Origin: Bacteroidales bacterium | Lineage (GTDB): Bacteria > Bacteroidota > Bacteroidia > Bacteroidales > UBA932 | NCBI GenBank assembly: GCA_024401825.1 | Contig: JAKSKF010000010.1 | Location: 1-47,646, forward strand | DNA length: 47,646 nucleotides | Reading direction: 5' to 3' | Made by a program: the position numbers and the translations under genes | Part shown: positions 1-47,646 of the stretch, in pieces | How the letters are laid out: every line of letters starts with the position of its first letter | How positions within the stretch are numbered: position 1 is the first letter of the stretch | The notes under the pieces: model-generated | What the model was told of the DNA's origin: nothing | The model's input: the letters and a program-made list of their open reading frames with translations, nothing else | Database searches by the model: none

Positions 1-198
1 CCTCCCCATTTTCACGTGAAATACCAGGATTATGAGGCAATTGTTACTATAGAAGGTGGTGTGGTTACGGGCTCTCTCCCAAGAAGAGCTCTGAATCTTG
101 TGTATGAATGGCTGGACCTTCATAAAAATGAGTTGATGGAGAATTGGAAGCGGATGGAGAACAAGGAAGCCATAGTAAAAATTGATCCACTGAAGTAA
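1..198 (+). CDS. DUF4160 family protein, 5' end outside window
   Basis: The frame is open from base 1 and reads PPHFHVKYQDYEA, the typical early motif of DUF4160 proteins; about 15-25 residues are missing upstream. The GTG at 16 is not a credible start because the conserved PPHFH lies before it. The visible 65 residues end in a helical, Lys/Glu-rich tail. DUF4160 proteins are small (about 80-90 residues), often sit beside DUF2442 genes, and are suspected toxin-antitoxin-like modules without a proven biochemical role. The next gene starts 4 bases after the stop, so the two are probably co-transcribed. Family assignment rests on pattern recognition; function is unknown. Confidence 0.8.
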   Translation, partial: PPHFHVKYQDYEAIVTIEGGVVTGSLPRRALNLVYEWLDLHKNELMENWKRMENKEAIVKIDPLK

Positions 199-202
199 TC
201 AT

Positions 203-439
203 ATGATTCTTAAAGTTACAAATGCGGTGTATGTCAAGGATTACATCCTGGCTCTGACCTTTAGCAATGGGGAGGTCAGGAATTTTGATTTTGCCACAGT
301 GTATAATGAAGGGATTTGTAGGAAACTGCAGGATCTGACCTATTTCAAACAATTTACACTGGATCCGTTTTCCGTTGATTGGAACAACGAAATAGGCTTT
401 GCTCCCGAGTTCCTGTATGACAATGCAATGACCGCATAA
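203..439 (+). CDS. DUF2442 family protein
   Basis: A 78-residue protein with the DUF2442 plan: an N-terminal beta hairpin (VKDYILALTFSNGEVRNFDF), a central helix containing LQDLTYFKQFTLDP, and a C-terminal WNNEIGFAPEFLYD segment, where this family usually has W..g.dl.pe.LY. DUF2442 commonly pairs with DUF4160, as here. The stop codon is followed at once by a structured repeat (440-470) and a terminator (471-504), so the pair forms a compact two-gene unit. No catalytic residues are recognised; an antitoxin-like or DNA-binding role would be speculation. Confidence 0.85.
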   Translation: MILKVTNAVYVKDYILALTFSNGEVRNFDFATVYNEGICRKLQDLTYFKQFTLDPFSVDWNNEIGFAPEFLYDNAMTA

Positions 440-497
440 GGTTCGATTCCCGGACCGTTTGGTCTACAAAGGCGGAGAATTCTACGGAGTTCTCCGC
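440..497 (+). repeat. Structured repeat copy C (31-nt hairpin part plus 27-nt palindrome)
   Basis: Starts at the base after the DUF2442 stop codon. The first 31 nt (440-470) begin GGTTCGATTCCCG and end TTTGGTCTACAAA. They match copy B (45739-45769, minus strand) at 27 of 31 positions and copy A (46552-46582, minus) at 19 of 31 with equal length. The next 27 nt (471-497) match copy A exactly. GGTTCG can pair with CGGACC around loop ATTCC, extended by AA/TT with one bulged G. The T-arm-like sequence does not belong to a full tRNA. Confidence 0.75.
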
Positions 498-504
498 TTT
501 TTTG
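471..504 (+). terminator. Rho-independent terminator after DUF2442
   Basis: An 8-bp perfect stem (GCGGAGAA paired with TTCTCCGC) with a 10-nt loop is followed by seven T residues at 498-503 and onward. It separates the DUF4160/DUF2442 unit from the acyl-CoA synthetase promoter. The same hairpin recurs inverted at 46525-46551, there without a T tract. Confidence 0.8.
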
Positions 505-512
505 TATCTTTG
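505..512 (+). promoter_or_regulatory. -7 element of the acyl-CoA synthetase operon
   Basis: TATCTTTG matches the Bacteroidota -7 consensus TAnnTTTG. Only six bases separate it from the ATG at 519, implying a leaderless or nearly leaderless transcript. No good TTTG -33 element is visible, since the expected place is inside the terminator hairpin. Confidence 0.55.
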
Positions 513-518
513 CAGTAT

Positions 519-2174
519 ATGGAATTTCATTCAGTCAACAAGCTGCTTGAACAGAGTTTCAGGGACAATTGGGAAAAGGAAGCTCTTTCCAATTATCAGG
601 GAGACACCCTGTGTTACAGGGACGTGGCGGAGAAGATAGCCCTTCTGCACGTCAACTTTTCCAAATGCGGGTTGCAGAAAGGCGACAAGGTGGCGCTGTG
701 TTCCCGCAACCAGGCCAATTGGGGTGTATGCTTCCTCGCATCCCTGACTTACGGAGCGGTACCCGTTCCAATCCTTCACGAGTTCAAACCGGAAAACATA
801 CATTATCTCGTAAACCATTCCGATGCTAAGGTCCTGTTTGTGGATGAGGTCATCTGGGAGGGGCTCTCGGAGTCTGAAATGCCCAATCTCCAGGTGATAG
901 TCCAGATAAACAATCTTACCTATATATATGCCAAGGACCAGTATATGCGTGACGTGCGGGAAAACCTGGTCGACGACTTCAAGAAACTGCACCCGGACGG
1001 TTTCGGCCCCGGAGACATACACTACTTCGAGGACAAGGCGGATGACCTGGCCCTGATAAATTACACATCGGGCACTTCCGGCTTCTCCAAGGGGGTCATG
1101 CTCCCTTACAGGGCCCTGTGGACCAATCTGTACTTCGCGCACAATGTGGCCGAACCCCAGATGAACTGCGAGTCTGAACTTGTGGCGATGCTGCCCTGCG
1201 CGCATATGTACGGAATGATGTTCGAATTCCTTTTCCAGATGACCATAGGAACCCACGTCCACTTCCTTACCAGGGTGCCGAGTCCCAAGGTCATTCTTTC
1301 CGCGTTCCAGGAAATCCATCCCGACCTCATAATATCCGTGCCCCTTGTCATAGAAAAGGTGTATCGTTCCCAGATAAAGCCGCAGGTTGACAGGAACAAG
1401 ATGTATATGCGGGTTCCCATCCTGGACAGGTATATCCTGAAGAAGATACGGAATGCTATGATTGAAGCGTTCGGAGGCCGTTTTGAAGAAGTCATCCTGG
1501 GCGGAGCCGCTTTCAACCCCGAGGTTGAGGACTTCCTCAGGAAAATCCATTTCCCCTTCACCGTAGGCTATGGAATGACCGAGTGCGCCCCCATAATAAC
1601 ATACGAAAAGTGGTACAGGACCAGGAGAGGCTCCTGCGGAATTCCGGTACCCGACTGCGAGATAAGGATAAACAGTTCCGACCCCCTGAATATTCCCGGA
1701 GAAATCCAGGTGAGGGGAGGAAACGTGTTCTGTGGATATTACAAGAATCCCCAGGCTACGGCGGAGGCATTCACCGAAGACGGCTGGTTCAAGACGGGGG
1801 ACATAGGCGTTGTGGACAAGGACGGATATCTGTACCTTCGCGGCCGCATCAAATGTATGATTCTCGGACCTTCCGGACAGAACATATATCCTGAGGAGAT
1901 TGAGGCGGTCATCAACAACGTGAACTACGTGGTGGAGTCGCTCGTGATTGAGGACAACGGCAACCTGACGGCCCTGATTTATCCAGACTGGCATCAGGGC
2001 GAACTGGACGGACTGTCCGGGAAAGAGCTTGAAGAAAGAATAAGGGGAGGCCTCCCCGAGATAAACAGGCTGCTTCCCAACTACGCTCAAATCAGGAAGA
2101 TGGAATTTCTTCCCGAGGATTTCGAGCGGACACCGAAGAGAAGCATAAAAAGATACCTTTACCAGAGAATCTGA
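519..2174 (+). CDS. AMP-binding acyl-CoA synthetase (long-chain fatty acid-CoA ligase family)
   Basis: 551 residues from ATG 519. It is an adenylate-forming enzyme expected to activate a fatty acid with ATP and load CoA. Visible core motifs are YTSGTSGFSKG at about 182-192 (phosphate loop), GYGMTEC at about 349-355, GDIG near 427 followed by YLYLRGRIK (hinge), and a C-terminal RTPKRSIKRY (about 535-545) with the catalytic Lys region. Size and motifs fit the FadD15-like 'long-chain' branch of Bacteroidota. The frame stays open to 459, but those codons run through the terminator, so I start at 519, just behind a -7 element. A dCMP deaminase gene follows after 5 bases. The acyl substrate cannot be told from sequence. 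Confidence 0.9.
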   Translation: MEFHSVNKLLEQSFRDNWEKEALSNYQGDTLCYRDVAEKIALLHVNFSKCGLQKGDKVALCSRNQANWGVCFLASLTYGAVPVPILHEFKPENIHYLVNHSDAKVLFVDEVIWEGLSESEMPNLQVIVQINNLTYIYAKDQYMRDVRENLVDDFKKLHPDGFGPGDIHYFEDKADDLALINYTSGTSGFSKGVMLPYRALWTNLYFAHNVAEPQMNCESELVAMLPCAHMYGMMFEFLFQMTIGTHVHFLTRVPSPKVILSAFQEIHPDLIISVPLVIEKVYRSQIKPQVDRNKMYMRVPILDRYILKKIRNAMIEAFGGRFEEVILGGAAFNPEVEDFLRKIHFPFTVGYGMTECAPIITYEKWYRTRRGSCGIPVPDCEIRINSSDPLNIPGEIQVRGGNVFCGYYKNPQATAEAFTEDGWFKTGDIGVVDKDGYLYLRGRIKCMILGPSGQNIYPEEIEAVINNVNYVVESLVIEDNGNLTALIYPDWHQGELDGLSGKELEERIRGGLPEINRLLPNYAQIRKMEFLPEDFERTPKRSIKRYLYQRI

Positions 2175-2179
2175 CATCT

Positions 2180-2584
2180 ATGAACAAGTTTGATGAGAAA
2201 TACCTCCGTATGGCGGAGATATGGGCGGAAAACTCCTACTGCCAGCGTCGTAAAGTGGGCGCCCTGATAGTCAAGGACAGAATGATAATCTCCGACGGAT
2301 TCAACGGAACCCCTTCCGGATTTGAGAACGTCTGTGAAGACGAGCACGGCGTAACCAAGGCCTACGTGCTCCACGCCGAGGCGAACGCCATTTCCAAGGT
2401 GGCCCAGAGCGGCAACAGCAGTGCGGGAGCCACCCTCTACGTGACTGCCTCGCCCTGCATAGAATGCGCAAAGCTTGTAATCCAGGCCGGCATCGTGCGG
2501 GTGGTTTATAAAGATGAATACCGGCTGACTGACGGAATCGACTTGCTCCGCAAGGCCGGGATAGAGGTTGAAAAAGTGGATTGA
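2180..2584 (+). CDS. dCMP deaminase (deoxycytidylate deaminase family)
   Basis: 134 residues. A zinc-dependent deaminase predicted to convert dCMP to dUMP for dTTP synthesis. The zinc and proton-shuttle motif HAEANAI lies at about residues 66-72, and the second motif SPCIECA at about 92-98 supplies the two Cys ligands. The N-terminal part (CQRRKVGALIVKD, FNGTPSG) is typical of ComEB/dCMP deaminases rather than cytidine or tRNA-adenosine deaminases. It lies between the acyl-CoA synthetase and the S41 protease with gaps of 5 and 2 bases, so the three genes are probably one operon. Thymidylate kinase is also in this window (26121-26801) but far away. Confidence 0.9.
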   Translation: MNKFDEKYLRMAEIWAENSYCQRRKVGALIVKDRMIISDGFNGTPSGFENVCEDEHGVTKAYVLHAEANAISKVAQSGNSSAGATLYVTASPCIECAKLVIQAGIVRVVYKDEYRLTDGIDLLRKAGIEVEKVD

Positions 2585-2586
2585 CG

Positions 2587-4116
2587 ATGGCAAAGAGGAA
2601 TATCACCACCATTTTGACGGCAGTCCTCGGAATCCTTGTCGGTATTCTGGGAACCACTCTGGTGAGGAACGTCAGGGAACACAATCACAACATAAGGACA
2701 AGTTACCGGGACTGGGGCAAGCTCAATGTCATACTGAACACTGCCGGCAAATATTATGTGGATACCATAAACTTCGGCAAAGTGACCGATGAGGCGGTCT
2801 CTGCTGCCCTGCGTGCCATGGACCCCCATTCAATATACCTGACTCCGGAAAATCTCAAGGTTTCGGAGGAGGACCTCGCCGGGAATTTCGAGGGGATAGG
2901 CATCCAGTTCAACGTGCCCAACGATACCGCGATAGTGATGGAAGTCATTCCCGGAGGTCCTGCCGAGAAAATCGGGATGCTTGCGGGCGACCGTCTGATA
3001 AAGGTGGACGACAAAGTGATAGCCGGCGTACGGTTCCCCCAGGACAGTATGGTTCGGAGAATGAAGGGCCCTGCCGGGACCAAGGTGACCGTGACCGTCA
3101 AGCGCGGCAAGCAAAGCATCCCCTTCGAAATAACCAGGGACAAGATACCCACTCACAGCATCGACGCCGCATTTATGATAAAACCGGGAGTGGGATACAT
3201 ACGTCTTTCCAAGTTCTCGGCCACAACCTGTACGGAGTTCCTGGAAGAAAGCAAGCGGATGCTATCAGAGGGGTTGTCATCCCTGATAGTGGACCTGAGG
3301 GACAATACCGGAGGATACTTCGAGCAGGCGCTCGCGTTGAGCGATATGTTCCTCGCGCAGGGCGACACCATAGTGTGGGTGGAGGGAAGAAGTTATCCCA
3401 AGACAACCAGCACGGCCAGCGGAGAAGGTCATCTGAAGGATGTCTCGCTGACGGTACTCATAAACGAAAATTCAGCGTCTTCAAGTGAAATCTTCGCGGG
3501 AGCGATGCAGGACAATCACAGGGCCCGTATCATAGGGCGGAGGTCCTTCGGAAAGGGACTTGTGCAGGAGCCCTTCTATTTTACGGACGGCTCTGCGATG
3601 AGGCTTACCGTCGCAAGGTATTTCACTCCCTCCGGGCGATGCATACAGAAGCCTTATTCCAAAGATTACGACTATGACATCCTGCACCGTTACGAATCGG
3701 GCGAACTCTTCAATTCCGACAGCATGAAGGTCGAGAAAGGAGGCATCATCCCTGACGTGTTCGTGGCGTTGGACACCACCAAGGCGGGACCGTTCTATCA
3801 GGCCTGCAACCAGAAGGCGACCGCGATGCGCTTCGCGTCGGACTACTTTGACAAGAACCGCAAGACGCTTTCTTCCATAGACGATTATGCCGGACTGACT
3901 GCCTATCTGAATGCGGCCGGCCTTGAAAGCAAGTTCCTGAATTATGCAAAGACCAAGGACAATCTTGTCCCTTCACCGGGAGAATGGGAAGTCGACAGAC
4001 TGTATATGATGTCCCAGGTGCGGGCGCTTGTAGGACGTTATTCCAAATTGGGGGACAACGCTTTCTATCATCTGTATATGGGCATTGACGACACTGTCAA
4101 GGCCGCGCTCCAATGA
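2587..4116 (+). CDS. S41 family C-terminal processing protease with PDZ domain
   Basis: 509 residues from ATG 2587; a TTG at 2581 overlaps the previous stop and is less likely. An N-terminal hydrophobic helix (TILTAVLGILVGILGTTLV) anchors or exports it to the periplasm. A PDZ domain follows at about 90-175 (GIGIQFN, VIPGGPAEKIG). The peptidase core carries DLRDNTGG, the nucleophile region NENSASSSEIFAGAMQD, and the general-base Lys in RRSFGKGLVQ, so the Ser-Lys dyad is intact. The C-terminal 120 residues are a helical extension usual for Bacteroidota. The stop codon abuts that of the convergent TonB-like gene. Role: periplasmic tail-specific processing, substrate unknown. Confidence 0.92.
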   Translation: MAKRNITTILTAVLGILVGILGTTLVRNVREHNHNIRTSYRDWGKLNVILNTAGKYYVDTINFGKVTDEAVSAALRAMDPHSIYLTPENLKVSEEDLAGNFEGIGIQFNVPNDTAIVMEVIPGGPAEKIGMLAGDRLIKVDDKVIAGVRFPQDSMVRRMKGPAGTKVTVTVKRGKQSIPFEITRDKIPTHSIDAAFMIKPGVGYIRLSKFSATTCTEFLEESKRMLSEGLSSLIVDLRDNTGGYFEQALALSDMFLAQGDTIVWVEGRSYPKTTSTASGEGHLKDVSLTVLINENSASSSEIFAGAMQDNHRARIIGRRSFGKGLVQEPFYFTDGSAMRLTVARYFTPSGRCIQKPYSKDYDYDILHRYESGELFNSDSMKVEKGGIIPDVFVALDTTKAGPFYQACNQKATAMRFASDYFDKNRKTLSSIDDYAGLTAYLNAAGLESKFLNYAKTKDNLVPSPGEWEVDRLYMMSQVRALVGRYSKLGDNAFYHLYMGIDDTVKAALQ

Positions 4117-4875
4117 CTATTGGGGAATGAACTGGTAAACGATGTTCCCGACCTGCTTTTCGGGAGCATCGGATTTGGCATTGAATCTTGACGCCTTGGC
4201 CGCCTTGACCGATTCGTTGTTGAGGCAGCTGTCGGATGAACCTTCCTGAATCCTGGCATCCGTGACTTTACCGCTTCTGTCAACGGTAATCATAACGGTG
4301 ACGGTTCCTCCTCCATAACACTTGTATGCGGGAATCTTCAGACTGTAAGCGCTTCTGCCGTCCAGCTGCCAGGAGAGAACCGAAGCTCCGGAATATTGCT
4401 TCCCGGTGTCTTCTGTCCGGTCCGCTTCTTCCTGCTGTGCCGGGTCGGCCACATCGTCGGGAGACACACTGGGCTTGTATCCTTTCTTAAGTTCATCCTG
4501 AACCCTTTGGGCTTCTTTCATCAATTCCTTGACATTCGTGCCGCGGTCATCCTTGAGAGCTCCCTTGTTGACCGTGACGTTCTTGACCGAAGGCAAATCC
4601 GCCAGTTTGCTGTCAATCCTGGACTGGATGGCCGCCCGCATCTGCTCGGCCCTCTCGATTTTCTTCTCAAGTTCCTCGGCTTCCTTCTGCTGTCTTTCGA
4701 TTTCCTCCTGTTTGGTGAAATCCAGGATGAAAGAACTCTCACTCTTCCGTGTCGCGCCTATCTGGGCGATGAGCAGGATGATAAGGGCTACCAGATGCAC
4801 TATCAAGGTGATGTACAGTCCGGCCTTGTCCTCTTTCCGGAGCAAGGATGTCTTTCTGGATTTGCCCTCTCCCAC
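4117..4875 (-). CDS. TonB-like energy transducer protein
   Basis: 252 residues. The plan is a short cytoplasmic N-terminus, one membrane helix (about 22-42, LYITLIVHLVALIILLIAQI), a long charged Glu/Lys/Gln-rich coiled-coil or linker (about 55-150), and a C-terminal domain with GGTVTVMITVDRSGKV and a terminal FNAKSDAPEKQVGNIVYQFIPQ strand typical of TonB/TolA C-termini. It should link the ExbB/ExbD motor to outer-membrane receptors or play a TolA-like role; the charged rather than Pro-rich linker leaves TolA open. It is last in a minus-strand run asnS-udk-tonB with 3 bases to udk, close to the exb genes (6971-9299). Confidence 0.8.
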   Translation of the reverse strand: MGEGKSRKTSLLRKEDKAGLYITLIVHLVALIILLIAQIGATRKSESSFILDFTKQEEIERQQKEAEELEKKIERAEQMRAAIQSRIDSKLADLPSVKNVTVNKGALKDDRGTNVKELMKEAQRVQDELKKGYKPSVSPDDVADPAQQEEADRTEDTGKQYSGASVLSWQLDGRSAYSLKIPAYKCYGGGTVTVMITVDRSGKVTDARIQEGSSDSCLNNESVKAAKASRFNAKSDAPEKQVGNIVYQFIPQ

Positions 4876-4878
4876 GAT

Positions 4879-5502
4879 TTATTGTCTTTTCTTTGCCAAC
4901 GCTTTTTCCAAGGTGGCGGCTATGATACCGATAGCCACGGTGTTGTGACCTCCCTGAGGGATGATGATGTCGGCATATCGCTTGCTCGGCTCGATGAACT
5001 GGAGGTACATCGGTTTTACGGTGCGGGTATAGCGCTCGATTACCCAATGCACGTCCTTGCCTCTTTCAGTGGTGTCCCTTTCCATCACCCTCATCAGGCG
5101 GTCGTCGTCATCGGCGTCCACAAAAATCTTGATGTCCATCTGTTCGCGGAGCCGCTTGCAGGTGAATACAAGGATTCCCTCTATTATGATGACGTCCGCG
5201 GGCTCCACGTGAACGGTCTCTGTCTTGGAGCGGGTGCAGGATATGTAGGAATAGACGGGCTGCTCGATTGCCCTGCCGCTTTTCAGGGCGGAGAGCTGGT
5301 CGCAAAGAAGATTCCAGTCTATGGCGTCCGGATGGTCGAAGTTGTTGTTGCGCTTCTGCTCGTCGCTCAGGTCGCAGCAGTCCTTGTAGTAGGAATCCTG
5401 TGGAATGATTACTACCGATTCTTTGTTCAGACGCCTCAAAAGTCCGTCGACCACTGTCGTCTTGCCCGAGCCGGAGCCTCCGGCGATGCCTATTACCATC
5501 AT
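4879..5502 (-). CDS. udk: Uridine kinase
   Basis: 207 residues, normal for uridine/cytidine kinases that phosphorylate uridine or cytidine to UMP or CMP. The P-loop is GIAGGSGSGKTT at residues 5-16. Further family motifs are QDSYYKD, FDHPDAIDW (substrate region), IIEGILVF and DTTERGKD with RYTRTVKPMYLQFIEPSKRYADIIIPQGG near the end. The gene starts one base after the asnS stop and is followed 3 bases later by the TonB-like gene, so it is probably translated from an asnS-udk-tonB message. Confidence 0.95.
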   Translation of the reverse strand: MMVIGIAGGSGSGKTTVVDGLLRRLNKESVVIIPQDSYYKDCCDLSDEQKRNNNFDHPDAIDWNLLCDQLSALKSGRAIEQPVYSYISCTRSKTETVHVEPADVIIIEGILVFTCKRLREQMDIKIFVDADDDDRLMRVMERDTTERGKDVHWVIERYTRTVKPMYLQFIEPSKRYADIIIPQGGHNTVAIGIIAATLEKALAKKRQ

Positions 5503-5503
5503 A

Positions 5504-6907
5504 TCAGAATTCTGCGTTTTTAGGTGTGCGGGGGAAGGGAATCACGTCACGGATGTTCTGCATACCCGTGATGAACAGCAGGAGCCTTTCGAATCCGAGT
5601 CCGAATCCGCTGTGGGGGCAACTTCCGAACCTGCGGGTGTCGAGATACCATTCCAGATTCTTACGGCTCATTCCAAGTTCATCAACGCGGCTTTCTATCC
5701 TGTTGATGTCAGCCTCGCGCTCGGAGCCTCCGATGATTTCCCCGATTTTCGGAAAGAGGACGTCCATTGCCCGTACGGTCTTGCCGTCTTCGTTCTGCTT
5801 CATATAGAAAGCCTTGATGTCCTTGGGATAATCTGTCAGGATAACCGGCTTGCGGAAGTGTTTCTCCACAAGATACCGTTCGTGCTCGCTTTGGAGGTCC
5901 GTACCCCAGTCCACGGGGTATTCGAACTTTACGCCGTCCTCGATGGCCTTCTTGAGAATTTCAATGCCTTCGGTGTAGGGGAGTCGGACAAATTCGGTGT
6001 CCGCCACGCTTTCAAGCCTGGAGAGCAGTTCGGGGTCATATCGGTCATTGAGGAACTTGATGTCATCCATACAATGCTCAAGGGCATATCTGACAAGGTG
6101 CTTGATGAAGTCCTCCGCCAAATCCATATTGTCCCTGATGTCGAAGAATGCCATCTCCGGTTCAACCATCCAGAATTCCGCAAGGTGACGGGGCGTGTTG
6201 GAATTCTCTGCGCGGAACGTGGGGCCGAAAGTATAGATTTCTCCCAACGCCGTGGCTCCCAACTCGCCTTCAAGCTGACCGCTGACGGTAAGGCTGGTCT
6301 GCTTCCCGAAGAAGTCTTTCGTGAAGTCAGGCTGTCCTTTCTTGTTCTTGGGCACATTGTTCAGGTCCAGGGTAGTGACCTGAAACATCTGGCCTGCTCC
6401 TTCACAGTCAGATGCCGTGATGAGTGGAGTGTTGAGATAGACAAAACCTTTGGAATGGAAGTATTCGTGAATGGCATAGGCCATCTGCGAACGCAGCCTC
6501 AGTACAGCTCCGAAAGTGTTCGTGCGCGGGCGCATATGCGCGACCGTGCGCAGATATTCGAATGAGGTGTCCTTTTTCTGGAGAGGATATCTCATAGGGT
6601 CGCATTCTCCGTAAACCGTAATTTCCCCGGCCTTGATTTCAACCGCCTGACCGCTGCCGACGGACTCGACCAGAGTCCCGGAAACCGCGATGCAGGCGCC
6701 GGTGCTGATTTTTGCGAGTATCGGCTCCGTAGATTCGTTCTTGTCTGCAACTATCTGTATGTTCTTTATGGTGGAACCGTCATTCAACGCTATGAAAGCA
6801 ATCTCCTTGTTTCCGCGCTTGGTTCTTACCCAACCTTTTGCCAGCACTTCCTGACCCGCCTTCATTTCCAGCAGGTCCTTTACTTTGCTTCTTCTGACTT
6901 CACTCAT
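5504..6907 (-). CDS. asnS: Asparaginyl-tRNA synthetase
   Basis: 467 residues, the standard bacterial length. It charges tRNA-Asn with asparagine. An N-terminal OB-fold anticodon-binding domain (about 15-110, [18 protein letters not shown]) precedes a class II core with [21 protein letters not shown] (motif 2 region, cut here at the usual FRAE...RHLAEF) and motif 3 [15 protein letters not shown] near 435-450. The [11 protein letters not shown] wording separates AsnRS from AspRS. The start ATG lies downstream of the exb terminator; a separate promoter is likely in 6908-6925 but none is clear. Confidence 0.96.
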
Positions 6908-6923
6908 ATATGCGTTATTTTAA

Positions 6924-6952
6924 AAAGCAGCCCTCATATAGGGGGCTGCTTC
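6924..6952 (-). terminator. Terminator of the exbB-exbD operon
   Basis: On the minus strand an 8-bp GC-rich stem (AGCAGCCC with GGGCTGCT, 6926-6933 and 6943-6950) is followed by TTTTT. It lies between the second exbD stop (6971) and the asnS start, so it should end the ExbB/ExbD message. Confidence 0.8.
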
Positions 6953-6970
6953 TATCATATTCGGCAAATA

Positions 6971-7435
6971 TTACTCTGCCTTTCTTGATGAGTACATGAT
7001 TTTAAGGGCGGAGCATTTTCTGAGCTCCTGCTTAACCTCTGTAATGATACCCATTCTGACGTCCTGATCTGCCTTGATGTTTACAGTCATGAAAGGCCTG
7101 TCAGCCTCGGACTTGGAATCACGCTCTGCGGCGATATAGTTGCCAATGTCCTGGACGGTCTTGAAAGAATCGTTGAGCTGGATACGCGCATCGGTACCGA
7201 ACTGGGCCTGAAGAGACCTGATAGGTGTTCCGATGTTTATGTGTGCAGCCAAGTCTTTCCTTTCAAGCTTGACAGACTCCGATGCCTGAGGAATCTTTAC
7301 CATAACCTTGTTCTCCGTTTCACGGAGCTGTGTGGTTACCATAAAGAAGAACAGGAGCATGAACACGATATCGGACAAAGAGCTGGAAGTGATAGCGGGT
7401 ACTTCCTTCTTATCTTCTTGTTTGAATTTTGACAT
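6971..7435 (-). CDS. exbD: ExbD/TolR-type biopolymer transport protein (second copy)
   Basis: 154 residues. One N-terminal membrane helix with the proton-path Asp in SLSDIVFMLLFFFMVT (about residues 19-34), then a periplasmic domain ending in a helix-strand typical of ExbD/TolR (IITEVKQELRKCSALKIMYS). It works with ExbB to convert the proton gradient into movement of TonB. The gene follows the longer exbD after 14 bases and is last in the operon before a terminator. Having two different ExbDs behind one ExbB is common in Bacteroidota and suggests a hetero-oligomeric ExbD pair. Confidence 0.92.
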   Translation of the reverse strand: MSKFKQEDKKEVPAITSSSLSDIVFMLLFFFMVTTQLRETENKVMVKIPQASESVKLERKDLAAHINIGTPIRSLQAQFGTDARIQLNDSFKTVQDIGNYIAAERDSKSEADRPFMTVNIKADQDVRMGIITEVKQELRKCSALKIMYSSRKAE

Positions 7436-7449
7436 AGTGTTTCCTCCTA

Positions 7450-8025
7450 TTATTTCTTTCCTACATTCTTGGGTTCAGCCTCCGAGATGTTCTGGGGAAT
7501 CGCTTTCTTTACAATATCCTGGGTGTCTTCGTCAAGGGATGCGAACTTTTTACCGAATCTGCTCATACTGAGTTCGTCACGGAGTTCATTTATGGCCTTG
7601 ACAAGTTCATTCTGAACTGCGATGTAAGCCTTGTAACTGGTACCGCGGTCATTCTGCAATGAAATCACACCCTTGGATACAGGATACTGTCCCAATCCCT
7701 CAATCTCCTTCATTTCCTTTTCGGGGAGTGAAGGGTTGTCGCTGGGGTTGGAAACGAATTCCTTGATTTTATCCTTCAGAAAACTAACGTCAATAGGTTC
7801 ATTACCGGCAAAAATCCTGTCAGACGAGTTAACCTTTACAATTATGATGTTGCGTTGATTAACTTTCTGGTCCTCCACCTTCTGATTCTGGTCAGGAATG
7901 GGAGGGAGACGACGGCTGAGACCCATCTGCGTTCCCATAGTTGTTGTCATAAGGAAATAACACAACAACAGGAATGCGATGTCGGCCGTTGAGCTCGAAT
8001 TGATTGCAGGTGTTTTCTTTGACAT
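7450..8025 (-). CDS. exbD: ExbD/TolR-type biopolymer transport protein (first, longer copy)
   Basis: 191 residues. The single membrane helix carries the conserved Asp in STADIAFLLLCYFLMTTT (about 11-29). The periplasmic domain is longer than in the neighbouring copy, with an Asn/Asp/Ser-rich insertion (EFVSNPSDNPSLPEKEM) before the ExbD-like end, and a charged tail ending NVGKK. Expected partner of ExbB (8499-9299). The gap to the small membrane-protein gene upstream is 5 bases, indicating one transcription unit. Confidence 0.9.
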   Translation of the reverse strand: MSKKTPAINSSSTADIAFLLLCYFLMTTTMGTQMGLSRRLPPIPDQNQKVEDQKVNQRNIIIVKVNSSDRIFAGNEPIDVSFLKDKIKEFVSNPSDNPSLPEKEMKEIEGLGQYPVSKGVISLQNDRGTSYKAYIAVQNELVKAINELRDELSMSRFGKKFASLDEDTQDIVKKAIPQNISEAEPKNVGKK

Positions 8026-8030
8026 AACTG

Positions 8031-8477
8031 TTATTTCTTCTTCGTTGCCATCCGGATTTCACCGGCGATGATTGCAATAATTGAAGCCGCACCTACGATA
8101 TAGGTGAGGTTGAGAATGGTATCCGTAAGCTTGAGTTCGGAGGCGGAGGGCTCGAGTCCTGTAAGACCCATAGCGGGAGCGCCGCTCGCGAGTGCGTAAG
8201 CAATACCGCACAGTACCGCAACTCCGGCAATACCAATCAGAATCTTCACAATGCTCTTGGGATTGTTGCTGAGAGCAATGATGATTCCGGGAACCAGAAC
8301 TGCCACAATAGCGATGCCTATCATAACGTATGCCCAGGCAAGAAGGGCATTGGTGGCAGCCGTAGGATCGTTGCCAATCTGCCAGCCCGCAGCAAATCCC
8401 CAAACAAGGATAGCCAGGCTGATGATGATCAGAACGACCATTCCAATGGTGAATATTTTATTCAAATTGTTTTTCAT
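8031..8477 (-). CDS. Small multi-pass membrane protein in the exb operon, function unknown
   Basis: 148 residues with four clear hydrophobic helices: about 8-30 (IFTIGMVVLIIISLAILVW), 45-72, 77-98 and 118-142, and a Lys-rich C-terminus (RMATKKK) probably cytoplasmic. No catalytic motif is visible. It lies between exbB and the first exbD with gaps of 21 and 5 bases. Proteins of this kind occur at the same place in other Bacteroidota exb clusters, so it may be an accessory of the motor; that is inference from position only. Confidence 0.8.
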   Translation of the reverse strand: MKNNLNKIFTIGMVVLIIISLAILVWGFAAGWQIGNDPTAATNALLAWAYVMIGIAIVAVLVPGIIIALSNNPKSIVKILIGIAGVAVLCGIAYALASGAPAMGLTGLEPSASELKLTDTILNLTYIVGAASIIAIIAGEIRMATKKK

Positions 8478-8498
8478 TGTGATTTGCCGGTAAGGGAA

Positions 8499-9299
8499 TT
8501 ATTTGCTGTTGTGCTTGGTGATTACGTCCACGAGGTCGATTGAAGCCTCTTCCATATCGATGGTGATGGAGTCAATCTTAGCGAGGATGTAGTTGTAGAA
8601 AATCTGAAGAATCATAGCGACAATCAAACCGCCTACGGTTGTAATCAAAGCGACCTTCATACCGCCTGCAACTACGTTAGGAGAAATGTCACCTGCCTTC
8701 TGGATATCGTCGAAGGCCTGAATCATACCGATAACGGTTCCGAGGAATCCCAGTGAAGGAGCGATTGCAATGAAGAGAGAAATCCAGGAAAGACCGTTCT
8801 CCATTCTGCTCATCTGAACTGAACCGTAAGAAACGATGTTCTTCTCCACAACGTCAACACCCTGGTCATATTTGAGCAGGCCCTGATAGAAAATGCTTGC
8901 CACGGGACCGCGTGTGTTGCGGCAAACTTCCTTGGCCTTCTCTATGCCACCTTCTGCAAGAGCTTTTTCAACCTTAGCCACGAGAGCCTTCGCGTTAATC
9001 TTGGAGAATGTCAGGTAGAGAATTCTTTCGATTGCAAGGGCGAGACCGATAATCAAGCAGATGATGATGAGGGACATGAATCCTGCACCACCTTCGATGA
9101 ACTTGGTCTTGAGAGCCTGGTTGAGAGGAATCTCCTCTGCGCCTTCTTCCTCTGCAGCTACTGCGGTCTCCTCAACGGGAGCGGCAATCTGCTCAGTTGT
9201 TTCGGGAGCTGCTTCAGTGGTTTCTTCCTGAGCTGCTGCGATGTTTGCAGTGAAGACCATAATGGTCATAGCTGCCAAAAACATGAAAAATTTTTTCAT
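8499..9299 (-). CDS. exbB: ExbB/TolQ/MotA-type proton channel with cleaved signal peptide
   Basis: 266 residues from the ATG at 9299; an in-frame ATG at 9377 lies upstream of or at the promoter and is rejected. An N-terminal signal peptide (MKKFFMFLAAM...ANIAAAQE) is followed by a Glu/Ala/Thr-rich periplasmic stretch (about 25-55), then a first membrane helix (FMSLIIICLIIGLALAIERI). The MotA/TolQ/ExbB core has two further helices (about 175-195 and 215-240), including GLSWISLFIAIAPSLGFLGT and VALITTVGGLIVAMILQI with the conserved pore Thr. Signal-peptide-bearing ExbB is usual in Bacteroidota. First gene of exbB-X-exbD-exbD, with its own promoter. Confidence 0.93.
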   Translation of the reverse strand: MKKFFMFLAAMTIMVFTANIAAAQEETTEAAPETTEQIAAPVEETAVAAEEEGAEEIPLNQALKTKFIEGGAGFMSLIIICLIIGLALAIERILYLTFSKINAKALVAKVEKALAEGGIEKAKEVCRNTRGPVASIFYQGLLKYDQGVDVVEKNIVSYGSVQMSRMENGLSWISLFIAIAPSLGFLGTVIGMIQAFDDIQKAGDISPNVVAGGMKVALITTVGGLIVAMILQIFYNYILAKIDSITIDMEEASIDLVDVITKHNSK

Positions 9300-9374
9300 A
9301 ACTGTTTTTGAGTGTTTAATTAGTAATATTAAGTAGTTTAAATAGTTTTCGCGTTGAAAATCGTTGCAATATAG

Positions 9375-9382
9375 CAAAATTA
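9375..9382 (-). promoter_or_regulatory. -7 element of the exbB operon
   Basis: Minus-strand TAATTTTG fits TAnnTTTG and lies 75 bases upstream of the exbB ATG in an AT-rich gap after the asparaginase gene. TTG triplets occur 13-16 bases further upstream, closer than the usual 19, so the -33 part is weak. Confidence 0.5.
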
Positions 9383-9389
9383 TTTCATT

Positions 9390-10439
9390 TTACAACAACT
9401 GTTTGGATATTTCGCCTCTCAAAGACTCTTCCAATTGAGACTTAACCCATTGATTGTCCGAACTTGCGCCCATAAGGAAGAACAATTTTGCGAGTGCGCT
9501 TTCAGTGGTGACGTCTCCTCCCGACAGGACTCCTGCGTTCTTGAGGGCCTTGCCGGTGGCGTAGAGTTCCATATTGACGTCGCCCTGGGGGCATTGCGTT
9601 ACGTTGAGAAGAATCTTGCCCCTCCTGTCGGCCTCTTTCACTGTTTCCACGAACCAGGGTCTGGAGATGGCGTTCCCTGACCCGTAGGTCTCTATGATTA
9701 CGGCCCTGGAACCGCTTCCGAGAAGGGTGTCGCTTACCACCTGCTGCGTGATTCCGGGGTGAACCTTGAGGATTGCGACCCTGGTGTCAAGCTCGTTGTG
9801 AATGCTCAGCTCCGCTTTCCGGTCCGGCCTGATTATCAGACTCTGATTGTACCTGATTTCTATTCCCGCCTCGGCCAGAGGGGGAAGGTTGGGAGAACGG
9901 AAAGCGTTGAATCCCGTGGCGTTGTCCTTGGTGCTCCGGTTTCCCCTCAGCAGTTTGGAATCAAAGAATATGCAGACCTCGGGAACCATAGGCGACCCGT
10001 CCCGGAGCTTTGCGGCGGCAATTTCGACAGATGAGACAAGGTTCTCCTTGCCGTCTGTCCGGGGCTCCCCGATTGGCAGCTGGCTTCCGGTGAAAATTAC
10101 AGGTTTGGACAATCCTTCAAGCATAAAGCTCAGCGCGGATGCGGAATATGCCATAGTGTCCGTCCCGTGCAGAATCACGAATCCGTCATAATCGTTGTAC
10201 CTGTTCTTTATGAGGACTGCAAGCTGCTGCCACAGACCGGGTTCGACGTCGGAGGAGTCTATCAGGGGGTCGAAGGTGAAAGAGTCGAGCTTCATTGCGA
10301 ATTTGGTCAGCTCCGGGACCTCTTTCAGTATCTGGCTGAAATCGAACGGCTTGAGAGTGTGGTCCGAAGGGTCCTTCTTCATTCCGATGGTGCCTCCCGT
10401 GTAAATCAGGAGAATCTGGGATTTCCTTTCGTCTGTCAT
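9390..10439 (-). CDS. ansA: Type I L-asparaginase
   Basis: 349 residues, typical for cytosolic type I asparaginases that hydrolyse asparagine to aspartate and ammonia. The nucleophile motif LLIYTGGTIGM sits at residues 10-20 and the second active-site motif FVILHGTDTMAYSASALSF at about 83-101. There is no signal peptide, supporting a cytoplasmic enzyme. The start overlaps the tatD stop by 4 bases (translational coupling). The promoter of exbB begins in the gap after its stop. Confidence 0.93.
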   Translation of the reverse strand: MTDERKSQILLIYTGGTIGMKKDPSDHTLKPFDFSQILKEVPELTKFAMKLDSFTFDPLIDSSDVEPGLWQQLAVLIKNRYNDYDGFVILHGTDTMAYSASALSFMLEGLSKPVIFTGSQLPIGEPRTDGKENLVSSVEIAAAKLRDGSPMVPEVCIFFDSKLLRGNRSTKDNATGFNAFRSPNLPPLAEAGIEIRYNQSLIIRPDRKAELSIHNELDTRVAILKVHPGITQQVVSDTLLGSGSRAVIIETYGSGNAISRPWFVETVKEADRRGKILLNVTQCPQGDVNMELYATGKALKNAGVLSGGDVTTESALAKLFFLMGASSDNQWVKSQLEESLRGEISKQLL

Positions 10440-11203
10440 AAATCGAATAGTTTTTTTGCGTTTTCCGTGGTGACTTCGGCCACCTGCTCCACACTGACGC
10501 CTTTCAGTTCCGCAAGTTTCGCGGCTATGACGGGAATGTTGGAACTGTCATTGCGGCTGCCCCTGAAAGGCGTCGGAGCCAGATACGGGGAATCAGTTTC
10601 CAGCAATATGCTTTCCAGTGGGATTCGCCTTACACTCTCCTGCACCGCGGCATTCTTGAATGTCAGTACGCCGCCGATGCCCACTGACCATTGTCCGTAT
10701 TTCTGAAGCCTGAGGAAAGTCTCGAAACTCCCGCTGAAGGCGTGCAGGTTACCCCTTATTCCAAGCGAACGGCAGTCTTCCATAATGTCGAAGAAGTCCT
10801 CCGCGGCATCCCGCAGATGGATGTTGACGGGCAGGTTCATCTTTGCGGCAAGTTCCAGCTGGCAACGGAACGCTTCCTTCTGCTCTTCCCTGAAATCCTG
10901 ACTCCAGTGGTAGTCAAGTCCTATTTCTCCGATGGCGACGGCGCCCCTGCCCCTGAACGAGAGAAGGGCGTCCATTTCTTCCCGCCAGCGTTTGTCCACG
11001 GAGCCGGGGTACAGCCCGAGCATAGGATACAGCGTTCCGGGGTGCCTTTCCACCAGGGAATACATCCCGGGACGTTCGGAAGAGTCGATGTCCGCCTGAA
11101 TCATCTTTGTGACCCCCGCCCCGATGCACTTGGCGATGATTGCGTCCTGCTCTCCGTCGAAAGCCTTGTCGTTGTTGTGGGTGTGTGTATCAATGAAAGT
11201 CAT
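10436..11203 (-). CDS. TatD family metal-dependent hydrolase/DNase
   Basis: 255 residues, the normal TatD length. Metal ligands are visible in FIDTHTHNN (residues 3-11), GEIGLDYHW (about 93-101, the Glu and Asp), HLRDA, HAFSG and the C-terminal ETDSPYLAPTPFRG. TatD proteins are Mg2+-dependent 3'-5' DNases or RNases with roles in repair and RNA turnover. The end overlaps the start of the asparaginase gene, and a 24-base gap separates it from dprA. Confidence 0.93.
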   Translation of the reverse strand: MTFIDTHTHNNDKAFDGEQDAIIAKCIGAGVTKMIQADIDSSERPGMYSLVERHPGTLYPMLGLYPGSVDKRWREEMDALLSFRGRGAVAIGEIGLDYHWSQDFREEQKEAFRCQLELAAKMNLPVNIHLRDAAEDFFDIMEDCRSLGIRGNLHAFSGSFETFLRLQKYGQWSVGIGGVLTFKNAAVQESVRRIPLESILLETDSPYLAPTPFRGSRNDSSNIPVIAAKLAELKGVSVEQVAEVTTENAKKLFDL

Positions 11204-11227
11204 AAAAGTCTTTTGACACCCACAAAT

Positions 11228-12391
11228 TTACAATTTTTTGACGTTAATGGTGCAACGTTGCAGCAAGTCGGTGCAAATGAATCCGTCGCTTTCAAGAAGG
11301 CCCGTCAGTCCGGCCGCCCTGCTGTATGGCATACCGGTGATTCCTGCAAGTTCCTCGATGCTTGCGCCGCGATTCCTGCGGATGATTTCATAGATTTTCA
11401 GGATGTCCGCGATTTTTTCTTCGGAACAGTCCGGGGAATAGGCTTCGAGCAAGGCCTCGCGCTCATTCCTCTTGCCGGAGACGGCGCCCCGGAGGCCAAG
11501 GTCGAGGGCCAGGACGTCCAGGTCTGAGATGGTCTGGGCCACATTCTCCCTTATGAGAAGGTTGCAGCCTCTTGAAAACTCGTCATCTATCCTGCCCGGC
11601 AGGCAGAATACGTCTCTCCCGTAGCCAGAGGCCAGCCGGGCGGTCAACATTCCTCCTCCCTTGATTCCGGACTCGATGAGAATGGTGGCGGAACCCAGCG
11701 CGGCGATTATTCTGTTTCTCCTCAGGAAGGTGCAGGCCTGGGGCCCCGTCCCGGGAGGAAAATCCGTGACAAGGGCGCTTCCCGGGCTCCGGGCTATCTT
11801 GTCAGCCGCGACGCTGTGCCTTTGCGGGTAGATTTCGGTGATGCCCGTGGGAAGAACCGCTATGGTGGAAAGTCCCGCGGCGAGCGCTGCCATATGGGCG
11901 GTGATGTCAACTCCTATGGCAAGCCCGCTGACTATGCAGACCTCCGGGTTGCGGGACATTCCGAGGACTGTTCTCTCGCACCATTCCTTTCCGTACAGGG
12001 ACTGGTTCCTGGTTCCGACGACGGATATGGTTTTCTTCGAACCGAAGACTTCGGCCGGAGACGATTCGCTCTTGAAATACAGCCCGGCGGGCGCGTCAGG
12101 ACATTCCTTCAGCAGGGCAGGGTAGTCCGGGTCGTCATAGGGAATGAAGCGGCAGCCCTTTCCGGTAAGCCGTTCAAGTTCGTCGGCGCACTCGTCGAGG
12201 ATGCTCCCTCTTATGCGCTCGTTGTATTTGGAATAAGGTCCGAGAAGAGTTCTGAGGTCTTCCCGTGATGCGGTGAACACCGCGCCGGCGCTCCCGAGGG
12301 AGTCGACAAGTTTGCGGGCAATCAGCGGCTCATAGCCGAAGATACGGTTCAGCGCGCAGGCGCTGACCCTTTCAAGAAGTTCAGTTTTCAT
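11228..12391 (-). CDS. dprA: DNA-processing protein DprA/Smf
   Basis: 387 residues. The Rossmann-like DprA core has SVVGTRNQSLYG (about 128-139), VSGLAIGVDITAHMAALAAG and VLPTGITEIYP, the last two being the family's hallmark single-strand DNA-binding face. An N-terminal helical (HhH/SAM-like) region of about 100 residues and a C-terminal winged-helix domain (IYEIIRRNRGASIEELAGI) complete the usual layout. DprA loads RecA on incoming single-stranded DNA in natural transformation. No other competence gene is in the window. Confidence 0.94.
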   Translation of the reverse strand: MKTELLERVSACALNRIFGYEPLIARKLVDSLGSAGAVFTASREDLRTLLGPYSKYNERIRGSILDECADELERLTGKGCRFIPYDDPDYPALLKECPDAPAGLYFKSESSPAEVFGSKKTISVVGTRNQSLYGKEWCERTVLGMSRNPEVCIVSGLAIGVDITAHMAALAAGLSTIAVLPTGITEIYPQRHSVAADKIARSPGSALVTDFPPGTGPQACTFLRRNRIIAALGSATILIESGIKGGGMLTARLASGYGRDVFCLPGRIDDEFSRGCNLLIRENVAQTISDLDVLALDLGLRGAVSGKRNEREALLEAYSPDCSEEKIADILKIYEIIRRNRGASIEELAGITGMPYSRAAGLTGLLESDGFICTDLLQRCTINVKKL

Positions 12392-12413
12392 AGTCGAAGT
12401 TTAAGCCGGGGCT

Positions 12414-13463
12414 CTATAGAATCAGAAGAGCGTCTCCATAGGGCCCGAATTTATAATCGTTTTTCAGTGCTTCTTCATATGCGTTCATCACTTTCTCAAA
12501 CCCTCCGAACGCGGCTACGCTCATCAGCATAGTGGACTCGGGAAGGTGAAAATTGGAAACGATGGCGTCGGGGATGCTGAAATCGTAGGGAGGAAAGATG
12601 AACTTGTTGGTCCAGGTGTCTGTGGGTCTGATTTCGTGGTCTGTCGTCACATAGGTTTCAAGACCCCGGATAACCGTCGCTCCTACCGCCACAACTTTGC
12701 CGCCCCGTTTCTTTGTCCTGTTGACTTTGTCCGCGGCTTCCTGGCTGATAATGAGTCTCTCGCAATCCATCCTGTGCTTGCTGAGGTCTTCCACGTCAAC
12801 CCTGCGGAAGTGTCCTATGCCCATATGAACGGTGATGAAGGTTCTGTCTATATCCTTGAGAATCATTCGGTTGAACAGCTCCCTGGAGAAGTGCAGACCT
12901 GCCGCGGGGGCGGAAACGGCGCCTTCGTGCTTCGCAAAGATGGTCTGGAAGTTCTCCGCGTCTTCAGGTTCCGGCTGTTCTTTCACCCACTCCGGAACGG
13001 GAGTCTGCCCGAGCGCAAAGAGAGCCTGCTTGAACTCCTCGTACGAACCGTCGTAGAGGAAACGCAGGGTGCGTCCCCGTGAGGTGGTGTTGTCGATGAC
13101 TTCAGCCACCATCGCATCGTCATCGCCGAAATAGAGCTTGTTGCCTATCCTGATTTTCCTTGCGGGCTCAACTATCACGTCCCACAGCCTCTGCTCCTTT
13201 CCCAGTTCCCTGAGGAGGAATACCATAATGTCGGCGCCGGTCTTTTCCTTCTTGCCGAAGAGCTTTGCCGGGAACACTTTGGTGTCGTTGAGGACGAAGG
13301 TGTCGCCTTTTCCGAAATAATCTATGATGTCCTTGAACACTTTGTGCTCGATTTCCCCACTGTCCTTGTGGAGCACCATCAGTTTGCATTCGTCCCTCCA
13401 GCGCGGAGGATTCTTGGCGATTTGTTCCTTTGTGAGATTGAAGTTGAATTGTGAAAGTTTCAT
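12414..13463 (-). CDS. queA: S-adenosylmethionine:tRNA ribosyltransferase-isomerase
   Basis: 349 residues, full length. It transfers the ribosyl part of SAM to preQ1 in tRNA to form epoxyqueuosine. Family motifs are [28 protein letters not shown] (about 55-68), [15 protein letters not shown] (about 178-192), [10 protein letters not shown] and [18 protein letters not shown]. The start is preceded by an AT-rich gap of 54 bases after the TPR gene; dprA follows after 22 bases. Confidence 0.95.
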
Positions 13464-13517
13464 TTGACTCCGAATTGATTCATACTTTATTTATACGAAC
13501 ATCCGGATACAAAAGTT

Positions 13518-14393
13518 TCACTTTCCCTCATTAAGTTTTGCCAGTCTTATGTGATATTTCCCGGCCAGCTCCTTTTTGCCCATTTTTCTGGCGGCAATCA
13601 CGCTGTTTGTCAGGGCGTTCCTGTTCTCGGGGTCCTTTTTCAGAACGTCCTCAAACAGTTTGAGCGCCTTTTTGTAATTGCCTTTCGCTTTCAGGAAGTA
13701 GGAACCCTGATTGCAGAGGAAATCCAGTTTGTCGGGATAACTCTTGAACAACTTCTGTGAGATTGTATAGAATGCGTCCAGAGTTCCCGGTTCGTCGGCC
13801 TGGAACAGGAAATAGCAATACTGCTGCATCAGGTCGGCAAAGTCACTCCTCTGCAGGGTGTCACCTCCATATATCCATCTGACGGTGCCTTTCTGGTCTT
13901 CCTGAATGAGTTTCAGGAGAGCGTCCAGCGCAAGCTCCGGAGTTCCCTCTTCGTAGGCCATCAGGGCGTCGATTCTTTCCAGCCGGTAGCCGAGGTTGTC
14001 CGGATGGGCGGCAATGGCCCTTTCTATGGCGGAAGCAGCCTTGCCGAAGTACTCGTCATCGTAATTCGTGACCTGAAAGTAATTGACGATGCGCCCGGTG
14101 CTGTCCTTCAGGGACACCAGGGGCTTCTGCCCGAGGTAGGTCTGCCGGTCCAGGGGCAGCGCTTCGGTGCTCCTGGACTTCGTAATCCAGAAGTTGAACC
14201 ATCCTTCAAGCATATTCCCGTCCAGAGGGGAGACGGCTTCCCACCGTTCCAGAGTCGTCTCCACACCCACCCCGTCATAACCCAGGGTGCGTACCAGACG
14301 GTTGTACTTTTCCTGAAGGGCTTCGACGCTGTCCTGCGCGCCGCAGACCGCACAGCCGAGAAGCAATGCGGCGATAGTGATGATTCGTTTCAT
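13518..14393 (-). CDS. Exported TPR-like repeat protein, function unknown
   Basis: 291 residues. The N-terminus MKRIITIAALLLGCAVCGAQ is a signal peptide with a probable cut after CGA. The rest is helical with tetratricopeptide-like pairs, clearest at about 200-285 (FLCNQGSYFLKAKGNYKKAL, LFEDVLKKDPENRNALTNSV). No catalytic signature is seen. The start overlaps the stop of the upstream rRNA methylase gene by 4 bases, so they are translationally coupled. Likely a periplasmic scaffold or outer-membrane-associated factor; this is inference from the repeat type. Confidence 0.8.
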   Translation of the reverse strand: MKRIITIAALLLGCAVCGAQDSVEALQEKYNRLVRTLGYDGVGVETTLERWEAVSPLDGNMLEGWFNFWITKSRSTEALPLDRQTYLGQKPLVSLKDSTGRIVNYFQVTNYDDEYFGKAASAIERAIAAHPDNLGYRLERIDALMAYEEGTPELALDALLKLIQEDQKGTVRWIYGGDTLQRSDFADLMQQYCYFLFQADEPGTLDAFYTISQKLFKSYPDKLDFLCNQGSYFLKAKGNYKKALKLFEDVLKKDPENRNALTNSVIAARKMGKKELAGKYHIRLAKLNEGK

Positions 14394-15520
14394 TTTATGT
14401 CCATTAATATTCTCCTGCGTGCGGGCAGGAGGTTGTTGCAGCGGTTCCCCAGATTTTTCACGAATCCGAGGGGAAGCCCGTCGTAACGTATCACATTATA
14501 TCCTTTTGGCGCATCGGGCAGCGCAATGGTGTCCCTGTGCAGATACTTCAGTGCGGTCTGCCTGTCGACATCGGCCGCGGGCCAGGCATCGGACTCGAAG
14601 TCCAGACTCAGGGCCCAGTCCGAATCGGGGACGAACTCCGTTCCCTTCATCTGCCCTTTGCGGATACCTTTGCGCAGGGGATGAAGCCTGTCCAGGGCAC
14701 TTTCCGGCGCGGATGCCGCGGAGGAGGAGGTCTTGCGGACAAGGCCGGCCCACTGCCCTTCACCCAGACTTTCGCCCGCCTTGAGCAGGTGCCCGCAGTC
14801 TGTCAGGCGGACTCCCGCTTCCTCGAATTCAGGCTTTGGTTCCACTATGTCTCCTCCCAGATTTGCCGCCGCCCACCTGAGGTTCAAATCGTTCTCCTGC
14901 TCATTGTAGGTGCAGGTCGAATACAGCAGGAACCCTCCTTTCTTCAGGGCCGGCCATACGTCGGCAAGGATGCGTTTCTGTCTGGCGGCGCACAGCGCAA
15001 CTGTCTCCTGGCTCCACTGCTCTCCTGCCTTCGGGTCTTTACGGAACATTCCTTCCCCGCTGCAGGGGACATCCGCCACGATGATGTCGAAGAAGCCTCC
15101 GAGCCCGGCGAAGGCCGCAGGGTCCACTCCGGTGACTACGACGTTGGGGTCTCCCCAGCGGGCCACATTGTCGCACAACACCGAGGCGCGTTGCCGCATC
15201 ACTTCGTTGCCGACCAGCAGGAAACGGTCTCCCAACACCTGCCTGAGACTTGCGGAGATGTCAGTCGTCTTTCCTCCGGGCGCTGCGCACAGGTCCAGAA
15301 CCCTGATGCCTTCAAAGAGTTCCAGCCCGCGGAACACGTGCCCCACGAACATCGCGGACGAGTCCTGGACATAGTATGCCCCGGCGTGAAACAGTGGGTC
15401 GAGCGTGAAGACGGGCCTTTCCGCAAGAATTCTGCCCATAGGATTCCAGGGCACGGAAGAGCCTTCCCTGTCCCTGAATTTGAAAGGATTGAGTCTGATG
15501 CTTACCGGCAGTGTGTCCAT
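14390..15520 (-). CDS. RNA cytosine-C5 methyltransferase (NOL1/NOP2/Sun, RsmF/RsmB-like)
   Basis: 376 residues. SAM-dependent m5C methylase with LDLCAAPGGKTTD (SAM site, about 74-86), NEVMRQRASVLCDNVARWG, ADVPCSGEGMFRKD (motif IV, Cys) and YSTCTYNEQEND (motif VI, catalytic Cys), then a PUA-like C-terminal part. It methylates rRNA or tRNA. The N-terminus is short: the protein begins at VSIRLNP, which in relatives follows about 25-35 further residues. Upstream codons stay open to TTG or AAT, so a non-ATG start is possible, but the predicted promoter leaves little room. Confidence 0.88.
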   Translation of the reverse strand: MDTLPVSIRLNPFKFRDREGSSVPWNPMGRILAERPVFTLDPLFHAGAYYVQDSSAMFVGHVFRGLELFEGIRVLDLCAAPGGKTTDISASLRQVLGDRFLLVGNEVMRQRASVLCDNVARWGDPNVVVTGVDPAAFAGLGGFFDIIVADVPCSGEGMFRKDPKAGEQWSQETVALCAARQKRILADVWPALKKGGFLLYSTCTYNEQENDLNLRWAAANLGGDIVEPKPEFEEAGVRLTDCGHLLKAGESLGEGQWAGLVRKTSSSAASAPESALDRLHPLRKGIRKGQMKGTEFVPDSDWALSLDFESDAWPAADVDRQTALKYLHRDTIALPDAPKGYNVIRYDGLPLGFVKNLGNRCNNLLPARRRILMDIK

Positions 15521-15525
15521 CCTCT

Positions 15526-15556
15526 TTTGCTCTGCGCCAAATTTTTGTTACTTTTG
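15526..15556 (+). promoter_or_regulatory. Promoter of the NUDIX-permease operon
   Basis: TTTG at 15526-15529, 19 bases, then TACTTTTG at 15549-15556: an excellent match to the Bacteroidota TTTG-N19-TAnnTTTG promoter. The -33 part lies just outside the start of the divergent methylase gene, so the two transcription units share this region. Confidence 0.7.
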
Positions 15557-15567
15557 TGTCTGCCGCA

Positions 15568-15575
15568 CAAAGATA
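15568..15575 (-). promoter_or_regulatory. -7 element for the RNA methylase operon
   Basis: Minus-strand TATCTTTG fits TAnnTTTG and lies 47 bases upstream of the methylase ATG, facing away from the NUDIX promoter. No clear -33 partner is visible. Confidence 0.45.
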
Positions 15576-15587
15576 GTCAAAATTCCG

Positions 15588-16199
15588 ATGCACAGGATTT
15601 ACCTTGAGAAACGATGCATAATGATTTGCGGTCCGGACGAACAGGCTCTTTCGGACCCCAATGCCGTACAGTTCCACCTGGGAGAGAAGTTTGACATACA
15701 CACCCTGGTCCTTATGTTTCAGGCGTCAGAGTCACTCTCCCACATCTACATACCCACCGGGAACATAGAAAAGACCTATCAGAGACTGTGCGCGGAATTC
15801 AAGGAAGTCAACGCCGCCGGAGGTCTGGTGTCCAACAGGCGCGGAGACTACCTGCTGATTAACAGAAGCGGGTTCTGGGACCTCCCGAAAGGACATCAGG
15901 AACCGGGAGAAGACATACAGCTGACCGCAACGAGGGAAGTGTCGGAGGAAACGGGAATCAGCCCTCTCCAGTTGGGCGGACTTATCTGCGTGACTGACCA
16001 TTGCTATCTGAGAAACGAAGTCTGGCACCTTAAACATACCTGGTGGTACAATATGCTGTACAACCAGCCTGTGGACCTCGTTCCGCAGAGGGAGGAGGAC
16101 ATCACGGTGGCGGCGTGGGTGGCGAAATCCAGTCTTCCCTCTTTCCTCAAGGACAGTTTCCCTTCCATTCTGGAGGTCTTCAGGGAGGCGAAGATATAA
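15588..16199 (+). CDS. NUDIX hydrolase
   Basis: 203 residues from ATG 15588; the frame is open far upstream but that part lies on the divergent gene and promoter. The Nudix box G-x5-E-x7-REVSEETGI is intact in the segment GHQEPGEDIQLTATREVSEE at about residues 100-123 and binds the divalent metal. The N-terminal ~70 residues form a separate small domain common in Bacteroidota homologues. It should hydrolyse a nucleoside diphosphate linked to another group; substrate unknown. A LolC/E-like permease starts 6 bases after its stop. Confidence 0.9.
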   Translation: MHRIYLEKRCIMICGPDEQALSDPNAVQFHLGEKFDIHTLVLMFQASESLSHIYIPTGNIEKTYQRLCAEFKEVNAAGGLVSNRRGDYLLINRSGFWDLPKGHQEPGEDIQLTATREVSEETGISPLQLGGLICVTDHCYLRNEVWHLKHTWWYNMLYNQPVDLVPQREEDITVAAWVAKSSLPSFLKDSFPSILEVFREAKI

Positions 16200-16205
16200 G
16201 ACGGG

Positions 16206-17342
16206 ATGAAAGCCGGGGCATTCATAGCGCGACGCCTGAGGTTCAAGGGGAAAATGGCTGTGGTGGCAATCGCGGTGTCGTTCTTCGTGATATTGGTGGC
16301 GGTGGCGGTGGCATCCGGATACAGGGTCGAGCTGGGCCGGGGGCTGGCGGACCTCTCCGGCGACATAACGGTGACCAACGGCCCCGTCAATTTCCTGAAC
16401 GAGCAGTATCCCGTGCGCTCGGACAATCCTTCCTTGAGGCTTGTGTCAGAGATGGAAGAGGTGGAACAAGTCCGCCCCGCCGTTTACAGGTACGGAATAA
16501 TGAAGAGCGAAGACAGAATCCAGGGAGTCCTGGTGAAAGGAATCGAATCCGGCGGAGGAAAGCCGCTGGGAGTGAAGGTTCCCCGGAAACTCGCCCGGAT
16601 GCTCGAATTGGAAGTAGGGGATGCCGTTCCCACCTATTTCGTGGGGGACAGGGTTCAGGTCCGCAAGTTCACCGTTGAGGAAATATACGATTCGATAATG
16701 GACACACCGGACAATATGGTGGTACTTGCGGACATAGGAGATATGAGGCGTCTTTTCGGATGGGATGAAGGGGAGTCCGGCGCCCTGGAAATCGTGCTGA
16801 AACCCCGGTTCCGCGACAAGAAGGTGACTCAGGCCCTGTCCGTTTACATATCAGACTCCACCGAACTTGTGTCGAAGACAATCTACGAGAACTACGGCAA
16901 CCTGTTCGAATGGCTCAACCTGATTGACGCCAACGTCCTGACCATATTGATTCTGATGGTGATTGTGGCGGGTTTCAATATGATTTCCGGCCTGCTGATA
17001 CTTCTTTTCAGGAGCATCTCCACCATAGGGACGCTGAAAGCCGTGGGGATGACCAATCTCAAGGTGTCCCTGACTTTCCTGAGGGTGAGCGCGAGGGCGG
17101 TGGCGACCGGGATGCTGGCCGGCAATGCGCTGGCGGTCCTTTGCTGCATCATACAGTCCCGCACGCACTTTCTCAGGCTTGACCCGGCCAATTATTTCGT
17201 GCCGTTTGTCCCTATGAATCTGGAAATTACAAGCGTCCTCGCCGTGGATGCGCTTTCCTTTGTCGCGATTCTCGCGCTGCTGTTCATCCCGTCGATGTTC
17301 ATTGCCGGAGTTGACCCCGCGAAGACCGTCAGGACAAAGTGA
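16206..17342 (+). CDS. LolC/LolE- or FtsX-like ABC transporter permease
   Basis: 378 residues. Four membrane helices: one near the N-terminus (MAVVAIAVSFFVILVAVAVA, about 17-36) followed by a large periplasmic domain (about 45-240), then three near 250-275, 300-325 and 345-370. This is the MacB/LolCE permease layout. The conserved N-terminal IARRLRFKGK fits lipoprotein-releasing permeases. It would extract lipoproteins or drive another mechanotransmission process, but no ATPase gene is adjacent, so it must use one encoded elsewhere. Its stop lies 2 bases from that of the convergent transglycosylase gene. Confidence 0.85.
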   Translation: MKAGAFIARRLRFKGKMAVVAIAVSFFVILVAVAVASGYRVELGRGLADLSGDITVTNGPVNFLNEQYPVRSDNPSLRLVSEMEEVEQVRPAVYRYGIMKSEDRIQGVLVKGIESGGGKPLGVKVPRKLARMLELEVGDAVPTYFVGDRVQVRKFTVEEIYDSIMDTPDNMVVLADIGDMRRLFGWDEGESGALEIVLKPRFRDKKVTQALSVYISDSTELVSKTIYENYGNLFEWLNLIDANVLTILILMVIVAGFNMISGLLILLFRSISTIGTLKAVGMTNLKVSLTFLRVSARAVATGMLAGNALAVLCCIIQSRTHFLRLDPANYFVPFVPMNLEITSVLAVDALSFVAILALLFIPSMFIAGVDPAKTVRTK

Positions 17343-17344
17343 TT

Positions 17345-18376
17345 CTATTCCGGAAACCTCTTGCAGAAATCCCTGTACGTTGACAGGATGCCGTTCACAT
17401 AGGATGCTGCAGTCCTTGACGATGCCTTGACATTCTCCCATACATAAGGGTCCAGCCCGGCTTCGGAGACGGAGTCCATCGCGCTCTGCACGAGTCCGGG
17501 GCCCCCGTTGTACGCCGCCAGCGCCAGATAAAGCCTGTCCTGCCTGCCGGCCTTGGAATACCTGCCCATAAGGTACGACAGAAACCCTGCGCCGCCACGT
17601 ATGCTCATTTCGGGGTTGAACGAGTCGGTGACGCCGAACTTGCGGGCCGACCTGGGTATCATCTGCGAGAGTCCTTCCGCCCCCATCGGGGACCTTGCCT
17701 CGATATGGAACCTCGACTCCCTGAAAATCAGGGCCGAGAGCAATCTCCAATCCACATCGACCTCCGCGGCGCATACCTTGATGAGGGAGTCGTAGGGTGA
17801 GATGCAATTGAAGCGCCCGGCGGTGTCTCCCTTGGCCCGCTTCGCCGGATAGCACTTCAGGAAGCACTGGTTCAGGCTGTCTCTGCGGGCGGAAACGTTG
17901 TAGCGGCCAATCCAATCCTCGGCCTTTTCGGCAAGGGCTGTCTCGGTGGAACGGACAATCCATCTGCAGTTGCCGTCCGCTCCCGATGTCAGGATTTCTC
18001 CGTCCGTGGCAGGGGAACTGCCGGCAGGAATGCAAATCATATCCAGTTCACCTGCGCGCATATTGTCAATCAGGGTTCCTATGCTTTTGAAAGAGAGCCG
18101 GACATCCGGGTCGAAGCCCTGGGCGCGGAGCAGATTCTCGGAAAGATGATAGGCATAGCCGGTGACAAGGGCGCCGTTCCCTTTCTGGGAGCTTTCCATA
18201 CAGACCGCGCAGCGGCGTATCTCCTTTGCCGTGGTGTCAACGGATTCCCGGACCGCGGATTCAAGTTCATCCGCAGTCTGTTCCGTCGCATAACTCCTGA
18301 ATGCCAGAAAGAATGCGGCCACGGAAAGAAAAGTCAGGAATGTGGCAAACAGTGCCGGTTTCAGCGGTTTTCTCAT
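17345..18376 (-). CDS. MltF-like lytic transglycosylase with solute-binding-like domain
   Basis: 343 residues from ATG 18376. A membrane anchor (ALFATFLTFLSVAAFFLAF, about 9-27) is followed by a region resembling a periplasmic solute-binding domain (about 70-160, IGTLIDNMRAGELDMICIPA). The SLT domain holds the catalytic Glu in LIFRESRFHIEARSPMGAEG and the AAYNGGPG motif. This is the MltF arrangement; the enzyme cleaves peptidoglycan to 1,6-anhydro-muropeptides. Its ATG overlaps the porin stop in an ATGA, so the two are coupled. It sits across from the predicted amino-sugar recycling genes. Confidence 0.88.
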   Translation of the reverse strand: MRKPLKPALFATFLTFLSVAAFFLAFRSYATEQTADELESAVRESVDTTAKEIRRCAVCMESSQKGNGALVTGYAYHLSENLLRAQGFDPDVRLSFKSIGTLIDNMRAGELDMICIPAGSSPATDGEILTSGADGNCRWIVRSTETALAEKAEDWIGRYNVSARRDSLNQCFLKCYPAKRAKGDTAGRFNCISPYDSLIKVCAAEVDVDWRLLSALIFRESRFHIEARSPMGAEGLSQMIPRSARKFGVTDSFNPEMSIRGGAGFLSYLMGRYSKAGRQDRLYLALAAYNGGPGLVQSAMDSVSEAGLDPYVWENVKASSRTAASYVNGILSTYRDFCKRFPE

Positions 18377-20673
18377 TTGCGGTTTTGGGCGTTGACCTGC
18401 CTGTTCTGGAAAGGCTGCGTGTAGAATGGCCAGAAGATTCCTATCTTGAATGCCCTGCCGGTACGGATGTAACCGTCTGCACTGAAATAGTCCCTGGACT
18501 TCATAGGCCATCCCTCACCGATGTTCTCTATCTTGAGGAATATGCAGCAGCGCTTCCATTGGGCGTTGATGAAAATGTCGAAATACGGCCCGTTGGTGTA
18601 GCTGTTGGTGTTCTGGTTGTAGAATGTTCCCGTGGTGGGATTGTATCCGGGCGTGTTCCAGGGCGTGTTGTAGAACGCGTTGACGCCCACCTGCATAGTG
18701 AGTATGGGCTTGACCCTGTTTGCGTCACGCTGAATGACGAATTCTGCGAAATACTTGAGATTCAACGCCACGAGCGGGAGAGGGATGACTTCCTGGTCGG
18801 AAGACATCTGGAACAGCACTCTGTTGTCCAGATGCAACGGTCCCAGCACGAATTCCTTGTTCAGGCTGGCGCTCAGTATGCTGACGGGCTTTGTGCTCTG
18901 GCGCGCAATCCTGTCCGCATCGTAATATACGCTGCCGCTCAGCAGCACGTAGTTGACCCTGGCGTTCAGTTTCCAGTGGGGAATGTCCAGTCCTCCGTAG
19001 AACCGGGTGTCGGATGTCTTGTTGAAACTGGTGTCCAACTTGTATGACACGGAATGGAAATGCTCCTGATAGAAAGTGGGCTGCCTGAGACTCGTCTTCA
19101 GTCCTGCGCTGATGGTCAGGGGACTCGTGCGGGCCTTTCTGAAGGGATAGACGCTGAAATTGACGTTGCCCTCCAGGTCGAAGTCCCCGATGCGGGCACC
19201 TATTATATTGTAGTGCGCCTTTGCGTTCCAACTTATGTATTTCTTGAACTGGCCGCGGGCGCCGGCGTAGAGGAAAGCGGTGTTCTCCGTGGCCGTGAGG
19301 GTGGTGTCACCCACAATTCCGTAGCCGTAATTCATAAGCCTGTGGCCCAGGCCGACGTCCAGTTTGGACAGGACTCCCTCACTGGACCAGGGTTGCAGCC
19401 TTATGAACACCCGGTTGTCCAGTCTGCTCACTCTCATAGAGTCGGTCTGGCTGGAAACGAAGGTCCTGGTGTAAGAGGAGAACTCGCTGCTGTGCCCTAC
19501 GAAAGCGGAGGTTATGTCCTTGTCGAAATCAGGAATCACATAGGTGGAGTCCCTCTTGTGCCGGAGATTGTGGATGAAGTTGAAGGGGATTCTGAACTGC
19601 TGGTCGATGAAGGCGGTGTGCTTCTTGGTGACGGAATTGTCCGTCTCGCTGAATACCAGAATCTCCCTTTTCTCCATTGTGGTGTCCCTGATTTGGGAAA
19701 TGTCCATTATTCCTCCGTTCTCCCCTCTGGTCGCCATCGTGTAGATATATCCCGCGTTGGCCATATAATTCTTGCCCAGATAGTTGAGGGTTACGGCGAG
19801 GTCCTTGTTCACTGTCTTCTCGTTCACAAGGATGCCTTCTCCTCCGTAGCGGTTGAAATTGACGGTGAAGTTGAATTCGGGGAAAATGTTCTGTGTGGTC
19901 AGGAAATGAAGGTTGTCCGACTCTTTCTGGGAGCCCGCGAAGAGCGTTCCGAAATAGCCCAGCTCCGTGTGCGGAGTCTTGCTGTTGTACTGCTTGACCG
20001 TATTCGGGTTCCAGCCCCAGCTCTCCAGTCCGCGGTAGAATTCCACTCCCTCGTCTCCGTAGTCCCTCTTGACGAAATCGTAGGTCTGCACGGGGGAACC
20101 GGCTACGCCCAGCCAGGTGGCGTTGACGTCCCGCCGCAGGAACGGGTAGTCATTGAAACTGTAGTTGAAACTGGTATCGGGCTCGGAGATGCTCAAATCG
20201 TGAAAATCCCTGTCAGCAGTCCAGTGTATGATGCGCTTGAACTGCATAGTGTCGGGAAGCGCGAATGTCTCCAGAACACGCGGAGTGGCCTCTCTCACCG
20301 AATCCCGGTATGCCTTTCTGTCTTCCTTCGCCTGCAGGACGCTGTCCCTGTAGGCCTTGTCGGCCCGGGCTATGGAGTCGAGCCTGCGTTTCTCCAGTTC
20401 CTCCGGGGTTGGCGGAATGGAGTCGGTGGCTGTCGTGTCATTGCCGAAAAGCACTGTTATGCCGGCTTTCCTGAGTACGCTGTCCGGCAGTTTGGCGTCG
20501 GGCAGATTTCCTGTCCTGTGCAGTTTGTAGGCATCTGCAGGGTAGATGACAGTGTCGGCGACGGCAACGGCTACGGACTCTTGGGACGGGAGGTCCCTGC
20601 CGGTCGGGAAGGTCATCGCCGTTGTCGCCGCTATGACCGCGGCGGGAAAGAATATGCTTGACAGCGCTTTCAT
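18373..20673 (-). CDS. Putative outer-membrane porin (large beta-barrel)
   Basis: 766 residues from ATG 20673; a start at 20694 would lie upstream of the -7 element and is rejected. The N-terminus (MKALSSIFFPAAVIAATTAM) is a signal peptide. Residues about 80-130 are charged and helical (EELEKRRLDSIARADKAYRD). The remaining ~600 residues alternate polar and aromatic in strands with many Tyr, Phe and Asn, as in 'putative porin' barrels of Bacteroidota (PF14121-like). Segments such as FEFNFTVNFNRYGGEGILV are not catalytic. It should be an outer-membrane channel; the cargo is unknown. It is coupled to the transglycosylase gene. Confidence 0.82.
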   Translation of the reverse strand: MKALSSIFFPAAVIAATTAMTFPTGRDLPSQESVAVAVADTVIYPADAYKLHRTGNLPDAKLPDSVLRKAGITVLFGNDTTATDSIPPTPEELEKRRLDSIARADKAYRDSVLQAKEDRKAYRDSVREATPRVLETFALPDTMQFKRIIHWTADRDFHDLSISEPDTSFNYSFNDYPFLRRDVNATWLGVAGSPVQTYDFVKRDYGDEGVEFYRGLESWGWNPNTVKQYNSKTPHTELGYFGTLFAGSQKESDNLHFLTTQNIFPEFNFTVNFNRYGGEGILVNEKTVNKDLAVTLNYLGKNYMANAGYIYTMATRGENGGIMDISQIRDTTMEKREILVFSETDNSVTKKHTAFIDQQFRIPFNFIHNLRHKRDSTYVIPDFDKDITSAFVGHSSEFSSYTRTFVSSQTDSMRVSRLDNRVFIRLQPWSSEGVLSKLDVGLGHRLMNYGYGIVGDTTLTATENTAFLYAGARGQFKKYISWNAKAHYNIIGARIGDFDLEGNVNFSVYPFRKARTSPLTISAGLKTSLRQPTFYQEHFHSVSYKLDTSFNKTSDTRFYGGLDIPHWKLNARVNYVLLSGSVYYDADRIARQSTKPVSILSASLNKEFVLGPLHLDNRVLFQMSSDQEVIPLPLVALNLKYFAEFVIQRDANRVKPILTMQVGVNAFYNTPWNTPGYNPTTGTFYNQNTNSYTNGPYFDIFINAQWKRCCIFLKIENIGEGWPMKSRDYFSADGYIRTGRAFKIGIFWPFYTQPFQNRQVNAQNRK

Positions 20674-20681
20674 CAAAGACG

Positions 20682-20712
20682 CAAATGTACTCACTTTTTG
20701 GGGATTGACAAA
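20682..20712 (-). promoter_or_regulatory. Promoter of the porin-transglycosylase operon
   Basis: Minus strand: TTTG at 20712-20709, 19 bases, TACATTTG at 20689-20682. Full match to TTTG-N19-TAnnTTTG. Only 8 bases separate it from the porin ATG at 20673, so the message should be almost leaderless. Confidence 0.75.
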
Positions 20713-20727
20713 AAGTACGTAAATTTG
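20697..20727 (+). promoter_or_regulatory. Promoter of the amgK/rapZ-murU operon
   Basis: TTTG at 20697-20700, 19 bases, TAAATTTG at 20720-20727: again a full consensus match. It interlocks with the opposite-facing porin promoter, whose -33 box (20709-20712) lies inside this spacer. The ATG at 20748 follows after 20 bases; an intervening ATG at 20737 opens only a seven-codon frame. Confidence 0.75.
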
Positions 20728-20747
20728 CTATCCAATATGCAAAGTAT

Positions 20748-22163
20748 ATGGAAAGACTGAAACAGCTGTTTAGGGAATATGCGGGAGTCGAGGCCGGAGA
20801 GGTCCTGGAATTGACCTCGTCGGGCAGCAACAGACGATATTTCCGTATGAAATCCGGAAAACTGTCCCTGATAGGGGCAATCGGCACCAGCAGGGAGGAA
20901 AATCACGCGTTCATCAATCTGGCGCATCATTTTCACAAGCAGAACCTGAACGTGCCGGAAGTCCTGGCCGTCAGCGATGACGAGATGGAATACCTTCAGG
21001 AAGACCTCGGGGACGACCAGTTGTATATGCTGGTGAAAAACGGCCGTGAGGCGGGGGATTATTCCCGGGAAGAGGTGGATATGCTCTGCAAGGCGGTTTC
21101 AAAACTTCCGGAAATCCAGTTCAAGGGAGCGGAAGGTCTGGATTTCGGTGTCTGTTATCCGGATTCGGAGTTCAACGAAAGGATGGTCAACTTTGACCTC
21201 AACTATTTCAAATACTGTTTTCTCAAGGCTACGGGCCTGGAATTCAACGAGGTCAGGCTTCAGGACGATTTTGACATATTGAGGCAGGACCTTATGAGCG
21301 CCGCGGGCAATACCTTTATGTACAGGGATTTCCAGGCGCGCAATGTGATGATGAAGGACGGAGAGCCCTATTTCATCGATTTCCAGGGAGGAAGAAAGGG
21401 CCCCATCTATTATGACGTGGCCTCTTTCATCTGGCAGGCCCGGTCCCGATTTTCCCAGGAACTCAAGGACATACTCATAGAATCCTACCTGGAGTCCCTC
21501 AAGAAGTTCACCGACGTTGACGAGAATGATTTCAGGGAAAAACTCCGCATCTTCGTACTGTTCAGGACCCTTCAGGTATTGGGCGCCTACGGCTTCCGCG
21601 GATATTTCGAGAAGAAACCCCATTTTCTGGGCAGTGTCCCCTACGCGCTCGGCAGCCTGAAGAAGCTCATCGCGGTGCCTTTCACCAGATATCCCTATCT
21701 GAATGACGTCCTTGACCGCCTGACCCGGCTTCATCACCTGTACGAGGTGGCGGATGACAAGCGTCTGACCGTTTCCATCAACAGCTTCGCGTACAAGAGG
21801 GGAATTCCTCTGGACAAGACCGGAAACGGCGGCGGCTACGTGTTCGACTGCCGCGCAATCAACAATCCAGGCAAATACGAACATTACCGCCAGTTCAACG
21901 GAATGGACAAGGAAGTCATAGACTTTCTGGAGGAAGACGGGGAAATCCTGACCTTCCTGGAAAATGTTTACAATATGGTCGATGCCCACGTCCAGAGATT
22001 CCAGGAGCGCAAGTTCACCAATCTTCAGGTCAACTTCGGATGTACCGGGGGCCAGCACCGTTCGGTTTACTGCGCAGAGCATCTGGCAGAACACCTTTCC
22101 AGGAAATTCGACGTCAAGATATCCGTATCCCACCGGGAACTGGGAATAGAGAAACAGCTTTAG
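20748..22163 (+). CDS. AmgK-like sugar kinase fused to RapZ C-terminal domain
   Basis: 471 residues in two parts. Residues about 1-320 are an APH-type phosphotransferase with MYRDFQARNVMM (catalytic Asp and Asn, about 191-202) and FIDFQGGRKGPIYYDVASF (metal-binding Asp). Residues about 340-471 are the RapZ C-terminal domain with SFAYKRGIP, FDCRAINNP, NFGCTGGQHRSVYCAEHLA and SHRELG. In E. coli that domain senses glucosamine-6-phosphate. The next gene, 4 bases on, is MurU-like, so the kinase is best read as AmgK, phosphorylating MurNAc/GlcNAc at C1 for peptidoglycan recycling. The RapZ N-terminal P-loop domain is absent. Similar fusions exist in Bacteroidota; the sugar specificity is inferred. 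Confidence 0.85.
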   Translation: MERLKQLFREYAGVEAGEVLELTSSGSNRRYFRMKSGKLSLIGAIGTSREENHAFINLAHHFHKQNLNVPEVLAVSDDEMEYLQEDLGDDQLYMLVKNGREAGDYSREEVDMLCKAVSKLPEIQFKGAEGLDFGVCYPDSEFNERMVNFDLNYFKYCFLKATGLEFNEVRLQDDFDILRQDLMSAAGNTFMYRDFQARNVMMKDGEPYFIDFQGGRKGPIYYDVASFIWQARSRFSQELKDILIESYLESLKKFTDVDENDFREKLRIFVLFRTLQVLGAYGFRGYFEKKPHFLGSVPYALGSLKKLIAVPFTRYPYLNDVLDRLTRLHHLYEVADDKRLTVSINSFAYKRGIPLDKTGNGGGYVFDCRAINNPGKYEHYRQFNGMDKEVIDFLEEDGEILTFLENVYNMVDAHVQRFQERKFTNLQVNFGCTGGQHRSVYCAEHLAEHLSRKFDVKISVSHRELGIEKQL

Positions 22164-22167
22164 TCCT

Positions 22168-22896
22168 ATGAGAGCGATGATTCTTGCCGCAGGGCTCGGC
22201 ACCCGCCTCCGCCCTCTGACCGACACCAGACCCAAGGCTCTGGTAGAGGTCAACGGCGAGACCCTGCTCGCCCACGTCGTATCCATTCTCAAGAAGTCCG
22301 GCTTCGACGATTTCGTAATCAACGTCCATCATTTTGCGGAGATGATAGAGGCGTACCTGGCGGAACACGGCAACTACGGATGTCGTTTTTCTGTTTCCAG
22401 GGAGGACAGGCTGCTTAATACCGGAGGGGGAATCCGGCACGCCGAAGACCTCCTGAAGGGGAATGGCCGGTTCCTTGTGCACAACGTCGATATCTTTTCC
22501 AATCTGGACATTCCCGAAATGGTGAAAAAATCCCCTGAGGACGCGCTTTCCGTACTGCTTGTAAGCCCCAGGAAAACGAACCGTTACCTGCTGTTCGACG
22601 AGTCTTCCAGACTTGTGGGGTGGACCAACGTGGACACCGGGGAGGTGAAGTCCCCCTATCCGGGCCTTAATCCGGAAAATTTCACCCGTCTGGCATTCGG
22701 AGGGGTGCATTATATGTCCGATGACGTTTTCCCGCTGATGCGCCGGTGGCCCGACGAGTTCTCCATAGTGGACTTTTATCTTCAGAATGCCAGGGAATAT
22801 CCCATATACGGCTATGTGCAGGATAATCTCGAACTGATGGACGTCGGCAAGGTCTCCGCTCTGGAACAACTTTCCGATTTCCTGAAAAGATTCTGA
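22168..22896 (+). CDS. MurU-like sugar-1-phosphate nucleotidyltransferase
   Basis: 242 residues, single nucleotidyltransferase domain without the left-handed beta-helix of GlmU. The pyrophosphorylase signature AMILAAGLGTRLRPLTDTRPKAL is at about residues 3-25 (shown in the abbreviated form GLGTRLRPLT...PKAL), with NTGGGIRHA and FLVHNVDIFSN for sugar and metal binding. MurU couples MurNAc-1-phosphate to UTP, giving UDP-MurNAc and bypassing de novo synthesis. Position directly after the AmgK-like kinase supports this over other NDP-sugar activities. Confidence 0.85.
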   Translation: MRAMILAAGLGTRLRPLTDTRPKALVEVNGETLLAHVVSILKKSGFDDFVINVHHFAEMIEAYLAEHGNYGCRFSVSREDRLLNTGGGIRHAEDLLKGNGRFLVHNVDIFSNLDIPEMVKKSPEDALSVLLVSPRKTNRYLLFDESSRLVGWTNVDTGEVKSPYPGLNPENFTRLAFGGVHYMSDDVFPLMRRWPDEFSIVDFYLQNAREYPIYGYVQDNLELMDVGKVSALEQLSDFLKRF

Positions 22897-22905
22897 CCCG
22901 GGTTC

Positions 22906-23820
22906 CTATTCCTGAGGGAACAGCGGTTCCAGGGCGTCGCAGTTGCCCCGGCGGGAATTATGAATCCTGTTGAATTCGTAAACCGTCAATGCGGTCAGCA
23001 GCAGGCATATGGCAAAGCAGACAATGAACGCCCCGGAGGACATTACCGTTCTCCAGTCTTCGACATCCTTCAGGGAAGGAATCTGGGCAAGGATGAGGGC
23101 GAAGGTGTTGTTTGCGCAATGCATCAGCATAGTGAGCTTGAGCGAGCCCGTCTTCCAATAGACAAAGCCGAACAGACAGCCCAGAAGGAAGGCCGCGATG
23201 GCCTGCCAGGGGTTCAGGTGAATGACCGCAAAGAATATCGCTGAGATTGCGATGGCTGCGGCGGGATGCATTGTCGAGCCGTCATCCCTGCGGTGGTTGA
23301 GCAGGCCGCGGAGCACTATGCCTCTGCAAAGCCACTCCTCGAAAAGGGGCTCGAAGACAGATACGCTCACCAGATTCATCCAGAAGTTGCCCTGGGTCAT
23401 AGTGTTCAACGCATCCTCCAACCACTGCGGCATGGGAGGGAGCAGACTGATGAAGAAAGTGGCGATGAAATTCAGGGCAAGTGTGGAAACTACGGCGAGC
23501 AGAACGCACAAAGCGCCGCCCACAGGCCTGAAATGAGAACTGTCAAGACTGAAACCGGTGTCGAATTCCTGATTCCTTCCGCTTTTGAACGAGGAATATA
23601 TCATCGCGGGGATGAAAATCAGGGGATAGGATACCAGCATCGCGGCGTCCATCGCCATTCCTCCGGAAACGGTCATGAATACGGCGGAGACGACGTTGCC
23701 CAGCAGACTTCCCAAAATCAGCCACAGACACAGGCCGGCAAAACCCCATCCTCCGGGAACAAAGTATGAAAAATTGTCGAAGACCTTGAAATTGGACGGT
23801 CTTCCGCGTCTTTTTGCCAT
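22906..23820 (-). CDS. CPBP family intramembrane glutamic endopeptidase
   Basis: 304 residues from ATG 23820; an upstream in-frame ATG at 23880 lies within the preceding gene's end and is not needed. About seven to eight hydrophobic helices. The CPBP/Abi motifs are all there: EPLFEEWLCRGIVLRGLL (Glu-Glu-x3-Arg), FFAVIHLNPWQ (Phe-x3-His) and LMHCANNTF (His-x3-Asn). Such proteases resemble Rce1 and MroQ; substrates are unknown here. It starts 1 base after the upstream nucleotidyltransferase stop, so they are probably co-transcribed. Confidence 0.9.
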   Translation of the reverse strand: MAKRRGRPSNFKVFDNFSYFVPGGWGFAGLCLWLILGSLLGNVVSAVFMTVSGGMAMDAAMLVSYPLIFIPAMIYSSFKSGRNQEFDTGFSLDSSHFRPVGGALCVLLAVVSTLALNFIATFFISLLPPMPQWLEDALNTMTQGNFWMNLVSVSVFEPLFEEWLCRGIVLRGLLNHRRDDGSTMHPAAAIAISAIFFAVIHLNPWQAIAAFLLGCLFGFVYWKTGSLKLTMLMHCANNTFALILAQIPSLKDVEDWRTVMSSGAFIVCFAICLLLTALTVYEFNRIHNSRRGNCDALEPLFPQE

Positions 23821-23821
23821 T

Positions 23822-24748
23822 CTAATACAATGGAGTGGGATAAAGTCCTTTTCTGACCAGTTCTGCAAACTTGCTGACAACCCCGGGACGGTCTTCGGGG
23901 AAAGTCACGCCGAACCACTGCGAACTCGTGCCGAGCAGTTCGACCTTTGCACCGCTCTTTATCATCCTGTCCACGACGAGCGGGATGAAGAATTCCTTCT
24001 TGAGCTCCATTCCGTATCTGGTGAGGAACTCGGCGAAATCCTTCTCGGAGGCCTCAAGATAATCCGGCGTGAAGCACCACATATTCATTGAACAGAGGTC
24101 TTCTCCACGCAGCTCCTCCCTTTTCTGGGTGTCCGTGTTCAGTCCGCGGATAACACCGTCGGCATCCCTCATTACTTCCAGGCACTCCACTACGCCGACC
24201 AGATTGCCGTCCTTGTCTGAAGAGCAGATTCCGCGTGATACGCTGCCGTTGTCGGACAGGGTGTTGTCCAGGCGGAAACCTATGATGGCGTACTGCCCCT
24301 TTGTGCCGGCGTGGGCCTGCATCCATCTTTGGGCTACCTTGAAGGAGTCCTTGCCGTAATAGTCGTCACCGTTGATGACGGCGAAGGGCTCGTGTATGAC
24401 GTCTTTTGCCATAAGGATGGCGTGCGCGGTCCCCCAGGGCTTCACTCTTTCAGGGTTGGTGCTGATGCCGGCCGGAATCTTGTCAAGTTCCTGGGTCACG
24501 AAGCAGGTTTCGAGCAGTTCTCCGTCAGGGCAGCGGAAGTTGCCGTATTTGCGGTGTACCAAATCCTCGAATTCCTTGCGGAAGGATTCGCGTACAACGA
24601 ACACCACCTTGCCGAAACCGCATTGAACGGCGTCGTATATTGAATAGTCGATGATGGTTTCTCCGCTGGGGCCAAGTCCGTCCAGCTGCTTGAGCGCGCC
24701 ATAGCGGCTGCCCATCCCCGCGGCGAGGGCCAAAAGTGTAGGTTTCAT
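23822..24748 (-). CDS. Nucleotidyltransferase (sugar-phosphate NTP transferase)
   Basis: 308 residues. The N-terminus LLALAAGMGSRYGALKQLDG is a variant pyrophosphorylase signature, with PSGETIIDYSIYDA next and the metal-binding INGDDYYG at about 124-131. It belongs to a Bacteroidota group annotated only as nucleotidyltransferase, often found near AmgK/RapZ-type genes. It probably makes an NDP-sugar, but sugar and nucleotide are undetermined. It has no C-terminal acyltransferase domain. It heads a two-gene unit with the CPBP protease. Confidence 0.85.
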   Translation of the reverse strand: MKPTLLALAAGMGSRYGALKQLDGLGPSGETIIDYSIYDAVQCGFGKVVFVVRESFRKEFEDLVHRKYGNFRCPDGELLETCFVTQELDKIPAGISTNPERVKPWGTAHAILMAKDVIHEPFAVINGDDYYGKDSFKVAQRWMQAHAGTKGQYAIIGFRLDNTLSDNGSVSRGICSSDKDGNLVGVVECLEVMRDADGVIRGLNTDTQKREELRGEDLCSMNMWCFTPDYLEASEKDFAEFLTRYGMELKKEFFIPLVVDRMIKSGAKVELLGTSSQWFGVTFPEDRPGVVSKFAELVRKGLYPTPLY

Positions 24749-24764
24749 AAATCGTGCGTTTTTC

Positions 24765-24780
24765 TAATTTTGCAAAATTA
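24765..24780. promoter_or_regulatory. Palindromic back-to-back -7 elements, nucleotidyltransferase / ftsB-like gene
   Basis: TAATTTTGCAAAATTA is a perfect 16-bp palindrome. Each half is a TAnnTTTG element: TAATTTTG on the plus strand (24765-24772) toward the ftsB-like gene and the same word on the minus strand (24780-24773) toward the nucleotidyltransferase. A second plus-strand candidate, TATTTTTG, is at 24783-24790. -33 elements are not clear on either side. Confidence 0.55.
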
Positions 24781-24809
24781 CTTATTTTTGTGGGAATAAG
24801 TATTCAAAA

Positions 24810-25094
24810 ATGTCCAAAAACGGAGGTAAAAACAGGGGTTGGATTTTTTATCCCATCGCAGTGCTGTCTGCGTTGCTTTTCCTTCTGCTGAAGAGCAACA
24901 ACATAGTCCGTTGGATTCAGGCAGGTTTCACCATAGCCGGGCAGGAGAAGGAGATGGAAGAGGCGAGGAAGAACATCGAGCGGATGGATGCCCGTCTGGA
25001 CGGACTGGAGAACTCCCTGGATTCGGTGGAGACCTTCGCAAGGGAGAATTTCTACTTCTCCGATTCTTCGGAAGACGTTTATCTGACCCGCTAG
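24810..25094 (+). CDS. FtsB/DivIC-like septum formation initiator protein
   Basis: 94 residues. A short basic cytoplasmic N-terminus, one membrane helix (WIFYPIAVLSALLFLLL, about 11-27), a charged coiled coil (about 40-72, KEMEEARKNIERMDARLDGL), and the family's end motif FARENFYFSDSSEDVYL. This is the layout of FtsB/DivIC, a bitopic divisome protein that pairs with FtsL. Single gene with its own promoter, convergent with the DoxX-like gene (10-base gap). Confidence 0.85.
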   Translation: MSKNGGKNRGWIFYPIAVLSALLFLLLKSNNIVRWIQAGFTIAGQEKEMEEARKNIERMDARLDGLENSLDSVETFARENFYFSDSSEDVYLTR

Positions 25095-25104
25095 GCCTCC
25101 GGAC

Positions 25105-26124
25105 TCAAAGCAGCAGCATAACGGCAAACACGTACAGCAGGAATCCCTGCATCCTCATCCTGTCCTTGACGGTTCTGCTCAGCATTTCCTCCGTGGGGTT
25201 CTTCCCGTAAAGCTCCTCCAGTTCAGAGTCGTCCGGAAGATTGTTGAAACTCCATTTTCTGATTATCTGCCGGTCAGAGACGTACACCAGGCCGCCGTTC
25301 GACCTGTTCAGGGTCATCAGTGTCCTGCGGTCGACGGCATAGCAGTCCTTTCCGGGGAGCTGCTCCGGAGCCGCCGCGTACAATTGCATCGTGGCATATC
25401 CTGCGGCCTTGGCGGCATTCAGGACCCTGTTCAGTTTTTCAAAATCCTCTCTGTCCATTTTGAGAGGGTCGTAAACGCTTGAGAGAATAATCCTGCCCCG
25501 GAAATCGAGGGTGTCGAGGTATCTTCCTTCCGAATCGCAAAGCGTGAGCAGGGCATCTTCCTGCTGGACCTCCGCGCCTGCATTGAAAGCGGAGAAATCC
25601 ATCATAGGTATTCCCAGGATGGAGTGGACTGCGAACAGGGAGATTGATATGGCGGCTATTCCGGAGGTGGCGTACTTTATTTTCCTGGGGGAGTCAAAGT
25701 CCCTGAAGGGGAGGAATGCATAGCACCACAATGCGTCCAGCACAATGTTCTTGACACAGGTCTGAAGATTGCTCAGGTGGATGGCCTGCCCGAAACAGCC
25801 GCAGTCCATCGGCGGGTTGAATATGGCGAGCAAGGCGGTCACAACGGTGAAGAAACCCAGGAAAGCCGCTGAAAGAATTGCGACGAGCCGCCTCCAGAGC
25901 CCCGTGACAAGCAGTATTCCCAAAAAGGATTCTGCAAGGGCGAGCGCGAATCCCAGCGCTTTCGCCGCCGGAACCAGGAATGCGATGTGCAGGAATTTGA
26001 AGTAATCCTCCATAACCAGGCCGCTGCCGACCGGGTCCATCACCTTGAGAAAACCTGCAACGAAGAAAACGATTCCTATTGCGACTGCGGCGGCCCTGCG
26101 GGTTCCCTTGTAGAAATTCTTCAT
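25105..26124 (-). CDS. DoxX/MauE-like membrane protein, BT_3928 family
   Basis: 339 residues. Four helices in the first ~145 residues (about 10-28, 50-72, 78-98, 118-136) give a DoxX/MauE-like membrane domain with FFVAGFLKVMDPVGSGLVM near the start and MDCGCFGQAI in a loop. One more helix lies at about 155-175 and a hydrophobic tail ends the protein (FLLYVFAVMLLL). Between them is a soluble domain (about 185-315). Bacteroidota relatives carry the name BT_3928 family; the role is not known, perhaps redox-related given MauE likeness. Its start overlaps the tmk stop by 4 bases. Confidence 0.8.
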   Translation of the reverse strand: MKNFYKGTRRAAAVAIGIVFFVAGFLKVMDPVGSGLVMEDYFKFLHIAFLVPAAKALGFALALAESFLGILLVTGLWRRLVAILSAAFLGFFTVVTALLAIFNPPMDCGCFGQAIHLSNLQTCVKNIVLDALWCYAFLPFRDFDSPRKIKYATSGIAAISISLFAVHSILGIPMMDFSAFNAGAEVQQEDALLTLCDSEGRYLDTLDFRGRIILSSVYDPLKMDREDFEKLNRVLNAAKAAGYATMQLYAAAPEQLPGKDCYAVDRRTLMTLNRSNGGLVYVSDRQIIRKWSFNNLPDDSELEELYGKNPTEEMLSRTVKDRMRMQGFLLYVFAVMLLL

Positions 26125-26801
26125 CGAATATAACTGTCTATGATTTCCCTGACTTTGCGGTGGATTGCATCGGGCGGGAGAATATGGCCGTCCGCGTCCG
26201 AACAGTCCACGACCTTGAGTCTCAAATCCCTGCGGGCCTGGTCAAGATAGATTTCCCTGACCCTCTTCTGGAATCCTATGCTGGCCTCGTGTATGTCGGA
26301 GCCTCCCTGGAGGTAATCCCTGTCCGAACCGCTCCTCTGGCTGTGAAGACTTTTTTCCACAAAGTCGAGCGGTACGTTCAGGAATATGTTGAGGTCCGGC
26401 TCAGGAAGATTGAAATCTCCGAATTCCGTGTCCAGAATCCAGTTTCTGACCTGTTCCTCCTCCTCGGGGTCATCCAATTTAGCGCATTGGTAGGCTATGT
26501 TGGAATAAACGTAACGGTCCAGCAGTACGGTCGCGCCGTGCTCCAGAGCGGCCCTGATTCGGGGCGCGGCCCCGTGTCTGTCCTCGGCGAAGAGCAACGC
26601 CACAAGCTGGGGGTGAACCGCATCGATGGGGCCGAACCCGCCGCGAAGGAACTTGCTTATGAGTTCTCCGTAAACGGGCGCGTCATATCGGGGGAAATGT
26701 ATGTATTCCAGGCGGGAACATCTGCTCTCCAGATATTCCTTCAGCTTTTGGACCTGAGTGGATTTGCCTGCTCCGTCCAGACCTTCCAATACGATGAGCA
26801 T
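26121..26801 (-). CDS. tmk: Thymidylate kinase
   Basis: 226 residues. Makes dTDP from dTMP. The P-loop is LEGLDGAGKST (residues 4-14), then YIHFPRYDAPVYGELI, LFAEDRHGAAPRI and the LID-side DRYVYSNIAYQCAK (about 93-106). Motifs are canonical for bacterial Tmk and the length is slightly above the common 205-215. ATG at 26801 lies 7 bases after a minus-strand TATATTTG element, so the message is probably near-leaderless. Coupled to the DoxX-like gene. Confidence 0.95.
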   Translation of the reverse strand: MLIVLEGLDGAGKSTQVQKLKEYLESRCSRLEYIHFPRYDAPVYGELISKFLRGGFGPIDAVHPQLVALLFAEDRHGAAPRIRAALEHGATVLLDRYVYSNIAYQCAKLDDPEEEEQVRNWILDTEFGDFNLPEPDLNIFLNVPLDFVEKSLHSQRSGSDRDYLQGGSDIHEASIGFQKRVREIYLDQARRDLRLKVVDCSDADGHILPPDAIHRKVREIIDSYIR

Positions 26802-26808
26802 ATCAGTG

Positions 26809-26816
26809 CAAATATA
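26809..26816 (-). promoter_or_regulatory. -7 element of tmk
   Basis: Minus-strand TATATTTG, 7 bases from the tmk ATG. It lies in an 18-base word, TGCAAATATATTGATTTT (26808-26825 plus strand), that recurs exactly upstream of the Fur-family gene at 32935-32952. Confidence 0.55.
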
Positions 26817-26829
26817 TTGATTTTTTCTC

Positions 26830-26837
26830 TACTTTTG
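26830..26837 (+). promoter_or_regulatory. -7 element of folP
   Basis: TACTTTTG fits TAnnTTTG. It ends 6 bases before the GTG start of folP at 26844, implying a leaderless message; no clear -33 element. Confidence 0.5.
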
Positions 26838-26843
26838 CAGCGC

Positions 26844-27548
26844 GTGACACAGATAATGGGCATATTGAACCTTTCTCCTGACTCTTTCCAGAAGTCGGGG
26901 ATGGGAGATTTGTCAATACTTGAATCGGAACTGGCCGACATCGTGGACATAGGGGCGGTTTCAACCCGTCCGGGGGCGGATGACGTGAGCGAAGAACAGG
27001 AATGGGCGAGACTCGAGCCTGCAATGGAGAAACTCCGGGAGGGAAGACCGTTCTCCCTTGACACCACCCGCAGTTCCATAGTCCGGAGAGTCTTTTCCCT
27101 GAAGGGAGGTTTTACCGTCAACGACGTTTCCGCGGGGGAACTTGACAGAGAAATGCTCCCGACCGTGGCGGAACTCGGCCTTGGGTACGTCGCAATGCAC
27201 AGGAGGGGAAATCCAAGGACGATGGACCTGCTGTGCGACTATCCTGACGGAGTGATGGCCGAACTTCTGGAATTCTTCCGGGACTTTTCCCTCAGGGCCG
27301 AAAGGGCCGGCTTGCGGGATTGGATACTGGACCCGGGCCTGGGGTTCGCCAAGACTCCCGCCCAGAATATGGAAATCCTTCGAAATCTCGACAGTCTCAG
27401 AGTGTTCGGAAGACCGATTCTGGTCGGCCCTTCGCACAAGCGTTTCACCCGGGGCAGGGAAGGGGAAGTGCTGTCCCTGTGCCGGCGCGCGGACATTGTC
27501 CGTCTGCATCCCGACTGGATTGAAACTTTCCTTCAGACTTCGGAATAG
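26844..27548 (+). CDS. folP: Dihydropteroate synthase
   Basis: 234 residues from GTG 26844 (or ATG 26856). It joins p-aminobenzoate with dihydropterin pyrophosphate in folate synthesis. Motifs: MGILNLSPDSF (residues 5-15), DIGAVSTRPGAD, LDTTRSS, VNDVSAG, MHRRGNPRTM (usual form MHMRG.P.TM), DPGLGFAKTPAQN and GPSHKRFTR. The protein is shorter than the common 270-280 because it begins almost at the first core strand. The open frame extends far upstream through tmk, but codons before 26844 are on the opposite gene and promoter. Its 3' end overlaps the convergent ureohydrolase gene by 16 bases. Confidence 0.92.
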   Translation: MTQIMGILNLSPDSFQKSGMGDLSILESELADIVDIGAVSTRPGADDVSEEQEWARLEPAMEKLREGRPFSLDTTRSSIVRRVFSLKGGFTVNDVSAGELDREMLPTVAELGLGYVAMHRRGNPRTMDLLCDYPDGVMAELLEFFRDFSLRAERAGLRDWILDPGLGFAKTPAQNMEILRNLDSLRVFGRPILVGPSHKRFTRGREGEVLSLCRRADIVRLHPDWIETFLQTSE

Positions 27549-28177
27549 GGGAAAATCCTGCGGAAAAAGACCTTGAGCCTCTCCCGTGTTCTGAGGTTGA
27601 GAGCCAGGTCCCGCGGGCTCGCGCCCCTTGCCAGAGTCAGGCCTCCGCAAATGTCGGCTCCGAGCACCCTGCGTCCTTCGGAACATTCAAGAACGTAATT
27701 CTCAAGTTCTTCCAAGGTCATTGTCCCCTGGTTCCAGTTGGTTTTCACGAAGTCGGTGGAGAGTATGTCCAGGTCCAGGGAAAGATAGACGGGGACGGAA
27801 CTGTCTTCGGGGACGGTGTTGAGGCAGTGGGAGCGCATATGGGGATTGTTCCTCTCAAGCCAGGCCACCCAGTTTCCGCAACTCAGCGCGCTTTCGCAGA
27901 ACGCGCTTTCCCCGTCGTCGCTGTGGTTGTCGAACAGCGCCAGGATGAAAGGTTCCCTCACGCTCCGGAGGAACAGGGCTGTCAGATAGTGATAATCTCC
28001 GCTGTCAATCCAGTGGACCCCGTTCAGAGGATATCCCGACAACTCCCCGGCAATGGCTTCCGCCGATTCTTCCGAACAGAAAGAATTTGTCCCTTCCAAA
28101 GAACGGAAGTCCAGGACGGTTCCGTCGGAGAACTGCTCGTCATCATACAGGTCACTGAATTTCAGCAGGAGGTTCAT
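27533..28177 (-). CDS. Compact arginase/ureohydrolase-like protein
   Basis: 214 residues from ATG 28177, much shorter than typical arginases or agmatinases (about 300). Metal-site motifs are recognisable in the usual order: WIDSGDYHYLT (about 62-72), ALFDNHSDDGES (DxHxD equivalent, about 87-98) and VYLSLDLDILSTDF (about 136-149). So a binuclear metal site is plausible, but the first motif differs from GGDHS. Substrate unknown (a guanidino compound or formimino-glutamate by family). Its ATG overlaps the nadE stop, so both are coupled; it is last in the rubrerythrin operon. Confidence 0.78.
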   Translation of the reverse strand: MNLLLKFSDLYDDEQFSDGTVLDFRSLEGTNSFCSEESAEAIAGELSGYPLNGVHWIDSGDYHYLTALFLRSVREPFILALFDNHSDDGESAFCESALSCGNWVAWLERNNPHMRSHCLNTVPEDSSVPVYLSLDLDILSTDFVKTNWNQGTMTLEELENYVLECSEGRRVLGADICGGLTLARGASPRDLALNLRTRERLKVFFRRIFPYSEV

Positions 28178-28917
28178 TTCAGGTAGGGCTCGAACTTCGG
28201 GGGCATTTCCATCTTGAACAGATTGCCGTTGTGCATCCTGTCGATTTTCTCCCTGACGGCGGGGTCGTCGCATACCCCTGTCCTGATGTACCTGTCCAGG
28301 GTTTCATAACTGAAACCGAACTTCTGTTCATCGCTGCAACTGTGCGGGAGCCCGTCGTCAGGAGTCTTGTCAACCCATTCGGCAGGCAGTCCCATTGCGT
28401 GGCCCATTCCTCTGATTTCCTGTACCGTAAGTCCTCCCAGGGGACTGAAATCACCGGCTCCGTCTCCCCATCTCGTGGCATAGCCTATCCAGTCTTCGGA
28501 CAGGTTGCAGGTGTTCACCACGCGGCCTCCCAGAGACTGTGAAACTGCATACAGCACCGTCATCCTGACTCTCGGAGGGATGTTCTGCTCGCATTGAACG
28601 GAAAATCCTCCTTCCAATGAATCCCGGACAGTATGGAAACTCCTGATTATCTCACCGATGGGGACGCAGACGAACCCTATGCCCAGATACTCGCAAATCT
28701 TGTCGGCGTCGTTCAGACCCTGGCCTTCGGCGGGCATTGCGACTCCGGTGACCTTATCCTTGCCGATGGCTTCCGCGCACAGGGCGGCCGCCACCGTACT
28801 GTCCTTGCCTCCGCTCATGCCCAGGACTGCCCGGCATCCGTTTCCATTGGTACGGAACCAGTCCCTTATCCAAAGGACGCACCGGTCTTTCAGAACAGAG
28901 TAGTCCGGAGACTTCAT
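28174..28917 (-). CDS. nadE: NH3-dependent NAD+ synthetase
   Basis: 247 residues, so it lacks the N-terminal glutaminase domain and should use free ammonia. The ATP-pyrophosphatase loop is GMSGGKDSTVAAAL (about 33-46). Further motifs are NIPPRVRMTVLYAVSQ, NTCNLSEDWIGYATRWGDGA and LPAEWVDKTPDDGLPHS. It amidates nicotinate adenine dinucleotide to NAD+. Both ends overlap neighbours by 4 bases: the unknown exported protein upstream and the ureohydrolase downstream. Confidence 0.94.
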   Translation of the reverse strand: MKSPDYSVLKDRCVLWIRDWFRTNGNGCRAVLGMSGGKDSTVAAALCAEAIGKDKVTGVAMPAEGQGLNDADKICEYLGIGFVCVPIGEIIRSFHTVRDSLEGGFSVQCEQNIPPRVRMTVLYAVSQSLGGRVVNTCNLSEDWIGYATRWGDGAGDFSPLGGLTVQEIRGMGHAMGLPAEWVDKTPDDGLPHSCSDEQKFGFSYETLDRYIRTGVCDDPAVREKIDRMHNGNLFKMEMPPKFEPYLK

Positions 28918-29558
28918 TTCTTGATAACTATCTTGGTCTCGGGTGTCCCGGGAGCTCCCTCGACTGATTTGTAGAGCACGAACTCGTTGGTGTTGACATC
29001 AAAGCAGTAGGAGCATTTCCAGGCTCCCGCAAAGGCTCCTACGTTGGTGTTGACTATATGTGTGACGGTGAACCCGTCAATGGTTTCGGTCCCTTTGTCG
29101 GTGCTTTTCAGGGTGAACCGGTCCACCTCGGTGGGACGTATTACCTGAATCCTGAAGTCCTTCTTGCCTTTCAGGAACTTCAGCCCGTTTATTTCGGGAT
29201 TCTGATACCAGGGGTCTCCGCTGCTCTTCTCGGTCTTGTCCACATTCTTGCCTCTCACCTTGCCCTTGAAGTGGAACAGCCCGTCTTTCAGGGTGACTGT
29301 CACGTCGGTGTCCTTTTCAGGGTTGACTATCCTCAGCGCGGTGGTCATCCTGGCGGAGTTCATAGTGTGAATCTCATATTTGTTCCCTTCACCGAATCTG
29401 GCTTCGAATCCTCCGGGGATGCTCTTTTCCGATATGGTCATAGTGGAAATGAATTTATCTCCCCTGGTTTTGGTGAAGTAGCGTGTCTCGGCCGATGCTG
29501 ACGCTGTGAAGAATATTGCGGCGGCCACGGCCACGACGGTCATAATAGATGATTTCAT
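28914..29558 (-). CDS. Exported protein, function unknown
   Basis: 214 residues from ATG 29558. A signal peptide (MKSSIMTVVAVAAAIFFTAS, probable cut after ASA) precedes a mainly beta-strand protein with many Lys and Thr (YFTKTRGDKFISTMTISEKS near the mature start). A CSYC pair lies near residue 180 (GAWKCSYCFDVNTNEF). I do not recognise the family. It overlaps both the PCMD gene upstream and nadE downstream by 4 bases, so it is translated as part of the rubrerythrin-nadE operon. Confidence 0.75.
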   Translation of the reverse strand: MKSSIMTVVAVAAAIFFTASASAETRYFTKTRGDKFISTMTISEKSIPGGFEARFGEGNKYEIHTMNSARMTTALRIVNPEKDTDVTVTLKDGLFHFKGKVRGKNVDKTEKSSGDPWYQNPEINGLKFLKGKKDFRIQVIRPTEVDRFTLKSTDKGTETIDGFTVTHIVNTNVGAFAGAWKCSYCFDVNTNEFVLYKSVEGAPGTPETKIVIKK

Positions 29559-30499
29559 TGATATTCCAGTTTGATGTTGTCTAACCAAAGTATGTTGCCC
29601 AGTTCTCCCCGGAAAGAGCCTGCGCTTCCCGACGTGAAGGACAATATGGCGTGGGTTACGCTGTCCGTCGCGTCTCCCCATTCTTCCAGGATAGGCTTGG
29701 ACTCGCCTTTGCCGTTGACGGCATAAAGGCTCGCCTTGCCCTGAATCAGGCCCATATAGTCCCTGTATGCAGGGGATTTGCGCGCATCGCCGTAGATGAC
29801 GGGGACGCGGAATCCCTCAATCCATTTTCCGGAACTCTTTTCTATCCTGCAGAAGGCGGTTCCCACCCTCCTGGCGTGTATGTTGCCGTCCTCGTCTTCC
29901 CAACGGTGCTGGAGGATGAACATCACGGTCTCCGGGTCTGTGCCGGGAACAAGTTTTCTTCCGTCATATATCTTTCCGCTGTTGGGCACGACGGACTTGT
30001 AATCGAAAACCAGGGCCGAGGGCTTCTTCGTGAACGGAATTCCCCAGTCCATATTGGAATAGGGGTTGCTTGTGGAACTGATTGGTTCCAGGATTCGACC
30101 CCAGAAGATTGACCCCTGCGCAAGCACCTTGATGTTGATTATGCCCGCCGCCTTGCATTCGACCATCTTGGTCTCAAGCCTTGCGCAGGTCCCGTCGGGC
30201 CCTTTCTCAGGGCTGACGGAACAGGTGACCTTGGTCACTCCCGCAACTACGGCATAGGTGTTTGAACTCGCCCAGATGGTCTTGTTGTAACTGTAGGGCT
30301 TGTTCGCCCTTATGGTGTCCCTCGGGCCTATGACATAGTGGGTCCTGGTTTCTCCACCCAGAATCCCGGACTCCCTGATAAGGCGTATGGTCCAACTTTC
30401 AAAGTTTCCGTATCTGACGTTCTCGAATTTCTGGGCGTCTGCTGTCTGCCACAGGAGGGTAAGGGCTGATACAAACAGCGCCGTCTTCAATCCCTTCAA
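29555..30499 (-). CDS. Exported PCMD-like protein
   Basis: 314 residues with a signal peptide (MKGLKTALFVSALTLLWQTA, cut near ADA-QK). The mature part opens with NVRYGNFESWTIRLI and ends with GELGNILWLDNIKLEYQ, and contains LVFDYKSVVP and FRVPVIYGD. This pattern fits the PCMD (putative carbohydrate metabolism) beta-sandwich family of Bacteroidota, whose real activity is not established. Starts 12 bases after the rubrerythrin stop and overlaps the following unknown gene by 4 bases. Confidence 0.65.
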   Translation of the reverse strand: MKGLKTALFVSALTLLWQTADAQKFENVRYGNFESWTIRLIRESGILGGETRTHYVIGPRDTIRANKPYSYNKTIWASSNTYAVVAGVTKVTCSVSPEKGPDGTCARLETKMVECKAAGIINIKVLAQGSIFWGRILEPISSTSNPYSNMDWGIPFTKKPSALVFDYKSVVPNSGKIYDGRKLVPGTDPETVMFILQHRWEDEDGNIHARRVGTAFCRIEKSSGKWIEGFRVPVIYGDARKSPAYRDYMGLIQGKASLYAVNGKGESKPILEEWGDATDSVTHAILSFTSGSAGSFRGELGNILWLDNIKLEYQ

Positions 30500-30511
30500 G
30501 TCGCGGCTGCA

Positions 30512-31054
30512 TCAAAAGTTGTCCATATGGATTTCGAAGTAACTCCGGGGATGCGCGCAGGTAGGGCATACCTCGGGAGCGGCCTCGCCTACGACTATGT
30601 GGCCGCAGTTCCTGCATTCCCAAACCTTTACGCTGGATTTTCTGAAGACCTCCTCGGCCTCTACGTTCTTGAGCAGAGCGCGGTAGCGTTCCTCGTGACG
30701 TTTTTCGATAGCCGCCACCAGACGGAACTTCCTTGCCAGTTCGGGGAATCCTTCAGCTTCCGCCGTCTTTGCAAATCCCTCGTACATATCTGTCCATTCG
30801 TAGTTTTCCCCATCTGCGGCCGCGGCAAGGTTCTGCGCGGTGTCGCCTATTCCCTGAAGCTCCTTGAACCAGAGTTTGGCGTGCTCCTTTTCGTTGTCTG
30901 CGGTCTGCAGGAAGAGCGCAGCAATCTGCTCGAATCCTTCCTTCTTTGCCTTAGATGCGAAGTAGGTGTACTTGTTGCGGGCCTGTGACTCTCCCGCGAA
31001 TGCGGCCTCAAGATTCTTTTCCGTCTGAGTGCCTGAATATTTGGTCTTTCCCAT
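30512..31054 (-). CDS. Rubrerythrin
   Basis: 180 residues. The N-terminal four-helix di-iron domain has [19 protein letters not shown] (about 19-37), [10 protein letters not shown] and the late EKRHEERY. The C-terminal rubredoxin-like domain (about 143-175) has CRNCG and CPTCAHPRS for one FeS4 iron. It reduces hydrogen peroxide in anaerobes. First gene of an operon with PCMD, an unknown exported protein, nadE and a ureohydrolase. A PerR-box-like sequence lies 22-36 bases upstream of the ATG. Confidence 0.94.
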
Positions 31055-31075
31055 ATAGTTGAAGAATTTGGTTTG

Positions 31076-31090
31076 TTATAAATTTTACAA
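31076..31090. promoter_or_regulatory. PerR/Fur-box-like sequence between rubrerythrin and the C4-dicarboxylate transporter
   Basis: TTATAAATTTTACAA resembles the PerR box TTATAATnATTATAA at about 12 of 14 fixed positions. It is in the AT-rich divergent gap (31055-31169), nearest the rubrerythrin start. A Fur-family gene lies 1.4 kb away. AT-rich sequence makes chance matches easy. Confidence 0.35.
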
Positions 31091-31169
31091 TTTCAAAATT
31101 GGCTATTTTTATTTAATTTTCCAATCAAAAAAAATAAATTGGGTATATTTACAGGCCAAGAATTACATT

Positions 31170-32477
31170 ATGATGTTTATTGTACAACTATTTATAGTGC
31201 TTGCCGCGCTGTACGTGGGGTCCAGATTCGGAAGTCTGGCTCTCGGCGCAATCAGCGGCATAGCCCTGGCCATACTGGTATTCGGATTCGGGTTGCAGCC
31301 CGGGACCCCTCCGACAGACGTAATCTACATCATAATAGCGGCTGTCACCTGCGCCGGGATGCTCCACGCGGCCGGAGGAATGGACTGGATGATACAGCTT
31401 GCGGAAAAACTCCTGCGCAGACATCCTTCCCACATTACTTTCCTGGCGCCCTTCTGCACGTTCCTGCTTACGGTCCTGGTGGGAACCGGACACGTGGTAT
31501 ATACGCTGATGCCCATAATCGTGGATGTCTCCATCAAGAACGGCATCCGGCCTGAAAGGCCGTGCGGTGTGGCTTCCGTGGCCTCCCAGGTTGGAATCAC
31601 CTGTTCCCCCATCGCGGCCGCCGTGGTTTCTTTCGTGATGATATCGTCCGGCTACGGTTATGACGTCTCCATCCTTCAGGTCGTGGCTATCACCATTCCC
31701 GCGAGCCTGGCGGGCCTGTTTGCAGCCTCCCTGTTTTCCGCGCACAGGGGAAAGGACCTGGACAAGGACCCCGAATTCCAGAAAAAAATCGCCGACCCGG
31801 AGCAGAGAGCCTTCATCTATGGGAATTCCTCATCTCTGCTGGGCTCCGAAATATCCAAGTCAGCAAAGCGGTCCGTCTTCATTTTCGTCGGAGCGATACT
31901 CTCCATCGTGATTCTGGCCGCATCCGGCTTCAAGGCCGTCCCGATGAACGTCATCATCCAGATAATAATGCTTGTCGCCGCCGCGGCAATGATTGTCTTC
32001 TGCAAGGCAAGCCCCAGGAAGGCGGTCGCCGGTACGGTCTGGCAGAGCGGAATGGTGGCGGTGATTGCCATCTACGGGATAGCCTGGATGGCTGACACTT
32101 TCTTCTCCAACTACACGGAACTCTTCAAGACGGCCCTGGGCGGTTTCGTCGAGCAGTATCCCTGGGCCATCGCCTTCGTGTTCTTCGCAGTTTCAGCGCT
32201 GACCAATACACAGGGAGGGACCGTGGTGGCAATGCTGCCCCTGGCTTATTCGCTGGGGGTTCCCGGATATGTCCTGGTGGGCCTTCTCCCCAGCGTTTAC
32301 GGATACTTCGTGATTCCCAACTATCCTTCGGACATCGCCACGGTCAACTTCGACCGTACCGGAACGACAAGAATAGGAAAGTATCTGCTGAACCACAGCT
32401 TTATCATCCCGGGTCTGATAAGCGTCTCGGTGGCTTGTGGCGTAGGTCTGCTCCTGTCCGGGATTTTCCTGAAATAA
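31170..32477 (+). CDS. Anaerobic C4-dicarboxylate transporter (Dcu family)
   Basis: 435 residues from ATG 31170; the frame opens earlier, but codons 31059-31169 are AT-rich promoter sequence. About ten to twelve membrane helices. Hallmark segments are AAGGMDWMIQLAEKLLRRHP, FLLTVLVGTGHVVYTLMPII, VASQVGITCSPIAAAVV and NYPSDIATVNFDRTGTTRIG, characteristic of DcuA/DcuB. It exchanges fumarate, malate or aspartate for succinate during fumarate respiration. A TATATTTA sequence at 31144-31151 may be its -7 element. Its stop lies 2 bases from that of the convergent Fur-family gene. Confidence 0.93.
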   Translation: MMFIVQLFIVLAALYVGSRFGSLALGAISGIALAILVFGFGLQPGTPPTDVIYIIIAAVTCAGMLHAAGGMDWMIQLAEKLLRRHPSHITFLAPFCTFLLTVLVGTGHVVYTLMPIIVDVSIKNGIRPERPCGVASVASQVGITCSPIAAAVVSFVMISSGYGYDVSILQVVAITIPASLAGLFAASLFSAHRGKDLDKDPEFQKKIADPEQRAFIYGNSSSLLGSEISKSAKRSVFIFVGAILSIVILAASGFKAVPMNVIIQIIMLVAAAAMIVFCKASPRKAVAGTVWQSGMVAVIAIYGIAWMADTFFSNYTELFKTALGGFVEQYPWAIAFVFFAVSALTNTQGGTVVAMLPLAYSLGVPGYVLVGLLPSVYGYFVIPNYPSDIATVNFDRTGTTRIGKYLLNHSFIIPGLISVSVACGVGLLLSGIFLK

Positions 32478-32479
32478 TT

Positions 32480-32911
32480 TCAGCCCCGCCGCTTTCCGGC
32501 ACATTCACGGCACACACCCTTGACGGTAAGTTCCGTGGAGCGGATTTCGTATCCGGAGGGGAGAGTCACGGCAGGGATGCCGATGTCCTCGAAGCAGAAG
32601 GTCCGGCCGCAAACCTCACAATGGAAATGAAGGTGTTCGTCAGTGTCGGGCCCGTCGTGCGGGGCGCGGCATACCTCATATCGCACGCCTTCCGGGCCTC
32701 CGTCCAGGGTGTGAAGCAGGCCGCTCTCCTTCATAACCATCAGGCAACGGAAAATGCTGGACTTGTCCAGGGTGCTGACCTCGTTCTCTATTTCCTTCGC
32801 CGACATAGGCCCCGGACTCCGCAGGAGAGCGTCCAGAACAATTATCCTGTTGGCGGTGACTTTGATTCCGGAATTCTCGAGAAGTTCTGCGCTGATATCC
32901 TTGCTGGTCAT
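32480..32911 (-). CDS. Fur family metal-responsive regulator (Fur/PerR/Zur type)
   Basis: 143 residues from ATG 32911; an earlier ATG at 32938 overlaps the -7 element and is rejected. Winged-helix N-terminus (VTANRIIVLDALLRSPG, LDKSSIFRCLMVMKESGLL) and a dimerisation/metal domain with DEHLHFHCEVCGRTFCFED and a final CREC. The two Cys-x2-Cys pairs form a structural zinc site; His residues in HLHFH are the likely regulatory site. Which metal or peroxide it senses cannot be read off. It lies between the transporter and argH, 70 bases from the latter's stop. Confidence 0.88.
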   Translation of the reverse strand: MTSKDISAELLENSGIKVTANRIIVLDALLRSPGPMSAKEIENEVSTLDKSSIFRCLMVMKESGLLHTLDGGPEGVRYEVCRAPHDGPDTDEHLHFHCEVCGRTFCFEDIGIPAVTLPSGYEIRSTELTVKGVCRECAGKRRG

Positions 32912-32935
32912 GATACGGGGTCTGGGTATATGCTG

Positions 32936-32943
32936 CAAATATA
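32936..32943 (-). promoter_or_regulatory. -7 element of the Fur-family gene
   Basis: Minus-strand TATATTTG, 24 bases before the ATG at 32911. It is inside the 18-base word shared with the tmk/folP intergenic region. Confidence 0.5.
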
Positions 32944-32981
32944 TTGATTTTCCGGTAAATGACGGCGTTTGCTTCCGGCGG

Positions 32982-34283
32982 TCACCGCCTTTTGTTCCAG
33001 TCGGCGGCTTCCTCCATCAGGACGGCAATCCTGTCATTGCAGAGGTTGCCGATGCTTCCCGGGTGGGTATGATGGATTTCACCTTCAAAATGAAAAGCGC
33101 CCCGGTTGACCTCCTGCCCCACCTGTCTGTAGGCGTCGCGGAAGGGAACGCCTTCAAGGACTCTCCGGTTGACTTCCTCCACGGTGAACAGATGCCTGTA
33201 CAGCGGATTTTCAAGAATGTTCCCGTTGATTTGAATGTAGTCGAGCATATAGGAGCTTATGTCCAGACAGCTGTGCATAAGTTCCAGGGTGGGGAAAAGA
33301 ATGTCTTTCAGAAGCTGGTAGTCGCGGTGGTATCCGTGCGGCATATTGCTGCACAGCAGGGAAATTTCATTCTCCGCCGCCATAATGCGGTTGCACTTCC
33401 CGCGAACCATCTCCCACACGTCCGGATTTTTCTTGTGGGGCATTATGCTGGAGCCCGTGGTGAGGGCGTCGGGAAACTTGATGAAACCGAAGTTGGGACA
33501 CATATACTGGCAGCAGTCAGATGCGAATTTGTTGAGCGTCAACGCTATGCATCCCATCGCCGCCGCTGTGCACATTTCTGCCTTGCCTCTGCTCATCTGC
33601 GCCGCGATACTGTTGTAGTCCAGTGACGGAAAACCCAGGATTCCGGCGGTCATTTCCCTGTCCAGGGGAAAAGAGTTTCCGTAGCCTGCGGCAGAGCCCA
33701 GCGGGTTGCGGTTGACCACCCGGTACGCCGCGTGAAGCATATACATATCGTTCACCAGGGACTCCGCATAGGCTCCGAACCACAGTCCGAACGATGACGG
33801 CATCGCCGGCTGGGCGTGGGTGTAGCCCGGCATAAGGATGTCCTTGTTCCGCTCGCTCAGACTCTGGAGCTTGCCGAACAGTTCCAGAATCTGCTTCCGC
33901 AGGCAGAGAATCTCGTCCCGGAGGAAGAGCTTGATGTCAAGGAGCACCTGGTCGTTGCGGGACCTTCCTGAATGAATCTTCTTCCCGACCTCTCCCAATT
34001 CCGCGCAAAGAAGGAACTCAATCTGCGAGTGAATGTCCTCCACCCCCTCGTCCAGGGTAAAGTTCCCTTTCCCGATGTCGTCCAGTATCCGGTCCAGCGC
34101 AGCCGTCAGGGTTTCCAGTTCCTCCTTGCTCAGAAGTCCGATGGACTCGAGCATCCTTATGTGCGCCTTTGAACCCGTGACGTCGTATTTGGCGAGCTTG
34201 AGGTCCAGTTCGCGGTCATTCCCGACTGTGAATTTCTCCACTTCTTCAGTGCAGGCCGTTCCTTTGTTCCAGAGTGTTGACAT
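32982..34283 (-). CDS. argH: Argininosuccinate lyase
   Basis: 433 residues. Last step of arginine synthesis, splitting argininosuccinate to arginine and fumarate. Signature GSSIMPHKKNPDVWE lies at about 280-294, with HSGRSRNDQVLLDIKLFLRD, PGYTHAQPAMPSSFGLW and GNSFPLDRE as further family motifs. The start (ATGTCAACACTCTGG) lies within the 3' end of argE, giving a 38-base overlap. It is the last gene of the arginine operon. Confidence 0.95.
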   Translation of the reverse strand: MSTLWNKGTACTEEVEKFTVGNDRELDLKLAKYDVTGSKAHIRMLESIGLLSKEELETLTAALDRILDDIGKGNFTLDEGVEDIHSQIEFLLCAELGEVGKKIHSGRSRNDQVLLDIKLFLRDEILCLRKQILELFGKLQSLSERNKDILMPGYTHAQPAMPSSFGLWFGAYAESLVNDMYMLHAAYRVVNRNPLGSAAGYGNSFPLDREMTAGILGFPSLDYNSIAAQMSRGKAEMCTAAAMGCIALTLNKFASDCCQYMCPNFGFIKFPDALTTGSSIMPHKKNPDVWEMVRGKCNRIMAAENEISLLCSNMPHGYHRDYQLLKDILFPTLELMHSCLDISSYMLDYIQINGNILENPLYRHLFTVEEVNRRVLEGVPFRDAYRQVGQEVNRGAFHFEGEIHHTHPGSIGNLCNDRIAVLMEEAADWNKRR

Positions 34284-35352
34284 TGCAGAAAGTTTCTATG
34301 AAAGTTATGTATTTGTCTATGGCTTCCCCGATTTCGGAAACCAGGATGTATTCATCTGCCCGGTGCGAACGGGAGGATTCTCCCGGCCCCATCTTTATGG
34401 CGTCGCGTCCGGTACGCATCCAGTTCGAAGAGGTGGGGGAGCAGAATGTCCGTATGCCCAGTTCCTCCACCGTTTTCAGCAGGGGAGAGTCTGTACGGGT
34501 GGCGGACGCCCTGTTCCTGAGGTTCCTGGGGACAAGGGAACTCCTGCACAGCCCGGAAAGCATTTCCAGAATTTCGCCGGGTTCGTACTGTTCGGTGAAT
34601 CTCACGTCCACCGTGAAATGGCATTCCCCGGGTATGACATTATGAGCGGAACCCGCATTTATCTGTGTGACATTCAATGCGGTCTGTCCCATAACGGGAG
34701 ATATCCTGTCGAATCTGAAGTCCCGCAGTTTCTGTATGTCATCCAATGCGATGTACAGCGCGTTCACTCCCTCTGACCTCGCCGCGTGCCCGCTTTTGCC
34801 CTGAGCGGTTCCGTCGAGTACCAGGAGTCCGCGCTCGCCGACAGCGGCGTCCATCCCGGTAGGCTCTCCCACGATGACCCAGGACGCGTTTCTTGTCTCT
34901 TCCGGTCCGGTGTCTCCGTACAGGGCCGAGGCTCCCGAAGGTCCGGATTTCTCCTCTTCGGAACTCAGGGCCAGAATCAGGTTTATCGGAAGATTCCTGC
35001 TGTCCAGGGCTCTGAACGCAGCCGCGAGCGACACTACGCTTCCTCCGTCGTCATTGCTGCCCAACCCGAATATTACGGAAGGGTCATCCCCGGAATCGAA
35101 GGGGTCCCCGGTGTATCCGGAGGAGGGGGCCACAGTGTCGATGTGGGCGTCGAGCACCAGCGATGGCTTGGATGCGCAGTAGTTCCTGCACTTGCAGACA
35201 ATGTTGTTTCCGTATCTGGCCGGAGCCAGCCCCCAACCTTTCAGACTGTGAAAAAGCAGGGAGGCGACTTCCTCTTCCTGAAACGATTCGGAAGGTACGG
35301 CCACCATTCCGCGCAGGAGCGCGACGGCATCGTTCAAAAGAAAGTCCATCAT
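34246..35352 (-). CDS. argE: M20 family N-acylornithine deacylase
   Basis: 368 residues from ATG 35352, or 367 from the adjacent ATG 35349. Metal ligands are in VLDAHIDTVAPS (about 72-83) and GLGSNDDGGSVVSL; the catalytic Glu is in LSSEEEKSGPSGAS. ArgE/DapE/CPG2-type metallopeptidases in this context remove the acyl group to give ornithine or, after the Bacteroidota transcarbamylase, citrulline. Because the pathway here uses N-succinylornithine, the substrate is probably N-succinylcitrulline. Its ATG overlaps the argB stop and its end overlaps argH. Confidence 0.9.
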   Translation of the reverse strand: MMDFLLNDAVALLRGMVAVPSESFQEEEVASLLFHSLKGWGLAPARYGNNIVCKCRNYCASKPSLVLDAHIDTVAPSSGYTGDPFDSGDDPSVIFGLGSNDDGGSVVSLAAAFRALDSRNLPINLILALSSEEEKSGPSGASALYGDTGPEETRNASWVIVGEPTGMDAAVGERGLLVLDGTAQGKSGHAARSEGVNALYIALDDIQKLRDFRFDRISPVMGQTALNVTQINAGSAHNVIPGECHFTVDVRFTEQYEPGEILEMLSGLCRSSLVPRNLRNRASATRTDSPLLKTVEELGIRTFCSPTSSNWMRTGRDAIKMGPGESSRSHRADEYILVSEIGEAIDKYITFIETFCNVNTLEQRNGLH

Positions 35353-36119
35353 ACAATCAAGGTTCCTCCAGGCCTTCCCAGACCTTCGGCATCTGTTATT
35401 CTCACGCATTCGACACCTGCTTCCAGGGCCTTGAACGCGTTGTCCAACTTTGGAATCATCCCTTCGGAAACGGCGCCCGATTCAAGAAGCCCGGCATAAT
35501 CCTCTCTGCTCAGGGAGGAAATCACAGAATCGGGGTTGCCGGCGTCCAGAAGAACTCCCTTCTTCTCGAAGCAGAAGGTCAGACTGACGTCGAATGCCTG
35601 ACAGAGCGCCCCGGCCACGGCGGTGGCCACGGTGTCGGCGTTGGTGTTGAGCAGACCTCCCTTGCCGTCGTGGGTTATCGGACAGATGACAGGGACGGCC
35701 CCGGAGTCCAGCACGCGGGACAGGGCCCCGGCGTTCACTTCACTTATGTCGCCCACAAAACCGTAGTCCACTGGCTCGGATGGCCTCCTTTGACTGAGGA
35801 TTATATTGAAATCGGCTCCGCACAGACCTGCGGCATCGATTCCTCTGGCCTGCAGCTTCGCCACTATGTTCTTGTTGACTAGCCCTGCATAAACCATCGT
35901 GACCACCTTCAAGGTGTCGGCATCGGTAATCCTGCGTCCGTTCAGCATCCTGCTCCGGATTCCGAGTCCGGAAGCGAGCCTGGTGGCCGTCCTTCCTCCG
36001 CCGTGGACAAGAATCTTATGACCCGGCAACTCGCGGAAACTGTCGAGCAGCCTGCCGAGCGCAAGTTCGTCTTCCACGACCTGCCCTCCCGCCTTCACTA
36101 TGTTCAAGGGCTCTCTCAT
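35349..36119 (-). CDS. argB: N-acylglutamate kinase (acetylglutamate kinase family)
   Basis: 256 residues from ATG 36119, the only start that gives MREPLNIVKAGGQVVED at the N-terminus; the longer frame runs into argF'. Amino acid kinase motifs: HKILVHGGGRTATRLASGLG (about 33-52), GLVNKNIVAKLQ, NTNADTVATAVAGAL and GGTLIV at the end. Phosphorylates N-acetyl- or, here more likely, N-succinylglutamate. The gly-rich start is KAGGQV where relatives have K.GG..i. Overlaps argF' and argE by 4 bases. Confidence 0.94.
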   Translation of the reverse strand: MREPLNIVKAGGQVVEDELALGRLLDSFRELPGHKILVHGGGRTATRLASGLGIRSRMLNGRRITDADTLKVVTMVYAGLVNKNIVAKLQARGIDAAGLCGADFNIILSQRRPSEPVDYGFVGDISEVNAGALSRVLDSGAVPVICPITHDGKGGLLNTNADTVATAVAGALCQAFDVSLTFCFEKKGVLLDAGNPDSVISSLSREDYAGLLESGAVSEGMIPKLDNAFKALEAGVECVRITDAEGLGRPGGTLIV

Positions 36120-37084
36120 TTCAGCATATCCTCCAGCATCCTCTTCATCACCACCTGCGCGGACACAACCCTGTTTGCGGCCTCGGGAATCACCAGCGAC
36201 CTGTCCGAATCTATCACTGAATCGCTGACTATCATATTCCTCCTGACCGGAAGACAATGCAGAAAATATGCATTGTCAGTCACCGCCATATGCGCGTCGT
36301 CTATGGTCCACCCCATATCCTTGCTCAGTATCTGTCCGTAGGCCGAAGGGTCTTTCACTCCGGGACAGCTCCAGTTCTTGGCATATACGAAGTCCGCGCC
36401 TTCCAGGGCCTTCATCTGGTCATATTCAACCCTTGCGTTCCCGGCAAAGCGGGGGTCGAGTTCGTATCCCTCGGGATGTGTGATGACAAAGTCCACGTCG
36501 GCGGCGTTCATCCATTGGGCGAAGGAATTGGGTACCGCCTGGGGCAGGGCTTTGGGGTGAGGAGCCCAGCTCATCACAACCTTGGGCCGGCTTTTTTTCT
36601 TGTACTCGTTTATTGTTATGAGGTCTGCGAAGGCCTGGCAGGGATGCACCGTGGCGGATTCGAGACTGATTACGGGCTTGCCGCCGTATTGTATGAACTC
36701 TCTGAGCACCGTCTCGCCATAGTCGTATTCCCTGTCGGTCAGAGCGGCGAAGGAACGGATGCCCAGGATGTCGCAGTAGCTGGCCATCACCGGTATCGCC
36801 TCGCGGAGATGCTCGCTTTTGTCCCCGTCCATTACGACTCCCATCCTGGTCTCAAGTTTCCAGCTGTCCTGCCCGATGTTCAGGACGATGGGGTTCATCC
36901 CCAGGTTCAGGGCGGCTTTCTGGCTGCTCAGCCGTGTTCTCAGGCTGCTGTTGAAGAACACCAGCATAATGGTCTTGTCCGTGCCGAGATGTTTCCAGGC
37001 AAACGGGGTCTTCTTGACCTGGGCGGCCTCCTGCAAGGCGAGATTCAGGTCTCCTATGTCTTCTACGTTGAAAAAAGTCTTCAT
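36116..37084 (-). CDS. argF': N-succinylornithine carbamoyltransferase
   Basis: 322 residues. Carbamoyl-phosphate site FFNSSLRTRLSSQKAA (about 48-63) followed by NLGMNPIVLNIGQDSWKLE, and the later HPKALPQAVPNSFAQWMNAA plus HPEGYELDP. These features match the Bacteroides fragilis-type transcarbamylase, which uses N-succinyl-L-ornithine and not ornithine. Classical OTCases have STRTR and a different 80s and SMG loop. So arginine is made through succinylated intermediates. Overlaps argD and argB by 4 bases each. Confidence 0.93.
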   Translation of the reverse strand: MKTFFNVEDIGDLNLALQEAAQVKKTPFAWKHLGTDKTIMLVFFNSSLRTRLSSQKAALNLGMNPIVLNIGQDSWKLETRMGVVMDGDKSEHLREAIPVMASYCDILGIRSFAALTDREYDYGETVLREFIQYGGKPVISLESATVHPCQAFADLITINEYKKKSRPKVVMSWAPHPKALPQAVPNSFAQWMNAADVDFVITHPEGYELDPRFAGNARVEYDQMKALEGADFVYAKNWSCPGVKDPSAYGQILSKDMGWTIDDAHMAVTDNAYFLHCLPVRRNMIVSDSVIDSDRSLVIPEAANRVVSAQVVMKRMLEDMLK

Positions 37085-38208
37085 TTCTCCAATATTTCCC
37101 TCAGGGCCGTCCCGAATATGTCAGCCTGCGCCTCCGTCAGGCACAGGGGAGCGAGCAGGCGTATCATATTCTTGCCTGAAACTCCGGTGAATATGTGTTT
37201 TCCATACAGCAGTTCGCTGCGGATGGGGGCGACTTCAGTGTTGAACTCGATGCCCGTCATCAGGCCCAGCCCCCTGACTTCCTTGATATGAGGGTGTGAT
37301 GTTATTACTTTGCGTAAGTGCCCGCCGACTTTCAGCGCGTTTTCGATGAGGTTCTCGTCCCTGATTATGTCGAGAACTGCAATGGCGGCGGCCATTGCCA
37401 GGTAGTTGCCTCCGAAGGTGGTTCCGAGCATCCCCTTCGCCGCCTTGAATTCCGGTGAAATGAGCACACCTCCGCAGGGGAAACCGTTGGCGATGCCCTT
37501 TCCCATAGTGATGAGGTCCGGCTTTATGCCGTACCATTGGTGGGCAAAGAACTTCCCGCTCCGTCCGTATCCGCTCTGGACTTCGTCCAGTATGAGAACG
37601 GCGCCGTATCTGCGGCACAGGGCGCTCAGCTCCTGCATGAAGGATGTTTCCGGGATGTTGATTCCTCCGCAACCCTGGATGCCTTCTATGATGACTCCGG
37701 CTACGTCTCCCTTTTTCAGGATGTCCTCAACCTGCTGCGCGTCATTCAAATCACAGAATGATACCTTGTGGTTTGCGTTGAACGGCGATACTATGGAGGG
37801 ATTGTCCGTCACGGAAACGGCGCCGGACGTGCGTCCGTGGAAGCTTTTGCGGAACGCTACGATTCTGTCCCTTCCAGTGTGGAAAGATGCCAGTTTCAGG
37901 GCGTTCTCGTTGGATTCCGCGCCGCTGTTGTCGAGGAAGAGCGAGTATTCCGGGTATCCTCCCATCTCGCCAAGCCTGTCGGCAAGTTCCTGCTGGAGAG
38001 GGTTCTGCACGCTGTTGGAATAGAATCCTATTTTCCCCAACTGCTCGGAAACGGCCTTGACATAGCGGGGATGCGAGTGTCCTATGGAGATTACGGCGTG
38101 TCCTCCGTAGAGGTCCAGATATTCATTGCCCTTGTCGTCCCATACGCGGCAGCCGCTGGCTTTCTGCGGAGTCACGTCGAATAGGGAATATACGTCGAAT
38201 AATGTCAT
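37081..38208 (-). CDS. argD: Acetyl/succinylornithine aminotransferase
   Basis: 375 residues, PLP-dependent class III aminotransferase. GHAVISIGHSHPRYV, FLDNSGAESNENALKLA, RKSFHGRTSGAVSVT, the PLP-ring Asp in VLILDEVQSGYGRSGKFFAH, and the PLP Lys in DLITMGKGIANGFP. It transaminates the acylglutamate semialdehyde to the acylornithine. 12-base gap to argC and overlap with argF'. Confidence 0.95.
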   Translation of the reverse strand: MTLFDVYSLFDVTPQKASGCRVWDDKGNEYLDLYGGHAVISIGHSHPRYVKAVSEQLGKIGFYSNSVQNPLQQELADRLGEMGGYPEYSLFLDNSGAESNENALKLASFHTGRDRIVAFRKSFHGRTSGAVSVTDNPSIVSPFNANHKVSFCDLNDAQQVEDILKKGDVAGVIIEGIQGCGGINIPETSFMQELSALCRRYGAVLILDEVQSGYGRSGKFFAHQWYGIKPDLITMGKGIANGFPCGGVLISPEFKAAKGMLGTTFGGNYLAMAAAIAVLDIIRDENLIENALKVGGHLRKVITSHPHIKEVRGLGLMTGIEFNTEVAPIRSELLYGKHIFTGVSGKNMIRLLAPLCLTEAQADIFGTALREILEK

Positions 38209-38220
38209 TTTCTATGATTT

Positions 38221-39195
38221 TTAGAATGCGGATGCCTTGAACTTCAGTCCTGTGCTCTGGTCAAGTCCGAAAATCAGGTTCATATTCTGCACGGCTTGTC
38301 CTGACGCACCCTTCAAAAGGTTGTCGATAACGGAAGTAATTACAACGGTATCCTGATGCTTTTCAATATGTAAAACACATTTGTTTGTATTTGTGACCTG
38401 CTTCAGGTCCACAGGAAGTTCAGAGACGAAAGTAAATGCCGCACCTTGGAAATATTCCCTGAAAATTCTGATGATTTCCTGTTCCGGCAGTTCGCACCGG
38501 GTATGGAGAGACGCAAAAATTCCGCGGGGAAAATCACCTCTGACAGGGACGAAATTTATGCGAGGGACAGTTGGTCCCTGAATGAGGGAAAGGTTTCTCT
38601 TTATCTCTATAAGGTGTTGATGCTCAAATACTTTATATGATGAAACATTATTGTTTCTCCAACTGAAATGGGAGGTCTCGGAGAGCTTTGCCCCGGCACC
38701 TGTCGAACCTGTAATGGCGGTCACCTGCACTTCGTCCTTCAGAAGTCCTGCGTCAGAGAGCGGAAGCAGCGCCAGTTGTATGGCAGTGGCGAAGCATCCG
38801 GGGTTGGCCACCGACTGCGCGTTGAGAAGGGCTCCCGGGTCAGACTTGAGTTTCCACTCGGGGAGGCCGTAAACATAGCCGTTGCTCTCGTCCCTGAAGT
38901 CCTGGGCGAGGTCTATCACTTTCAGGTGCTCCGGCCTTTGCCTGCCCTGCCAGAATTCAGAACTCCTGCCGTGCGCTCCGCACAGGAAGAGAACGTCGAT
39001 GTCTTCAAGTTCATATTCGCTGCAGAAATGCAGCCCGGTGTCTCCTATCAAGCCTTCGTGAACCTCATAGAGAGCCTTGCCGGAATTGCTCTGCGAGTGG
39101 GCGAATGCAATTTCGGCTTCGGGATGGTTCACCAGAATCCGAATCAGTTCCCCTGCGGTGTATCCCGCGGCTCCTACTATCCCGACCTTAATCAT
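38221..39195 (-). CDS. argC: N-acyl-gamma-glutamyl-phosphate reductase
   Basis: 324 residues. NADP-binding VGIVGAAGYTAGELIRIL at the N-terminus and the catalytic Cys in SVANPGCFATAIQLAL (about 128-143), with GSTGAGAKLSETSHFSWR. It reduces the acylglutamyl phosphate to the semialdehyde. The start overlaps argG by 8 bases. Normal length for the short (type 1) ArgC group. Confidence 0.95.
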   Translation of the reverse strand: MIKVGIVGAAGYTAGELIRILVNHPEAEIAFAHSQSNSGKALYEVHEGLIGDTGLHFCSEYELEDIDVLFLCGAHGRSSEFWQGRQRPEHLKVIDLAQDFRDESNGYVYGLPEWKLKSDPGALLNAQSVANPGCFATAIQLALLPLSDAGLLKDEVQVTAITGSTGAGAKLSETSHFSWRNNNVSSYKVFEHQHLIEIKRNLSLIQGPTVPRINFVPVRGDFPRGIFASLHTRCELPEQEIIRIFREYFQGAAFTFVSELPVDLKQVTNTNKCVLHIEKHQDTVVITSVIDNLLKGASGQAVQNMNLIFGLDQSTGLKFKASAF

Positions 39196-40393
39196 TGTCC
39201 AGTTCCTCCGGGTGTGCGAGGTAGTATGCGCGGAGCGGGTTGGACGAAATCTTTATGAAACCCTTCGCCTCCTGCGAAGTCCATCCTTTGGCGCCTTCTC
39301 CGTACTCTCCGAGCTTGTTCTTGACGAGGTCATCGGGAGAATCGACTCCTACCATGGAAAAGCCGTAGGGCCTGAGTTCCACCGTAACTTCGCCGTTGAC
39401 GTTGCGCTGGCTGCTGGTCAGCATCTCTTCCATATCTCTCATCACCGGCTCCTGGTACTGGCTTTCGTGCAGGAACATTCCGTACCAGGTCGAAATCTGG
39501 TCCTTCCAGTACTGCTGCCACTTGCTCAGGGTGAACTTCTCCAGAAACTTGTGCGCGGCGATTATGACCATAGGCGCCGCGGCCTCGAATCCCACGCGCC
39601 CCTTGATGCCTATCATCGTGTCTCCCACGTGCATGTCGCGTCCTATTCCGTAGGCGGATGCTATCTTCTCGACCTCGCGTATGGCCTCGACCTTGTCGTC
39701 GAACTTCCTGCCGTTCACGGAGTCAAGCTCGCCTTTGCGGAATCCCAGCACCAGTTTCTCGCCGCCGGTCCTGCTGACCTGTTTCAGATAGGCGCTTTCA
39801 GGCAACCCCTGCTTTGAGTCCAGTATTTCCCCTCCGCAGATGGACGTTCCCCAGAGGCCTACGTTGTAGGAATATTTCAGTTTTGCGAAATCAGCCTTGA
39901 ATCCGTGCGAGTTGAGGTAATCTGTTTCTTCCTTCCTGCTCAGGTTCCGGTCCCTTGTCAGGGTGATGATTTCCATTTCGGGACACATCACAAGGAAGGT
40001 CATATCGAATCTTATCTGGTCGTTTCCGGCTCCCGTCGAGCCGTGCGCTATGGCGGAAGCGCCTATGCTCTTGGCATAACGGGCTATGGCGATGCCCTGG
40101 AAAATGCGTTCGGAAGATACGGATATGGGGTAGGTTCCGTTTCTGAGCACATTTCCGAAAACCATATATTTCAGGCTCTTTTCATAGTATTCCCCGGCAA
40201 CGTCAAGGGTGACGTAGCTGAACGCTCCCAACTTGTAGGCGTTCTCCTCGTTTGCCTTCAGCTGTTCGGGACTGAAACCTCCGGTGTCGGCGCAGGCCGC
40301 ATATACTTCGTAGCCCATCTCTTTCGAGAGGTACATCACCGTGTATGAGGTGTCCAGTCCTCCGCTGAATGCCACTACAACTTTCTTCTTCAT
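39188..40393 (-). CDS. argG: Argininosuccinate synthase
   Basis: 401 residues. ATP-grasp-like PP-loop AFSGGLDTSYTVMYL (residues 8-22) and AHGSTGAGNDQIRFD (about 117-131), then GEILDSKQGLPESAY. It joins citrulline and aspartate with ATP. Second gene of the arginine operon, 3 bases after the ArgR fusion gene. It would also allow citrulline made by the nearby deiminase homologue to be returned to arginine, if that protein is active and citrulline is imported. Confidence 0.95.
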   Translation of the reverse strand: MKKKVVVAFSGGLDTSYTVMYLSKEMGYEVYAACADTGGFSPEQLKANEENAYKLGAFSYVTLDVAGEYYEKSLKYMVFGNVLRNGTYPISVSSERIFQGIAIARYAKSIGASAIAHGSTGAGNDQIRFDMTFLVMCPEMEIITLTRDRNLSRKEETDYLNSHGFKADFAKLKYSYNVGLWGTSICGGEILDSKQGLPESAYLKQVSRTGGEKLVLGFRKGELDSVNGRKFDDKVEAIREVEKIASAYGIGRDMHVGDTMIGIKGRVGFEAAAPMVIIAAHKFLEKFTLSKWQQYWKDQISTWYGMFLHESQYQEPVMRDMEEMLTSSQRNVNGEVTVELRPYGFSMVGVDSPDDLVKNKLGEYGEGAKGWTSQEAKGFIKISSNPLRAYYLAHPEELDND

Positions 40394-40396
40394 AAA

Positions 40397-41371
40397 CTAT
40401 TTTTCATTTGAATCGTACAACAGTCCCGTGCAGATGCAGGCTTTGTAGTCGTGGTTCTTGAGAATCTCAAAGTGACGGCATCCCTCGCAGCCTTTCCAGA
40501 ATTCCGGGTCGTCCGTGAGTTCGCTGTACGGGACAGGCCTGAACCCCAGCTGATAGTTCATCTTCATCACGGCCGCTCCTGTGGTGATGGAGAAAATCTT
40601 GGCGTTGGGGTACAGGGTGCGGGAAAGACTGAAGGTCATTTCCTTGATGCGTTTGGATATTCCCCGGCCGCGGAACTTGTGGGCCACTATCAGTCCGGAA
40701 TTCGCCACGAAGCTCTTGTGTCCCCAGGACTCGATATAGGAGAATCCCGCAAATTCCCCCTTGTCGTCCACGGCTATGACCGCTTTGCCGGCCAGTATCT
40801 TTTCCGAAATGTATTCCGGGGTCCTGTTGGCTATTCCTGTCTTGCGTTCAAGGGATGAGACATATATCTCCCGGCAGATTTCCTCGGCATACACGGTGTC
40901 TTCCGCGGTGGCTACCCTGACGACTATTTCAGAGATGCGGAACATAGAGTGTATGGTGTCGGAGATGTAGTTCTTGTCTGCGGTCTGGTGGAGCATAAGC
41001 AGGATGGTGTCATCCCCGGCTATCGTTCCCATCACGCCTTTTATGGAGGCGCCGTCTATCAGTGAACTTATGACGGAGGCGAATGCGGGCTTGCAGTGAA
41101 GGACGCACATCTGGCCGGAGATGTCGAAGTCGTCTATGCTTATTTGGCTGCTCTGCTTCTGAGCCTCTTCGCTCGGAAGAGCATAGACCAGACCTTCTAC
41201 AGGGTCGGACACTTTGAACGCGCCCATCTCCTTGGTGTCCCGGGAAAGAGTCGCCTGGGTGGTTGTCACTCCTTTGAGTTCCAATAATTTGACCAATTCC
41301 TCCTGATTGTGGACCTTCTGGGTCCGTATTATCTCGGCAATCAGGTTTTTTCTGTTAGTTTTCTCGTTCAT
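40397..41371 (-). CDS. ArgR repressor fused to GNAT N-acylglutamate synthase-like domain
   Basis: 324 residues in one unbroken frame. Residues about 1-70 are the ArgR winged helix (TTTQATLSRDTKEMGAFKV). Residues about 80-150 are its arginine-binding oligomerisation domain with GTIAGDDTIL at 115-124. Residues about 151-324 are a GNAT acyltransferase (VRVATAEDTVYAEEIC, GLIVAHKFRGRGISKRIKE). They resemble the Bacteroides protein next to argG that makes N-acylglutamate. The tail has Cys at 295, 298, 312 and 314, a possible metal site. In Bacteroides, as I recall, these are two separate adjacent genes. First gene of the operon; no other argA or argJ is present, so this should be the pathway's entry enzyme and its regulator. 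Confidence 0.9.
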   Translation of the reverse strand: MNEKTNRKNLIAEIIRTQKVHNQEELVKLLELKGVTTTQATLSRDTKEMGAFKVSDPVEGLVYALPSEEAQKQSSQISIDDFDISGQMCVLHCKPAFASVISSLIDGASIKGVMGTIAGDDTILLMLHQTADKNYISDTIHSMFRISEIVVRVATAEDTVYAEEICREIYVSSLERKTGIANRTPEYISEKILAGKAVIAVDDKGEFAGFSYIESWGHKSFVANSGLIVAHKFRGRGISKRIKEMTFSLSRTLYPNAKIFSITTGAAVMKMNYQLGFRPVPYSELTDDPEFWKGCEGCRHFEILKNHDYKACICTGLLYDSNEK

Positions 41372-41375
41372 AACC

Positions 41376-41393
41376 TACGAATAATATGCAAAG
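41376..41393. promoter_or_regulatory. ARG-box-like operator 1
   Basis: TACGAATAATATGCAAAG resembles the ARG box TNTGAATWWWWATTCANW, with one A/T fewer in the middle. It covers the predicted -7 element and transcription start of the arginine operon. Confidence 0.5.
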
Positions 41394-41420
41394 GTATGAA
41401 TAAATATGCAAATACGCAAA
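41389..41420 (-). promoter_or_regulatory. Promoter of the arginine operon
   Basis: Minus strand: TTTG at 41420-41417, 20 bases, TACCTTTG at 41396-41389. Good fit to TTTG-N19-TAnnTTTG. The ATG follows 17 bases later at 41371. Both ARG-box-like sites overlap this promoter, the geometry of a repressor. Confidence 0.65.
41395..41412. promoter_or_regulatory. ARG-box-like operator 2
   Basis: TATGAATAAATATGCAAA matches the ARG box consensus TNTGAATWWWWATTCANW at all but one position (G for T in ATTCA). It lies in the -33/-7 spacer of the arginine operon promoter, one base from box 1. Tandem boxes are the usual target of hexameric ArgR. Confidence 0.6.
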
Positions 41421-41436
41421 AAAGTGGTGACGCCAG

Positions 41437-41467
41437 TTGTATTTCTTGAAAATTACCGATAATTTTG
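41437..41467 (+). promoter_or_regulatory. Promoter of the deiminase-GH89-phospholipase genes
   Basis: TTG at 41437-41439, 20 bases, TAATTTTG at 41460-41467; ATG at 41487. It starts 25 bases from the ARG-box-like pair, so ArgR bound there could also affect it. Confidence 0.55.
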
Positions 41468-41486
41468 AAAGATTAAAGCATACAAT

Positions 41487-42767
41487 ATGAAGAGGTTGTT
41501 GTCTGAATCCGTTATGACAAGAGCGACTGTGGGCCGCGCTCTGGCGGCGATGTCGTTCCTTTCGGTTCTGTTCTCCTGCGTATCCCCGGTTGATAAGAGG
41601 ACCGCATCTTCCCCGTCCTCCGAATGGGCTCCGGCTGCGGCCGTCCTTGTCCATACGCCCGGAGAGGAACTGTTTGACGGAGTGGTTCATCCCGCCGCCG
41701 GCTTGTTCGAAAGTTATTTCAACGTTGACAGCGCCGCCATCGAACACCGTAATTTTATAAAAAAGCTTGAGAGCAAAGGCATCAGGGTTTACCGGCTTAT
41801 GGATGTTCTAAGGCAGATGGATATGGAGAAATTGAGGGAACTGGCGTCCGCGACTTTGATTTATGACGCGTCTGACGTGGCCGATTCCCTGTCCTTCGGA
41901 GAAAATTACAGGCTCGAGACCCTTTCCGTGATGTCAAGGGAGGACCTTATCAGAGTGCTTCTCTTCCAGCCCAAGGTGATTCTGCACGGTACCGACAACA
42001 ATACCGGAGTAGAGGCCGATTATTTGCACCGCCCCCTTACGAACCTTTACTTCCTGAGGGACCAGAGCATCTCGACTCCCCGCGGTCAGGTCATTTGCAA
42101 GATGAATTCCTACCAGCGCAGTCCGGAAACCAGGATAATCAAGGCCTGTTACGAACAACTCGGAATCGCTCCCGTCTTTGAAGTGACCGGGGACGGCAGG
42201 ATTGAGGGCGGAGATTACCTCCCCGCGGGGACGGTTTCATTCATCGGGTGCGGTATGAGAACGAATATGGAGGCCATCAGGCAGATGATGGAGGCCGACG
42301 TTTTCGGACACGATACCGTAATAGTGGTCAACGACCATCTGAGGTGGCAGATGGAAATGCACCTGGCCACCCATTTCAACATCATTGACAAAGACCTCTG
42401 CACTATGCCGCTCAGCAGGATGGAAGCAAAGGAGGGGGACCCGGAATACTGCACGGCGGACATTTATGTCAGGGAAGAAGGGCAGAAGGAATACTCCCTC
42501 TACAGGGAGAACGTCGGTTTTGTCCAGACCGTGAAGTCAATGGGGTACAAGATAATCCCTATCTGCCGCACTGACGAACTCCATTACGCAAACAATTACC
42601 TCACCATAGCTCCCCGCCACATCATAGCAGTGAAGGGCCAGTCTGAACAATACAGGAAGGCGCTCGAGGAAAATGGCGTCACTGTGGAATGGCTCCCTCT
42701 GGAGAATCTGATAGACGGCTACGGCGCGGCGCATTGTATGACCCAGGTCATCGCAAGATACCGGTAG
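41487..42767 (+). CDS. Lipoprotein arginine deiminase homologue with altered active site
   Basis: 426 residues. The N-terminus has a lipoprotein signal with lipobox LFSC and Cys31 (ATG 41514 would also work). The rest is an arginine deiminase-type guanidino-modifying fold: NLYFLRDQS (Asp192), RIEGGDYL (Glu240), WQMEMHLATHF (His292) and GYGAAHCMTQ (nucleophile Cys417). Deiminases normally have His-Leu-Asp-Thr at the His motif; here residue 294 is Ala (codon GCC, 42366-42368), replacing an Asp that binds the substrate guanidinium. So activity or specificity may be changed. The location is the outer or periplasmic side of a membrane. Divergent from the arginine operon. Confidence 0.82.
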   Translation: MKRLLSESVMTRATVGRALAAMSFLSVLFSCVSPVDKRTASSPSSEWAPAAAVLVHTPGEELFDGVVHPAAGLFESYFNVDSAAIEHRNFIKKLESKGIRVYRLMDVLRQMDMEKLRELASATLIYDASDVADSLSFGENYRLETLSVMSREDLIRVLLFQPKVILHGTDNNTGVEADYLHRPLTNLYFLRDQSISTPRGQVICKMNSYQRSPETRIIKACYEQLGIAPVFEVTGDGRIEGGDYLPAGTVSFIGCGMRTNMEAIRQMMEADVFGHDTVIVVNDHLRWQMEMHLATHFNIIDKDLCTMPLSRMEAKEGDPEYCTADIYVREEGQKEYSLYRENVGFVQTVKSMGYKIIPICRTDELHYANNYLTIAPRHIIAVKGQSEQYRKALEENGVTVEWLPLENLIDGYGAAHCMTQVIARYR

Positions 42768-42797
42768 CGCCCGCATCAAAAAAGTTTGCGGAGCAGT

Positions 42798-44903
42798 ATG
42801 AGAATTCTTTTGAAATTGCTTGCAGCCGCGCTGTGCGCGGCGGGGTGCTCGTCTTTGGAAAGCGCCCCGGAACTCTCCGCGCTTCTTGACAGGGTGGGCG
42901 GCGAAGGCGCGTCCGGAAGGATTGTGGCCGTCGTGAACCCCGGATTGTCCTCTGATGGCGAAGAGGTGTTCGTGATAGACAGGAAAGGAGGAAAGCCTTA
43001 TGTGGAGGGCAGTTCCCTTTCTGCGGCTTCGGCCGGCATCGGCTGGTATCTTAACCATTATGCCGGCATAAATCTACACTGGAACTGCCTGACGACGGAC
43101 CTTGCCGATGTTGAACTTCCCCTTCCGGATAAGCCTGAGCGGAGGAAAACTTCCGCAGGGATGCGCTATTACCTGAACTACTGCACCTTTTCCTACACTA
43201 TGGCTTTCTGGGATTGGGACCGCTGGGAGAAAGAGATTGACTGGATGGCCCTCCGTGGCATCAATATGCCGCTTGTGATTGTAGGGGTGGATTGTGTCTG
43301 GAAAAATATTCTCGGGGAACTGGGGTACGACAAGGAAGAAATCAACGGTTTCGTGGCGGGTCCGGGCTTTCAGGCCTGGTGGCTTATGGGAAATCTGCAG
43401 GGCTGGGGCGGCCCTAATCCTGACTGGTGGTACGAACGCGAGGAGCGGCTTGCCGGCAGGATTCTCTCACGGATGCGCTCGCTGGGAATGGAGCCTGTGC
43501 TTCCCGGCTACGGAGGAATGCTGCCTGGCAATGCAAAGGAAAAACTGGGATGGGAGACCGTCTGCCAGGGGAAATGGTTCGGCTTTGAAAGACCCGCCTT
43601 CCAACTGCCTTCCTCCCCGGATTTCAGACGGATGTCGGAACTGTACTACAGGCATCTCGACTCCGTTATGGGAAAGTCGAAGTTCTACAGTATGGACCTG
43701 TTTCACGAAGGAAACCTTCCGGAGGATACGGACATAGGGGAGTGTTACAGGATTGTGGATGAGGCCCTGCAGGCTTCCGAACCCGGTGCGGGGTGGGTTA
43801 TCCAGGCCTGGGGTTCGAATCCTTGCGCTCAGGCGCTGTCCTCTGTTCCCCGGGGTGATTTCATTGTGCTCGACCTGTTTTCTGACGGAAACCCCCGTTG
43901 GATGAACCATAATTTTCAGGGGCACGACTGGGTTTTCTGTATGCTTCACAACTTTGGCGGAAGGACAGGTATTCACGGGCGCCTTGAAAGTATGACCGGG
44001 CAGTATTTCAACGCCTGTCACAAGGAACCGGAAAGCCTGAAGGGCGTAGGAATCACCGCCGAAGGAATCGAAACCAATCCTGTTTTGTACGATGCCCTGA
44101 TGGAACTTCCCTGGATGGACGAGAGCGAGTGCGACGGATGGCTTGCCCGTTGGGTGAAAGCCCGCTACGGAGTGGAAAATGACAATCTGCTGGAAGGGTG
44201 GCGGAAGATAGCCTCTTCCGCCCTGGACTGTCGGACAGGGCAGCAGGGGACAAGCGAGCCGATAGTCTGCGCCCGTCCCTCCCTTGAGGTCGACCGGGTT
44301 TCGACCTGGGGTACGAGCGCGCTGTATTATGACCCCTCGGAACTGGAAGAAGCCCTGGCCTGTCTGGAGGCGGGCGCCGGTTCGGTCCGTTCTGAAGTCG
44401 GGCTTTCCAATTACCGCTATGACTGCGCGGACCTCAGACGGCAGGTGCTCAGCAATGCCTGCATACCTCTTCTTGCACAGGTCAAGGCCGCCTATGACAA
44501 AGGAGATATGGACAGGTACGAGAGTTTGTACAACGAATTCCTGGATGACCTGCTTGCGCTGGACACTCTTCTTGCATCCGAACCTCAGATGACGTACGAC
44601 TACCACGCCGCAATGGCGGAAGCGGTTTGTGACGAGGTGGAAGGCGCCACTGAATCAGACCGTGAGTGGATGTTGCGGAACCTGCGGACACAAATTACGG
44701 TATGGGGACCGGAGACTGCCGCCTCGCTGGGGCTTCGGGACTACTCCAACCGTGAATGGAGCGGAATGCTCCGAAACTACTGCCATCCCCGATGGAAGAG
44801 ATTCTTCGAATGTCTGCGGGACGGACGTCCCGTTCCGTCCGGTCACGAATGGTTTGAAATGGAAAACGGGGGAGCCCCCGGAAATTATAAAGATTACAAA
44901 TAG
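42798..44903 (+). CDS. Alpha-N-acetylglucosaminidase (GH89), lipoprotein
   Basis: 701 residues from ATG 42798 (a TTG at 42786 is in frame). Lipoprotein signal MRILLKLLAAALCAAGC with the Cys at 17. Family GH89 features: RYYLNYCTFSYTMAFWDWDR, WEKEIDWMALRGINMPL, WWLMGNLQGWGGPNPDWW, MDLFHEGNLPE (a catalytic Glu region) and GITAEGIETNPVLYDALMEL with the second Glu. It removes terminal alpha-GlcNAc, as in gastric mucin or heparan-type glycans. The C-terminal third is helical as in human NAGLU. Phospholipase gene follows with no gap (stop and ATG adjacent). Confidence 0.93.
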   Translation: MRILLKLLAAALCAAGCSSLESAPELSALLDRVGGEGASGRIVAVVNPGLSSDGEEVFVIDRKGGKPYVEGSSLSAASAGIGWYLNHYAGINLHWNCLTTDLADVELPLPDKPERRKTSAGMRYYLNYCTFSYTMAFWDWDRWEKEIDWMALRGINMPLVIVGVDCVWKNILGELGYDKEEINGFVAGPGFQAWWLMGNLQGWGGPNPDWWYEREERLAGRILSRMRSLGMEPVLPGYGGMLPGNAKEKLGWETVCQGKWFGFERPAFQLPSSPDFRRMSELYYRHLDSVMGKSKFYSMDLFHEGNLPEDTDIGECYRIVDEALQASEPGAGWVIQAWGSNPCAQALSSVPRGDFIVLDLFSDGNPRWMNHNFQGHDWVFCMLHNFGGRTGIHGRLESMTGQYFNACHKEPESLKGVGITAEGIETNPVLYDALMELPWMDESECDGWLARWVKARYGVENDNLLEGWRKIASSALDCRTGQQGTSEPIVCARPSLEVDRVSTWGTSALYYDPSELEEALACLEAGAGSVRSEVGLSNYRYDCADLRRQVLSNACIPLLAQVKAAYDKGDMDRYESLYNEFLDDLLALDTLLASEPQMTYDYHAAMAEAVCDEVEGATESDREWMLRNLRTQITVWGPETAASLGLRDYSNREWSGMLRNYCHPRWKRFFECLRDGRPVPSGHEWFEMENGGAPGNYKDYK

Positions 44904-45698
44904 ATGAAACGTTTCATTTGCGCTGTATTGTGTGCTCTGGCATTTTCCTGTGCCTCAATTCCTTCTTTGGCCCAAACAGGCTTGGAGGGATTCCGCTCCA
45001 TATATTTCGTTTCCGGAATACCGGTGGACGGAACTCCGGTCAACAGCACGTCCGCGGACGTGAAGTTTCAGGTCAGCTTTGCCGTGCCGATTTTCAGCAA
45101 TATGGGGGACATAGAGGGTCTGGATATGAAGCTGGCTTATACGCACAAAGCCGTATGGCTTCTCTACGCACCTTCAAGCCCGTTCAAAGACAATACCTTC
45201 ATTCCCGGGCTCTACTTGACTGTTCCTTTGAAACTGAAGGGAAGCAATCTGCTGTGCGGTATCGAACACCGTTCCAACGGCCGAGACGATGAACTTTCAC
45301 GTTCCGTCAATTATATCTTTGGAGAATATTCGCACTCCTTTCCTTTCGGACTCACCTTATGCGCCAATGCCAGAGTTGGTTTCGGTTGGTACGACAATCT
45401 GCTGACCCAGGACATATTCAGCAAATTTTATGGCTACGCTACGCTGGGGGCGATGTATGAATACAAACGTCTTTCAGTCCTGGTCAGTATGACTCCGTCT
45501 TTCGCGCCTTTTCATCTGGGGCATACGGTCGAACTGGCCTTCAGACCTTGGAAAAGCCACCTGTACCATCTGTTCGTGCAGTATCATCACGGCTATGACG
45601 AATGCTTTTCGGATTGCGTATATGGCAACAATCCCGGCTATAACATCCGTTTCGGCATACTCATCACTCCTTCCGGAGCAAGGCGGCTCAGCCGATAA
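44904..45698 (+). CDS. Outer membrane phospholipase A (OMPLA/PldA family)
   Basis: 264 residues with a signal peptide (MKRFICAVLCALAFSCASIP, cut near LAQ). The mature protein is rich in aromatic beta strands. The decisive motif is EHRSNGRDDELSRSVNYIF: His122, Ser124 and Asn136 have the exact spacing of the E. coli OMPLA triad (142, 144, 156), and SNGR and SRS-x-N are conserved. It should hydrolyse phospholipids at the outer membrane, active as a calcium-dependent dimer. The last gene of the deiminase-GH89-phospholipase run, ATG directly after the GH89 stop. Confidence 0.85.
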   Translation: MKRFICAVLCALAFSCASIPSLAQTGLEGFRSIYFVSGIPVDGTPVNSTSADVKFQVSFAVPIFSNMGDIEGLDMKLAYTHKAVWLLYAPSSPFKDNTFIPGLYLTVPLKLKGSNLLCGIEHRSNGRDDELSRSVNYIFGEYSHSFPFGLTLCANARVGFGWYDNLLTQDIFSKFYGYATLGAMYEYKRLSVLVSMTPSFAPFHLGHTVELAFRPWKSHLYHLFVQYHHGYDECFSDCVYGNNPGYNIRFGILITPSGARRLSR

Positions 45699-45738
45699 GA
45701 CCCGGAATCATCCATCCTCCGGTATGCTGTCTGTCGTT

Positions 45739-45769
45739 TTTGCAGACCAAAGAGTTCGGGAATCGAACC
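45739..45769 (-). repeat. Structured repeat copy B
   Basis: Minus strand, two bases behind the TAA of the gene at 45772-46101. Starts GGTTCGATTCCCG and ends TTTGGTCTGCAAA; 27 of 31 bases match copy C. Together with the stop codon it folds into a 9-bp stem, AAGAG-TTCG with CGAA-CTCTT around loop ATTCC, with one bulged G. The base changes relative to copy C keep the hairpin. The 27-nt palindrome of copies A and C is missing. Confidence 0.75.
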
Positions 45770-45771
45770 TC

Positions 45772-46101
45772 TTATCGTCTGATTGCCGATGCAAACTGGC
45801 CGAAATACTTTTCAAGATAGCCAAGTGAGTCATAGTCACGCTTCAAAAAAGAATCCGAGAACAAATCCCTGGCCCGACACAATTCCATAAGAAGGCACGT
45901 CCTGGATGCCATATTGCTGCGCCCGAACCGGATTGTTGCATCTACCAGTTCCAGACCACGGTAAAAAGCGCCCTCGGCGAGTTGTTGCTTGCCTTTCTCA
46001 AGCCACTTCCTGGCTCTTCCCACTTCACTGCCGATGTTTGCCATCTGCTCAAAAAGCGGCATAGTCGCCCACCTGTCCACGTCTATCGTCCAGTTTTCCA
46101 T
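45772..46101 (-). CDS. Small helical protein paired with DUF5674 gene
   Basis: 109 residues, almost all helical, starting MENWTIDVDRWATMPLFEQM, with KWLEKGKQQLAEGAFYRGLE in the middle. I recognise the type as a hypothetical often found next to DUF5674 genes but know no function. The DUF5674 gene precedes it by 3 bases on the same strand. The stop codon is part of the hairpin of repeat copy B. Low similarity in style to the neighbouring core genes suggests a mobile cassette. Confidence 0.75.
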   Translation of the reverse strand: MENWTIDVDRWATMPLFEQMANIGSEVGRARKWLEKGKQQLAEGAFYRGLELVDATIRFGRSNMASRTCLLMELCRARDLFSDSFLKRDYDSLGYLEKYFGQFASAIRR

Positions 46102-46104
46102 ATG

Positions 46105-46446
46105 CTATCTGACGATAAAATTGTTTACAATCTCTATGATTCTCTCCCTGACTTCCGCACTTTCCACATATCGGCTCCTGTTGTTCTGCCTGGGACGGAT
46201 ATTTATGAGCGAATCGAACTCGATAAAATCTTCTCCTTCCATCTCCGGATAGATATTGAAACCCCACAAGTCGTTCTGATTTGAACCGTTTTCAAGAAGA
46301 AGCCGTTCCAAGTCGGAATGAAGTTCGGCGTCGATTGCCAGTTTGCCGTTTGCCACATCAGCAACTGCCTTGACCATATCGCCGTACAATTCCCCTGCGG
46401 TTTCAGTCAGTTCTTCAACAGAAATCTTTTTATCAAGAATAATCAT
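46105..46446 (-). CDS. DUF5674 family protein
   Basis: 113 residues. Family pattern visible as MIILDKKISVEEL at the start, GDMVKAVADVANGKLAIDAE, LWGFNIYPE, and EFDSLINIRPRQNNRSR, then a final helix. Function unknown; the gene forms a two-gene unit with the helical protein downstream. Sequence upstream (46447-46524) is A/T-rich and may contain its promoter, but no TAnnTTTG is clear. Repeat copy A lies 79 bases upstream. Confidence 0.85.
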   Translation of the reverse strand: MIILDKKISVEELTETAGELYGDMVKAVADVANGKLAIDAELHSDLERLLLENGSNQNDLWGFNIYPEMEGEDFIEFDSLINIRPRQNNRSRYVESAEVRERIIEIVNNFIVR

Positions 46447-46524
46447 AAAGAGTGCATTTGGTCCTTAAAGTTAAAGTGTTTTTTTTAGGCGACAAAATTT
46501 TCCTTTCCTTCCTTTAACGCATAA

Positions 46525-46582
46525 GCGGAGAACTCCGTAGAATTCTCCGCCTTGGCAGGCCACTACCTCCGAATCTCGAACC
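46525..46582 (-). repeat. Structured repeat copy A, inverted relative to copy C
   Basis: The 27-nt palindrome (46525-46551) is the exact reverse complement of 471-497. The adjoining 31 nt (46552-46582) start GGTTCGA on the minus strand and match copy C at 19 of 31 positions without gaps. So copies A and C are inverted with 46 kb between them. No T tract follows here. Confidence 0.7.
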
Positions 46583-46665
46583 ATTTCTGGGAGGACTTGC
46601 TTCTTATTCAATCCATCCGAGAACTCTCCGAGTTTGATGATAAATTGCTAACTTCACCCCGATAA
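46552..46665 (+). pseudogene. Possible 3' remnant of a gene cut by repeat copy A
   Basis: In frame from 46552 to TAA at 46663-46665 the sequence reads RISNHFWEDLLLIQSIRELS and then EFDDKLLTSPR. It looks like a real protein end (hydrophobic-charged helix), but there is no start, and the upstream frame runs through the repeat palindrome into a stop at 46522-46524. It could also be chance. No family recognised. Confidence 0.3.
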
Positions 46666-46685
46666 AGAAGATTGGAAGGTAGCAT

Positions 46686-47060
46686 ATGGTCGTTCTGATT
46701 ACTGGCGCTTCCTACACTGGAAAGACGTTTCTGGCGCAACGGATGCTTGAGAAGTACAAGTATCCATCATTCTCTATCGACCACCTGAAGATGGGCCTTA
46801 TCCGTAGCGGAAACACCACCCTCACACCACTGGATGATGATGCGCTCACGGATTACTTGTGGCCCATTGTGCGCGAAATCATCAAGACTGCCATAGAGAA
46901 CCGGCAGAACCTCATCGTTGAGGGATGCTACCTCCCTTTTGATTGTAGGAAATCCTTCTCTGAAGAATATTTGACGGACATCCGATTTATCTGTCTTGCA
47001 ATGACCGGAGACTATAAGGTCGGGGAACATGTGATAAGTATAGGGGATGAAATTCAATAA
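46686..47060 (+). CDS. P-loop kinase / zeta-toxin-like protein, probably truncated
   Basis: 124 residues. Walker A VLITGASYTGKTFLAQRM at residues 3-20, then SIDHLKMGLIRSG and NLIVEGCYLPFD, resembling small P-loop kinases (zeta toxin or adenylate/2-phosphoglycerate kinase-like). Relatives I recall are about 180-190 residues, with a LID and C-terminal helices after the strand ICLAMT. Here the frame ends 20 residues past that point with a dissimilar tail, so I suspect a 3' truncation or frameshift. Located among cassette-like small genes. Confidence 0.6.
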   Translation: MVVLITGASYTGKTFLAQRMLEKYKYPSFSIDHLKMGLIRSGNTTLTPLDDDALTDYLWPIVREIIKTAIENRQNLIVEGCYLPFDCRKSFSEEYLTDIRFICLAMTGDYKVGEHVISIGDEIQ

Positions 47061-47215
47061 GTAAAAGCCATGTCAAATTTTTATAATGGAGTAGAATAAT
47101 AAACAAGAAAGCACATTATGATGGGTAATGAATCGTGTCATTTTAATCCGCTTCAATCACGCCCGCCATCGAAGAGTAGAGTAAAGTATTTCTTCCGCAA
47201 AAGCAATATTTTTCT

Positions 47216-47223
47216 TATCTTTG
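47216..47223 (+). promoter_or_regulatory. -7 element of the small gene at 47229
   Basis: TATCTTTG, 5 bases before the ATG at 47229; same word and near-leaderless spacing as at 505-512. No strong -33 partner. Confidence 0.45.
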
Positions 47224-47228
47224 ATAAG

Positions 47229-47537
47229 ATGAATCCGAAGTACATAATTGCAGGGAACCGTGTTGCCGGGAAATGCTATCTCAGAATGGGAAGGGTCGTC
47301 AACCACAAAGATCTTGTTGTTGGATACGAACATGTCTGGGGCGGTGGCTGGTTGGAGCGATTTACCAGGAAACCCGCAAACGCACTTTCAGTCATTTCGC
47401 CGATGCGGGAAGGTCGATGGGTTCCACCGAAACTGAACCCGAGTTGCGGGACTTATTATTCCTTCCTCGTATTCAGGCCTGGCCATGAGCTCAATGCGTT
47501 CGGAGACAAATATTTGAAAATGATAATCGAGATATAA
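47229..47537 (+). CDS. Small protein, function unknown
   Basis: 102 residues from ATG 47229, starting MNPKYIIAGNRVAGKCYLRM, with VVGYEHVWGGGWLERF in the middle. An ATG at 47118 is in frame, but the codons between include the -7 element, so I use 47229. Beta-rich, no membrane segment, no known motif. I recall similar short hypotheticals in Bacteroidales but no function. A lipoprotein gene begins 1 base after its stop. The 47061-47228 gap before it shows nothing else I can name. Confidence 0.6.
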   Translation: MNPKYIIAGNRVAGKCYLRMGRVVNHKDLVVGYEHVWGGGWLERFTRKPANALSVISPMREGRWVPPKLNPSCGTYYSFLVFRPGHELNAFGDKYLKMIIEI

Positions 47538-47538
47538 T

Positions 47539-47646
47539 ATGAAACGGATTCTTTACCTTCTTTCAGTGCTTGCCGTATGTTCATGTGCTATTCAGACCAC
47601 AAAGACATACGATGTTGCAGCCTTTATCTGGCCTGCATATCAGGAT
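47539..47646 (+). CDS. Lipoprotein, 3' end outside window (possibly GH99-like)
   Basis: First 36 codons only. MKRILYLLSVLAVCSCAIQT is a lipoprotein signal with lipobox VCSC. The mature part begins KTYDVAAFIWPAYQD, which resembles the start of GH99-like/WbsX-type domains in Bacteroidota, but 36 residues are too few to be sure. Base after the previous gene's stop is the only gap. Confidence 0.6.
   Translation, partial: MKRILYLLSVLAVCSCAIQTTKTYDVAAFIWPAYQD

Follow-up and report, generated by a model that had tools for sequence, protein, structure and literature searches.

An arginine repressor joined in one reading frame to a predicted N-acylglutamate synthase at the head of a Bacteroidales arginine operon

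ArgR is among the best-studied of the bacterial repressors. In some uncultured Bacteroidales of the gut it shares one polypeptide with an enzyme predicted to commit the cell to arginine synthesis, the pathway under its expected control, and this union probably came about independently in two lineages. In the reading we prefer, to which we give a probability of about 0.72, one polypeptide would be both a self-repressing arginine repressor and the first enzyme of arginine synthesis, fused by a frame change probably at least twice.

The window, i.e. the whole stretch of 47,646 nucleotides analysed (Bacteroidales assembly GCA_024401825.1, contig JAKSKF010000010.1), carries on the minus strand the fused argR-argA2 gene (40397..41371), a single open reading frame of 324 codons with an ATG start and no stop throughout, whose architecture recurs in other genomes. 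The ArgR half has a winged-helix DNA-binding domain (41165..41365, minus strand; Pfam PF01316 Arg_repressor, residues 3-69, 70.1 bits against a cut-off of 27) with the motif QATLSR at residues 39-44, and a C-terminal arginine-binding and oligomerisation domain containing GTIAGDDTIL (40952..41131, minus strand; PF02863 Arg_repressor_C, residues 81-140, 54.3 bits against a cut-off of 25). The solved ArgR chain 1b4a aligns to this half up to residue 148 of its 149, so the repressor is not truncated. It scores 110 bits with the NCBIfam equivalog TIGR01529 and does not reach the cut-off of 130.45; we read a half that falls under this annotation threshold as a divergent member of the family. The junction lies at about residues 144-147 (40931..40942, minus strand) in the alignment of 18 distinct fused proteins, without a separate linker domain, the GNAT part starting some four residues past the end of ArgR.

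The GNAT half (40400..40930, minus strand), a predicted N-acyl- and probably N-succinyl-glutamate synthase of the ArgA2-like type, is placed by homology, by its gene neighbourhood and by a weak Pfam GNAT match. The match to Acetyltransf_7 is 19.3 bits, under the cut-off of 27, and the completeness of the domain therefore rests on the homology to ArgA2-like genes: stand-alone GNAT genes among loci L041-L139 are 77-83% identical to the GNAT half of the window, and those of 29 loci from the order 48-69%. By Pfam the enzyme half is GNAT alone, without a kinase-fold domain. The continuous frame with a full ArgR, claimed in the original prediction, is thus borne out, and its full GNAT domain is upheld by homology but not by Pfam.

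The fused gene is the first of a tightly packed and apparently complete arginine operon on the minus strand. It is followed after a gap of 3 bp by the argininosuccinate synthase gene argG (39188..40393; PF00764 and PF20979 over cut-off), by argC (38221..39195; TIGR01850 over cut-off), an argD-like aminotransferase gene (37081..38208; PF00202, below the argD cut-off), a carbamoyltransferase gene (36116..37084), argB (35349..36257 as the longest open reading frame, the true start being probably further in; TIGR00761 over cut-off), an M20 hydrolase gene (34246..35409; PF01546, PF07687), probably an N-acylcitrulline deacylase by inference of its role, and argH (32982..34283; TIGR00838 over cut-off). 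A GNAT gene beside argG in the arginine operon, here 3 bp before it and followed further on by argC and argD, is the gene context of the ArgA2 type.

The carbamoyltransferase is probably an N-succinylornithine carbamoyltransferase (SOTCase, argF3 type), since it scores 502 bits to the Bacteroides fragilis SOTCase 1js1, against up to 184 bits for the chains of the Xanthomonas campestris N-acetylornithine enzyme (AOTCase). At the three positions described as separating AOTCase from SOTCase (Glu92, Asn185 and Lys302 versus A/S/P/V/Q, P and V/I/E; PMC4581275) it carries S, P and I in alignments read by eye. Of the succinyl-anchoring residues H176, R178 and R278 given in the same source it keeps two, with Lys replacing R178, and it also passes the NCBIfam N-acetylornithine carbamoyltransferase model NF003384 (294.5, cut-off 288). 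The arginine pathway of the window therefore probably runs through succinylated intermediates, without this being certain, and the GNAT half would probably be an N-succinylglutamate synthase.

ArgA2 is the name given by comparative genomics to the GNAT gene of Bacteroidetes arginine operons (PMC9026213). Its counterpart in Bacteroides thetaiotaomicron, the separate gene BT3761, is assigned to arginine synthesis by fitness data, is described as probably an N-succinylglutamate synthase, and bears a locus number adjacent to that of the argG candidate BT3760 (PMC7311316). Cabys_1732, more than 50% identical to BT3761 (PMC7311316), is described elsewhere as a NAGS that has been characterised, with unpublished work as the source (PMC5317091). 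Likened to BT3761 by its place in the operon and by these descriptions, the GNAT half is predicted to be of the ArgA2 type; the resemblance to a Bacteroides N-acylglutamate synthase noted beforehand from the letters alone is supported, since this GNAT type has been published as the enzyme predicted to catalyse the first step in Bacteroidota, with its gene in the arginine operon (PMC7311316, PMC9026213).

Other candidates for the two functions were sought in the fused genomes. A search of the window's genome (1.475 Mb, 52 contigs, 89% complete) with the fused protein gave a single match, the one ArgA2-like gene, and a single ArgR was found there. Each of the 16 fused genomes searched (G575 and G604 being outside the set) has a single ArgR copy, no second ArgR being found in this set, and ArgJ (PF01960) was found in 0 of 16. 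Classical ArgA (TIGR01890) reached its cut-off in 0 of 18; below the cut-off the model matched in 16 of 18, the match in the window's own genome being the argB locus, and G507 has two weak matches (about 21 bits) to the GNAT end of the model elsewhere in its genome. The co-occurrence typical of ArgA2 is thereby found, with SOTCase present and ArgA and ArgJ not found, for a carbamoyltransferase that also passes the N-acetylornithine model. A separate NAGS elsewhere, which would have spoken against the original prediction, did not appear as ArgJ, as classical ArgA or as a second ArgA2-like gene; this part of the claim stands for a genome 89% complete, with ArgO and the short and Corynebacterium-type NAGS outside the search.

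The ArgR+GNAT architecture proved to be recurrent when looked for across Bacteroidales. The best 80 of 420 confirmed candidates, which are the named loci, comprise 10 fused loci (L031-L040), 3 in which argR directly precedes the GNAT gene but in a different frame (L044, L047, L090), 15 with a stand-alone GNAT gene and a nearby argR running the other way (L065, L067, L072, L073, L081-L084, L089, L092, L094, L096, L098, L105, L110), and 52 with no ArgR in the fetched flank. Within the genus 283 of 400 genomes give a match and at least 18 of the 400, that of the window included, are verified as fused. These comprise 12 genomes of what we call type 1 (again with the window) and 6 of type 2 (G330, G577, G575, G604, G295, G423), a division drawn from sequence identity after the first searches. 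Type-1 proteins are 63-69% identical to that of the window, and the junction of the aligned type-2 proteins is 7 residues longer than that of type 1. One further genome of the genus, G302 (L123; 81% complete), has the GNAT gene and no ArgR was found in it.

Outside the genus no fusion to ArgR was seen among the loci fetched and the matches listed. No fusion was seen in the 29 other loci of the order, from a sample of 295 genomes; argR is a separate same-strand neighbour in 18, which supports the original prediction's picture of two neighbouring but separate genes, and is absent from the fetched flank in 11, one of which (L007) belongs to the same genus as the window. In the phylum sample of 395 genomes no other match among those listed spans both halves free of stops, and ArgR stood beside GNAT in 0 of 13 loci inspected (L168-L175, L207-L211). 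Nine further places in the order where the GNAT match lay in a long open frame (L140-L148) were inspected as suspected fusions and rejected, since in every one a stop divides the two genes; the same is true of L149, taken along for comparison. In a different arrangement the same GNAT is followed, within one protein of about 590 aa, by argininosuccinate synthase (ArgG) joined to its C-terminus (L154:298-2043, L155:2031-3794, L207-L209, L212-L215; both tested, L154 and L155, by Pfam, and the others by reading the translation); the hosts are other species of the genus of the window and three genera of another family in the phylum.

Both halves keep their key residues and evolve under purifying selection. 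In a conservation alignment of 105 rows, QATLSR is invariant in 63/63 ArgR rows, and of the arginine-pocket GDD, G119 and D121 are found in 63/63 and D120 in 62/63. Many core positions of the GNAT part are invariant in 62/62 GNAT rows, as are four cysteines near its end (C295, C298, C312 and C314, CxxC...CxC; 40430..40489, minus strand), possibly a metal site. For fused pairs dN/dS was 0.05-0.15 in the ArgR half (computable in 4 of 8, the rest, including all pairs with the window gene, being saturated) and 0.03-0.09 in the GNAT half (computable in 7 of 8, one being saturated).

Upstream of the fused gene, the stretch 41376-41412, proposed beforehand as a target of the repressor, does hold a candidate operator. 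An ARG-box-like imperfect palindrome (TGAATAAATATGCA / TGCATATTTATTCA, 41397..41410) lies in the gene's own promoter and matches the strict ARG-box consensus TGAATAWWTATTCA in 13/14 positions; a second, imperfect site (TGCATATTATTCG, 41378..41390, minus strand) was read by eye. The first is enclosed by a sequence of the Bacteroidota promoter type, TTTG - 20 nt - TACCTTTG (41389..41420, minus strand; letters checked), in which we take TTTG and TAnnTTTG to be the Bacteroidota promoter elements. In a genome-wide scan for exact matches to the relaxed pattern TGMATAWWTATKCA, which allows A/C and T/G in the arms and was relaxed after the window site was known, the site at 41397-41410 was the only one in the 1.475-Mb genome on both strands, the reversed control giving 0; the chance of an ARG-box match in the window with one mismatch allowed is 0.08. 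Scans for sigma-70 promoters and terminators gave no excess over shuffles.

The same site recurs before most type-1 genes. Against the strict consensus 14 distinct type-1 upstreams score 14/14 in five cases, 13/14 in six (window included) and less in three, and type-2 upstreams at most 11/14. With the relaxed pattern at least 13/14 is reached by 10/13 type-1 upstreams, against shuffle means near 10, the box being weak in the other three (L033, L036, L040; L038 was left out, its upstream being shorter than 60 bases), and by 0/5 type-2 upstreams, all of which score 12, a value attained by 1-5% of shuffles. The promoter pattern TTTG-N17-23-TAnnTTTG is present in 7/13 type-1 and 0/5 type-2 fused upstreams. 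ARG-box-like sites are also found at unfused argR genes, in 19/39 and 8/14 of two classes and in 2/15 of the opposite-strand class, and autoregulation is therefore probably older than the fusion.

The ARG box lies in an intergenic region common to the fused gene and a divergent gene (41487-42767, plus strand), which may be under the same control. The product of this second gene carries an arginine-deiminase domain (PF02274) and what looks by eye like a lipoprotein signal. Beyond it on the plus strand (42786-45698) are an alpha-N-acetylglucosaminidase (NAGLU) gene and then a phospholipase A1-like gene.

From these elements the preferred reading can be spelled out. By homology the arginine-bound ArgR part would form the usual hexamer. 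Binding of this hexamer to the ARG box, which lies in the promoter of the operon itself, would shut down the fused repressor-enzyme together with argG, C, D, F3, B, M20 and H. Without arginine the operon would be expressed, and the same molecule, given the enzymatic activity expected of its homologues, would make the first intermediate of the pathway. What bears this reading is the fusion itself, its recurrence, the intact key residues, the purifying selection and the operator-like site, no second ArgR, ArgJ or classical ArgA having been found in the sets searched.

It is a different matter whether the two halves speak to each other. The strongest rival, to which we concede nearly even odds, is that the fusion is neutral: a chance frame change which left both halves as they were, with no cross-talk beyond a 1:1 stoichiometry. 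It is the preferred explanation minus allostery, and the odds of the two overlap. It draws on the three sister loci in which the genes already overlap or abut, and on the absence of any GNAT residue exclusive to fused proteins in the comparison of 14 fused with 66 unfused rows; four positions differ between the two forms, two of them common to all three overlapping sisters and two to one sister. It also draws on further lineages in which this enzyme has been joined to ArgG, the neighbour on its other side; this fits operon compaction and suggests that compaction alone can join these genes. On the other side stand the maintenance of the fusion across type-1 proteins 63-69% identical to that of the window, the failure to find another ArgR in any of the 16 fused genomes examined for it, and a fusion probably repeated at least twice, none of which excludes neutrality.

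The more ambitious claim of the original prediction was that arginine bound to the ArgR core could also inhibit or recruit the enzyme. That arginine in the core changes the activity of the enzyme we would put at about one chance in three, judging from sequence comparison: for it are the repeated and maintained fusion and an enzyme half without the kinase-fold domain of classical NAGS, against it the lack of fused-exclusive GNAT residues, the unfused close relatives and the parallel ArgG fusion. Many close relatives keep an unfused enzyme, so that the fusion is not needed for catalysis. The full form of the idea, in which the core is the arginine sensor of the committed enzyme, represses the operon and inhibits the GNAT part, and has evolved at least twice in replacement of the kinase-fold domain, is offered tentatively, with the balance leaning against it. 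If it were true, one arginine-binding event would close a two-level feedback loop in a single protein.

In classical NAGS an amino-acid-kinase domain is the allosteric sensor of arginine. By analogy the ArgR core might be mainly such a sensor for the enzyme, with repression secondary, a version that we consider unlikely. It would suit an enzyme half consisting of GNAT alone, the preserved GDD of the arginine pocket and the weaker ARG boxes at type-2 fused genes, but all 18 distinct fused proteins aligned have QATLSR unchanged in the DNA-binding helix, and the relaxed ARG-box pattern finds its single exact match of the genome in the gene's own promoter.

The origin of the fusion was examined with quick trees without bootstrap, for which we rely on approximately unbiased (AU) tests and on starred branches. 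The GNAT tree has 147 rows (L003 was dropped as short), and 76 of these were used in the AU tests, namely the rows that are fused or have a separate argR, a random draw of 14 from the others, and 2 that were picked. A single clade of all 18 fused GNAT rows is rejected (p-AU 3e-38). Type 1 alone (14 GNAT rows, p 0.90) and type 2 alone (4 GNAT rows, p 0.89) are not rejected as clades, the likelihoods of both constrained trees being above that of the free tree, and starred branches of the GNAT tree separate the type-1 clade from the type-2 clade. Among the type-1 rows of this tree are the three overlapping or abutting loci and two loci with argR not nearby (L041, L095). These two have other genes upstream in place of argR, and we read their repressor as lost or relocated.

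The ArgR tree (88 rows) places all 14 type-1 fused rows in a single clade with support 87, a clade of 99* unites type 1 with L044, L047 and L090, and the opposite-strand argR loci form a clade of their own with support 94; type 2 needs two changes on this tree, of which starred branches force one. Because a common clade for every fused enzyme fails the AU test, the fusion probably arose at least twice, two fusions being the simplest reading. The way in which it could have happened is visible in the sisters of type 1: L047 and L090 have overlapping argR and GNAT genes, which share ATGAATGA, in L044 one base separates the argR stop from the next ATG, and in all three the ends of the unfused proteins coincide with the fusion junction. 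Since these ends match the junction, the fusion would be explained by a slight shift of frame at the point where two neighbouring genes overlap or abut. The reverse course, one ancient fusion later split many times, would account for the mixture of fused and unfused forms in the genus; against it are two distant fused clades with junctions of differing length, each amid unfused relatives, and we hold it to be quite improbable.

Equally little credit is given to the alternative that mature ArgR and GNAT are separate, produced from an internal translation start or by proteolysis at the junction. An ATG (Met143) does lie near the junction in the window, and several relatives have one likewise, but L033 has no ATG, GTG or TTG from -45 to +60 bases of the GNAT start, L031 offers a TTG at -21 and no other candidate, and the ATG is missing near the junction in all four type-2 genes examined. 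A start codon common to the fused genes at the junction was sought and none was found; since the start codons there are not conserved, GNAT would not generally be made from an internal start. That the fused frame is an artefact of assembly or sequencing is rejected as having next to no chance, for although every genome behind the named fused loci is metagenome-assembled, the architecture is unbroken in 20 distinct fused proteins (19 and that of the window) from several sets of such genomes, with codon-level purifying selection, and its recurrence in 10 of the best 80 loci, and within the genus in at least 18 genomes out of 400, rules out a local sequencing error.

The preferred reading makes the regulation of the first step directly testable in Bacteroidota that seemingly use succinylated arginine intermediates, and allows one to test whether transcriptional and enzymatic feedback can share one molecule. 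It also carries a warning for annotation: a fused gene labelled as arginine repressor alone would make the first reaction of arginine synthesis seem to be missing when it is not.

With known systems the protein shares its parts. A repressor and a pathway enzyme in one polypeptide are known from NadR, BirA and PutA, whose families and pathways are unrelated to those of the window protein. Solved ArgR/AhrC proteins (1b4a, 1f9n, 3ere) have the same two domains, DNA-binding helix and arginine-pocket motif, and an ARG box in the promoter likely to be regulated; the window protein differs in bearing an enzyme at its C-terminus. In a survey of such regulators ArgR is called 'monolithic', with low architectural diversity, its table giving 22 companion domains among 485 ArgR proteins, and the words acetyltransferase and GNAT are absent from the main text (PMC5882156).

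On the side of the enzyme, ArgA2/BT3761 (PMC7311316, PMC9026213) is likewise a GNAT of the arginine operon which co-occurs with SOTCase where ArgA and ArgJ are not found; as published it is a separate gene, whereas in the window it is the C-terminal half of ArgR, and the adjoining argR of its relatives is taken from the loci of this analysis. Fusions of glutamate acetyltransferases have been published with argH (PMC1382215, PMC4490483) and argC (PMC4490483). ArgH(A) of Moritella and other marine gammaproteobacteria also joins a short glutamate N-acetyltransferase to a protein of the arginine pathway, but the partner there is an enzyme, argininosuccinase, and here a regulator (PMC1382215). In classical NAGS (ArgA; PMC4490483), too, another domain precedes the glutamate N-acetyltransferase, one of kinase fold in that case and a DNA-binding repressor in the window protein. 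In the open-licence full texts searched, supplements being outside, no description of an ArgR-acyltransferase fusion was found. The parts and the principle are thus known, and it is the combination of ArgR with an acyltransferase that appears to be new.
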